Shown piece by piece: positions 1 to 45,706 of a stretch of 45,706 nt of DNA; within the stretch, counting starts at the first letter, position 1; every line of letters begins with the position of its first letter. The translations under genes were made by a program, and so were the position numbers. The DNA is from Alphaproteobacteria bacterium (lineage in GTDB: Bacteria > Pseudomonadota > Alphaproteobacteria > GCA-2746255): the NCBI GenBank assembly GCA_021296325.1, contig JAGWAR010000007.1, positions 1 to 45,706 on the forward strand, in the 5' to 3' direction. The notes beneath the pieces are model-generated. The model did not search any database. It was not told where the DNA came from and was given only the letters and a program-made list of their open reading frames with translations.

Positions 1-39
1 AAGGGCGGCGACTAAGCCCGATTACGTGTCTTGAATGGA

Positions 40-73
40 ACTGGCGGGGCCTCAAAACCCCGCCAGTTTTTTT
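40..73 (+). terminator. Intrinsic terminator of an upstream gene
   Basis: Ten-base arms ACTGGCGGGG (40-49) and CCCCGCCAGT (58-67) enclose an 8-base loop, and the stem runs into seven T (67-73). It would end transcription of something left of the window. Bases 1-15 read Lys-Gly-Gly-Asp-stop in frame 1, possibly the tail of that gene, but this is too short to identify. The hairpin lies inside the open frame that starts at 31, which argues against that start for the next gene. Confidence 0.85.
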
Positions 74-135
74 GTGCCCCAACGTCCTTGCAGGGCATCG
101 TTGAAGGCCGCCCGCCAAGGCTTCAGAATGTGCCG

Positions 136-1002
136 ATGGACGAGGCGCCTTTCCAAAAAAGGCTGGACGACCTCAAGGCCGACCGCCGCCACGGCGCGGC
201 CGAGCTGGCGAGGCTTGCCCTTGGCATCCTTGCCGAATCCGCCGCCGCCAAGGCCGGCGACGGCCCGGCGCTCAGGCAAACTCTCCTCGAACGTGCCAGC
301 CGCCTGATCGAAGCGCGGCCCAGCATGGCGGCGGTTCGCAACCTGCTCGTCCTTTTCCAGGCCGACCTCGCCGGGGCACCGGCCGAGAATCTCGATGCGT
401 TGCGCGGCTTCGCCGCCGCCCAGGCGAAAGCCCGGATCGTTGAATCCGAAAACGCCGCCTCGGCCGCGGCGATGGCCTGCGCCGCCGCCCTTGGCGAAAA
501 CCGCACGCTGCTGACCCATAGCCTGAGTTCGACCGTCCTTTACGTCTTCCACGACCTGAAGAAACGGGGACTTCGCGTCATCGCCACCGAATCGCGCCCG
601 CTGTTCGAAGGCGTCGCCCTTGCCGAACGGCTTTCGGCGTGGGGCGTGCCGACGACGCTGATCACGGAGGCCGAAATCGGGCTGTTCGCCGAGCGGGCCG
701 ATGCCTGTCTCGTTGGCGCCGACACGGTGCTGGAAAACGGCGATGTGCTCAACAAGGCCGGCACCTATCCGCTGGCGCTCGCCGCCGTCGATGCCGGCGT
801 GCCCTTCTTCGTCTGCGCGGAAGGGTTCAAATGGATGCCGGACGGTTCGGCGCCCGCGCTCGAGGCGATGGACCCGGCCGAACTCGGCGTGCCCGCCTTT
901 CCCCATGTCCGTGTTGAAAACATCTATTTCGACCGCACGCCGGCCCGCCTGATCACCGCCTATTTCAACGAGAAGGGCCGCATCCAGGGAGCAAGACCGT
1001 GA
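136..1002 (+). CDS. eIF-2B alpha/beta/delta-like family protein
   Basis: A 288-residue protein with the fold signatures of the eIF-2B/ribose-1,5-bisphosphate isomerase/MtnA family: LLTHSLSSTVLYVF at about residues 127-140, VIATESRPLFEG soon after, then CLVGADTVLENGDVLNKAGT and a VPFFVCAEGFKW segment. Isomerases of this family have a catalytic Cys in a THC-type motif. Here the equivalent stretch reads THSLSS, with no Cys, while the Asp of GAD is kept, so isomerase activity is doubtful. The frame is open from 31, but that region contains an intrinsic terminator, so ATG 136 (MDEAPFQKRL) is preferred; its ribosome site is weak. Its stop overlaps the start of the next gene (GTGA). The substrate is unknown. 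Confidence 0.8.
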   Translation: MDEAPFQKRLDDLKADRRHGAAELARLALGILAESAAAKAGDGPALRQTLLERASRLIEARPSMAAVRNLLVLFQADLAGAPAENLDALRGFAAAQAKARIVESENAASAAAMACAAALGENRTLLTHSLSSTVLYVFHDLKKRGLRVIATESRPLFEGVALAERLSAWGVPTTLITEAEIGLFAERADACLVGADTVLENGDVLNKAGTYPLALAAVDAGVPFFVCAEGFKWMPDGSAPALEAMDPAELGVPAFPHVRVENIYFDRTPARLITAYFNEKGRIQGARP

Positions 1003-1697
1003 GAAAACGGGCGGTAAAGGCGTTGCTCTACCGGCTGCGCGACCGGGCCGGGGCACGGCCCGCCCTTTTCTACCCGCTGCATGGTCTGCGCCACCCGGGG
1101 GATCGCCGCACCGTCCGCCGGGACACGGAGATCGTCATCGAAGGCTTTCCCCGCTCCGGCAACAGCTTCGCCGTTACCGCCTTCGAACTTGCCCAGGCAA
1201 GGCCTGTGCGGATGGCCGACCATCTGCACGTGCCGGCCCAGCTCTTGCGCGCCGCCCAATACCAACGCCCGGCCTGCCTGCTGATCCGCGAGCCAGGCCC
1301 CGCCGTGCGCTCGCTTTGCGTGCGTTTTCCCCACCTCACCGTGGCCGACGCGCTCGAAAGCTATCGCCGTTTCTACGCGCGCTGCCTGCCCGTAAGCGAC
1401 GCCTTTTTGACCGTGCCGTTCGAGGCGCTCATTTCCGATTTCGGCGCCGTCATCGAACGGCTCAACCGGAAATTCGGCACGACCTTCACGCCTTTCGCCC
1501 ACACGGAGGAAAATCTGAGCCGCGTCCACAAGACGCTGGATGAACGCAACGCCGCCCTTGGCGGCAACGTGCTTTCCAGCTATCTGCCGAACCCGGTGAA
1601 GGAAAAGGCGAAGGCCTTCATCGACCTTGCTCCCTTCGTGGACGCGCTGAAGCCCTGCGAAGAGCTTTACGTCCGTTACCTCGAACGCGCCGGCTGA
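999..1697 (+). CDS. Sulfotransferase-like protein
   Basis: A 232-residue protein with a 5'-phosphosulfate-binding-type loop GFPRSGNSF near residues 50-58 and a 3'-phosphate-binding-type segment LIREPGPAVRSL near 90-101. These are the two PAPS-contacting motifs of the sulfotransferase superfamily. A later segment TVPFEALISDFGAVIERLN resembles the family's C-terminal helix region. Start is GTG 999, overlapping the upstream stop by four bases, with GGGAGCAAG as a plausible ribosome site, so it is translationally coupled to the eIF-2B-like gene. No signal peptide is seen, so it is probably cytoplasmic. The acceptor substrate cannot be read from the sequence. The stop lies one base from the stop of the convergent osmC-like gene. 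Confidence 0.75.
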   Translation: MRKRAVKALLYRLRDRAGARPALFYPLHGLRHPGDRRTVRRDTEIVIEGFPRSGNSFAVTAFELAQARPVRMADHLHVPAQLLRAAQYQRPACLLIREPGPAVRSLCVRFPHLTVADALESYRRFYARCLPVSDAFLTVPFEALISDFGAVIERLNRKFGTTFTPFAHTEENLSRVHKTLDERNAALGGNVLSSYLPNPVKEKAKAFIDLAPFVDALKPCEELYVRYLERAG

Positions 1698-1698
1698 A

Positions 1699-2274
1699 TC
1701 AGCTTTCGACTTTCAGCGTGGCGTCCAGCCGGATCGGTTGCGAGACGTTGAAATAATTCGGCGACGTCTTGATCACGTTCTCGTGGATTTCCTGAAATTG
1801 CTCGGGCGTGCCGCTCCCCTTGATCCGCACCTCGTAGCGGATCGAGTCGTAGCCGGGCTTCACCTTTTCATCGAGGCCAAGGAACCCGCGCAAATCCAGC
1901 TCGCCGAAGGTTTCGATCTCGACCTTCTCGAGCGTGATGCCGTTGACCGCGGCGCCCGCTACGTAGCCCACCATGATGCAGGCGTTCAGCGCCGTCATCA
2001 GGACTTCCTGGGGGTTGGGCGCGGTGTTCTCGCCCAGAAGCTCGAGGGGCTCGTCGACCGGAATCGTGAAGTTCCGTTTTATCTCTTCGCCGCCGAGCGT
2101 ATAGGACGTGACCTTCGCCTCGCTTTTCGTCTGGCCCTTCCAGGCCGAGGTCACCCGAAAAGCCACCTTCGCCTTCGCCGGGTCCTTCTGGATCTCCTCG
2201 ACGACGTTCGCCAGCGCGTCGAGGTCAAGCCCGTTCACCCGGCTTTCCGTTTTCTTTGCCTGTGCTTCGGCCAT
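1699..2274 (-). CDS. OsmC family protein
   Basis: A 191-residue protein with the OsmC/Ohr fold: NPQEVLMTALNACIMVGYVA in the middle, holding the usual first Cys on the central helix, and a C-terminal ETSPNYFNVS-like segment (here KTSPNYFNVSQPIRLD). OsmC and Ohr use two Cys to reduce organic hydroperoxides, the second normally in a CPVS/CPYS-type motif. Here that position reads SPNYFNVS, so the second Cys appears lost and a classical peroxidase cycle is unlikely. Start ATG 2274 follows a strong AGGGAGGAAA site. It is convergent with the sulfotransferase-like gene. Family call is firm; activity is uncertain. Confidence 0.85.
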   Translation of the reverse strand: MAEAQAKKTESRVNGLDLDALANVVEEIQKDPAKAKVAFRVTSAWKGQTKSEAKVTSYTLGGEEIKRNFTIPVDEPLELLGENTAPNPQEVLMTALNACIMVGYVAGAAVNGITLEKVEIETFGELDLRGFLGLDEKVKPGYDSIRYEVRIKGSGTPEQFQEIHENVIKTSPNYFNVSQPIRLDATLKVES

Positions 2275-2336
2275 GACGTTTCCTCCCTGATGGATTCGGA
2301 CATGTTAGCGCAACCCGCCGGAAGGCAGAAGACCGG

Positions 2337-3257
2337 CTAGGGCTGCTGGTCGCCGTGCTTGTGAAGCCATTCCGCCGTCAGCGTTTCGGCGATGTCGATT
2401 TCGGTTTGCGTCATCTCGTTGGCGACGCGGGCGCGGGCCTCGACCGCGCCGCGGAATCCCTGGTCGAGCGCGACGCTGAACCACTGATAGGCCTTGATGG
2501 CGTCCTTTGGAACAGCCTTGCCTTCCGCGTAAACTTCGCCGAGCCCGAACTGGGCGTAGACGTATCCCTGATTGGCCGCCTTCTCGAACCAAGCGATGGC
2601 CCCCGTCGCGTCCTGTGGCGCGCCTTCCCCCTCCAGCAGATGGACGCCGAGGCGGTGCTGGGCCGCCGCCAGCTCCTGTTCGGCCGCCCGCTCGAACCAG
2701 CGCACGGCCTCCGTCTGGTCCATCGGCACGCCGTGCCCCTGGCTATGGGCCAGGCCCAGATTGTACTGGGCATAGACGAAGCCCTGATCGGCCGCCTTGC
2801 GGAACCACTTCATCGCCTCGACGAGATCGGCCTTCACGCCGATGCCCTGGGCGTGAAAAACGCCCATGTTGCTCTGGGCTTCGACCAGCCCCTGTTCGGC
2901 CGCCTTGAGGACCCAGGCGATGGCCTCCTCCGCGTCCGGCGGCACGCCGCGCCCGCGCGCATAGGCGAGGCCCAGCTTGTTCTGGGCGTGGGCATAGCCC
3001 TGATCGGCGGCCTCGCGGAAAAGCCGCACCGCTTCCCGGTAGTTCTGCGCCACGCCGCGGCCGTCCTCATAGCGAAGCGCGAGCTTGTACCGCGCCTCCA
3101 GATCGCCGGCCTCCGCCATCTTCGTCAGGACCTCGACGCTTTCCTCCTTGTCGAAATCAAAGTCGAAATCAACGAAGTCGCTCGTGGCAAGGACCACCGC
3201 GGCCACCACCACCACGCCGATCCACGGCACCGCTTTTTTTACGAAGGACAATTGCAT
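2337..3257 (-). CDS. Membrane-anchored Sel1-repeat protein
   Basis: A 306-residue protein. Residues about 11-25 form one hydrophobic segment (VPWIGVVVVAAVVLA), which acts as an N-terminal anchor or uncleaved signal. It is followed by an acidic Asp-Phe repeat (DFVDFDFDFDKEE) and then about six Sel1-like (SLR/TPR) repeats with the signatures A.YKLALRYEDGRGV, A..KLGLAYARGRGV and A.YNLGLAHSQGHGV. Sel1 repeats are protein-binding scaffolds, so the likely place is the periplasmic face of the inner membrane; the partner is unknown. A perfect 10-base palindrome GGGAATTCCC (3258-3267) abuts the start codon and contains the only GGGA-type ribosome site. The gene stands alone, 20 bases downstream of the alcohol dehydrogenase on the same strand. 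Confidence 0.85.
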   Translation of the reverse strand: MQLSFVKKAVPWIGVVVVAAVVLATSDFVDFDFDFDKEESVEVLTKMAEAGDLEARYKLALRYEDGRGVAQNYREAVRLFREAADQGYAHAQNKLGLAYARGRGVPPDAEEAIAWVLKAAEQGLVEAQSNMGVFHAQGIGVKADLVEAMKWFRKAADQGFVYAQYNLGLAHSQGHGVPMDQTEAVRWFERAAEQELAAAQHRLGVHLLEGEGAPQDATGAIAWFEKAANQGYVYAQFGLGEVYAEGKAVPKDAIKAYQWFSVALDQGFRGAVEARARVANEMTQTEIDIAETLTAEWLHKHGDQQP

Positions 3258-3277
3258 GGGAATTCCCGTTTCAGGTT

Positions 3278-4336
3278 TCAGGCCGCGCAGTCAAGCACGA
3301 CGCGCCCCACCACGCGACCGGCGCGCAGATCGTCCAGCGTCCGGTTCGCCTGATCGAGCGGGCGCGACTCCAGCGGAATGGGGCTGACCTGGCCCGCCCT
3401 GACAAGAGCCAGCATCTCCTGCGCCTCCGCAAGCGAGCCCACATAGGAACCGATCAGCGAGATGGCGCGCAACGGAAACATCGGGATCGGCATCGAGAAC
3501 CGCCCGCCGAAAAGGCCGACAATGACGACCTTGCCGCCCTTTCGCGCCACCCGGTTGGCAAAGCCGAGGCTGGCCTCCGAGCCGACGAAGTCGATCGCCG
3601 CGGCCACCCCCCCTTGCGTTTCCTTGATCAGGCGTTTCGCGGCGTCCTCCTCGGCACTGTCGTAGAGAAGCTCCGCCCCGGCATCCGCCGCCGCCTTCCG
3701 TTTTCTTTCGTCGATGTCGGCGCCGATCAGCGTCGCCTCCGGGAAAAGGGCGCGGGCAAAGCGAAGCCCCATCATGCCGACGCCGCCAAGACCGACGATG
3801 GCGATGGCCTCGCCCGCCCCGGCCCGGCCGATCTTCTTGAGCGCGCTGAACGCGGTTAGGCCCGAACACATGTAGGTCGCGGCCAGATCCGCCGGGATGC
3901 CGTCATGGTCAAGCAGGTAGCGCGGATGCGGCACCATCACCCGGTCGCTGAACCCGCCGTCCACGTGAATGCCAAGCGCCCGCGGCCGGTTGCAAAGATG
4001 CTCCGCGCCCGCTGTGCAGATGGCGCAGTCGCCGCAGCCGATCCAGGGAAAGGCGACGCGCCGCTCGCCCGGCTTCACGCCCGTCGCCGCCTCGCCCAGG
4101 GCCGCGACCTCGCCTTCGATCTCGTGGCCAAGGATGAAGGGCAGGTGGTGCAGCCCGGTCGTATCCAGCTTCTTCTCGCCGCCAAGGCCGAAATAGCCGT
4201 CCTGAAGATGAACGTCCGAATGGCAGACGCCGCAATGGGCGACGCGCAAAAGAACTTCCGTCCCCTTCGGGACCGGGTCCGTCTTCGCCGCTTCCCGAAG
4301 CGGCGCGCCATGCTCGACGAGCGCCTGGCTTTTCAA
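3278..4336 (-). CDS. Zinc-dependent alcohol dehydrogenase (medium chain)
   Basis: A 352-residue MDR-superfamily enzyme that oxidises an alcohol or reduces an aldehyde with NAD(P). The catalytic zinc ligands are visible in HCGVCHSDVH (Cys, about residue 37) and GHEIEGEV (His-Glu, about 70). A structural-zinc lobe CGDCAICTAGAEHLC supplies four Cys. The Rossmann loop is IVGLGGVGMMG, and Asp in GADIDERKRK at the end of the second strand suggests NAD preference. Start is TTG 4336 behind a strong AGGGGGGAA site, and the resulting MKSQALVEHGAPL matches the usual family N-terminus. Substrate range cannot be read from sequence. Confidence 0.92.
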   Translation of the reverse strand: MKSQALVEHGAPLREAAKTDPVPKGTEVLLRVAHCGVCHSDVHLQDGYFGLGGEKKLDTTGLHHLPFILGHEIEGEVAALGEAATGVKPGERRVAFPWIGCGDCAICTAGAEHLCNRPRALGIHVDGGFSDRVMVPHPRYLLDHDGIPADLAATYMCSGLTAFSALKKIGRAGAGEAIAIVGLGGVGMMGLRFARALFPEATLIGADIDERKRKAAADAGAELLYDSAEEDAAKRLIKETQGGVAAAIDFVGSEASLGFANRVARKGGKVVIVGLFGGRFSMPIPMFPLRAISLIGSYVGSLAEAQEMLALVRAGQVSPIPLESRPLDQANRTLDDLRAGRVVGRVVLDCAA

Positions 4337-4365
4337 GATTCCCCCCTGATGCTGCCGGTGGCTTG

Positions 4366-4674
4366 TTACTTGTCGCCGTGCATTTCTTCAATGTGCTGGC
4401 GGATGCGCTCTTCCCAATGCTCGTGCATCTTCTGGCGCCACGCGCCGCGATGGTCGTACATCTTGCCTTTCAGGGCCTTCGCAACCGGGCATTTGCCGGA
4501 AAACGCCGCATACGCGCTGCCGGCCGGCGGCACCACGGCCAGCACGAAAAGCCAGATGGCGAGAATGCGGCCGAACTTGGCGAGCGCGCCTTCCGATTTG
4601 CCGGCAGCGACAAGGACAAAAAAGCCAACCGTTACGAGGATCGTGGCCAGGACCAGGCTGACGAAGAAACACAT
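4366..4674 (-). CDS. Small two-helix membrane protein of unknown function
   Basis: A 102-residue protein. Residues 1-24 (FFVSLVLATILVTVGFFVLV) and about 36-56 (ILAIWLFVLAVVPPAGSA) are hydrophobic helices. The rest is a charged, histidine- and methionine-rich tail (MYDHRGAWRQKMHEHWEERI). No family recognised. The His/Met tail could bind metal, but that is only a guess from composition. It ends 29 bases upstream of the alcohol dehydrogenase start and may be co-transcribed with it. Confidence 0.65.
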   Translation of the reverse strand: MCFFVSLVLATILVTVGFFVLVAAGKSEGALAKFGRILAIWLFVLAVVPPAGSAYAAFSGKCPVAKALKGKMYDHRGAWRQKMHEHWEERIRQHIEEMHGDK

Positions 4675-4744
4675 GGACGCCTCCCTGCAAACCTATGGGG
4701 AATCGTTGTCTTTTTGGAAAACCACCCCATATATCCACCATAAG

Positions 4745-4912
4745 ATGAAAACGGACGCGAAATCCATAGACTCCTGCCTCGACGATTTGGAGGAAACGGA
4801 GCCAAAAGAACGCACCTGCCTGATGTGCGCGGAATCCTTTGAAAGCACCTGGGCGGGCGAGCGAATCTGCACCCGGTGCAAATCCCGCGTCGGCTGGCGC
4901 CGGGGCGGCTGA
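4745..4912 (+). CDS. Tiny zinc-ribbon protein
   Basis: A 55-residue protein with two CxxC knuckles, CLMC (residues 25-28) and CTRC (42-45), spaced as in a single zinc ribbon and followed by a basic tail KSRVGWRRGG. Small zinc-ribbon proteins of this layout occur in alphaproteobacteria; their function is not established. No Shine-Dalgarno is visible before ATG 4745. A promoter-like pair TTGTCT (4706-4711) and TATATC (4730-4735), 18 bases apart, would start the transcript almost at the ATG, so a leaderless message is possible. The gene is divergent from the small membrane protein at 4366-4674. Confidence 0.65.
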   Translation: MKTDAKSIDSCLDDLEETEPKERTCLMCAESFESTWAGERICTRCKSRVGWRRGG

Positions 4913-4945
4913 CCGCCTAGAATCGGCAGAAATCAACGCCGGAAG

Positions 4946-5386
4946 ATGCCCATGTTCGGGAATCCCTCGCTCGTTACCCGGATCGCCATCGGCAAGGGCA
5001 TCGGCTTCCTTTTCGGGCTGGCCGGCCTTCTTTTCTTTCCCTATTTCGTGCCGGAGGTGGGCTGGCTGCCGCGCATCGGCATCCTCTTCTGGTACACGAC
5101 GCTCGGCGCCATCGTCGGCGTCTTCGGCGTCTTTACCTACCACCCCGTGCTGAAGCTTCCTCTCCCCTGGTGGGTTCGCTCACCGCTGCTCGGCGCGTGG
5201 ATGAACTTCGTCCTCACCTTCTTCGCCTATGACAGCTTCAAATCGTACATGATGGCGATCTTCGGCCCGGACGGTGTCCTGCAATCGCCCTTCTGGTTCA
5301 CGGCCGAAGGCGCGTTCGTCGGCCTCGTCATCGGCTACTTCGCCACCCGCTTCGGCGGCGAAGGTGCGGAAACGGCGGGAAGGTAA
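4946..5386 (+). CDS. Polytopic membrane protein of unknown function
   Basis: A 146-residue hydrophobic protein with about four transmembrane segments: IGFLFGLAGLLFFPYFV, ILFWYTTLGAIVGVFGVF, a third around WMNFVLTFFAY, and AFVGLVIGYFATRF near the C-terminus. No catalytic or binding motif and no recognised family. It starts 33 bases after the zinc-ribbon gene on the same strand and ends 18 bases before the oppositely oriented tRNA-Glu gene. An earlier ATG is not available; GGAAG at 4941-4945 sits very close to ATG 4946, so ATG 4952 is an alternative start. Confidence 0.6.
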   Translation: MPMFGNPSLVTRIAIGKGIGFLFGLAGLLFFPYFVPEVGWLPRIGILFWYTTLGAIVGVFGVFTYHPVLKLPLPWWVRSPLLGAWMNFVLTFFAYDSFKSYMMAIFGPDGVLQSPFWFTAEGAFVGLVIGYFATRFGGEGAETAGR

Positions 5387-5404
5387 CAGCGCAATTTCCG
5401 GAAA

Positions 5405-5480
5405 TGGCGTCCCCTAGGGGAATCGAACCCCTGTTTTCGCCGTGAGAGGGCGATGTCCTGGACCGCTAGACGAAGGGGAC
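5405..5480 (-). tRNA. tRNA-Glu (anticodon CTC)
   Basis: A 76-base cloverleaf on the minus strand. The acceptor arm GTCCCCT (5480-5474) pairs with AGGGGAC (5415-5409), the discriminator is G, and CCA is encoded (5407-5405). The T arm is CAGGGGTTCGAATCCCCTA-like. The anticodon arm TCGCC-CTCTCAC-GGCGA gives loop bases C-T-CTC-A-C, so anticodon CTC, reading GAG. It sits between a membrane-protein gene and the JAMM peptidase gene. No second tRNA is adjacent. Confidence 0.97.
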
Positions 5481-5522
5481 CCGGTGAAGGGGGCCGAGTC
5501 TTGCCCGAACCCGCGCCTGCAA

Positions 5523-5969
5523 TCAAGCGCCTTCCTGCCCTTGCACCCGAAGCGGGATCTCCTCGAAGGCGTCCCCCGCCCGGTTCAGCCGGTGGGCCGC
5601 GACGCGGGCCACCCGGCCCGCCGCGACGGCGGCGATGACCCAGACATATTCCCGGTCATAGGCCATCGAAAGGTCGATGGCGGAAGGCTCGGCCGGATGG
5701 TCCGGGTGGGAATGGTAGTGGCCGACGATGTCCTCGGGCCCGCCCTCGCATTCCCGCATGACGTCGAAGCGCAATTTCGGGTCGATCTCGAAGCGGTCCT
5801 TGCGCGCCTCTTGTTCGGCGGCGACGTTGCGGCTCGGCACGACGCGGGTAACCTCGATAGCGTCCGCCCCCACCGCCCGGCCGACGAGCAGCCCGCAGGC
5901 TTCATAGGGATAGGCCGCTTCCGCCGCCGCTTCGATGTCGGCCAGGTGATCGGGCTTCAGCCGGATCAC
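5523..5969 (-). CDS. JAMM/Mov34 family metallopeptidase (M67)
   Basis: A 148-residue single-domain protein with the JAMM zinc motif: the upstream Glu in YPYEACGLLVG (about residues 20-30) and GHYHSHPDHPAEPSAID (about 83-99), giving His-x-His, Ser and Asp. Bacterial stand-alone JAMM proteins release sulfur-carrier (ubiquitin-like) proteins from conjugates or precursors, for example in cysteine or cofactor synthesis. No sulfur-carrier or ThiF/E1-like gene is beside it, so the substrate is open. Start is GTG 5969 behind AGGGAG, overlapping the upstream stop (GTGA), so it is coupled to the DUF6476-like gene. Confidence 0.88.
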   Translation of the reverse strand: MIRLKPDHLADIEAAAEAAYPYEACGLLVGRAVGADAIEVTRVVPSRNVAAEQEARKDRFEIDPKLRFDVMRECEGGPEDIVGHYHSHPDHPAEPSAIDLSMAYDREYVWVIAAVAAGRVARVAAHRLNRAGDAFEEIPLRVQGQEGA

Positions 5970-6256
5970 GGCTCCCTCGCAAGCTCGATCGTGCCCAGAA
6001 GCCGGCCGTCCTTGAGGCTCAGGATCAACAGGCGTTCCCCGCCGCCCTCCAGGGCGAGGCGCAGGACCAGCCGGTCCCCTTCCGTCCGCGTCTCCGCGAC
6101 GCGGGCGCCCTTGGGCAGCGCCACTTTCACGGTTTCGAAAGGCTTCGCGCCGTCCACTGGGCCGGACGTGCGGCTGGCGATCGTCATGCCAAGGACGACC
6201 AGGCCGCCCAGGATGACGACGCCTAAGAAAACGACCAGGAACTTGAGCCCCCGCAT
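5966..6256 (-). CDS. Single-pass membrane protein, DUF6476-like
   Basis: A 96-residue protein: an N-terminal transmembrane helix (FLVVFLGVVILGGLVVLGM, residues 6-24) and a small soluble domain rich in beta strands (VKVALPKGARV, RLVLRLALEG, RLLILSLKDGRLLG). It resembles the alphaproteobacterial DUF6476 proteins often found near an RluA-type synthase, an assignment from memory of that neighbourhood. Start ATG 6256 has GGAAAGG directly in front. It overlaps the JAMM gene by four bases and is divergent from rluD with 45 bases between. Function unknown. Confidence 0.7.
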   Translation of the reverse strand: MRGLKFLVVFLGVVILGGLVVLGMTIASRTSGPVDGAKPFETVKVALPKGARVAETRTEGDRLVLRLALEGGGERLLILSLKDGRLLGTIELAREP

Positions 6257-6301
6257 CCTTTCCGCCAGTCTCCTTTCAGGACCAAGAAAAAGAAGGAAAA
6301 A

Positions 6302-7270
6302 ATGGCACCCGCCCGCCGGCTCCGTCTTACCCCATCCAGCCGGGAGAAAGGCGATCGCCTCGACCGTTTTCTGGCCGGGGCGGCGCCCGAACTTTCGCGA
6401 AGCCGCCTCAAGCGACTGATCGAAACCGGCCAGCTTCGCCTGGGCGGACGAACGATAACGGACCCCTCCTACCGGGTCAAACCGGGGGAAAGCTACACGC
6501 TCGACGTGCCGGCGGCCGTACCCGCAACGCCGGAAGCCCAGGCCATTTCCCTTTCCATCCCCTACGAGGACGACGACCTGCTCGTCATCGACAAGCCGGC
6601 CGGCCTCGTCGTGCACCCCGCGCCCGGCAATCCGGATCGCACGCTCGTCAACGCGCTGCTCCACCATTGCGGGGAAAGCCTGTCCGGCATCGGCGGCGTC
6701 GCCCGGCCCGGCATCGTGCACCGGCTGGACAAGGACACCTCCGGCCTCATGCTCGCCGCCAAGAACGACACCGCCCACCGCTCGCTTGCCGCCCAGCTGG
6801 CGGCGCACCGGCTGCAGCGGGTCTATCTCGCGCTCGTCGCCGGCATGCCGGCGCCGGCCTCCGGCCTGATCGACCGCCCCATCGGGCGCCACCCGAAACA
6901 GCGCAAGAAGATGGCGGTCCTCTCCAGGGGCGGCAAGCCGGCCCGGACCCGCTACAAGGTGGTGCAGCGCTTCGGCCGGGCCTTCAGCCTCGTCGAATGC
7001 CGGCTCGAGACCGGGCGGACCCACCAGATCCGGGTCCATCTGGCCGCTCTCGGCCACCCCCAGATCGGCGACCCGGTCTATGGCGGCCGGCGGCCGCCCC
7101 CGGCGGGTCTGGCGGAATCGGCGGCCCTCGCCCTGCAAGCCTTCAACCGTCAGGCCTTACACGCCCATGTGATTGGATTTGACCACCCCCGCGACGGAAA
7201 ACGGTTAGACTTTAAATCGCCCTTACCAAAGGATTTTGCGGGCTTAATAAAAAGTCTAGAAATCCTTTAA
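6302..7270 (+). CDS. rluD: RluA-family pseudouridine synthase (RluD-like)
   Basis: A 322-residue protein. An N-terminal S4 RNA-binding domain (DRLDRFLAG, LSRSRLKRLIETGQLRLGG, residues about 18-60) precedes the RluA catalytic domain with VIDKPAGLVVHPAPGN and the hallmark GIVHRLDKDTSGLMLAAK near 135-152, where Asp is the nucleophile. RLETGRTHQIRVHL and IGDPVYGG close the domain. The S4-plus-RluA layout and length match RluD, which modifies helix 69 of 23S rRNA; RluC or another RluA paralogue cannot be fully excluded. Start ATG 6302 follows AAGGA. The gene precedes rpoH with a 134-base regulatory gap. Confidence 0.9.
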   Translation: MAPARRLRLTPSSREKGDRLDRFLAGAAPELSRSRLKRLIETGQLRLGGRTITDPSYRVKPGESYTLDVPAAVPATPEAQAISLSIPYEDDDLLVIDKPAGLVVHPAPGNPDRTLVNALLHHCGESLSGIGGVARPGIVHRLDKDTSGLMLAAKNDTAHRSLAAQLAAHRLQRVYLALVAGMPAPASGLIDRPIGRHPKQRKKMAVLSRGGKPARTRYKVVQRFGRAFSLVECRLETGRTHQIRVHLAALGHPQIGDPVYGGRRPPPAGLAESAALALQAFNRQALHAHVIGFDHPRDGKRLDFKSPLPKDFAGLIKSLEIL

Positions 7271-7306
7271 TCTTCAACCTAGTATGTTGATATACTAACT
7301 TATTCG

Positions 7307-7336
7307 TTGACAGGTAAGGGGCGAATTGGGTAGTCT
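7307..7336 (+). promoter_or_regulatory. Candidate rpoH promoter
   Basis: TTGACA (7307-7312), 18 bases, then TAGTCT (7331-7336) form a housekeeping-type promoter in an AT-rich pocket unlike the flanking DNA. The expected transcription start, near 7343, falls inside the CIRCE-like element that follows. Just upstream, TAGTAT (7280-7285) and ATACTA (7292-7297) form a 6-base inverted repeat with a 6-base spacer, of unknown role. Confidence 0.65.
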
Positions 7337-7360
7337 GGCACTCAAATGTTAAGAGTGCCA
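7336..7360 (+). promoter_or_regulatory. CIRCE-like HrcA operator in front of rpoH
   Basis: TGGCACTC (7336-7343), nine bases, then GAGTGCCA (7353-7360): perfect 8-base arms with exactly the nine-base spacing of the CIRCE consensus TTAGCACTC-N9-GAGTGCTAA. It overlaps the end of the candidate -10 box and the expected transcription start, the classical place for HrcA repression. HrcA sites normally control groESL. Finding one on rpoH implies the heat-shock sigma factor itself is repressed until HrcA is titrated or inactivated. Confidence 0.85.
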
Positions 7361-7404
7361 AACACTCGCAAGCCAGCGGGCGCAAGCCCAGGAGGATGGA
7401 AGCC

Positions 7405-8286
7405 ATGACCGCACTCGTCGCGCTGAACTTTTCTCCGGAACAGAATCTGAGCCGTTACCTCCAGGAAATCCGGAAGTTTCCGATGCTGGAGCCGGACGAA
7501 GAATTCATGCTCGCCAAACGCTTCGCCGAATACGGCGATTCGGACGCGGCCCATCGTCTGGTGACGAGCCATCTGCGTCTCGTCGCCAAGATCGCCATGG
7601 GCTATCGCGGCTATGGCCTGCCGCTTGCCGACCTGATTTCCGAAGGCAATGTCGGAATCATGCAGGCGGTAAAGCGTTTCGACCCGGACCGCGGGTTCCG
7701 GCTTGCGACCTATGCGATGTGGTGGATCCGCGCCTCGATCCAGGAATACATCCTGCGCTCGTGGTCGCTCGTGAAAATGGGCACGACCGCGGCCCAGAAG
7801 AAACTGTTCTTCAACCTGCGCCGGCTGAAAGGCCAGCTGAAGGCCGTCGACGAAGGCGATCTTTCGCCGGAACTCGTTACGGAAATCGCCGACCGCCTCG
7901 ACGTTCCCGAACACGAAGTCGTCGAGATGAACCGGCGCATGGCCGGGCCGGACCATTCCCTGAACGCTCCCCTGCGGGCCGACAGCGACGGGGAATGGAT
8001 AGACTGGCTGAAAAGCAACGATATCGATCAGGAAACGCGCCTCGCCGAAAACGAGGAACTGACGAACCGCCGCGATTTGCTGCGTTCGGCGATGAAAGGC
8101 CTGAACAAGCGCGAACGCCACATCCTGACGGAACGTCGGCTGCGCGACGAACCGCTGACGCTTGAAGAGCTCAGCAAGGAATACGGCATCTCGCGCGAAC
8201 GGATCCGTCAGATCGAATCAAGGGCTTTCACGAAGCTGCAAAAGGCGATGAAGAACGCCATTATTGAACAGCGGCTTAATCCATAG
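7405..8286 (+). CDS. rpoH: RNA polymerase heat-shock sigma factor RpoH (sigma-32)
   Basis: A 293-residue sigma-70-family factor. Region 2 includes HLRLVAKIAMGYRGYGLPLADLI-type sequence and the promoter-melting stretch FRLATYAMWWIRASIQEYI. The RpoH box QKKLFFNLRRLK, diagnostic of sigma-32, lies near residues 130-141. Region 4 ends with LEELSKEYGISRERIRQIE, the -35-binding helix-turn-helix. Start ATG 7405 is chosen over ATG 7396 because AGGAGG (7390-7395) sits 9 bases from 7405 but touches 7396. The upstream gap carries a promoter and a CIRCE-like operator. It directs transcription of chaperone and protease genes; ftsH in this window is a typical target family. Confidence 0.96.
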   Translation: MTALVALNFSPEQNLSRYLQEIRKFPMLEPDEEFMLAKRFAEYGDSDAAHRLVTSHLRLVAKIAMGYRGYGLPLADLISEGNVGIMQAVKRFDPDRGFRLATYAMWWIRASIQEYILRSWSLVKMGTTAAQKKLFFNLRRLKGQLKAVDEGDLSPELVTEIADRLDVPEHEVVEMNRRMAGPDHSLNAPLRADSDGEWIDWLKSNDIDQETRLAENEELTNRRDLLRSAMKGLNKRERHILTERRLRDEPLTLEELSKEYGISRERIRQIESRAFTKLQKAMKNAIIEQRLNP

Positions 8287-8313
8287 CTCCCCTAAGGTCG
8301 CCGGCGCACCGGC

Positions 8314-8832
8314 TTAGTCCCCCTGCCGTGACATTGCGCCGGCGATTTCTTCACCCCATTCCTCGACAATCTCCTGACGCAGCCTTACCAGATGGGCCTT
8401 GCGCTGCAGGGTGCGCATCTCGACATAGCCCGCGATCAGATGCGGCATGCCGAGATAGATGACCCAGCCGACGGCGGCCGCGCCATAGATGACGAACCAC
8501 GTAAAGGGGTCCGTGAGCATCCCGTAGGCCTTGTCCATCTGCCCCGCCCGGCCGACCACCCACAAATCGATCAGATAGGGCGCCACTCCGACCAGGTTCA
8601 GCGACATCACGCTTTTCCCGGCCGCCTTCGTCGGGTTGCGGTCGACGACGAAGGCGACCCAGGCCGGCAGCAGGCCGACCGTCAGGAGGATGACGGTCGA
8701 AAAGGCGAAGGCCGACGCCATGACAAGGAAAAGCACGCCGAAAATCCACCAAAGGCCAAGTGACATCTTCTCGGCGGGCGGCGGGCGGCGCGTTCGGTGT
8801 CTGGGGATCGGTCGGAGCGGTGGTTTCGCCAT
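8314..8832 (-). CDS. Membrane protein downstream of the pseudokinase
   Basis: A 172-residue protein with a basic proline-rich N-terminus (KPPLRPIPRHRTRRPPP) and about four hydrophobic helices: LWWIFGVLFLVMASAFAF, VILLTVGLLPAWVAFVV, LVGVAPYLIDLWVVG and WFVIYGAAAVGWVIYLGM. A charged helical C-terminus follows (MRTLQRKAHLVRLRQEIVEEWGEEI). No family recognised. It begins eight bases after the pseudokinase stop on the same strand, so the two are very likely co-transcribed and may form one membrane complex. Its stop faces that of rpoH with 27 bases between; GCCGG-cgca-CCGGC there is a weak hairpin without a T tract. Confidence 0.7.
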   Translation of the reverse strand: MAKPPLRPIPRHRTRRPPPAEKMSLGLWWIFGVLFLVMASAFAFSTVILLTVGLLPAWVAFVVDRNPTKAAGKSVMSLNLVGVAPYLIDLWVVGRAGQMDKAYGMLTDPFTWFVIYGAAAVGWVIYLGMPHLIAGYVEMRTLQRKAHLVRLRQEIVEEWGEEIAGAMSRQGD

Positions 8833-8840
8833 GGCGTGCC

Positions 8841-10889
8841 CTAGATGTAACGCGAAAGCATGAGGCTGAAGGAAATCAGCGCGATCAGTATCGAAAAGCG
8901 GATGGCGAACACGTGCCCAAGCACCAGTGACGTCAACGGCAACTCCTTGAGTTTGCGATCAAGCTTTGCCGTCTCCGCCAGCGAACGCGTGTAGCGGTTG
9001 CGGGCTAGCGCGTAGGCGCGGCGGTCGGCGCGGCGGCGCGCCGGGTTGCCGATCAAATTGTACAGGGCGACCAGGCTGCCCTTGCCGATGACCCCTTCGA
9101 CCTGCTGCTCCATTTGCTTGCGGAACGCCTGGTTGTGGTAACTCTCGATGACCGGCGGCAGCAGCCGGTGCAGCCAGCTGGCCAGGCCCGGCAGTTTCGC
9201 CGGGCCATAACGGTCCTGCAGGCTGGCCAGGAGTCCCAGGATGCCAAGCACGCGCTCGGCGGACCCCGTCGGCGAAGCCAGCGAAACGAGAAAAGCGTCG
9301 ATCCGGCCGGGGAAGCGGGCGGCGATGAAGGCGGCAAGGTGGCTGTCGATCGGCTCGACCAGTTTCTGCTGGTCGCTGGTCGCGGCCTCCAGCGCCGGCA
9401 GCAATTCCGAGACGCGCACGCAGTAATGCGGCAGCACGAGCGGGCTCAGGCAGCGCTGGCCCGGCACCAGCTCGTACAGGCAACGGTCCAGCCCGAACCC
9501 AAGCCCGCGGCGGTTGAGGAAATGTTCGATCCGGTGCAGGCGCTGCAGGCGCTTGCGGTTTGCCGCCTCGCGCAGCCCCTGGGCCGTCATCCAGTATTGG
9601 GGCAGATGCAGGCGCACGACGTCGGCAAAATTGTGCCGCACCTCGTCCTCGCCGAAGCCGGCCGCGAGGATGCCGCCGAAACCGTCGATCATGGACGTAA
9701 AACTCTTGTAACGAAGCGGCGCCTTCGGATCGAGCAGGATGGCGACCCGCGCCACCAGACGCTCCGGGGAAAGCGGCGAGCTGCGGGCGTTGTTGATCTC
9801 TTCGGTGATGGCTCGGGCGGTGTCCGGGTTCGTCAGGCTGCGGGCCGCCCAAGCCTCGAACCGGCTTTCCTGAATGGCCCGGAAGGCCTGCTGGGGATGC
9901 TCCAGGAAGGCGCAGGCAAGGGCGCGGGCGGTCGTGTACTGCTCCTTGCGGAAGGTAAAGATATGGGGCGCCACGGCCGGGGCGTTGGCGTGGCCGTGCT
10001 CGCGATGCTCGTCCAGCCAGTGCTCGATCCGGTCCAGCCCCCAGCGATACTCCACGTTGTCGGCAAGCAGCCCCTTCAGCAGTTCCATCATGCGCAACGG
10101 CAGCGCCCGGCTGCCCACGAGATAGGCGTAGGAACCTTTTTGAATCTTGCCCCTCAGGATGGCCTCGTTCCCGATCTCCTGCACCGGCAGCTTGCCGAAC
10201 AGCAGGGTCAGCACCGTCACCCCAAGCGCGTAGATGTCGTCTTCCTGGCTTCCTTGGCCACGGCCCGCCGGATCGGCCATGCCGCTTTCGATCGGCTCGA
10301 ACAGGACCGGCTGGTTATAGGCCGCCGGCGCCGTCACGGCTTCGCCAAGCACGACGCGCTTCTTTTCCTTCTCGTCGGCGTAAAAAAGATTGTCCGGCCG
10401 GATGCCTCGATGGGTAAGCTCGCGCACTTCAAGCCCGCGCAACGCCTCGACCAGCGACGCGACGACCACCGTGCTGATCTCCTGCGGCATCATCGGCGCG
10501 ATCGCCGTGTCGAGCGAAGGCATGAGCCGGGGGCCGGGCCGGCCGCAAACGATGACCGGGCATTCGTTCTTGGCGGAGGGCCAGGCAAGGCCGCCCTCGT
10601 CGACGAAGCTCAGGATGCCGCGGATGTTCTGTTGACGCTGATGTTCGAGGAATTGCCAGCGCAACGGCAGGGACGATTCGCAGACATAGGCCAGAAGGCG
10701 GCGATCCTTGCGCAGCGTGTCCTCAGCCAGATAGGCCGCCGCCGTGGGCGAGTCGTAATCGGGCAACCGCGCATCCTGCTGGATCCGGTACCGTCCTTTT
10801 AGCAAAAAACCACCCGCGGCTGGCGCCTTGGCCTCGGGCCATGAGGTCTCCGGCGCCTCCGCAGCAGCTGGCTTCTCGACCGCCGCCAT
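8841..10889 (-). CDS. Membrane-anchored Ser/Thr kinase-fold protein, probable pseudokinase
   Basis: A 682-residue protein. Residues about 28-300 follow the protein-kinase fold: GRYRIQ at the start of the N-lobe, LTHRGIRPDNLFY in place of the catalytic loop, and DIYALGVTVLTLLFGKLP for the conserved helix F region. Key residues are changed. The VAIK Lys position reads LLAYV, HRD reads HRG, and the DFG position reads LGEAV. Catalysis is therefore unlikely, so it is probably an ATP-binding or purely scaffolding pseudokinase. Residues about 310-640 are an uncharacterised mostly helical region, and about 655-680 (IRFSILIALISFSLML) form a C-terminal membrane helix. Start ATG 10889 follows GGGGAAGAG. 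It forms an operon with the membrane protein at 8314-8832. Confidence 0.8.
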   Translation of the reverse strand: MAAVEKPAAAEAPETSWPEAKAPAAGGFLLKGRYRIQQDARLPDYDSPTAAAYLAEDTLRKDRRLLAYVCESSLPLRWQFLEHQRQQNIRGILSFVDEGGLAWPSAKNECPVIVCGRPGPRLMPSLDTAIAPMMPQEISTVVVASLVEALRGLEVRELTHRGIRPDNLFYADEKEKKRVVLGEAVTAPAAYNQPVLFEPIESGMADPAGRGQGSQEDDIYALGVTVLTLLFGKLPVQEIGNEAILRGKIQKGSYAYLVGSRALPLRMMELLKGLLADNVEYRWGLDRIEHWLDEHREHGHANAPAVAPHIFTFRKEQYTTARALACAFLEHPQQAFRAIQESRFEAWAARSLTNPDTARAITEEINNARSSPLSPERLVARVAILLDPKAPLRYKSFTSMIDGFGGILAAGFGEDEVRHNFADVVRLHLPQYWMTAQGLREAANRKRLQRLHRIEHFLNRRGLGFGLDRCLYELVPGQRCLSPLVLPHYCVRVSELLPALEAATSDQQKLVEPIDSHLAAFIAARFPGRIDAFLVSLASPTGSAERVLGILGLLASLQDRYGPAKLPGLASWLHRLLPPVIESYHNQAFRKQMEQQVEGVIGKGSLVALYNLIGNPARRRADRRAYALARNRYTRSLAETAKLDRKLKELPLTSLVLGHVFAIRFSILIALISFSLMLSRYI

Positions 10890-10947
10890 CTCTTCCCCGT
10901 TTCGTGCACAGAATGCGTCCCTTCAATTCTGCGACGGGAAAGAAAAG

Positions 10948-10963
10948 AAAGCGTTAACGCTTT
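10948..10963. promoter_or_regulatory. 16-base perfect palindrome between purA and the pseudokinase gene
   Basis: AAAGCGTTAACGCTTT is a perfect palindrome in an AT-rich 120-base gap. It lies 59 bases before the pseudokinase start and 47 bases after the purA stop, both on the minus strand. On that strand it is followed by CTTTTCTTT, so it may act as a weak intrinsic terminator for purA. The symmetry also fits a dimeric repressor operator for the kinase gene. Sequence alone does not decide between the two. Confidence 0.5.
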
Positions 10964-11009
10964 ACCGGGTTTTGAAAAGATCGAATAACGAAATCAACGT
11001 GTTAGAACG

Positions 11010-13464
<2,455 letters not shown>

Positions 13465-13553
13465 GGCATCTCCCCCACCCCCAGGGGAATGGCCCGCTTG
13501 AGCCCGGTCGGCGGGCGGCTTCGGTCTAACCGGTTTCCAGGCTCACGGCAAAC

Positions 13554-13595
13554 GGAAATCCCGGCGGGCGTTCCGCCGTAACTTACGGAATTTCC
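13554..13595 (-). other. Overlapping hairpins in the serA-hisZ gap
   Basis: On the minus strand after the serA stop there are two inverted repeats. CCGTAA-G-TTACGG spans 13588-13576, and CGGCGG-N5-CCGCCG spans 13578-13562. They share three bases, so they cannot form together. Outer arms GGAAAT (13554-13559) and ATTTCC (13590-13595) could close the whole region. No clear T tract follows, so a simple intrinsic terminator is not supported. The 141-base gap must hold either termination of serA or the hisZ promoter. Confidence 0.4.
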
Positions 13596-13605
13596 CTTCG
13601 ATTTC

Positions 13606-15183
13606 CTAGAAAGAGAGCGTCGCCGCCTGCAGGACTTCCGGGATCGCGCGAACTTCCTTGAGCGTCGCCTCGTCGACCGGCGCGTCCACCCGGATCAGGG
13701 CCAGCGCGTTGCCGTTCGGCGCCTCGCGGCCCAGATGGAAGGTGGCGATGTTCACCCCGTGATTGCCCAGCACGCTGCCCAGCTTGCCGATGAAGCCGGG
13801 CTTGTCCTGATTCGCCACGAAAAGCATGTCCGGCCCCAGCTCGGCCTCGACCGCGATGTCGTTGACCTGAACGACGCGGGGCTTGTCCCCTCCGAACAGC
13901 GTGCCGGCGACGCTCTGGGTCTGTTTTTCCGTCTTCACGACGAGCCGGATCAGGGTCTGGTAGTCTGCCTCCCGCTCGTGCTTGACCTCGGTGATGTCGA
14001 TGTCGCGTTCGCGGGCGATGGTCGGCGCGTTCACCATGTTCACCGATTCCATGAGCGGCGCCAACAACCCCTCCAGCACCAGCGCCGTCAGCGGACGCGT
14101 GTTCAGTTCGGTGACGTGGCCGGCATATTCGATCGTTACCGCCTCGATTCCGGTTTCCGTCAGCTGGCCGGTAAAGCTGCCCAGCTGGCGCGCCAGCGTC
14201 ATGTAGGGGCGCAGCCGCACGGCTTCCTCCGCCGTTACGGACGGCATGTTGATGGCGTTCGTCACGGCGCCGGTCAGAAGGTAGTCCGCCATCTGCTCGG
14301 CGACCTGAATGGCCACGTTCTCCTGGGCCTCGGACGTCGACGCGCCGAGATGCGGGGTGGCGATGACCTGCTCCATGCCGAACAGCACGTTCTCGCGCGC
14401 CGGTTCCTCCGAATAGACGTCGACGGCGGCACCCGCCACCTTGCCCGCCTCGATCGCCCTCTTCAGATCCGCCTCGTTGACGAGTCCGCCGCGCGCGCAG
14501 TTGATGATCCGCACGCCATCGCGCATCTTGGCGAAGGCTTTGGCGTTCAGCATGTCCCGCGTCGCGTCGTTCAGCGGCGTATGCAGCGTAATAAAGTCGG
14601 ACCGCGCCAGCAGCTCGTCGAGCTCGACCTTCTCGATGCAAAGGTCCGTCGCCCGTTCCGGCGCCAGGAAGGGGTCGTAGGCCAGCACCTTCATCTTGAG
14701 GCCCAGCGCCCGGTCGGCGACGATGGCGCCGATATTGCCGCAGCCGATGATGCCCAGCGTCTTGCCGGTCAGCTCGACGCCCATGAATTTCGACTTCTCC
14801 CACTTGCCGGCCTGGGTCGAGCTGTTCGCCGCCGGAATCTGGCGGGCCAGCGCGAACATCAGCGTAATCGCGTGCTCCGCCGTCGTGATGGCGTTGCCGA
14901 AAGGCGTGTTCATGACGACGACGCCGCGTGCGGTGGCCGCCGGCACGTCGACGTTGTCGACCCCGATCCCGGCGCGGCCGATCACCTTCAGATTCCCCGC
15001 CCGGTCCAGGATGTCCGTCGTGACTTTCGTCGCCGAACGCACGGCAAGCCCGTCATATTCCCCGATGCAGGCGGCAAGCTCTTCCGGCTTCATCCCGGGC
15101 TTGTTGTCGACCTCGACGCCGCGCTCGCGGAAGATCTCTTCGGCACGGGGGCTCATCTTGTCGGCGATCAGAACTTTTGGCAT
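13606..15183 (-). CDS. serA: D-3-phosphoglycerate dehydrogenase
   Basis: A 525-residue long-form SerA that oxidises 3-phosphoglycerate to 3-phosphohydroxypyruvate with NAD, the first step of serine synthesis. The substrate domain begins VLIADKMSPRAEEIF. The NAD-binding loop is IIGCGNIGAIVADRALG near residues 145-160. RGGLVNEADL carries the active-site Arg region, and TPHLGASTSEAQENVA the catalytic His. An intervening allosteric domain and a C-terminal ACT domain (KPGFIGKLGSVLGNHGVNIA) follow, the usual site of serine control. It starts 12 bases after serC stops, so serC-serA is an operon for consecutive steps. Confidence 0.97.
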   Translation of the reverse strand: MPKVLIADKMSPRAEEIFRERGVEVDNKPGMKPEELAACIGEYDGLAVRSATKVTTDILDRAGNLKVIGRAGIGVDNVDVPAATARGVVVMNTPFGNAITTAEHAITLMFALARQIPAANSSTQAGKWEKSKFMGVELTGKTLGIIGCGNIGAIVADRALGLKMKVLAYDPFLAPERATDLCIEKVELDELLARSDFITLHTPLNDATRDMLNAKAFAKMRDGVRIINCARGGLVNEADLKRAIEAGKVAGAAVDVYSEEPARENVLFGMEQVIATPHLGASTSEAQENVAIQVAEQMADYLLTGAVTNAINMPSVTAEEAVRLRPYMTLARQLGSFTGQLTETGIEAVTIEYAGHVTELNTRPLTALVLEGLLAPLMESVNMVNAPTIARERDIDITEVKHEREADYQTLIRLVVKTEKQTQSVAGTLFGGDKPRVVQVNDIAVEAELGPDMLFVANQDKPGFIGKLGSVLGNHGVNIATFHLGREAPNGNALALIRVDAPVDEATLKEVRAIPEVLQAATLSF

Positions 15184-15195
15184 GGCGTGTCCGTT

Positions 15196-16350
15196 TTAAG
15201 CGTTGGCCTTCGTTTCGGCAAAGGCCCAGTCCAGCCAGGGGAAAAGCGCCTCGAGATCGGCCGTTTTCACGGTGGCCCCGGCCCAGATCCGAAGGCCCGG
15301 CGGGGCGTCACGGTAGCCCCCGATATCGTAAGCGACGCCTTCCTTTTCAAGCATCCCGACCATCCCCTTCAGCGTGGCCGTCTGCGTCGCCGCGTCCAGG
15401 GCGGCAAACCAGGCATCCTCGACCTTGAAGCAGACCGAGGTGGCCGAGCGGATCGCCGGCTCCTCGACCAGAAATTCGATCCACGGCGTCTTTTCAACCC
15501 AGCCGGCAATTGCGGCAAGGTTGGCTTCGGTCTGCGCGACGATCGCCTTCGTTCCGCCCGCGTTTTCCATCCATTTCAGCGCGTCGATCGCGTCCTCGAC
15601 GCAAAGCATCGATGGCGTGTTGATGGTTTCGCCCGCGAAAATGCCCTCGATCAGCTTGCCGCCTTTCGTCATGCGGAACACTTTCGGCAGCGGCCAGTCC
15701 GGCGTGTAGCTTTCCAGCCGGTCGACGGCGCGCGGGCTCAGGATCAAAACGCCGTGGGCCGCTTCGCCGCCCATGACCTTCTGCCAGGAATACGTCGTCA
15801 CATCGAGCTTGTCCCACGGCAACGCCATCGCAAAGACGGCCGAGGTCGCGTCGCAGAACGTAAGCCCCTTGCGATCGGATGCGATCCACGCGCCATCCGG
15901 CACGCGCACGCCGGAGGTCGTGCCGTTCCAGGTGAAGACGACGTCGCGGTCGGTGTCCACCTGGCTTAGGTCGGGGATGACGCCGTAATCCGCCTCGAAA
16001 CTGCGAACGTCCTTCAATTTCAACTGTTTCGTGATGTCCGTCAGCCAGCCCTTGCCGAAGCTTTCCCAGGCCAGCACGTCGACACCGCGCTCCCCCAGCA
16101 TCGACCAGATCGCCATCTCGAAGGCACCGGTGTTCGACCCCGGCACGATGCCGATGCGATAATCCGGCGGCAGCCCCAACAGGTCGCGGCTTCGCGTCAG
16201 GGCTTCGGCAAGTTTCGCCTTGCCCGGTTTCGAGCGGTGCGAACGGCCGACGGCGGCGTCTTTCAGCGCGTCGAGCGACCACCCGGGACGTTTCGCGCAT
16301 GGGCCGGACGAGAAAAAAGGACTCTCCGGCCGAATCGTCGGCTTCTTCAT
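15196..16350 (-). CDS. serC: Phosphoserine aminotransferase
   Basis: A 384-residue class V PLP-dependent aminotransferase of the alphaproteobacterial type, converting 3-phosphohydroxypyruvate and glutamate to phosphoserine. It opens [18 protein letters not shown], has [20 protein letters not shown] around residues 68-87 for phosphate and PLP contact, and [18 protein letters not shown], whose Lys should hold the cofactor. It is the first gene of the serC-serA unit and has a clear promoter and a short structured leader upstream. The enzyme can also act in pyridoxine synthesis. Confidence 0.95.
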
Positions 16351-16389
16351 GTGTTTCCCTGTGGAGACGCCCGCCGGAACGGCAAATTC
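16351..16389 (-). ncRNA. Short structured serC leader, possible serC RNA motif
   Basis: From the predicted start near 16389 to ATG 16350 the leader is about 39 bases. It contains GCCG-TTC-CGGC (16383-16373) followed by GGGCGTCTCC and the ribosome site region AGGGAAAC. A conserved alphaproteobacterial serC RNA motif is known from comparative work in exactly this position. I cannot align to its consensus from memory, so this is a positional and structural suggestion only. Confidence 0.35.
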
Positions 16390-16395
16390 GCGCGG

Positions 16396-16425
16396 AGTTT
16401 AGTGGGGAGAGGCGCAGTGCGTCAA
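16396..16425 (-). promoter_or_regulatory. serC-serA promoter
   Basis: On the minus strand TTGACG (16425-16420), an 18-base spacer and TAAACT (16401-16396) form a good housekeeping promoter ending 46 bases before the serC start codon. The remaining gap to the divergent permease (16426-16532) includes GGGCC-ACT-GGCCC-type symmetry near 16493-16505 and the permease ribosome site GGGGGGAAG. Confidence 0.65.
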
Positions 16426-16532
16426 CGGCGGATCGGGCCCGGATTCGCGATTTGCCGGAAGGTCGAACGGCAGGTACTCTCTCTCCCAACGGGCCACTGG
16501 GCCCCAAAAGAATGTGACGGGGGGAAGCCCGC

Positions 16533-18311
16533 ATGACGGTAGACCAGGCCGCCTTGTTCGCCATTCTGGTGGCTGCACTGACGTTCTTCATCTGGGGCAG
16601 ATGGCGCTACGACGTAGTCGCCATCGGCGCGCTGATGGCAGCCGTCGTCGCCGGCATCGTGCCCGCCGAGCAGGCCTTCTCCGGCTTTGGTCACCCGGCC
16701 GTTATCACGGTCGCCGCCGTCCTGATCATCACCCGCACGCTGCACCACTCCGCGATCCCGGACATGCTGGCCAACAGCATGCGGCGCTTCGGCGACCACA
16801 CGACCCTGCAGATCGCCGCCCTTACCTGCGCCGTCGCCCTCTTTTCCTCCGTCATGAACAACGTCGGCGCCTTGGCCCTGATGATGCCGGTAGCGCTTCA
16901 GCTCGCCAACAAGGCCGGCCGCTCCAGCTCCGTCGTGCTGATGCCGCTTTCCTTCGGCTCGCTCCTGGGCGGCCTGATGACGATGATCGGCACCCCGCCG
17001 AACATCATCATCGCTACCTACCGCGAAACGATCAGCGGCACGCCCTTCGGCATGTTCGACTTCTCGCCCGTCGGCGCCGGCGTCGCCGTTGTCGGTATTA
17101 GTTTCGTCGCCCTCATCGGCTGGCGGCTGTTGCCGCAACGGAAAGGTACCATCCACGCCGATACCGTGTTCGAGCACATCGAGGACTACATCACGGAAGC
17201 GCGGCTGGATTCGGATTCGGAATATGTCGGCGCGCCGTTGCAGGAACTGGAATCCCTCGGCCAGGGAGACGTTGCCATCGTCGGGCTCATCCGGGGCGAA
17301 CGAAAGTTTCTCGCCCCTTCCAGCTTCATCCGCTTGCAGAAGGGCGACATCCTGATTCTCGAGGCTGACCCGGAGGCGCTGCGCACGTTGGTCGATCAGG
17401 CAAAGCTCGAGCTTATCGGCAGCGAAGGCCTGAGCGCGGAAACCATCCGTTCGGACGATGTGCGCCTGACCGAGGCCGTCGTGCCGCCCGGCTCGGCGAT
17501 GGAAAGCCAGACCTCACGCAGCCTCCGGCTGCACGCCCGCTTTGGAATCAACATGCTGGGCGTTGCCCGGCACGGCGTGCCGGTGAAAGAACGGCTGGGG
17601 CGCATCCGCTATCAGGCCGGCGACGTCCTGCTGCTGCAGGGCGACAAGGTCGCACTGTCCGAGGCGATGTCCGAGCTCGGCTGCCTGCCCCTGGCGCGCC
17701 GTGACCTGCGGCTCGGCAAGCGCCGCCAGACCGTTTTTCCGGTCAGCGTCTTCGCCGTCGCCATTGCGCTGACCACCTTCGGCATCCTGCCGGCGCCCGT
17801 GGCCTTTACCGGCGCCGTGCTGGTTTTCGTGGCCTGCGACCTGCTGTCGCTGCGCGAGCTTTACGAAAGCATCGAATGGCCGATCATCGTGCTGCTCGGC
17901 GCCATGATCCCGGTGGGCGAGGCCCTGCGGCACACCGGCGCCGACGGCCTCATCGGCGGCGGCATCGTCGGCCTTGCGGAATACCTCGACCCGGTGATGA
18001 TTCTCGTGCTGGTGCTGGTGGTGACGATGCTGATCACCGACGTCATCAACAACGCCGCCACCGCCCTTCTGATGGCGCCGATCGCCGTCAGCGTCGCCAC
18101 CGGGCTCGGCGTGAACACGGACCCCTTCCTGATGGCGGTCGCGGTGGGGTCGTCATCGACCTTCCTGACCCCGATCGGGCACCAGTCGAACGCGCTGGTG
18201 ATGGGCCCCGGCGGCTACAAATTCGGCGATTACTGGCGCATGGGCCTGCCGCTCGACGTTCTCATCATCGCCGTCAGTGTGCCGCTGATTTTGCGGTTCT
18301 GGCCACTTTAG
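16533..18311 (+). CDS. SLC13/DASS-type permease with two TrkA-C domains
   Basis: A 592-residue inner-membrane transporter. Its two homologous membrane halves carry paired signature loops: SVMNNVGALALMMPVAL and LMTMIGTPPNIIIATY in the first half, DVINNAATALLMAPIAV and TFLTPIGHQSNALVMGP in the second. Between them, about residues 210-390, lie two RCK_C (TrkA-C) domains (PLQELESLGQGDVAIVGLIR, QAGDVLLLQGDKVALSEAM). This layout matches the SLC13-like family of sodium-coupled anion, dicarboxylate or sulfate carriers; the substrate is not predictable here. It is divergent from serC. Its stop TAG (18309-18311) overlaps the convergent thiD stop. Confidence 0.9.
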   Translation: MTVDQAALFAILVAALTFFIWGRWRYDVVAIGALMAAVVAGIVPAEQAFSGFGHPAVITVAAVLIITRTLHHSAIPDMLANSMRRFGDHTTLQIAALTCAVALFSSVMNNVGALALMMPVALQLANKAGRSSSVVLMPLSFGSLLGGLMTMIGTPPNIIIATYRETISGTPFGMFDFSPVGAGVAVVGISFVALIGWRLLPQRKGTIHADTVFEHIEDYITEARLDSDSEYVGAPLQELESLGQGDVAIVGLIRGERKFLAPSSFIRLQKGDILILEADPEALRTLVDQAKLELIGSEGLSAETIRSDDVRLTEAVVPPGSAMESQTSRSLRLHARFGINMLGVARHGVPVKERLGRIRYQAGDVLLLQGDKVALSEAMSELGCLPLARRDLRLGKRRQTVFPVSVFAVAIALTTFGILPAPVAFTGAVLVFVACDLLSLRELYESIEWPIIVLLGAMIPVGEALRHTGADGLIGGGIVGLAEYLDPVMILVLVLVVTMLITDVINNAATALLMAPIAVSVATGLGVNTDPFLMAVAVGSSSTFLTPIGHQSNALVMGPGGYKFGDYWRMGLPLDVLIIAVSVPLILRFWPL

Positions 18312-19108
18312 GCGGCGCCACCTTTCAACGGATGGCCGTGGTTGAGCGGCCCGTGCCCTTCCCCGAAGCCGGGCGCGGTGCGGATCGCCTCCGCCACATA
18401 GGCGCGGGCGCGGCACACGGCGGCGCGCAGATCCAGCCCCTGGGCAAGGCCGGTGGCGATCGCGGAAGCCAGCGTGCAGCCGGTCCCGTGGGTGTGGCGG
18501 GTTTCGATGCGCGGGCTGGTGAACGTCTCGATGCCTTCCGGCGTCGCCAGCACGTCCCGCACCTCGTTTCCTTCCAGATGCCCCCCCTTCAGCAGCACGG
18601 CCCTGGGCCCCAGCGCAAGCAGGGCCTGCGCCGCCGCTTCCAGCCCGTCCGCAGCAATCGGCCGGCCAGCCAGGGCTTCCGCCTCCGGCAGGTTCGGCGT
18701 CGCCACGCTTGCCAGTGGCAACAGCCGCTCCTTCAACGCCGCCATCGCTTTCGCGTCAAGCAGCCGCGCGCCCCCCTTCGCCACGGCGACGGGATCGACG
18801 ACCAGCGGCAGCCCCGCCGCCCTTTCGGCAAGAACGTCGGCAACCGTCTCGACGATGTCGGTGGTGTGCAGCATGCCCGTCTTCAGGGCGTCCGCCCCGA
18901 TATCGGACAGCACGGCTTCCATCTGCTGGCGGACGAAGGCGGCCGGCACCGCCTCGATCCCGGCAACGCCTTTCGTGTTCTGGGCGGTCAGCGCCGTCAG
19001 CGCCGTCGCGGCGTACCCGCCAAGCATGGTCACCGTCTTGATGTCGGCCTGGATGCCGGCGCCCCCGCCGGAATCCGAGCCCGCAATGATGAGAACCCGC
19101 CCTTGCAT
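18308..19108 (-). CDS. thiD: Hydroxymethylpyrimidine/phosphomethylpyrimidine kinase
   Basis: A 266-residue ribokinase-fold kinase that phosphorylates HMP and HMP-phosphate in thiamine synthesis. IIAGSDSGGGAGIQADIKT at the N-terminus binds the pyrimidine. LVVDPVAVAKGGARLL and HTHGTGCTLASAIATGLA carry the anion hole and catalytic-Asp-region motif; the latter reads GTGC as in the family. It is the last gene of the long minus-strand block, 19 bases after glmM. Its stop overlaps that of the permease on the other strand. thiE, acting later in the pathway, is at 38378. Confidence 0.95.
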   Translation of the reverse strand: MQGRVLIIAGSDSGGGAGIQADIKTVTMLGGYAATALTALTAQNTKGVAGIEAVPAAFVRQQMEAVLSDIGADALKTGMLHTTDIVETVADVLAERAAGLPLVVDPVAVAKGGARLLDAKAMAALKERLLPLASVATPNLPEAEALAGRPIAADGLEAAAQALLALGPRAVLLKGGHLEGNEVRDVLATPEGIETFTSPRIETRHTHGTGCTLASAIATGLAQGLDLRAAVCRARAYVAEAIRTAPGFGEGHGPLNHGHPLKGGAA

Positions 19109-19127
19109 GCCGCTTGCCGTTCGCGAG

Positions 19128-20471
19128 CTAACGGGCGGTGCGTTCGATGGCGGTCACGATGTTGTCGACGATGCGATCGATCAGGGTTTCGTCGCTGCCC
19201 TCGGCCATGACGCGAATGACCGGTTCGGTGCCCGACTTGCGGATCAAGAGCCGCCCGTCCTGGCCCAGGGTTGTTTCCCCCTCCTGGATCGCCTGCAACA
19301 CGCCCTTGTCCTCAAGCGGCGCCGCTTCGTCGAAGCGCACGCTGCGAAGCAGCTGCGGCATCGGATCGAAGCACCGCACCACCTCGCTCGTCGGCCGTTC
19401 CGCCCGCACGATCTCCGCCAAGACCTGAAGCGCGGCGATCAGGCCGTCGCCGGTCGTGCCGAAATCGTTGAAGATGATGTGACCGGATTGCTCGCCGCCG
19501 ACGTTGTAGCCATGCTTGCGCATGTATTCGACGACGTAGCGGTCGCCGACCTGCACGCGGGCCAGCTCCAACCCGAGGGATTTCAGAAACCGCTCCAGCC
19601 CCAGATTCGACATCACGGTGGCGACGATGCCACCGCCTTCCAGCCGTTTCGCCTCCTGCCAGGACCGCGCGATCAGGGCCAAGACCTGGTCGCCATCCAC
19701 CAGCCGGCCAGTCTCGTCGGCCAGCACCATCCGGTCCGCGTCCCCGTCCAGCGCGATGCCCAGATGCGCCTTGTTGGCGACGATCGCCTCGCACATGGCC
19801 TCCGGCGCCGTCGAGCCGCAGTCCCGGTTGATGTTGAAACCGTCCGGTGAAACCCCGATCGGCACGACTTCCGCGCCCAATTCCCACAGCACGGTGGGCG
19901 CCACCTTGTAGGCGGCACCATGGGCGCAGTCGACGACGATGCGAAGCCCGTCCAGCGTCAGCCCGCGCGGAAACGTCGTCTTGACGTGTTCCATGTAACG
20001 GCCCAGCGCGTCGTCCAGCCGGATGGCGCGCCCCAACCGGTCGGACGCCACGCGGTCCTCTTCGGTGCCGTTGTCGATGCGCCGTTCGATCTCGGCCTCG
20101 ATCTCGTCGGAAAGCTTGCAGCCGTCCGGGCCGAACAATTTGATGCCGTTGTCCTGATAGGGATTGTGGGAGGCCGAGATCATGACACCGATGTCGGCCC
20201 GCAGCGAGCGCGTCAGCATGGCGACCGCCGGCGTCGGCATCGGGCCGACCAGGATGACGTCCATGCCCATCGAGATGAACCCCGCGGTCAACGCGGGCTC
20301 CAGCAAATAGCCGGAAAGCCGTGTGTCCTTGCCGATGACGACCCGATGTCGGTGATCGCCGCGGAGGAATTGCCGCCCGGCCGCCATGCCGACTTTCAGC
20401 GCCGTTTCCGCTGTCATCGGCTCCTGATTGGAGGTGCCGCGAATTCCGTCCGTTCCGAAGAGCTTCCGCAT
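19128..20471 (-). CDS. glmM: Phosphoglucosamine mutase
   Basis: A 447-residue alpha-D-phosphohexomutase converting glucosamine-6-phosphate to glucosamine-1-phosphate for UDP-GlcNAc, peptidoglycan and lipid A. It begins [14 protein letters not shown], the family signature. The phosphoserine loop is [19 protein letters not shown] near residue 100. The metal loop is LDGDADRMV, the sugar loop [10 protein letters not shown], and the phosphate-binding loop [14 protein letters not shown]. Length and gene order (ftsH-folP-glmM) are standard. A 64-base gap to folP holds no clear terminator. Confidence 0.98.
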
Positions 20472-20535
20472 GGTCCCTTCCTTCCGGAAACGCTGCCCGG
20501 GATTGTAACAGAAGACCTTGGACGAAAAAGGAAAT

Positions 20536-21663
20536 TTAACGGCCGGCCCCGTTTTGCAGGGCCGCCCAGACGCGAATCGCCTGCGCCGATTCGGCCACGT
20601 CGTGAACGCGCAGGCATTGCGCCCCCTGGTTCAGGCAGCCAAGCGCGGCGGCGATGGATGCCGAAAGGCGCTGCTTCGGCGCAAGGTCGGGCCGGCCCTC
20701 GCCAAGAAAGCGCTTGCGCGAAACGCCGACCAGAATGCCCGCGCCAAGCCCGTGAAAGAGCGAAAGCTTATTCAGGATTTCCAGATTGTGGGCGGCCGTC
20801 TTGCCGAAACCGATGCCGGGATCGACGCACAGCTTGTCGCGCCGAAGGCCCGCCCCCTCGCAGGCCGCCATGCGCGCTTCGAGGTAATCGAAGACGTCGA
20901 GCACGACGTCGTCATATTCCGGGTTTTCCTGCATCGTCCGCGGCTCGCCCCGCATGTGCATCAGCACGGCCGGCGCCTGGCGTTTCGCGGCTAGGGCAAG
21001 CGCGGCGGGGTCGTGGCCAAGCGCCGATACGTCGTTCAGCACGCTGGCCCCGGCATCCAGCGCCGCGGCCATGACGTCGGCGTGGCGGCTGTCGATCGAA
21101 ACGACGGCTCCCGCCGCCGCGACCTTGCCGATGACTGGCAGTACGCGCCTCAATTCCTCCTCGACCGTGACGGGCGCGGCCCCCGGCCGGGTCGATTCGC
21201 CACCGATGTCAACGATGGCAGCCCCGGCCTTCGCCAGAAAAGCGCCATGGGCGACGGCGGTTTCGGGATCGGCGTAATCGCCGCCGTCGGAGAAGCTGTC
21301 CGGCGTCACGTTGAGGACGCCGAAAAGACGGGGCCGGTCGAGACGAAGCCCCGCGAAAGGCGGGCGCATCGCCGTGCAATGGGCCGCAAGGGTGGCCACG
21401 CGTGCCGCCACCGCGCCCCCTTCTGCCTCGGCCCAGTCGCGGATTTCCGCGAGGCCCGCCCGCCAGGTCCGCACGCCCTCCGCCGTCCGAGCGACCAGCT
21501 CGGCCCGGCGAAAGGCCAGCGGCCCGCCGGCCAGCGGCACCGCCGCGCCCGCCCGGCAGGCGCGGCCGGCAACGGCGCCGGCCAGAAGTTCGACGGGTCT
21601 CAGGTAAAGGGCCCCGGCCTCGAAGGAGCGGGGCGGTCCGCTTGCATCACGCCAGCGCGGCAT
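20536..21663 (-). CDS. folP: Dihydropteroate synthase with N-terminal extension
   Basis: A 375-residue protein against about 280 for typical FolP. The TIM-barrel enzyme begins near residue 108 with [18 protein letters not shown], then [43 protein letters not shown] and GVSRKRFLG. It condenses pterin pyrophosphate with p-aminobenzoate and is the sulfonamide target. The first about 105 residues ([19 protein letters not shown] and so on) are not part of the barrel and are alanine-rich with a helical region [16 protein letters not shown]. Similar extensions occur in related alphaproteobacteria as far as I recall. It lies 12 bases after ftsH. Confidence 0.93.
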
Positions 21664-21675
21664 GGCGGCGAAGGG

Positions 21676-23607
<1,932 letters not shown>

Positions 23608-23724
23608 CGCTTTTCCTTCAACGCCTGCCTGCGCCGCCTCGCCACGTCCCGTTCACGGGGCGGGCATCCTATCACGCGCGGCCGGGCCGGCGGCCCTATA
23701 AAGATAGGAACTTCCCCGCCCTCC

Positions 23725-25059
23725 TTAAACCGGAAAAGCGGGGCCCGCCAGGGGTGGAACGGGGCGGAAATCCAGGCGCTTCACGATTCGCGCCGCGAAC
23801 GCCTCGCGGGCATAGCCGAGATGGGGCACGCAAAGCACCCCGCGGCGGTCCCAAAGGGCAGGCAAGGTCGGGCGGACGGCGGCGGGCAGGCGAACGGCCC
23901 GCAAGGCCGGCTCGGCGGCGGTGATCTCGGCCCAACCCCTGGCGCCAAGCGGGCGAAGCCGGACCCCTCTGGCCCGTTTCGCCCATTCGCTGCCCTGCCG
24001 GGCCTTCGCCATTTCGACGGCAAAGCGCGCGTCCCAGCGCAGCGCGGCGCCGGGCGGCACCGCGAGCGGGGCGTCGTTGCCGCGCCGCTCGCGGCAGAAA
24101 AGAAACCCGTCCCTCTCGGGCAGCACCCGGCAGCCGCCAAGGGTGCGCCCCTTGCCAAGGCCCGCCTCGCGCATTGCCGCGCAAAGCCGCCCAAGCCGCT
24201 CGCGCCTTGGCCCGTGGAGCGAGCCGCCGACCGCCCGCAACAGGCGATCCAGCGCGCTTTCGGCGCATTCCACCGGCACGCTCCGGAAGGGCTCCCCGCG
24301 CAGGCGGGCATAGCCTTCCGGGTAAAGCGTCGCCCCCGCTGCCAGCAGCATCGCCGTCACCGTCTCCAGCTCGGCCCGCACCTGCGCCAGGTGCCGGGTC
24401 GCCATTTGCAACCGCTCCACCGTCACCCCGTCACGGGCAAGCGCCGGCAGGGCGTCGCGCAGCCGCACCCGCGCGAAGGCACGGTTGCGGTTCGAGGGAT
24501 CCTCGATCCATGCCTGGCCTTCCGCCTCCAGGGTTTCGCGAAGCCGGTCCTTGGGAATGTCCAGCAAGGGCCGCAGCAGGCGCAGATCCGCCCGCTCCGA
24601 AAGCCGCGGCATGCCGGCCAGGCCCTCGACGCCGCTGCCCCGCGCCAGCCGGAACAAGAACGTCTCCGCCTGATCCTCCGCGTGATGGGCCAGCAGCAAA
24701 TGCAGGATGCCTTCCTTCCGGCAGCGCTCCATGAGCAGCCCGTAGCGCGCCTCGCGGGCGGCCGCCTGGATGCCGGTTTTCGGTTTTGTTCCCTGCCAGC
24801 GCAACACCCGGTGCGCGATGCGCCGCGCGCGCAACCATTTCGCCACCTGGCGGGCCTCCGCCGCCGCCTCCTTGCGAAGCCCGTGATCGACCGTCAGCGC
24901 TAGCACCGCCCCGCCCCGCGCCTTCGCCCAATCCGCGGCCAAAAGCGTCAGCGCCAGGCTGTCCGCCCCTCCGGAAACCGCCACCGCCAGGCGCGGCTTC
25001 GCCTCGAAGGGACCGAACGCGGCCATCAGGTCCGCAAACTCCTTCGCATGCAGGCGCAT
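23725..25059 (-). CDS. tilS: tRNA(Ile)-lysidine synthase
   Basis: A 444-residue N-type ATP pyrophosphatase. The PP-loop AVSGGADSLALTLLAADWA lies near residues 28-46, LTVDHGLRKEAAAEARQVA near 75-93, and LLLAHHAEDQAETFLFRLARG near 140. It converts C34 of the CAU-anticodon tRNA-Ile to lysidine, so AUA is read correctly. The C-terminal part (PVVRPTLPALWDRRGVL-like; here VRPTLPALWDRRGVLCVPHL) matches the TilS substrate-binding tail. Start ATG 25059 was taken; ATG 25047 is an alternative. It is 27 bases after cpoB and 117 bases before ftsH. Confidence 0.95.
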   Translation of the reverse strand: MRLHAKEFADLMAAFGPFEAKPRLAVAVSGGADSLALTLLAADWAKARGGAVLALTVDHGLRKEAAAEARQVAKWLRARRIAHRVLRWQGTKPKTGIQAAAREARYGLLMERCRKEGILHLLLAHHAEDQAETFLFRLARGSGVEGLAGMPRLSERADLRLLRPLLDIPKDRLRETLEAEGQAWIEDPSNRNRAFARVRLRDALPALARDGVTVERLQMATRHLAQVRAELETVTAMLLAAGATLYPEGYARLRGEPFRSVPVECAESALDRLLRAVGGSLHGPRRERLGRLCAAMREAGLGKGRTLGGCRVLPERDGFLFCRERRGNDAPLAVPPGAALRWDARFAVEMAKARQGSEWAKRARGVRLRPLGARGWAEITAAEPALRAVRLPAAVRPTLPALWDRRGVLCVPHLGYAREAFAARIVKRLDFRPVPPLAGPAFPV

Positions 25060-25086
25060 CGTCTTGAGTCTGGTTTCAGAACAAAA

Positions 25087-26022
25087 TTAACTGCAGCCGC
25101 TTCGCTTGCGTTCGGCCACCGCGCTTTGCTTGATGGTGGCCGAGGCGTCCGGAAATTCCTTCTTCAACCGGTCGAGCGTGGCGCAGGCTTCCTTCTTCTC
25201 GCCCACATTGCCAAGCGATTTGGCCAGCTTCAACAGGTTGTCCGCCGCCTTCGTGCCCTTCGGGTCCTTCTGGTAACCCTCGAGGAAGGTCACCGCGGCC
25301 TGGCGGAAGTCGTTCCGCACGTAGTGAGTCTCGCCCAGCCAATAGGTCGCGTTCCCGGCCAGCGGGTCGTTCGGATAGGCTTCCAGAAAGGCCTTCAGCT
25401 CGCGCTCGGCTGCCGCGTATTCCCGCCGGCTAAGCAGGGAAAAGGCATGGTTGTAGGCTTCCTTCGGCGGCAGGCTCGCTGCCTGGGTCGCCACCTCCTC
25501 GACCGGCAGGGCCGAGGGCACCGTCGCCGGCGCCGGCGGCAGACCTCCCGTTTTCGGCGGCGAGCTGCCCGGTGGCGGCACGGCAAGATAGCCCGTCTCG
25601 GTGCCGGCCGGCGCACCGCCGCGCTCGAGCGCGCCGAGGCGCAACTCCAGATCGCCGGTCAGACGGTCGAGGCGTTCGTTCAGTTTCGTCAGTTCGAATT
25701 GCACTTCCTCGACGCGGCCGGTGAGGTCGCGGATCTGCGATTCGAGTTCCGTGAAGCGAAGTTCGGCGCGGGCGGCCTGGGTCGAGGTATCGGCCGGAGA
25801 TGGCGCCGGGATGACCGAACCGCTTGCCGCCGGCGGTGTTTCGCCGCGATAGACCTCGCGCTGCAACGTCTGCAGATCTCGCTCCAGGCGGTTGAGACGA
25901 TCGAGCAGACTGCCCACCTCGGGGCTCTGGGCAAGGACGGGGGCGGCCAGAAGAAGCCCGAACAGGGCAGGCGCGCCGATTTTCAGAAACCGTCTATTCA
26001 TTTTCAGATCGCCAATACGCAT
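25087..26022 (-). CDS. cpoB: Tol-Pal system protein CpoB (YbgF)
   Basis: A 311-residue periplasmic protein. A signal peptide (FGLLLAAPVLAQS) precedes a coiled coil (about residues 40-120, LLDRLNRLERDLQTLQREV and LESQIRDLTGRVEEVQFEL), a Pro/Gly-rich linker, and C-terminal TPRs (YNHAFSLLSRREYAAAERE, ATYWLGETHYVRNDFRQAA, DNLLKLAKSLGNVG). CpoB links peptidoglycan synthesis to Tol-driven outer-membrane constriction. ATG 26022 falls inside a long inverted repeat, while ATG 26001 (MNRRFLKIG) gives a conventional signal peptide, so either is possible. Confidence 0.93.
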   Translation of the reverse strand: MRIGDLKMNRRFLKIGAPALFGLLLAAPVLAQSPEVGSLLDRLNRLERDLQTLQREVYRGETPPAASGSVIPAPSPADTSTQAARAELRFTELESQIRDLTGRVEEVQFELTKLNERLDRLTGDLELRLGALERGGAPAGTETGYLAVPPPGSSPPKTGGLPPAPATVPSALPVEEVATQAASLPPKEAYNHAFSLLSRREYAAAERELKAFLEAYPNDPLAGNATYWLGETHYVRNDFRQAAVTFLEGYQKDPKGTKAADNLLKLAKSLGNVGEKKEACATLDRLKKEFPDASATIKQSAVAERKRSGCS

Positions 26023-26070
26023 CGTCCGCCCGACTCGAAAGGGTCAGAACCCGGGAGTCGGACGGACGAT
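26021..26070 (-). repeat. 50-base near-perfect hairpin between pal and cpoB
   Basis: Sixteen-base arms at 26021-26036 and 26055-26070 pair with one mismatch (C 26029 against A 26062). Inside, GGGT (26041-26044) and ACCC (26049-26052) pair again around CAGA. In the pal-cpoB transcript this would form a very stable hairpin covering or just ahead of the cpoB start. No U tract follows, so it is not a standard terminator. It may act as a processing site, a stabiliser of the pal message, or a brake on cpoB translation. Confidence 0.8.
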
Positions 26071-26104
26071 ACATATGCTGAAAGCGTCGATCGCGTCGAG
26101 ATGC

Positions 26105-26581
26105 TTAGTTGACTTTCGTCACCCCGCGGCGGTTCTGCGCCCATGCCGAATCGTTATGGCCAAGGGCCACCGGCCGCTCTTCGCCATAGCTGATCGTCGT
26201 GATCCGGTTCGCGGAAACCCCAAGCGCCACCAGATAATCCTTCACCGCGTTGGCGCGGCGCTCGCCGAGCGCCAGGTTGTATTCCCGCGTGCCCCGTTCG
26301 TCACAATGGCCTTCGATCGTGATGTTGAGGCTCGAACGCTGCTGAAGCCACTCGGCTTGCGCCTTGAGCGTCTTCTGCGCGTCCGCGCGTATTTCGTGTT
26401 TGTTCAAGTCAAAGAAGACCCGGTCGCCCACATTGGCGCCAAGCTCTTGCTGGGCGCTCGTACTGCCGGCGCCAGCATACGAAGCGCCTCCGGCACCCCT
26501 GGCCCCTCCTGTCCCGGCCGTTTGGGTCTCGCAGGCAGCGAGGAGGAGGATGGCTGCACTCATTGCTAAGAATCGACGCAT
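26105..26581 (-). CDS. pal: Peptidoglycan-associated lipoprotein Pal
   Basis: A 158-residue outer-membrane lipoprotein. The lipobox LLAAC puts the acylated Cys near residue 17 after MRRFLAMSAAILL. A Gly/Ala/Ser-rich linker leads to the OmpA-like domain with VFFDLNKHEIRADAQ, the peptidoglycan-binding GHCDERGTREYNLALGERRA and ITTISYGEERP. The frame is open further upstream, but ATG 26581 is chosen for the lipobox and the GGGAG site 8-12 bases before it. It anchors the outer membrane to peptidoglycan and binds TolB. Confidence 0.97.
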   Translation of the reverse strand: MRRFLAMSAAILLLAACETQTAGTGGARGAGGASYAGAGSTSAQQELGANVGDRVFFDLNKHEIRADAQKTLKAQAEWLQQRSSLNITIEGHCDERGTREYNLALGERRANAVKDYLVALGVSANRITTISYGEERPVALGHNDSAWAQNRRGVTKVN

Positions 26582-26716
26582 AAATTTGTTCTCCCGATCG
26601 GACGTTTGAACGGTTAAATCACGAATTTGGTTTACAAATCCTAAAGTCTCTCCCTGCCAGACCCCATAAAGGTGCCCCACACTTGGGATGTTTCCCCCAC
26701 TCCCACGGTTGGGTTA

Positions 26717-26745
26717 ACCATACTGGCCCGGATTCACGGAATCAA
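26717..26745 (-). promoter_or_regulatory. Candidate internal promoter for pal
   Basis: On the minus strand TTGATT (26745-26740), 17 bases, then TATGGT (26722-26717) give a plausible housekeeping promoter starting just after the tolB stop. It would leave a leader of about 130 bases before pal. The whole tolB-pal gap (26582-26761, 180 bases) is AT-richer than its surroundings. This supports separate high expression of pal, as in other Tol-Pal loci. Confidence 0.5.
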
Positions 26746-26761
26746 GGGAGTCCAAGGAAAA

Positions 26762-28111
26762 TCAAGGAATCAGTGGAGACCACGCCGGATCAGAGGCATC
26801 CAGCGGCGTAACCACCTCGCGCTCGTTGTAGCCGGTGAGGTCGATCGAATAGAGCCGGATGCGATCGCCAATTCCGTCCGAATTGCCCGGAGTCTGACGG
26901 AAAAACATCAACACACGGCCGTTCGGCGACCAAGTCGGGCCTTCATCACGAAAACTTTCCGTCAACAGCCGCTCGCCGCTGCCATCCGGTTTCATGACTC
27001 CGATGAAAAAGCGGTTCTGATAAATCTTTGTAAAAGCAATCAGGTCCCCCCGCGGCGACCATACGGGCGTGCCGTAATGCCCTTTTCCGAAACTGATGCG
27101 CCGGACATTCCGCCCGTCCGCGTTCATCGTGTAGAGCTGTGGCGAGCCGCCGCGGTCCGAATTGAACACGACCCGCTCGCCGTCCGGTGAAAAGGAAGGC
27201 GACGTATCGATGGGCGGGTTCGACGTCAGCTGTTTCGATTGCCGCGTGTCCAGGTCCATGACGTAGATGTCGGAATTGCCTTCCTTGGCATAGCTCATGA
27301 CGACGGCGGAATCGTCCGGCAAAAACCGGGGCGCGAACGTCATGCCGGGAAAATCGCCGAGGCGTTCCTGAATTCCCGTCTCGATGTCGAACAGGTACAC
27401 CCTCGGGATGTCCTGGTAATAGGAAAGAAAGACGATCTTCTGCGCCGTCTTTGAAAAGCGCGGCGTCAGCACCAGCGTTTCCCCGTCGGTCAGGAAGCGA
27501 TGGTTTTCGCCGTCCTGGTCCATGACGGCGAGTCGCTTGATCCGGTGTGTCGCCGGCCCGCTTTCGGCGATGTAGATGATCCGCGTGTCGATATAGCCCT
27601 GCTCGCCGGTGATCCGCTGATAGATCGCTTCCGATATCTTGTGGGCGACGCGCCGCCAGTTGTTGGGCATCGTGTGATAGGCCAATCCCTGCATCTGCTG
27701 TTCCGCCACCACGTCCCACAGGCGGAACTCCACCCGAAGACGCCCGTCCAGCTCGAGCTTGACGCCGCCATTGATCAGGGCCTGGGTGCCGATGACCCGC
27801 CAGTCCGCAAAGCGCGGCTGGATGTTGAGCGACACGTTTTTCTCGATAAAGGCGCCGGGATCGACCCCCCGAAACAGGCCCGACCGTTCGAGGTTGGCCA
27901 GGATGACGAAGGCGATCTTCTGCCCAATCTCCTGTTCCTGGGTTTTCTTGCCCACAAATTCCGGGATGGCGACGGGCAAAGGCTCCACCACGCCGCGGGT
28001 GATGTCGATGCGAAGCTCGGCCTGCGCCGGAAGGGCCACCAGCACGAAAAGAAAAAGAGAAAGAACACCGATCCAGAAGTCTTTTTCGTTTCTTTTTCTA
28101 TGTCGGATCAT
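26762..28111 (-). CDS. tolB: Tol-Pal system beta-propeller protein TolB
   Basis: A 449-residue periplasmic protein. The signal sequence ([19 protein letters not shown]) ends near residue 31 with AQA. An N-terminal domain follows ([20 protein letters not shown]), then a six-bladed WD40-like propeller with repeated [14 protein letters not shown] motifs such as [21 protein letters not shown]. TolB binds Pal and the TolA C-terminus. Start ATG 28111 overlaps the tolA stop (ATGA), so translation is coupled. Confidence 0.97.
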
Positions 28112-28905
28112 GTGCCAAGCATTTCCTTTGGATTGAAACTAAGGGTGAAGGTCTTCCATTGTTCGTACTTTTCGGGCGGCAGCCGAAGGGGGCTGCACCG
28201 CGGATTGATCACGGCACGGTAGGCGCTTTCCGCTGCCGTCCGGAAGAAACTGTCGCGCTGCATGCGCTCCGTGTCCAGGATGCGCGCCTCGCGGATGGTG
28301 CCATCCGGATTGACATGGACCCGGATGTCGACGACCAGGTTCTCGGCGTTCTTGGCGCCGACCGGCACGTTCCAGCAGCGGCTGATCTGGCTGCGGATGG
28401 CGTCCAGCTCGCTAAGCGTCAGCGTCGTCGCCGGGTCGAAGCGCTTCGGCGCCTGAAGCACCTGCGGCGTCGGTGTCGCGGCGGCCGTCTCCTTCTGCTC
28501 GGCCTGGAATTTCTCGACCGTCTTGAGGACGGAGGCGAACGGGTCCGCCACCACCGGTTTCGGCTTCGCCTTCGGTTTCGGCTTCGCCTTCGGGCGCGGC
28601 GGCGGAACAACGGTCTCCGGCGTTTCCGGGGCCTTTTCCCGCGTCCGTTCCGGCGACGGGACGGGCACCGGCGGGGCCGCTTCCGGCAGGCTCGCCGTCC
28701 GGGTCTCGGCGGCGGGCTTGGGCGCCGGTTTCTCTGGCGGCGGGCTCGGCGCCGGCAGGTTCGTTTCGTGGGAGATCGTCACCAAATCGACTACGATGGG
28801 ATGGTCCTCGCCGGGGCTGGGCTCGAAAAGCGCGGGCACACCATAATAGGCGATGAATATAACGCCGATATGAAGAAGGGCCGAGCCGACGAAGCCATTG
28901 CGCAT
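28108..28905 (-). CDS. tolA: TolA, cell-envelope energy-transducing protein
   Basis: A 265-residue inner-membrane protein with one N-terminal helix ([17 protein letters not shown]). A long Pro/Ala/Lys-rich periplasmic rod follows ([18 protein letters not shown]), and then a C-terminal TonB/TolA-like domain starting near [17 protein letters not shown] and containing [19 protein letters not shown]. It carries energy from TolQR to TolB-Pal during division. The rod is shorter and more proline-rich than in enterobacteria, as usual for alphaproteobacteria. Confidence 0.92.
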
Positions 28906-28916
28906 GGATACCTGAC

Positions 28917-29372
28917 CTAACCTCGATTCGGCCTTTGCCCCTCGCCGCTGGTCCGGGCAACGAGACCGACGCGATTAAAACCGGCCGCGCTGATCGTGCT
29001 CATCACCTCCATGATGCGCCCGTAGTTGATTGCCTGATCACCGCGAATGAAAATTCGCGCTTCCGGGTTGTTGCCGCTGATTGCGACGAGCCGCGGGGCA
29101 AGCTCCGCAAGCTTCAGCTTGGTTTCCTGAAGAAACACTTCGCCGCTGGAATTGACGGAAACGATCAACGGCTCGTCCTGGCCGCCAAGCGTGCCGGCGT
29201 CCGATTTCGGCAGGTCGACCGGCACGCCAACCGTCATCAGAGGCGCCGTCACCATGAATACGATCAGCAAAACCAGCATGACGTCCACCATCGGCGTCAC
29301 GTTGATCTCGCTCATCGGGCGGTAGGCGCTGTGGGCGCCGCGGGCACCGCCTTCCGATAAGTGCATGGCCAT
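28917..29372 (-). CDS. tolR: TolR, ExbD-family proton channel component
   Basis: A 151-residue protein with EINVTPMVDVMLVLLIVFMV near residues 22-41, whose Asp is the conserved protonatable residue in the single membrane helix. The periplasmic domain (VDLPKSDAGTLGGQDEPLIV, IFIRGDQAINYGRIMEVM) follows. It works with TolQ to harness the proton gradient. ATG 29366 (MHLSEG) is an alternative start. It lies two bases after tolQ and 11 before tolA. Confidence 0.96.
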   Translation of the reverse strand: MAMHLSEGGARGAHSAYRPMSEINVTPMVDVMLVLLIVFMVTAPLMTVGVPVDLPKSDAGTLGGQDEPLIVSVNSSGEVFLQETKLKLAELAPRLVAISGNNPEARIFIRGDQAINYGRIMEVMSTISAAGFNRVGLVARTSGEGQRPNRG

Positions 29373-29374
29373 GG

Positions 29375-30106
29375 CTATGCCCTTCCTTCGGAATCACGCG
29401 CCAGCACGGCGCTGAATTCTTCGGAGAACCCCTCGACGCGATTCGCATAGCGCTTCAATTCGTTCGAAATCTTGTTGAAGGCGACGACCGCCGGAATGGC
29501 GGCGACCAGCCCCATCGCCGTCGCAAACAGCGCCTCGGCGATGCCGGGGGCGACGACGGCAAGCGACGTGTTCTTCGAAATCGCGATCGACTGGAAGCTG
29601 TTCATGATGCCCCAGACGGTGCCGAAAAGCCCGATGAAGGGCGCCGTCGAACCGACCGAGGCCAGGAAGGTCAAATGGCGCTCCAGCCCTTCCATCTCCC
29701 GCCCCAAAGCCAGGCGCATCGCGCGCTCGACCCGCTGCAGCGCGGTGCCGGTTCGCCCCTCCCTGGCCGGCCCGCCGTCGTTGGCAGCCCCTTTCCATTC
29801 CCGCATGCCGGCGCCGAACACCGCCGACATCGGGTCCTGGGGATTGAGGCCGACGCGCTCATAAAGCTGTACGAGCGACCCGCCGGCCCAGAATTTCTCC
29901 TCAAACCGGTCGGCGATCTCGCGCAGACGGCGCAGCTTCAAAAGCTTGTCGAAGATGATCGCCCAACTCCAGAAGGACGCCGCCAGCAACAACAGCATGA
30001 CCAGTTTGACGATGGGATCCGCCTGCATGAACAGACCCCACACCGACATATCCGTCGCTGCGATCGACTGACCTACGGCAACGGATTGTATAGCCTCGTT
30101 TTCCAT
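29375..30106 (-). CDS. tolQ: TolQ, MotA/TolQ/ExbB-family proton channel component
   Basis: A 243-residue inner-membrane protein with three helices: VKLVMLLLLAASFWSWAIIF (about 33-52), FLASVGSTAPFIGLFGTVWGIM (about 140-161) and GIAEALFATAMGLVAAIPAV (about 182-201). The last two hold the conserved channel Thr residues. It forms the pentameric stator around TolR. ATG 30106 overlaps the ybgC stop by one base (TGATG) and is preferred to the TTG one codon earlier. Confidence 0.97.
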   Translation of the reverse strand: MENEAIQSVAVGQSIAATDMSVWGLFMQADPIVKLVMLLLLAASFWSWAIIFDKLLKLRRLREIADRFEEKFWAGGSLVQLYERVGLNPQDPMSAVFGAGMREWKGAANDGGPAREGRTGTALQRVERAMRLALGREMEGLERHLTFLASVGSTAPFIGLFGTVWGIMNSFQSIAISKNTSLAVVAPGIAEALFATAMGLVAAIPAVVAFNKISNELKRYANRVEGFSEEFSAVLARDSEGRA

Positions 30107-30552
30107 CAAGCACTCCGTCTCATCTTGGATTGGGATTGGGATGCAAAGACGCGTAAGCCATCCCGTAATTCCGCCGGCATGCGGGCCACCTTGCCATCCT
30201 CGCGCACACAGGCAACGCGCACCCGCATATGCACCAGTTCTTCATCATCTCGTCGGATCGTCTGGTCGACCTCCAGGCTTGCGCCGCCAAGGTCGACAAG
30301 GCGCGTCTCGACGTCAAGCAGATCGTCCAGATGTGCCGGTGTTCGGTAGTCGATCGTGCAACTCCGAACCACAAAAGCAAATCCGAAACGCGTTTCCCAC
30401 TGATCGAAGCCAAGGCTTCTCAAAAATTCCGTGCGGCCGCGCTCGGCGAATTTCAGGTAGTTCGCATAATAAACCATGCCGACGCTGTCCGTGTCCTCGT
30501 AGTAAACGCGCACGGAAAAGTGATGACCGCCCTTAACCGGCGCTTGCGTCAT
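30106..30552 (-). CDS. ybgC: YbgC-type acyl-CoA thioesterase (tol-pal associated)
   Basis: A 148-residue hotdog-fold thioesterase. [20 protein letters not shown] near residues 13-32 holds the catalytic Asp of the 4-hydroxybenzoyl-CoA-thioesterase-like motif, followed by [12 protein letters not shown] and [19 protein letters not shown]. It hydrolyses acyl-CoA or acyl-ACP in the cytoplasm and heads the tol genes in many Proteobacteria. It is coupled on both sides: ATGA with ruvB and TGATG with tolQ. Confidence 0.95.
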
Positions 30553-31595
30553 GCGCCTTCCTCCTTGCCGGCGTCGAGCAGATCGAACTGGGCGATCGTC
30601 TTCGGCGCTTCGAGGCCGAGGTGGCGATAGGCCAGCGCCGTCAACATGCGGCCGCGCGGCGTGCGCTGGATCAGGCCCTGTTGAATGAGGAAAGGCTCGA
30701 TGACCTCCTCGATCGTGTCGCGCTCCTCGGAAAGGCTGGCGGAAAGCGTCTCGACGCCCACCGGCCCGCCGCCGTAATGCTCGGCGATCCGCGCCAGGTA
30801 ACGCCGGTCCATCGCATCGAGGCCCAGGTGATCGACCTCCAGCTGGCTCAGCGCCTTGTCCGCCGCCTTCGCGTCGACCGAGGCCACCTTGCCGACGGCG
30901 GCGAAGTCGCGCACGCGGCGCAGCAGCCGGGTGGCGACCCTTGGTGTGCCGCGCGAACGCCGGGCGATCTCGGCCGCACCGTCCGCCGTGAGGCGCATTG
31001 ACAGCAACTCCGCGCCCCGCCTTATGATCGCCTCCAGTTCCGGCGGCTCGTAGAAGGCCAGGCGCAACGGGATGCCAAAGCGCTCGCGAAGCGGTGTCGT
31101 GATCAGGCCCGAGCGCGTCGTCGCCCCGATCAGGGTAAAGGGCGGCAGGTCGATGCGCACGCTGCGCGCCGCCGGCCCTTCGCCGATGACGAGGTCGAGC
31201 TCGAAATCCTCCATCGCCGGGTAAAGGATCTCCTCGACGGCCGGGTTCAGCCGGTGGATCTCGTCGATGAACAGCACGTCCCTGGGCTCCAGGTTGGAAA
31301 GAATGGCGGCCAGGTCCCCTGCCCGCACGATGACCGGGCCCGAGCTTGCCCGAAAACCCACCCCCAGTTCGCGGGCGACGATCTGGGCCAACGTCGTCTT
31401 GCCAAGGCCGGGCGGCCCGTGGAAAAGCACATGGTCCAGCGCTTCGCCCCGCGTCCGCGCCGCGTTGATGAAGACCCCCAGATTCTTGCAGAGCGCATCC
31501 TGGCCGACGAATTCCTTTAACCGCTGCGGGCGCAGCGAAACCTCCGGCGCGTCCGTCGCCGTCGCGTCCCCCTTGACGAGGCGCTCCCCGCTCAC
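30549..31595 (-). CDS. ruvB: Holliday junction helicase ATPase RuvB
   Basis: A 348-residue AAA+ motor that drives branch migration with Ruv[21 protein letters not shown] is the family N-terminus. Walker A is [18 protein letters not shown] near residue 60, Walker B is [19 protein letters not shown], sensor 1 is [10 protein letters not shown], and [20 protein letters not shown] carries sensor 2. A winged-helix DNA-binding tail ends the protein. Start is GTG 31595, overlapping the ruvA stop (GTGA). Confidence 0.98.
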
Positions 31596-32194
31596 GAGAC
31601 CAGCTCCTTAAGGCCGGCCCGGATCAACGCCTCGACCGGCGCTTCCGGGCCCAGCGCCTGCCGTGCCCGGGCGACGGCGCCATAGGCCTCTTCGCGGCGG
31701 TAGTTCAGGTTGACCAGGGCCGAAATCGCGTCCGACGCCGCGCCGTCGGCCGGATCGCCCGCCCCCTTCGGCGCCGGGCCGCCGACGGCGAGGCCGCCGA
31801 CCTTCTCCTTCAACTCGCTGGCGATGCGCCCGGCCAGCTTCGCGCCGACGCCCTGGGCCCCGGCGATCGCTTTCGCATCCCCCGCCCCAATCGCCTGAAC
31901 CAGCACGCTCGGCGCCAACGCGGACAGGATCGCCAGCGCCACCCTGGCGCCGACCCCCTGCACGGTGGTCAGCAACTTGAACCAGTCCCGCTCCGCCGTG
32001 TCGATGAAGCCGTATAGGTGGATGTGGTCCTCCCGCACGTGGGTTTCGATGAACAGCACGACCTGCTCGCCCGGACGCGGCAGGGTGCGTAGCGTACGCG
32101 CCGAGGCAAAGACAAGATAGCCGACGCCGCCGACGTCGACGACCAGGCGGTCCTCGGCCACCGAATCCACCAGCCCGGCCAGCTTCGCGATCAT
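31592..32194 (-). CDS. ruvA: Holliday junction DNA helicase subunit RuvA
   Basis: A 200-residue junction-binding protein. It starts [20 protein letters not shown], has the OB-fold strand [14 protein letters not shown], tandem helix-hairpin-helix motifs ([19 protein letters not shown] and [19 protein letters not shown]), a flexible linker, and a RuvB-binding domain III ([20 protein letters not shown]). The frame is open upstream to 32260, but ATG 32194 overlaps the ruvC stop as ATGA and gives the standard N-terminus. Confidence 0.97.
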
Positions 32195-32703
32195 GCCGGC
32201 GCCCTTTCCCTCACGGCTTTCGTCCAGCGTGCCTGGGTCGCCCGGTGGTGGGCGTCGCACACCGCCACCGCCAGCGCATCCGCTGCGTCCGCCGTCACCA
32301 GCCGGGCGCCCGGCAGCAGCGTGCGCACCATCATCGTCACCTGGTCCTTCGTGGCGTGCCCGTTGCCGACGACCGCCTTCTTGACCAAATTCGCCGAATA
32401 TTCGGCAACGGCAAGGCCGGCCTGGGACGGCGCCAGCAATACGACCCCCCGCGCCAGCCCCAGCTTCAGCGTCGAGGCCGGGTTGCGGTTGACGAAGGTT
32501 TCCTCGACGGCGGCCGCCTCGGGCGCGTATTCCGCGATCACCTCGCGCAAGCCGTCATGGAGCTGGACAAGACGCTGGGCCAACGGCGCCGCCCCATCGA
32601 GGCGAACGATCCCGTCGCCCACATGGGTAAGCCGGTTGCCTTCGACGTCGATCACGCCCCATCCGGTTATTCGGATGCCGGGGTCGAGACCCAGGAATCG
32701 CAT
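32191..32703 (-). CDS. ruvC: Crossover junction endodeoxyribonuclease RuvC
   Basis: A 170-residue RNase-H-fold resolvase. The four acidic catalytic residues are visible: Asp in [13 protein letters not shown] (residue 7), Glu in [10 protein letters not shown] (about 67), and the two Asp of [18 protein letters not shown] near 140-145. [11 protein letters not shown] matches the DNA-contacting helix. It cuts Holliday junctions made by RuvAB. It is 30 bases after yebC and overlaps ruvA by four bases. Confidence 0.97.
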
Positions 32704-32733
32704 CGCCTTACCTCTGGCCGCCGCAAGGGGGGT

Positions 32734-33483
32734 TTACGCGCTTAGCCTTGCGATGACCTCGTCGGAAACTTCGTAATTCGCCGAGACGGTCTGCACGTCG
32801 TCATTGTCTTCCAGCGCCTCGATCAGGCGAAAGAGCGTTGCCGCGTCTCCCTCGCCGATCGGCGCCATCACCGTCGGCCTCCAGACCAGTCCGGCGCTTT
32901 CCGGAACGCCGAATTTCGCTTCGAGTCCCTCGCGCACCTGGTTGAAATCCTCCGGCGCGCAGCTGACTTCGTGTTGGCCGCCTTCCGTCGCGACGTTCGT
33001 GGCTCCGGCCTCGAGCGCCGCCTCGAAGATGGCGTCTTCGGGAATGCCTTTCGCGGCGTACTGCACGAGGCCGGCGCGCTCGAACTGAAAGCTGACGCTG
33101 TTCGTCTCGCCCAGATTGCCGCCATGCTTGCTGAAGGCAGTGCGGATTTCGGCGGCGGCGCGGTTGCGGTTGTCCGTCAGCGCCTCGACGATCAGCGCGA
33201 CGCCGCCCGGCCCGTAGCCTTCGTAGCGGATCGCCTCGTAATTCGTGCCTTCCTCGTTGCCGGCGCCGCGCCGGATGGCGCGCTCGACCCGGTCCTTCGG
33301 CAAATTGGCCGCCTTCGCCGAGGCAATCGCCGAACGCAGGCGCGGATTGGCCGACGGGTCCTCACCGCCCTCGCGCGCCGCCACCGTCAGTTCGCGAATG
33401 ATCTTCGTGAACAGCTTGGCGCGCTTCGCGTCCTGGGCGCCCTTCCGGTACATGATGTTCTTGAACTTTGAATGGCCTGCCAT
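32734..33483 (-). CDS. yebC: YebC/PmpR family protein (DUF28)
   Basis: A 249-residue protein of standard length, with MAGHSKFKNIMYRKGAQDAK at the start, RLRSAIASAKAANLPKDRVE, and YEGYGPGGVALIVEALTDNR. Members act as transcriptional regulators or, in recent work on the family, as ribosome-associated factors helping translation of difficult proline runs. It precedes ruvCAB, as in many Proteobacteria. The 95-base gap upstream contains an 11-base direct repeat GATGCTGGGGG (33496-33506, 33529-33539). Confidence 0.95.
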   Translation of the reverse strand: MAGHSKFKNIMYRKGAQDAKRAKLFTKIIRELTVAAREGGEDPSANPRLRSAIASAKAANLPKDRVERAIRRGAGNEEGTNYEAIRYEGYGPGGVALIVEALTDNRNRAAAEIRTAFSKHGGNLGETNSVSFQFERAGLVQYAAKGIPEDAIFEAALEAGATNVATEGGQHEVSCAPEDFNQVREGLEAKFGVPESAGLVWRPTVMAPIGEGDAATLFRLIEALEDNDDVQTVSANYEVSDEVIARLSA

Positions 33484-33578
33484 CGTGAAACCGCGGATGC
33501 TGGGGGCTTGCTTGGGCTATCTATACCAGATGCTGGGGGTCAATGCACGAAAGCCACTGGATTCGCTGCGCTTGACGC

Positions 33579-34400
33579 CTAGCCCTCTTCCACCGGCCAG
33601 GCCGGCTTGAGCCGCCCGCCGAGGCGAAGCGGCGCGGCATGGGTGGCAAGCCCCGTCTTCGGGTCCGTCTCGACATAAAGCCCGCACAGCGTCGCCTCGC
33701 CGTCAGCCGGGCTGAATGCCTCGGTCCGGATGGGGCGGAGAAAGCGCTTGATCGAAGTCTCCTTCTTCATCCCGATCACCGAATCGTAGTCGCCGCACAT
33801 GCCGACGTCCGAGATATAGGCGGTCCCCCCCGGCAGCACCTGGGTGTCCGCCGTCGGCACGTGGGTGTGGGTGCCGGCCACCAGGCTGACGCGCCCGTCC
33901 AGATGGTGGCCCATTGCCATCTTCTCGCTGGTCGCCTCGGCGTGGATGTCGACGATGATCGCGCCCACCGTGCTGCCCAGCCGATGGTTGGCCAGCACCT
34001 TCTCGACCGCCGCGAAGGGATCGTCGAGCGGCTCCATGAACAACCGGCCCATCACCTGCACGACCAGCGCGCGCTCGCCGGACGCCGTCGGGTAGAGGCC
34101 GCTGCCAAGCCCCGGCGTCGTCTCCGGGTAGTTGAGCGGACGCAGCAGTTTCGGGTCCTGATCGATGTAGCCGACGATTTCGCGCTGCGCCCAGGCGTGG
34201 TTGCCAAGCGTCAGCACGTCGACGCCAGTGTCGTAGAATTCCTGGCAAAGCCGTTCCGTGATGCCGAAGCCGCCGGCCGCGTTCTCCGCGTTGACGACGA
34301 CGAGGTCGAGCTTCAGCCGCTCGCGCACTTCCGGGATGTGGCGAAGCACCGCCTCGCGTCCCGACCGTCCCACCACGTCGCCGCAAAAAAGAATGCGCAT
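33579..34400 (-). CDS. YmdB-like metallophosphoesterase (TIGR00282 type)
   Basis: A 273-residue calcineurin-like phosphoesterase. Metal-binding segments are FCGDVVGRSGREAV (residues 5-18), VNAENAAGGFG (about 38-48), TLGNHAW (about 67-73), VDIHAEATSEKMAMGHHLDG and VAGTHTHVPTADTQVLPGG. YmdB proteins hydrolyse 2',3'-cyclic mononucleotides and influence RNA levels. The frame is open further upstream, but ATG 34400 gives the family start MRILFCGDVVG and sits two bases after the fthC stop. Confidence 0.92.
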   Translation of the reverse strand: MRILFCGDVVGRSGREAVLRHIPEVRERLKLDLVVVNAENAAGGFGITERLCQEFYDTGVDVLTLGNHAWAQREIVGYIDQDPKLLRPLNYPETTPGLGSGLYPTASGERALVVQVMGRLFMEPLDDPFAAVEKVLANHRLGSTVGAIIVDIHAEATSEKMAMGHHLDGRVSLVAGTHTHVPTADTQVLPGGTAYISDVGMCGDYDSVIGMKKETSIKRFLRPIRTEAFSPADGEATLCGLYVETDPKTGLATHAAPLRLGGRLKPAWPVEEG

Positions 34401-34402
34401 CC

Positions 34403-34999
34403 TTACCCTTCTTCCGTTTCTTCCGTTTTCGCTGCCGCCTCTATCCGGATCGCTTCCCGTTCCGTGACGACCCACTCGAGCGCCTCGTCCCCTGCGTCCC
34501 GCGGCACGGCGGGCATTTCCTGGGCGGCATAGGCCAGGCCCACGCTCAAGACCGTTCCCTGCCCGCGCAAGGCCTGCAACGTGCGGTCATAATACCCTCC
34601 CCCATAGCCCAGCCGGTGACCGAAACGGTCGAAAGCCAGCAAGGGCACCAGTAGCAGTTCCGGCACCTGCGCCGGGCTCTTGGCGGCCGGCACGGGAATG
34701 CCGTAAGCCCCGGGTTCCATGGGAAATCCGGGCCGCCAGGCGCGGAAGGCCAGGGCTTCGCCCGGCGCCGCGACAATCGGCAGCGCACAGGCGCAGCCGG
34801 CGCGGTCGAGGGCGGAAAGCAGCGGCCGGGGATCGATCTCCTCGGCGATCGGCCAATAGCCGCCGACGGCCATCCCCTTCCGCCAGGGCACGCGATCGAG
34901 AAAGTGGGCGGCCAGCCGCGCCGCGGCCTGCGGATCCGCCGCAGCGGCAGCCTCCCGGCGCAGGGCCCTTGCCTTTTCCCGAACGGTCTTTTTTGTCAA
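34403..34999 (-). CDS. fthC: 5-formyltetrahydrofolate cyclo-ligase
   Basis: A 198-residue enzyme that uses ATP to turn 5-formyl-THF into 5,10-methenyl-THF. Basic N-terminal KKTVREKARALRREA, then GGYWPIAEEIDPRPLL for substrate, LLLVPLLAFDRFGHRLGYG and the signature GYGGGYYDRTL near residue 140. The only in-frame start near the family N-terminus is TTG 34999, with no strong ribosome site, so expression may be low. It lies right after 6S RNA, the linkage known for ygfA/fthC in many bacteria, and may be made by read-through of the 6S transcript. Confidence 0.93.
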   Translation of the reverse strand: MTKKTVREKARALRREAAAAADPQAAARLAAHFLDRVPWRKGMAVGGYWPIAEEIDPRPLLSALDRAGCACALPIVAAPGEALAFRAWRPGFPMEPGAYGIPVPAAKSPAQVPELLLVPLLAFDRFGHRLGYGGGYYDRTLQALRGQGTVLSVGLAYAAQEMPAVPRDAGDEALEWVVTEREAIRIEAAAKTEETEEG

Positions 35000-35029
35000 A
35001 ACCCGGACCCGAACGCAGGACTTCCTGGA

Positions 35030-35206
35030 GGGGAAGGTGGGTAAAGCTGCATCAGCCGTTGGCGCTTTCTATCCTCTGCGACCTGCACTTGCAGGTGGGT
35101 GCCATGTACCGGGACCACGATCCCGGCAGGGACAGCTCCCTAGAGGTTGATATTGGTCCCAGGGATAACGTAGCCCTACGGGCCGCGAAGCCTTACCCGA
35201 ACCTTG
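35030..35206 (-). ncRNA. ssrS: 6S RNA
   Basis: The minus-strand gap between zapA and fthC folds into one long, interrupted hairpin, as 6S RNA does. Closing stems AAGGT (35205-35201) with ACCTT (35038-35034) and GGGTAA with TTACCC bring the ends together. Toward the middle, GGGACC and GGTCCC, and CTGCAAGTGCAG, give the apical stems around an open bubble. 6S RNA binds the sigma-70 holoenzyme as a promoter mimic. Exact ends are approximate. The zapA-6S-fthC order is conserved in Proteobacteria. Confidence 0.85.
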
Positions 35207-35209
35207 AAT

Positions 35210-35539
35210 CTAGGCAGAAACGAGCCGGTCGGCAATGTTCTCGATTCGCGCCGCCAGCGTATCAAGCTTGGCGGCGATTTGATCGGCGGCCTGTTCGTCC
35301 ATCGAATCGTTTTCGCTCTTGAGCTTGGCCAGATCCGCATAGGCGTCGGCCAGCTCGTCGGCGATCAGAAGCGAAACCATGACCAGAAGGCGCGCATCGC
35401 CAATCTGGCCGACCGAGGCGGTCAGCTCGCCGATTCGCTTATCCACGAAGGAGGCCAGCCGCTCGAGGTGCTCCTCCTGGCCGTTGTCGCAGGCGATGTC
35501 GTAGCCGCGGCCGTTGATCTCGACGTTTACCTGGGCCAT
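35210..35539 (-). CDS. zapA: Cell division protein ZapA
   Basis: A 109-residue cytoplasmic protein that bundles FtsZ. The N-terminal domain is AQVNVEINGRGYDIACDNGQ, followed by EEHLERLASFVDKRIGELT and DARLLVMVSLLIADELADA, the conserved dimer helix. A C-terminal coiled coil (AKLDTLAARIENIADRL) follows. A longer open frame continues upstream, but ATG 35539 gives the standard ZapA start. It is one base after the DUF4164-like stop and ends just before 6S RNA. Confidence 0.93.
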   Translation of the reverse strand: MAQVNVEINGRGYDIACDNGQEEHLERLASFVDKRIGELTASVGQIGDARLLVMVSLLIADELADAYADLAKLKSENDSMDEQAADQIAAKLDTLAARIENIADRLVSA

Positions 35540-35540
35540 C

Positions 35541-35759
35541 TCACTCCCCGAGCGCGCGGCGAAGCCGGTGAATCGCCGAATCGAGGCGTACGGTGACGTC
35601 GCGAATTTCCTCGCGCACGCCGTTGTTTTCGGATTCGGCGATGGGCGTTGCGGTTGGCGTCGTTGCCGACGGCGAGACGGAAGCGCTCGACTGCAGGGCC
35701 GTTTCCAGGCGGGCGATGGCACGCTCCAAACGCTTTTCCGCTGCCCCCATGTCCGCCAT
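35541..35759 (-). CDS. DUF4164-like small coiled-coil protein
   Basis: A 72-residue protein: helix MGAAEKRLERAIARLETAL, a Ser/Thr/Pro/Ala linker, then helix REEIRDVTVRLDSAIHRLRR. Small coiled-coil proteins of this type (DUF4164) precede zapA in alphaproteobacteria. They are not characterised but are presumed to be linked to division. It is the first gene of the minus-strand block. Confidence 0.75.
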   Translation of the reverse strand: MADMGAAEKRLERAIARLETALQSSASVSPSATTPTATPIAESENNGVREEIRDVTVRLDSAIHRLRRALGE

Positions 35760-35813
35760 GCTTCGCCCCCGGCTATTTTTGGATTTTTTGTACGCGCGCC
35801 CCCGCTTGCATGG

Positions 35814-35844
35814 CAGGATACGCCGTGCCTCCTTTCGCCGTCAA
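35814..35844 (-). promoter_or_regulatory. Candidate promoter for the zapA block
   Basis: On the minus strand TTGACG (35844-35839), a 19-base spacer and TATCCT (35819-35814) resemble a housekeeping promoter, with the spacer on the long side. The -35 box lies in the left arm of the inverted repeat at 35839-35866, so a protein bound there would block it. Confidence 0.4.
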
Positions 35845-35866
35845 CCGCGGGGCCTTGCGGTTGACG
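35839..35866. promoter_or_regulatory. Inverted repeat in the zapA/gap divergent region
   Basis: CGTCAACCGC (35839-35848) and GCGGTTGACG (35857-35866) are perfect 10-base arms around an 8-base spacer. Each arm contains TTGACG reading outward, so both divergent units may share this element as their -35 region. It could be the operator of a dimeric regulator controlling gap, or zapA, or both. On the gap side no good -10 is found at 17-19 bases. TATATATAAA at 35921-35930 is the most AT-rich spot before gap. Confidence 0.5.
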
Positions 35867-35977
35867 CGCGGCCAAGAGGACGGCATTTTCCAGGCCGGGA
35901 AGCCCCCGGGGCGACCTACCTATATATAAAGACGCGGGCGGGCCGCCGGCGTCAGAACCACCAGGGAAAGGAAAACC

Positions 35978-36991
35978 GTGACGATGACGGTTCGGATTGG
36001 AATCAACGGGTTTGGCCGGATCGGACGCCTGGCCCTTCGCGCCATCGCCGAAAGCTCGCGGAACGACGTGGTCGTCGTCGGCGTGAACGATTTGGGCTCG
36101 GTCGAGACGAACGTCCATATGTTTCGCTACGATTCGGTCCACGGACCCTTCCCCGGCGACATAAAGGTGAACGGCGGCGCCATGGACATCGGCCAGGGGC
36201 CGATCCGGGTGACGGCGGAACGCGACCCGGCGAAGCTGGCCTGGGGCGAGCTTGGCGTCGACGTCGTCATGGAATGCACCGGGCATTTCCGCAAACGCGC
36301 CGAGGCGGCGCTGCACCTGGACGCGGGCGCCAGGAAGGTGCTGGTTTCCGCACCGGCCAACGACACGGATCTCACCGTCGTTTACGGGGTCAACCACGAA
36401 CGCCTGAAACCGTCGATGACGGTGATCTCGAACGCGTCCTGCACGACGAACTGCCTGGCGCCCGTCGCCGACGTGCTGCACCGGGCCATCGGCATCGAAC
36501 AGGGCTTCATGACGACGGTCCATTCCTATACGGCGGACCAGCAGCTCGTCGACGGGTTGCATTCCGATCTTCGCCGCGCGCGGGCGGCCGCCGTTTCGAT
36601 GATCCCGACCTCGACGGGGGCGGCGCGGGCCGTCGGTCTCGTCTTGCCGGAACTCGAAGGCAAACTCGATGGCACGGCGGTCCGGGTGCCGACGGTCAAC
36701 GTCTCGATGGTGGACCTTACCTTCATCCCCTCCCGAAAAACCTCCGTTCAGGAAATCAACGACGCGCTGATCGAGGCGGCCCGGGGGCGGCTCAAGGGCG
36801 TGCTCGCCACCAGCGACGCGCCGCTGGTGTCCACCGACTTCAACCACTCCGCCTACAGCGCCACGGCGGACCTGCCCGAGACCCAGGTGATCGAGGGCAC
36901 GCTCGCCCGCGTACTGGTCTGGTACGACAACGAGTGGGGCTTTTCGAACCGGATGCTGGATACGGCGGCCTATATGGGGAATCTCAAATAG
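35978..36991 (+). CDS. gap: Glyceraldehyde-3-phosphate dehydrogenase
   Basis: A 337-residue enzyme of glycolysis and gluconeogenesis. RIGINGFGRIGRLALRAI is the NAD-binding loop, VNDLGSVETNVHMFRYDSVHG the start of the adenosine pocket, SNASCTTNCLAPVADVL holds the catalytic Cys, and TTVHSYTADQQLVDG the His partner. WYDNEWGFSNRMLDT is the conserved C-terminus. GTG 35978 is well placed behind AGGAAA; ATG 35984 is an alternative. The usual neighbour pgk is absent; a small ORF and the aldolase gene follow. Confidence 0.97.
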   Translation: MTMTVRIGINGFGRIGRLALRAIAESSRNDVVVVGVNDLGSVETNVHMFRYDSVHGPFPGDIKVNGGAMDIGQGPIRVTAERDPAKLAWGELGVDVVMECTGHFRKRAEAALHLDAGARKVLVSAPANDTDLTVVYGVNHERLKPSMTVISNASCTTNCLAPVADVLHRAIGIEQGFMTTVHSYTADQQLVDGLHSDLRRARAAAVSMIPTSTGAARAVGLVLPELEGKLDGTAVRVPTVNVSMVDLTFIPSRKTSVQEINDALIEAARGRLKGVLATSDAPLVSTDFNHSAYSATADLPETQVIEGTLARVLVWYDNEWGFSNRMLDTAAYMGNLK

Positions 36992-36993
36992 GC

Positions 36994-37404
36994 ATGGCCC
37001 GGGGCGCCTTGATCGTTCACGATCTCCCCCAGGCCCTGGCCGCACTTTCCGCCGCGAAGAAACTGCACCGCGCCGTGACGCTGCGCACGCCCTACGGGGC
37101 GGCGGGCTTGGCCGGCGCCGGCTACTTCCAAAAGCTGGCCGAACTGGCGATGCGCCAATACCCCGACGTCGACGCCCGCTTCGTGCTCGACTGCGGTGCC
37201 TCCCCCGGCCAGGCGCTTGGCGCCATTCGCATCGGCTGGAAGCGGATCCGGCTTAAGGCCAAGCCGGCCACCCTTGCCAAGCTGCGTGACATCGCCGCCC
37301 AGGCCGGCACGGAATTCGACGACGAAAAGGCGCCGGCCCTCGACCTTCTGGAAACGGCCGAGCCGGAAAAAGCCGCCCTGGAGTGGCTCAAAAACCGCGA
37401 ATAG
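36994..37404 (+). CDS. Uncharacterised protein between gap and aldolase
   Basis: A 136-residue protein starting two bases after the gap stop. It reads as alternating helix and strand: IVHDLPQALAALSAAKKL, GYFQKLAELAMRQYPDVDARFVLD, CGASPGQALGAIRIGWKRI, TLAKLRDIAAQAGTEFDD. The pattern of a hydrophobic strand followed by CGASPGQALGAIR resembles a small alpha/beta domain, but I do not recognise a family. The tight spacing implies co-translation with gap. A link to sugar-phosphate metabolism is inferred only from position. Confidence 0.75.
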   Translation: MARGALIVHDLPQALAALSAAKKLHRAVTLRTPYGAAGLAGAGYFQKLAELAMRQYPDVDARFVLDCGASPGQALGAIRIGWKRIRLKAKPATLAKLRDIAAQAGTEFDDEKAPALDLLETAEPEKAALEWLKNRE

Positions 37405-37447
37405 GTTATGAAGTGCAGAACATCGCAACCAGACCGGGCGTTTTGAT

Positions 37448-38371
37448 ATGAAGCCGACCAGCCGCGTTCAGGAAATCCTCTCCGCTTACGAGGGCGAAAG
37501 CCGCGACACCAGGGAAAACCTGGCGCGCATCCTGATGCATGGCCGCCTCGGCGGCACCGGCCGGCTGGTCATCCTGCCGGTTGATCAGGGTTTCGAACAC
37601 GGCCCCGCCCGCAGCTTCGCGCCCAACCCGGACGCCTACGACCCCCACTACCACTACCGGCTCGCCATCGACGCGGGGCTTTCGGCCTATGCGGCGCCGC
37701 TCGGCATGCTGGAGGCCGGCGTCGATACGTTCGGCGACAAAATTCCGACGATCCTGAAAATGAACAGCGCCAACAGCCTGAACCGCGCCAAGGAGGCCCC
37801 CGACCAGGCGGTGACGGGCTCGGTCGAGGACGCGCTCCGTCTCGGCTGTGCGGCGGTCGGCTTCACGATCTACCCCGGTTCGGACGCGGCCTACGGCATG
37901 TTCGAGGAAATCCGCGACATCGCGCGCGAGGCGAAGAAGATGGGCCTGGCCGTCGTCGTCTGGTCCTACCCGCGCGGCGGCAACCTTTCGACCGAGGGCG
38001 AGACGGCCATCGACATCATCGCCTACGCCGCCCACATGGCCTGCCTGCTCGGCGCCAACGTCGTGAAGGTGAAGCTGCCGACGGCCCATCTGGAACTGCC
38101 GGCCGCCAAGAAGGTGTACGAAGCCCAGAAGGTCGACATTTCGACGCTCGCCGCCCGGGTGCGCCACGTCGTCGAAAGCTGTTTCGGGGGACGGCGCCTC
38201 GTCGTCTTTTCCGGCGGCTCCTCGAAGGACCTCGACAGCCTCTATGAAGAAGCCCGCGCCATCCGCGATGGCGGCGGCACCGGCTCGATCATCGGGCGCA
38301 ACACCTTCCAGCGGCCGCGCGAAGAGGCGTTGAAGATGCTGGACACGATCATCGGGATTTACCAGGGATAA
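37448..38371 (+). CDS. fbaB: Class I fructose-bisphosphate aldolase (FbaB/DhnA type)
   Basis: A 307-residue TIM-barrel aldolase of the DhnA/FbaB type, splitting fructose-1,6-bisphosphate into dihydroxyacetone phosphate and glyceraldehyde-3-phosphate. VILPVDQGFEHGPARSF is the opening strand and phosphate region. GANVVKVKLPTAHLEL holds the Schiff-base Lys. VVFSGGSSKDLDSL and GSIIGRNTFQRPREEALKML bind phosphate. No metal ligands of class II enzymes are seen. Its stop TAA (38369-38371) is in the same frame as thiE, which opens at once after it. Confidence 0.93.
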   Translation: MKPTSRVQEILSAYEGESRDTRENLARILMHGRLGGTGRLVILPVDQGFEHGPARSFAPNPDAYDPHYHYRLAIDAGLSAYAAPLGMLEAGVDTFGDKIPTILKMNSANSLNRAKEAPDQAVTGSVEDALRLGCAAVGFTIYPGSDAAYGMFEEIRDIAREAKKMGLAVVVWSYPRGGNLSTEGETAIDIIAYAAHMACLLGANVVKVKLPTAHLELPAAKKVYEAQKVDISTLAARVRHVVESCFGGRRLVVFSGGSSKDLDSLYEEARAIRDGGGTGSIIGRNTFQRPREEALKMLDTIIGIYQG

Positions 38372-38377
38372 CCGCGG

Positions 38378-39040
38378 ATTCACACGCACCAGACCCGTCT
38401 TTACCTCCTCACCCCGCCCAAGATTGACCCCGAGGCGTTCGCCGAAAGATTAACCAATGCGTTGGAAGCGGGTGACATCGCTTGCCTGCAACTGCGCCTG
38501 AAGGACGTCGCCGACGACGCGATTCGCGCCGCCGTGAAAACGCTGCTTCCCGTCTGCCATGCCCACGACGTGCCGCTTCTCGTCAACGACCGGCCCGACC
38601 TTGCGAAGGAAACCGGCGCCGACGGCGTCCATGTCGGTCAGCAGGACATGGCCTGCGCGAAGGCCCGCGACCTTCTCGGCGACGACGCCATCGTCGGCGT
38701 CACCTGTCACGATTCGCGCCACCTCGCCATGCTCGCCGCCGAGGCGGGCGCCGACTACGTCGCCTTCGGCGCCTTCTATCCGACGACGACGAAGGAAACG
38801 AAATATTCCCCGCGCCCGGAAATTCTCGAATGGTGGAGCGAATCGACGACGCTTCCCTGCGTCGCCATCGGCGGCATCACGCCGGAGAATTGCGCCCCGC
38901 TGGTTACCGCGGGCGCCGACTTCCTGGCCGTGCTGCGCGGCGTCTGGGACGACCCGGCCGGCCCGGCCGAGGCCGTGCGCGCCTTCAACCGGGCCATCCG
39001 CAAGGCCGCCGACGCGCCGCCACCGCCGGAAGCGGCCTGA
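38378..39040 (+). CDS. thiE: Thiamine-phosphate synthase, start codon non-standard
   Basis: A TIM-barrel enzyme joining HMP-pyrophosphate and thiazole phosphate. QLRLKD, LLVNDRPDLAKETGADGVHV with GQQD, GVTCHDSRH, VAFGAFYPTTTKE and AIGGITPEN are ThiE landmarks. The natural N-terminus TRLYLLTPPKID begins near 38393, but no ATG, GTG or TTG lies in frame between the fbaB stop and TTG 38462, which is inside the first helix (after AERLTNA). The best candidate is ATT 38378, 10 bases after AGGG (38364-38367), giving 220 residues. Alternatives are stop read-through from fbaB in the same frame, or an error in the sequence. Confidence 0.8.
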   Translation: MHTHQTRLYLLTPPKIDPEAFAERLTNALEAGDIACLQLRLKDVADDAIRAAVKTLLPVCHAHDVPLLVNDRPDLAKETGADGVHVGQQDMACAKARDLLGDDAIVGVTCHDSRHLAMLAAEAGADYVAFGAFYPTTTKETKYSPRPEILEWWSESTTLPCVAIGGITPENCAPLVTAGADFLAVLRGVWDDPAGPAEAVRAFNRAIRKAADAPPPPEAA

Positions 39041-39126
39041 CGCACGCCCGCCAGGCGATTGCCGAAGCGCCGATGACCTGTTAGGTATCCCGCCTCGTTT
39101 CCCCTGCAACCACACAACGATTGCAC

Positions 39127-39696
39127 ATGAAGATCAGCGGCAATGCCATCCGCCCCGGCATGGTGATTGAACACAAAGGCAGGCTCTGGGCGGCGGTGAA
39201 AACCCAGCACACCCAGCCCGGCAAGGGCGGCGCCTACCTTCAGGTCGAGCTGCGCGAACTGCGCGACGGCACGAAGCTGAACGAGCGCTTTCGCTCCAGC
39301 GAAGACGTCGAACGCGTCCGTCTCGACCAGCGGGACTACCAATACCTCTACCGCGAGGACGACATCCTGACCTTCATGGACACGGAAAGCTTCGAGCAGG
39401 TGACGATCAACGCAAGCCTCGTCGGCGAGGCGATCGCGTTTCTGCAGGACGGCATGATGGTCACCATCGAATCCCACGAAGGCGATCCCGTCGGCGTCAT
39501 GCTGCCCGACAACACCGTTTGCACGGTCGCCGAGACCGAAGGCGTGATCAAGGGACAGACGGCCGCCGCCTCCTTCAAGCCGGCGGTGCTCGACAACGGC
39601 GTGCGCGTCTCCGTGCCGCCGCACATCGCCATCGGCGACCGCATCGTCGTCAACACGGCCGAGCGTACTTACGTCGAACGGGCAAAGGACGAATAA
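39127..39696 (+). CDS. efp: Elongation factor P
   Basis: A 189-residue three-domain beta-barrel protein that rescues ribosomes stalled at polyproline. It starts MKISGNAIRPGMVIEHKGR. The domain-I loop HTQPGKGGAY carries Lys33, the position lysylated or otherwise modified in EF-P. PDNTVCTVAETEGVIKGQTA and PPHIAIGDRIVVNTAERTYV close domains II and III. ATG 39127 is preferred to TTG 39121. The several proline-rich proteins nearby (TolA, the OmpA-domain protein) would be natural clients. It ends two bases before the next gene. Confidence 0.97.
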   Translation: MKISGNAIRPGMVIEHKGRLWAAVKTQHTQPGKGGAYLQVELRELRDGTKLNERFRSSEDVERVRLDQRDYQYLYREDDILTFMDTESFEQVTINASLVGEAIAFLQDGMMVTIESHEGDPVGVMLPDNTVCTVAETEGVIKGQTAAASFKPAVLDNGVRVSVPPHIAIGDRIVVNTAERTYVERAKDE

Positions 39697-39698
39697 GC

Positions 39699-40511
39699 GT
39701 GCGTTCCGCCATCATCAACGTTATGGAAGGCGCGGCCCGCAAGGCGGCCCGTTCGCTCGTCCACGATTTCGGCGAGGTCGAGCAGCTTCAGGTCTCGAAG
39801 AAGGGACCGGGCGACTTCGTAACGAACGCCGATCTCAAATCCGAAAAAATCCTGCGCAAGGAACTTCGCCGCGCCCGGCCGGATTATGGCTTCCTGCTCG
39901 AGGAAAGCGGCGCCGAGGAAGGAACCGACCCCGACAACACCTGGCTGGTGGATCCCCTCGACGGCACCTCGAACTTCCTGCACGGCAATCCTCACTTCTC
40001 CATCACCATCGCGCTGCGGCGCGAGGGCAAGACCCAGGCCGGCATCATCCTCGATCCGATTCAGGACGAATTCTTCTGGGCGGAACGGGGCGGCGGCGCC
40101 TTTCTGAACGACCGTCGGCTGCGCGTCTCGGCGCGCAAGCAACTGGCCGAGGCGCTGGTAGCCTTCGGCGAGCCATTCGGCGGGCGGCCCGGAAAGAAAT
40201 CCATCGCCGAAGTTCTGCCAAGGGTGATGGAAAAGACGGCCGGCCTCCGCCGCACCGGCGCCGCCGCCCAGGACCTGGCCTACGTTGCCGCCGGGCGGTT
40301 CGACGCCTATTGGGAGGAAGGGCTCAAGCCCTGGGACATGGCGGCCGGCATCCTGCTCGTCCAGGAGGCGGGCGGCTACGTGACGGAAATCGGTGGCGGC
40401 AAGAACATGCTCGAAACGGGAAGCGTGCTTGCCACGAACGACCGCCTCTACCCCACCGTGGCCAAATTGCTGCGCGAAGCCTACGCCGCGGCTAGCACAG
40501 TAACGGATTGA
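39699..40511 (+). CDS. suhB: Inositol monophosphatase family protein (SuhB-like)
   Basis: A 270-residue magnesium-dependent phosphatase. GPGDFVTNADLKSEKIL, GFLLEESGAEEG (metal Glu), WLVDPLDGTSNFLHG (metal Asp-Asp) and EGLKPWDMAAGILLVQEAGG (third Asp site) are the family motifs in order. It may dephosphorylate inositol-1-phosphate or related sugar phosphates; SuhB members also assist rRNA transcription. Start GTG 39699 lies two bases after the efp stop, so the two are likely coupled. The symbol is by family resemblance. Confidence 0.88.
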   Translation: MRSAIINVMEGAARKAARSLVHDFGEVEQLQVSKKGPGDFVTNADLKSEKILRKELRRARPDYGFLLEESGAEEGTDPDNTWLVDPLDGTSNFLHGNPHFSITIALRREGKTQAGIILDPIQDEFFWAERGGGAFLNDRRLRVSARKQLAEALVAFGEPFGGRPGKKSIAEVLPRVMEKTAGLRRTGAAAQDLAYVAAGRFDAYWEEGLKPWDMAAGILLVQEAGGYVTEIGGGKNMLETGSVLATNDRLYPTVAKLLREAYAAASTVTD

Positions 40512-40562
40512 TTTTTAGTTCGAATTCTTGCGAACCCATTGTCTCTACCCAAGCTCTGGGCT

Positions 40563-41645
40563 ATGGTCGCGGGGATGCTTTCATCTGCTCGCACCCGGAT
40601 CGGCGCCCTCGTCGTAAGCGGCGTTGTGCTTGCCGGCAGTCCCGTTTTTGCCGAGGAACCCGTCATCGTCGGCGGCACCGGCAAACCCAGCGTGTCCGTG
40701 GACATGGGTGTGCTCGATTCGCTCGGCGCCTCTCCCTTTATGCCGCAGCTCATGATGCCGGGACCGGGCCCCGCCCGTAACGGCCGCATCGAACTGCACG
40801 CACCCGGCACGGCTCCCGCCGCCGCAACGCAAGCTCCACCCGAACCGGTCGAGATGACGCCGCCCGAACCCGCCATGGCGGAACCGAAAATGGCCGAGCC
40901 GGAAGAAAAGATCGTCCTTACCCCGCCCGCGCCGAAGGCAGCGCCCGTTGAACCGGCGGAAGAAGAAATGGCGGAACCGGCGCCTGCGCCGGCACCTGTC
41001 CCTGCCCCGGTTGAGAAGAAGATGACGGAACCCGCCCCGGCCGAAGCGGTGGCAAAGCCGCCGCCGGCCATGCCGGAAAAGGTCCAGCTGACGCCGCCGC
41101 CGGCCAAGCTGGCCGCACCGAAGCCCGCCGCCCCGGCCAAGCCCGCCGCCCCGCTCGAGATGCCGGACGCGCCGCCGCCGCCGGTCACGCTGACCGAACC
41201 GATTCCGACCCCGACCCCGCCGCCGGAGCCGCCGGCCGCCGCGAAGGAAACGCCGCCGCCCGTTCAGAAACCGGCAGTCAAGGCCGTGGAGGAAACCGCG
41301 CGCCTGCCCGAGACCGCCCTACCGGTGGCAACGGACGAACCCTTGAGCGTCGAATTCGCAAGCGAAAGCGCGTTGCTCTCCGACAAGGCGAAGGCCGCGC
41401 TCGACGCCTTCGCGGAACGGCTCAAGAACGCGCCTTCCTCGCGCGTGCAGTTGCTGGCCTACGCCAGCGGCACCCAGGAAACGGCGAGCCAGGCGCGACG
41501 CCTGTCTCTTTCCCGCGCCCTTGTCGTGCGCTCCTACCTGATCGAGGCCGGGGTCTCCAGCATCCGCATTGATGTTCGCGCGCTCGGCAACAAGGTCGAG
41601 GGCGAACCGGCCGACCGCGTCGACCTTACCTTCCCGAAAAGCTGA
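40563..41645 (+). CDS. Proline-rich periplasmic protein with OmpA C-terminal domain
   Basis: About 360 residues. A signal peptide (RIGALVVSGVVLAGSPVFA) is followed by a short segment and a long low-complexity stretch of Pro/Ala/Glu/Lys (about residues 75-245; APKAAPVEPAEEEMAEPAPA is typical). An OmpA-like domain (VEFASESALLSDKAKAALDA, RRLSLSRALVVRSYLIEAG, IRIDVRALGN) ends it. The canonical GH.D..G segment reads LLAYASGTQ, so the usual peptidoglycan-binding residues are altered. Starts ATG 40563 and ATG 40575 are both possible, and neither has a good ribosome site. It likely spans the periplasm. Confidence 0.8.
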   Translation: MVAGMLSSARTRIGALVVSGVVLAGSPVFAEEPVIVGGTGKPSVSVDMGVLDSLGASPFMPQLMMPGPGPARNGRIELHAPGTAPAAATQAPPEPVEMTPPEPAMAEPKMAEPEEKIVLTPPAPKAAPVEPAEEEMAEPAPAPAPVPAPVEKKMTEPAPAEAVAKPPPAMPEKVQLTPPPAKLAAPKPAAPAKPAAPLEMPDAPPPPVTLTEPIPTPTPPPEPPAAAKETPPPVQKPAVKAVEETARLPETALPVATDEPLSVEFASESALLSDKAKAALDAFAERLKNAPSSRVQLLAYASGTQETASQARRLSLSRALVVRSYLIEAGVSSIRIDVRALGNKVEGEPADRVDLTFPKS

Positions 41646-41656
41646 TTTTCAAAGCC

Positions 41657-43456
41657 CTAGCCCAGGGATGAACGGACCAGCGCCGGCTCGAACTGCAATT
41701 CGGCAAGCCGCGCGTAAAGGGGCGACGTCTTCAGCAACTCCGCGTGGCTGCCCGTCGCCACGATCCTCCCTTCCTCCATCACGACGATGCGGTCCGCCTT
41801 CAGCACGGTCGAAAGCCGGTGCGCGATAATCAGCGTCGTGCGCTTCGCCATCAACTCGGCCAGCGCTTCCTGCACGACGCGCTCGCTTTCCGAATCAAGC
41901 GCGCTCGTCGCCTCGTCCAGCAGCAGCACGGCCGGGTCGCGCAGGACCGCGCGCGCAATTGCGATCCGCTGCTTCTGCCCGCCCGAAAGCCGCACCCCCT
42001 TCTCGCCGAGAAAGCTTGCAAACCCCTCCGGCAATTCGTCGAGGAAGGTGGCCGCATGGGCCGCTTCCGCCGCCGCCCGGATAGCCGCCTCGCCGGCGTC
42101 GGGCCGGCCGTAGCGGATGTTCTCCCAGGCGGTGCCGGAGAAGATGACCGGGTCCTGGGGCACCAGGCCAAGGCGGGCGCGCACGTCGCCGGGGTCCGCC
42201 TCGCGAAGCGAAACCCCGTCCACCGCGATGCGCCCCGCTTGCGGGTCGTAGAACCGCAACAGCAACTGAAAGACGGTCGATTTCCCCGCGCCCGAAGGCC
42301 CGACCAGCGCAAGTTTCTCGCCGGGCGCGATCTTCAGGTCGAAGTCGCAAAGCGCCGGCCGGTCGGCCCGCGAAGGATAGGCGAACGTGACGCCGTCGAA
42401 GACGACCTCGCCGCGGGCCGGCGAAGGCAGGGCGACGGGGTTTTCCGGCGCGGTGATTCCGGGCTTCGTCGCCAGCAGGTCCATCAGCCGCTCCGCCGAG
42501 CCCGCGGCGCGCTGCAGGTCGCCGACCACCTCGCTGATGGCGCCGGTGGCGCCGGCGACGACGACGGCATAGAAGACGAAGGCGGCCAGCTCGCCGGCGC
42601 TGATCTTGCCCGCCAGCACGTCGTGGCCACCGATCCAGAGGATGCAGCCGATGGCGCTGAAGGCGAACACGATGACGACCACCGTCAAGATCGCGCGCAC
42701 GCGCACGCGCCGCATACCGGTCCTGAACGCATCCTCGACCCGGCCCGCGAACTGCGCCCGGTCCACGTCCTGATGGTTGAAAGCCTGAACGGTGCGCACC
42801 GCGTTGATGCTTTCCTCGACGTAAGCCCCGACATCGGCGACCCGGTCCTGGCTCGCCCGCGAAAGCCGGCGCACGCGCCGGCCGATGATCAGGATCGGAG
42901 CCACGACCAGCGGCACGACCAGCACGACCAGCAGCGTCAGCTTCGGGCTGGTCACCGCCAGCAGCACGACGCCACCCACCAGCAGCAGGACGTTGCGCAA
43001 CGCCATCGACAGGCTCGATCCGACGACGGTCTGCAACAGCGTCGTGTCCGTGGTGAGACGCGACAGCACCTCGCCCGTCTTCGTCACCTCGAAGAAGGCG
43101 GGGTCGAGTTTCAGAATATGGTCGAAGACGGCGCGGCGGATGTCGGCGACGACGCGCTCGCCGACCCAGGAGACAAGGTAGAACCGCCCATAGGTCGCCA
43201 CCGCCAGCAGCGCGATGACGCCGAACAACGCCATCAGCGCCTCGTCCAGCAGCGCCGCGTTGCCGACGCCGAAACCCTCGTCGACCAGCGTGCGCAACCC
43301 CATGCCAAGCGCCAGCACGGTGGTGGCGGCCAGGCTCAGGGCGCCAAACGCGCCGGCGATGCCAAGCCCGTAGGGCCGAAGAAAAGGGCCCAGCCTTCGC
43401 AGGTGGTGAAGGTCCCGGCTGGAGCCGGCGGGCGCGGAGGCGTCTGGTTCGCTCAA
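41657..43456 (-). CDS. ABC exporter, fused permease and ATPase (MsbA/LmrA-like)
   Basis: A 599-residue half-transporter. Residues about 28-310 are a six-helix ABC membrane domain (FGALSLAATTVLALGMGL, LMALFGVIALLAVATYGRF). The ATPase has Walker A LVGPSGAGKSTVFQLL, signature VRLSGGQKQRIAIARA, Walker B AVLLLDEATSALDSESER and H-loop LIIAHRLSTVLKADR. It would work as a homodimer exporting a lipid or hydrophobic compound; the substrate is unknown. Start TTG 43456 is the only usable start, with a weak AGGA ten bases ahead. It is convergent with the OmpA-domain gene and divergent from rpmE. Confidence 0.92.
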   Translation of the reverse strand: MSEPDASAPAGSSRDLHHLRRLGPFLRPYGLGIAGAFGALSLAATTVLALGMGLRTLVDEGFGVGNAALLDEALMALFGVIALLAVATYGRFYLVSWVGERVVADIRRAVFDHILKLDPAFFEVTKTGEVLSRLTTDTTLLQTVVGSSLSMALRNVLLLVGGVVLLAVTSPKLTLLVVLVVPLVVAPILIIGRRVRRLSRASQDRVADVGAYVEESINAVRTVQAFNHQDVDRAQFAGRVEDAFRTGMRRVRVRAILTVVVIVFAFSAIGCILWIGGHDVLAGKISAGELAAFVFYAVVVAGATGAISEVVGDLQRAAGSAERLMDLLATKPGITAPENPVALPSPARGEVVFDGVTFAYPSRADRPALCDFDLKIAPGEKLALVGPSGAGKSTVFQLLLRFYDPQAGRIAVDGVSLREADPGDVRARLGLVPQDPVIFSGTAWENIRYGRPDAGEAAIRAAAEAAHAATFLDELPEGFASFLGEKGVRLSGGQKQRIAIARAVLRDPAVLLLDEATSALDSESERVVQEALAELMAKRTTLIIAHRLSTVLKADRIVVMEEGRIVATGSHAELLKTSPLYARLAELQFEPALVRSSLG

Positions 43457-43523
43457 GAGGGCGGTATCCTGGTCTTCGGGCCGGAGGGGCCGGCTTTTCG
43501 CCGGGTGAACCTATCAACTGTCC

Positions 43524-43570
43524 CCGGCCCCAACAACCGGGGCTTTCCGCCCCTTGTTCCGGGGGGCCGG
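43524..43570. repeat. Long GC-rich inverted repeat upstream of rpmE
   Basis: CCGGCCCC (43524-43531), AACAA and GGGGC on the left pair with GCCCC, TTGTT and GGGGCCGG (ending 43570) on the right, with small bulges and the loop TTTCC. It lies in the gap between the divergent ABC exporter and rpmE, and overlaps the candidate rpmE -35 box. It is therefore more likely a DNA-level element, or a hairpin on the exporter strand, than part of the rpmE message. Confidence 0.6.
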
Positions 43571-43582
43571 CTTCGCTATAAC
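43554..43582 (+). promoter_or_regulatory. Candidate rpmE promoter
   Basis: TTGTTC (43554-43559), 17 bases and TATAAC (43577-43582) resemble a housekeeping promoter. The transcript would start near 43589 and reach the ribosome site AGGGAG (about 43600) before ATG 43612. The leader is short, so leader-mediated autoregulation is not evident. Confidence 0.55.
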
Positions 43583-43611
43583 CTTGGCCCTCGACCCCAG
43601 GGAGCAATGGG

Positions 43612-43839
43612 ATGAAAAAAGAAGGCCACCCCGACTACCACATGATCAACGTCGTGCGCACCGATGGCACGACGTTCCAGACCCGCTCGACCTGGGGCAA
43701 GGAAGGGGACACGCTGAAGCTCGACATCGACCCGCTTTCGCACCCCGCCTGGACCGGCGTTCACCGGCTCATGGACAGCGGCGGCCAGCTTGCCAAGTTC
43801 AAGAAGCGTTTCCAGGATTTCGGCCTGAAATCCTCGTAA
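43612..43839 (+). CDS. rpmE: 50S ribosomal protein L31
   Basis: A 75-residue L31 beginning [20 protein letters not shown], with [19 protein letters not shown] and the C-terminal [17 protein letters not shown]. No cysteine is present, so this is the zinc-free (C-minus) form that does not serve as a zinc store. It sits on the large-subunit central protuberance. It follows AGGGAG at a normal distance and is convergent, with six bases between, with the DUF1192 gene. Confidence 0.97.
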
Positions 43840-43845
43840 ATCCGG

Positions 43846-44034
43846 TTATTTCTTGAAGAACCGCTCGGCGTCGCTGCTGACGCGCTGCTTCGCCGCGATC
43901 GCCTGCTGCGCCCGCGCAATCTCTTCTTCGAGTTCCGCGACATAGGCTTTCAGCTCCTCGACCCCCATCGGCTCGAGGTTCTTCGGCTTCGGTTTTGCCG
44001 TCTTTGGAACCAGGTCCTCGTCTTCGAAATCCAT
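43846..44034 (-). CDS. DUF1192 family small protein
   Basis: A 62-residue protein with an acidic N-terminus (MDFEDEDLVPKTAKPKPKNL), then EPMGVEELKAYVAELEEEIA and a helical tail AQQAIAAKQRVSSDAERFFKK. This matches DUF1192, a short alphaproteobacterial coiled-coil family often beside rpmE or a quinone oxidoreductase gene. Function unknown. It is divergent from the quinone oxidoreductase, with 89 bases between. Confidence 0.85.
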   Translation of the reverse strand: MDFEDEDLVPKTAKPKPKNLEPMGVEELKAYVAELEEEIARAQQAIAAKQRVSSDAERFFKK

Positions 44035-44123
44035 CCCCGCCCCCGCCGAATGGGGTCTTGCCTCAACTCCGCGATCATACTACACCCGGCTGCATTCCGA
44101 CACTTCCAGCCGCCTTCCCGGAC

Positions 44124-45125
44124 ATGCCCGCAGCCGTCCCCCCCACCATGAACGCCATCGCCATCGCCGAGCCCGGCGGGCCGGAAGCGCTCGTCTGCGT
44201 CGAACGCCCGGTGCCGGAACCGGGCGCCAACGAAGTCCTGATCAAGGTTGCCGCGGCCGGCGTCAACCGCCCCGACATCATGCAGCGCGAAGGCAACTAC
44301 CCGCCGCCGCCGGGCGCCTCCGACCTGCCCGGGCTCGAGGTTGCCGGCGAGGTCGTGGCCCTCGGCCCCGGCGTCACGGCGCCGGGCCTCGGCGAACCCG
44401 TCGCGGCGCTGATCAGCGGCGGCGGTTACGCGGAATATTGTGTGGCGCCCGCCCCCCTCGCCCTGCCGGTGCCGGCCGGGCTCACCCTCACGGAAGCCGC
44501 CGCCATCCCCGAAACCTTCGCCACCGTCTGGACGAACGTCTTTGAACGCGCCCGCCTGCAACCCGGCGAGACCTTTCTCGTCCATGGCGGCACCAGCGGC
44601 ATCGGCACGACGGCGATCCAGTTGGCGAAAGCCTTCGGCGCCACCGTGCTGACGACGGCGGGCAGCCCCGAGAAATGCGCCTTCTGCGAGGAACTCGGCG
44701 CCGATCTCGCGATCCCCTACAAGGACGTCGACTTCGTCGCCGCCGTGAAGGACTTCACCGAAAAACGCGGGCTCGACGTCATCCTCGACATGGTGGGCGG
44801 CGACTACGTGCAGCGGAACCTGGATTGCCTCGGCACGGAAGGCCGCCTCGTCCAGATCGCCTTCCTGAAAGGCCCGAAGGTCGAGCTCAACCTGATCCGC
44901 CTCATGCTGAAACGCCTGACGCTGGCCGGTTCCGTGCTGCGCGCCCGCAGCGTGCCGGAAAAGGCGCAGGTGATGGAGGGCCTCCGCCAGCACGTCTGGC
45001 CGCTCTTCGAAGCAAAACGGGTGAAACCGGTCCTCGATTCGACCTATGCTTTGCAAGACGCAGCCGAGGCGCATCGGCGCATGGAGACAAGCCGGCACAT
45101 CGGCAAGATCGTTCTTCTTCCGTAA
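44124..45125 (+). CDS. NAD(P)H quinone oxidoreductase, PIG3/zeta-crystallin type
   Basis: A 333-residue zinc-free MDR enzyme. MNAIAIAEPGGPEALVCVER leads to VAAAGVNRPDIMQREGNYPP and LPGLEVAGEVVALGPGV, with no zinc-binding Cys cluster. The NADPH fold is VHGGTSGIGTTAIQLAKAFG near residue 150, then GLDVILDMVGGDYVQRNLD. The family reduces quinones by one or two electrons. ATG 44124 gives MPAAVPPTMNAIAI, a usual family start; ATG 44148 is an alternative. The DUF899 gene follows 14 bases later. Confidence 0.92.
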   Translation: MPAAVPPTMNAIAIAEPGGPEALVCVERPVPEPGANEVLIKVAAAGVNRPDIMQREGNYPPPPGASDLPGLEVAGEVVALGPGVTAPGLGEPVAALISGGGYAEYCVAPAPLALPVPAGLTLTEAAAIPETFATVWTNVFERARLQPGETFLVHGGTSGIGTTAIQLAKAFGATVLTTAGSPEKCAFCEELGADLAIPYKDVDFVAAVKDFTEKRGLDVILDMVGGDYVQRNLDCLGTEGRLVQIAFLKGPKVELNLIRLMLKRLTLAGSVLRARSVPEKAQVMEGLRQHVWPLFEAKRVKPVLDSTYALQDAAEAHRRMETSRHIGKIVLLP

Positions 45126-45139
45126 GAGAGGAGGAAACC

Positions 45140-45706
45140 ATGCCAGACCCCAAGGTGCTTTCCCACGACGACTGGATCGCGGCGCGCAAACGTCTGCTTG
45201 CGAAGGAAAAGGAATTTACCCGGGCGCGCGACGCCCTATCGCGGGCACGGCGCGAACTCCCCTGGGAACGCGTCGAAAAGGATTACGTCTTCGACGGCCC
45301 CAACGGAAAGGAAAGCCTGGCCGACCTTTTCGACGGGAAAAGCCAGCTCATCGTCTATCACTTCATGTATGGGCCCGATTGGGAGGCCGGCTGCAAAAGC
45401 TGCTCCTTCCTCGCCGATCACTTCAACCCGGCGATCGTGCATCTGAACCAGCGCGACGTTGCGATGGTCGCCGTCTCGCGCGCGCCTCTCCCCACGCTCG
45501 AGGCCTATAAGAAAAGAATGGGGTGGGGCTTCAAGTGGCTCTCGTCCGAGGGGTGCGACTTCAACCGCGATTACGGCGTCTCCTTCACGGAGGACGAAAT
45601 CCGGAACGGCGCCGTCGAATACAACTACACGCCCCAGGGCTTCCCCAGCCCCGCGGCGCCCGGCGCCAGCGTTTTTTACAAGGAAAAGGACGGCAGCATC
45701 TATCAC
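45140..45706 (+). CDS. DUF899 thioredoxin-like protein, 3' end outside window
   Basis: The first 189 codons of a gene cut by the window edge. It reads VLSHDDWIAARKRLLAKEKE, LPWERVEKDYVFDGPNG, LIVYHFMYGPDWEAGCKSCS (CxxC near residue 82), then VAVSRAPLPTLEAYKKRMGW and FNRDYGVSF. These are DUF899 features: a thioredoxin-like fold with a CxxC motif in a helix start. The reaction is not established. ATG 45140 follows AGAGGAGGAAACC, a very strong ribosome site. Likely co-transcribed with the quinone oxidoreductase, suggesting a redox role. Confidence 0.9.
   Translation, partial: MPDPKVLSHDDWIAARKRLLAKEKEFTRARDALSRARRELPWERVEKDYVFDGPNGKESLADLFDGKSQLIVYHFMYGPDWEAGCKSCSFLADHFNPAIVHLNQRDVAMVAVSRAPLPTLEAYKKRMGWGFKWLSSEGCDFNRDYGVSFTEDEIRNGAVEYNYTPQGFPSPAAPGASVFYKEKDGSIYH

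Follow-up and report, generated by a model that had tools for sequence, protein, structure and literature searches.

We analysed a 45,706-nucleotide stretch of alphaproteobacterial DNA (the whole stretch is referred to below as the window) that carries on its reverse strand two adjacent genes, one for a predicted membrane-anchored pseudokinase, here designated PK, and one for a multi-helix membrane protein, here designated TM172 (Table 1). Their coordinates, their lengths of 682 and 172 amino acids and their spacing had been given correctly in the original prediction, which was made from this DNA: eight bases separate the TAG stop codon of PK from the start of TM172. Upstream of PK on the same strand lie genes that we take to be purA, hisZ and serA, and the pair is faced from the opposite side by converging genes, presumably rpoH and rluD; these names are based on Pfam families.

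Table 1. Features of the PK-TM172 locus, in window coordinates
Feature	Position	Strand	Basis or remark
PK, pseudokinase gene, 682 aa	8841..10889	(-)	stop TAG 8841-8843; open reading frame, homologues, AlphaFold2 model
PK kinase-fold domain, residues 25-296	10002..10817	(-)	AlphaFold2; WNK3 structural alignment; Pfam
Val69, VAIK-Lys position	10683..10685	(-)	family alignment
Catalytic loop HRGIRPDN, residues 160-167	10389..10412	(-)	Gly in place of the HRD Asp; Arg164 and Asn167 retained
DFG-equivalent LGEAV, residues 181-185	10335..10349	(-)	Glu183
PK helical domain, residues 297-615	9045..10001	(-)	AlphaFold2; its N-terminal part aligns with further bacterial kinases
PK long C-terminal helix, residues 616-682	8844..9044	(-)	AlphaFold2; ends in membrane segment
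TM172, membrane partner gene, 172 aa	8314..8832	(-)	open reading frame; basic N-terminus, four hydrophobic segments (crude count)
EWG motif, hydrophilic C-terminal stretch of TM172	8353..8361	(-)	35-row alignment
purA, usual upstream neighbour	11010..12302	(-)	Pfam family
rpoH, convergent neighbour	7396..8286	(+)	Pfam family

The AlphaFold2 model of PK, computed from an alignment of 41 rows (the window protein and 40 others), has a mean pLDDT of 89.7 over 682 residues and consists of a kinase-fold domain, a helical domain and a long C-terminal helix. Residues 24-294 superimpose on WNK3 with Z 23.9 and rmsd 2.8 over 252 aligned residues, and by this alignment and the model PK has the two-lobed fold of Hanks-type kinases. 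The kinase-fold assignment of the original prediction is further borne out at the profile level: the Pfam Pkinase match is sub-threshold (E 4.7e-5, 23.3 bits against a cut-off of 31.7), and a PK profile of 27 rows (the window and 26 others) matches PDB kinases at E 1.9e-11. Neither PK nor TM172 reaches any cut-off in Pfam or NCBIfam, and PHROGs gave no match to either protein, while among the 50 matches listed in a viral library all are kinases or unnamed. The NCBIfam models LanL and MAD6 each match 40 of 41 PK members, but the window protein scores only 37.1 of 650 bits and 28.6 of 460 bits, respectively, and only the kinase part is covered; we rejected both identities and read these matches as general kinase similarity.

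The C-terminal helix is about 66 residues long in the model and has a hydrophobic segment at its end, where the peak hydropathy window begins at residue 660. Such a hydrophobic C-terminus is present in all 41 aligned rows, which upholds the predicted C-terminal membrane helix; a second stretch also exceeds the same hydrophobicity threshold in 9 of these rows.

PK had been described as triply degenerate, that is, as having lost the VAIK Lys, the HRD Asp and the DFG Asp, and for the window protein this is strictly true, the three positions being occupied by Val69, Gly162 and Glu183. With at least one of the three residues replaced PK classifies as a pseudokinase, its inactivity being a prediction. 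The third replacement, however, amounts to no more than Glu for Asp, and in the majority of homologues Asp itself is retained. Residues were counted over 127 rows of the PK family, related species included, of which 125 can be read at the positions named. At β3, 124 of the 125 rows have Val, Ile, Leu or Ala instead of Lys (Val, Ile or Leu in 122) and one, the divergent copy L123, has Lys, and Asp stands at the HRD Asp position in a single row (L087, from Skermanella aerolata). At the DFG Asp position (residue 183) there are 74 Asp, 41 Glu, 6 Pro and 4 Gln, which makes the position acidic in 115 rows and means that divergence of all three motifs does not extend across the family. The metal-binding Asn167 is kept in 123 of 125 rows. 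Because the DFG position is acidic and this Asn is kept, the term triply degenerate is too strong; what stands is the family-wide loss of the β3 Lys and the HRD Asp.

Several basic residues are conserved as well: the catalytic-loop Lys position (164) is Arg in 116 of 125 rows, Arg77 is present in 122, and Arg210 is also conserved in the alignment. In the 41-row alignment His160 occurs in 39 rows and Arg161 in 36, and the prevailing motifs are HR[A/S/G] at the catalytic loop and F/Y-A-L-V-C at β3; neither a canonical Gly-rich loop nor a conserved replacement Lys in strand β2 was seen in the PK alignment. Nine of the rows with Pro or Gln at position 183 (L112, L113, L114, L115, L120, L122, L124, L128 and L131) come from 20 loci chosen as extra, divergent or weaker-scoring copies, and the tenth is L023. 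Since one of them, L114, sits between purA and rpoH, the usual location of PK, an acid at position 183 is not universal even at the usual locus.

The helical domain was modelled with high confidence on its own (residues 298-645, pLDDT 93.2). Pfam has no family on it, nor on the equivalent region of the intact-looking kinases L142-L144 considered below, and a PDB search with the domain alone returned nothing at E <= 0.001 (best E 1.8; the best VIA Z was 4.6). The absence of a PDB match is not proof of a new fold. A helical-domain profile does align, directly after the kinase domain, with four kinases of the intact type (probability 86, E 5e-6, 172 columns) and with five proteins of the DLHK type (probability 73, E 3e-5, 121 columns), and reversed controls for both alignments gave a probability of 0.1. 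In view of these alignments, the first half of the domain is an element that accompanies the kinase domain in a broader range of bacterial kinases. As to the earlier suggestion that the middle domain may be a new family, no Pfam or PDB match was found, yet the domain is not exclusive to the PK family, since it aligns with intact-looking kinases and with DLHK types. The secondary structure in the model of the domain alone suggests two similar units. Profile comparison of four segments detected no internal sequence repeats, and we rejected a repeat reading, the only raised score (segments 3 and 4, probability 33) spanning the 8 columns in which these segments overlap.

The downstream gene agrees with its description as a multi-helix membrane protein with a basic N-terminus. 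Hydropathy gives four hydrophobic segments for TM172 of the window, and a crude count across 35 aligned rows gives three segments in 17 rows, four in 8, two in 7 and five in 3, so that the putative topology rests on hydropathy with 2 to 5 segments. The first 25 residues contain on average 4.5 Lys and Arg and 0.5 Asp and Glu in the 35 rows. The basic end of a membrane protein tends to be cytoplasmic (the positive-inside rule), and because the basic N-terminus fits this rule, the N-terminus of TM172 is probably cytoplasmic. W159 and G160 are invariant in the 35 rows. A DUF4396 match (22.4 bits against a cut-off of 27) was dropped as an identity for TM172, being below the Pfam cut-off and reaching E <= 1 in 1 of 35 members.

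Homologues of PK, with about 25-63% identity, were found in 56 of 142 genomes of relatives, the window's own included; this conservation is far beyond chance. The TM172 profile finds 58 of the same 142 genomes, namely all 56 with PK and two others (G035 at 84% and G049 at 75% completeness), i.e., TM172 is present in 56/56 genomes with PK compared to 2/86 without. In 54 of the 56 it comes after PK in the same orientation and no more than 1.5 kb away, and in the remaining two (G114 and G034) the two matches lie on separate contigs. Non-conservation of the gene pair had been named in advance as the finding that would speak against the proposal, and this objection fails because the partner gene is conserved.

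In a phylum sample 16 of 398 genomes have a near full-length PK match (E < 1e-70), each in the same class, and the TM172 profile hits 15 of these but no genome among the 382 others. In G472, the sixteenth, PK is directly followed, with a 4-base overlap, by a divergent membrane open reading frame of 166 amino acids that resembles TM172; in two of the 16 (G482 and G419) the TM172 match is on another contig. Eight genomes, including two positive controls, were searched for TM172 elsewhere, and all eight were positive, so that six genomes without TM172 beside PK (from Magnetospirillum, Paramagnetospirillum, Phaeospirillum and an uncultured member of the Rhodospirillaceae) have it at another place; inspected by eye, the displaced gene is beside rpoH at L161 and L162 and away from rpoH at L163 and L164. 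Named records carrying PK include Magnetospirillum, Azospirillum and Thalassospira.

Copy number varies. One genome has the tandem order PK-TM172-PK-TM172, and G017 has four copies of the TM172 family compared to one PK match. Four extra PK copies (one in G137, two in G130 and one in G099) have no profile-detected TM172 adjoining; by eye, two of them (L112 and L115) adjoin a small membrane open reading frame and two (L119 and L121) do not. One extra PK copy lies near genes that resemble TssA and TssM, as named by eye. Pairwise distances of PK and TM172 over 61 loci with PK, TM172 and purA correlate with rho 0.564, and with a partial rho of 0.465 after removal of purA distances (0 of 500 permutations were as high), but such mirror-tree correlations are inflated by relatedness and we give them little weight beside the co-occurrence.

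The location is also conserved. In a count that covers the window together with the named loci, 62 of 68 testable loci have purA upstream of PK in the same orientation and at most 2.5 kb away, sometimes with space for a further gene in between, and rpoH is convergent within 3 kb at 34 of 65. The annotated locus of Azospirillum thermophilum has the order purA-PK-TM172-rpoH, with PK labelled 'serine/threonine protein kinase' and TM172 'hypothetical protein'. A phage search at E <= 1e-5 yielded no match, and plasmid matches are confined to 5 large Azospirillum replicons, of which two were inspected and the annotated one has the same purA-PK-TM172-rpoH setting.

At E <= 0.001, PK is the sole Pkinase match in the window genome, an assembly of 39 contigs that totals 1.63 Mb and is 91.66% complete, and neither FHA nor PP2C_2 is matched. 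Among the 56 genomes with PK, 27 have no Pkinase match other than PK (15 have none at all and 12 have PK copies only), a count limited by gaps in incomplete genomes and by divergent kinases, and one or more additional matches occur in each of the remaining 29. The lack of any other kinase match in 27 genomes argues against a role that depends on a partner Hanks-type kinase, and control of a partner kinase by PK is unlikely. It also means that the role of a kinase fold in cells lacking other kinases of this type can be tested in laboratory strains.

We consider it reasonably probable that PK and TM172 make up a complex of their own in the inner membrane, in which PK would be a non-catalytic, probably ligand-binding scaffold or sensor that signals to TM172. 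The proposal builds on the predicted fold, the conserved residues, the hydrophobic tail, the gene pairing and the co-occurrence, and such a complex fits because of the pairing, the membrane tail and the frequent absence of other kinases. PK would be cytoplasmic and held by a single C-terminal tail anchor, its kinase-fold domain having presumably lost phosphotransfer but not the metal ligands Asn and Asp/Glu, nor a number of conserved arginines, which may lie at the pocket. The persistence of Asn167, the acid at 183, Arg77 and Arg164 suggests that an anionic or metal-bound ligand is retained, and the pocket may accordingly bind nucleotide or another anionic ligand without catalysis. The binding state would then be relayed through the helical domain and the long helix that runs from it into the membrane to TM172, a putative multi-span protein with a probably cytoplasmic basic N-terminus and the C-terminal EWG stretch. 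Counted against such a complex are the rows with Pro or Gln at 183, the unpaired PK copies, the additional TM172 copies of G017 and the separate-contig cases, and the pairing could reflect shared dosage instead of physical association.

Two alternatives concern the residue pattern. PK could serve as a scaffold in a structural sense alone, its pocket dead and empty, with Asn and the acid persisting only for the sake of folding. The lost β3 Lys, the lack of a canonical Gly-rich loop in the alignment and the Pro or Gln at 183 in 10 of 125 rows would suit such a protein, and there is a precedent in EssB/YukC, presented in the parts of a 2025 review used here (PMC12599244) as a transmembrane pseudokinase scaffold; the retention of Asn167, the acid at 183, Arg77 and Arg164 at the frequencies given above, however, seems to exceed what the fold needs, and we regard this account as rather unlikely. 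The same residues, together with Arg210, could instead serve an atypical enzyme that transfers phosphate or AMP without the HRD Asp, much as the kinase-fold pseudokinases SelO and SidJ carry out other chemistry (PMC12599244, in part). Yet according to Table 1 of that review SelO and SidJ keep the VAIK Lys, where PK has Val, Ile or Leu in 122 of 125 rows, and no conserved substitute for it was seen in strand β2, which leaves enzymatic activity of this kind quite improbable.

Two further alternatives concern genome context. A link to canonical Ser/Thr kinases, with PK regulating them or being phosphorylated by them, is suggested by the pseudokinase domain of MviN, which is likewise joined to a membrane segment and recruits FhaA after phosphorylation by PknB (as outlined in part of PMC12599244); at E <= 0.001 the window genome, at the completeness given above, shows neither a second Pkinase match nor one to FHA or PP2C_2, other Pkinase matches are missing from 27 of 56 PK genomes, and we find this link very unlikely. 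A defence or conflict module is brought to mind by two intact-type relatives, the L142 kinase and a kinase on an Aristaeella plasmid, which lie in clusters with FHA, PP2C, AAA and radical-enzyme genes, and by the extra PK copy near TssA/TssM-like genes. Against this stand the single usual site downstream of purA, the absence of phage matches at E <= 1e-5, the restriction of plasmid matches to Azospirillum replicons with the ordinary setting in the annotated one, and PADLOC matches that are weak and fall on the kinase domain, one extending to residue 358; a conflict role is accordingly highly improbable. A more far-reaching version of the scaffold or sensor proposal, in which a kinase fold akin to the kinases of phosphorylation-based conflict-type clusters turned into a lineage-wide housekeeping device that senses a metabolite, or is a novel sort of enzyme, and gates TM172 in cells without a Ser/Thr phosphorylation system, is speculative and in our judgement unlikely.

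PK was also compared with described bacterial families. The 2025 review, in the parts drawn on here, lists five families of 42 that consist entirely of pseudokinases (ActPs1-3, which are actinobacterial, DLHK and GLW) and the mixed families CP1 and DYD (PMC12599244). DLHK pseudokinases resemble PK in the loss of the β3 Lys and in the alignable helical region (the examples L145, L146 and L171-L173 were assigned here from their motifs and helicase part). As characterised in those parts of the review, however, they retain Asp in HRD, show a degraded DFG, are often helicase-linked and lack membrane segments, and PK is the opposite on all four points, with the HRD Asp in 1 of 125 rows and a C-terminal hydrophobic segment in 41 of 41. 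GLW pseudokinases share with PK their occurrence in Proteobacteria and a membrane segment after the kinase domain, but are described there with GLW where HRD would be expected and with poly-Leu at β3, whereas PK mostly has HR[A/S/G], with His160 and Arg161 as counted above, and F/Y-A-L-V-C. By these published descriptions, as far as drawn on, the motifs of PK match neither family and set it apart from both.

EssB/YukC, which scaffolds among membrane proteins (PMC12599244, in part), is a transmembrane pseudokinase like PK but a T7SSb component of Firmicutes; PK has the helical domain and ends at the membrane, and its neighbours serA, hisZ, purA, rpoH and rluD, like those of the annotated Azospirillum locus, are not those of a type VIIb secretion locus. 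The MviN pseudokinase domain (ActPs3) is also part of a membrane protein but works through PknB and FhaA, according to the same parts of the review, whereas the genome here lacks a second Pkinase or FHA match. PK differs from SelO-like proteins in the Val, Ile or Leu at the VAIK Lys. A further likeness is to L142-L144, from other proteobacteria, and to the Aristaeella lactis plasmid kinase WP_084095648.1, whose regions after the kinase domain align with that of PK. In contrast to PK, L142-L144 retain HRD and DFG (the Aristaeella kinase has HKD), and their three genomes have no TM172 match. They are also rare, being found outside the class of PK in 3 of 398 phylum genomes; the near full-length PK matches, by contrast, all fell inside its class.

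PK-TM172 is a real and conserved combination of a bacterial membrane pseudokinase and a fixed partner, and by the searches made it is unstudied: a literature search by title and abstract start, without preprints and with few subscription papers, returned nothing on the family. Most of what is known of bacterial pseudokinases concerns a handful of named families, and PK, kept with its partner in 56 of 142 sampled relatives, adds a case that the helical domain, matched by no Pfam model, ties to both intact-looking kinases and DLHK-type pseudokinases. The conserved pair across many alphaproteobacteria suggests a membrane machine of two proteins that has so far escaped study. In at least two RefSeq-style entries the PK gene is named 'serine/threonine protein kinase', a label that is probably misleading.

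In the interval between purA and the gene for the tail-anchored pseudokinase (PK), the sequence AAAGCGTTAACGCTTT is a perfect palindrome with a T-rich stretch directly after it. The combination is terminator-like, but two sites of this type were observed in the region vs 3.0 expected from shuffles. The homologous locus L003 has a similar element on the upstream side of its PK gene, and a search for the same type of pattern in loci L004 and L005 did not find it. On the other side, beyond rluD, the window encodes a Prok-JAB (MPN) protein that recurs at this position in many of the named PK loci.

Coordinates of the features described in this section
Feature	Record	Positions
Palindrome AAAGCGTTAACGCTTT	window	10948-10963
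Prok-JAB (MPN) protein	window	5523-5969
Tandem PK-TM172-PK-TM172 (genome G135)	L116	7726-12829
Extra PK copy and nearby TssA- and TssM-like genes (genome G137)	L121	8573-16425
PK, Magnetospirillum sp. SS-4, in-frame stop at codon 605	L050	9989-11968
PK, Rhodospirillales MAG, in-frame stop at codon 600	L107	4227-6191

Additional copies of PK and of its membrane-protein neighbour TM172 occur in several genomes. G135 carries the pair in tandem, and the extra PK copy of G137 is located close to TssA- and TssM-like genes (named by eye), with no TM172 found beside it. Genome G017 has three additional TM172-family copies (L153, L154 and L155) away from its single PK hit, and no match to the PK profile was present among the ORFs listed for L153 and L154.

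Eight records with a PK locus are titled Candidatus Marinimicrobia (L054, L055, L058, L068, L070, L082, L084 and L103). The neighbours of PK in these records are of alphaproteobacterial type, and the titles are probably wrong.

The in-frame stops in the two PK genes listed in the table both precede the C-terminal membrane helix and represent either real truncation or sequencing error.

The proteobacterial locus L142, inspected by eye, combines an intact-looking kinase with genes for an AAA ATPase, a radical enzyme, FHA and PP2C proteins and two SUMF1-like proteins; a similar annotated cluster is found on a plasmid of Aristaeella lactis (L170).
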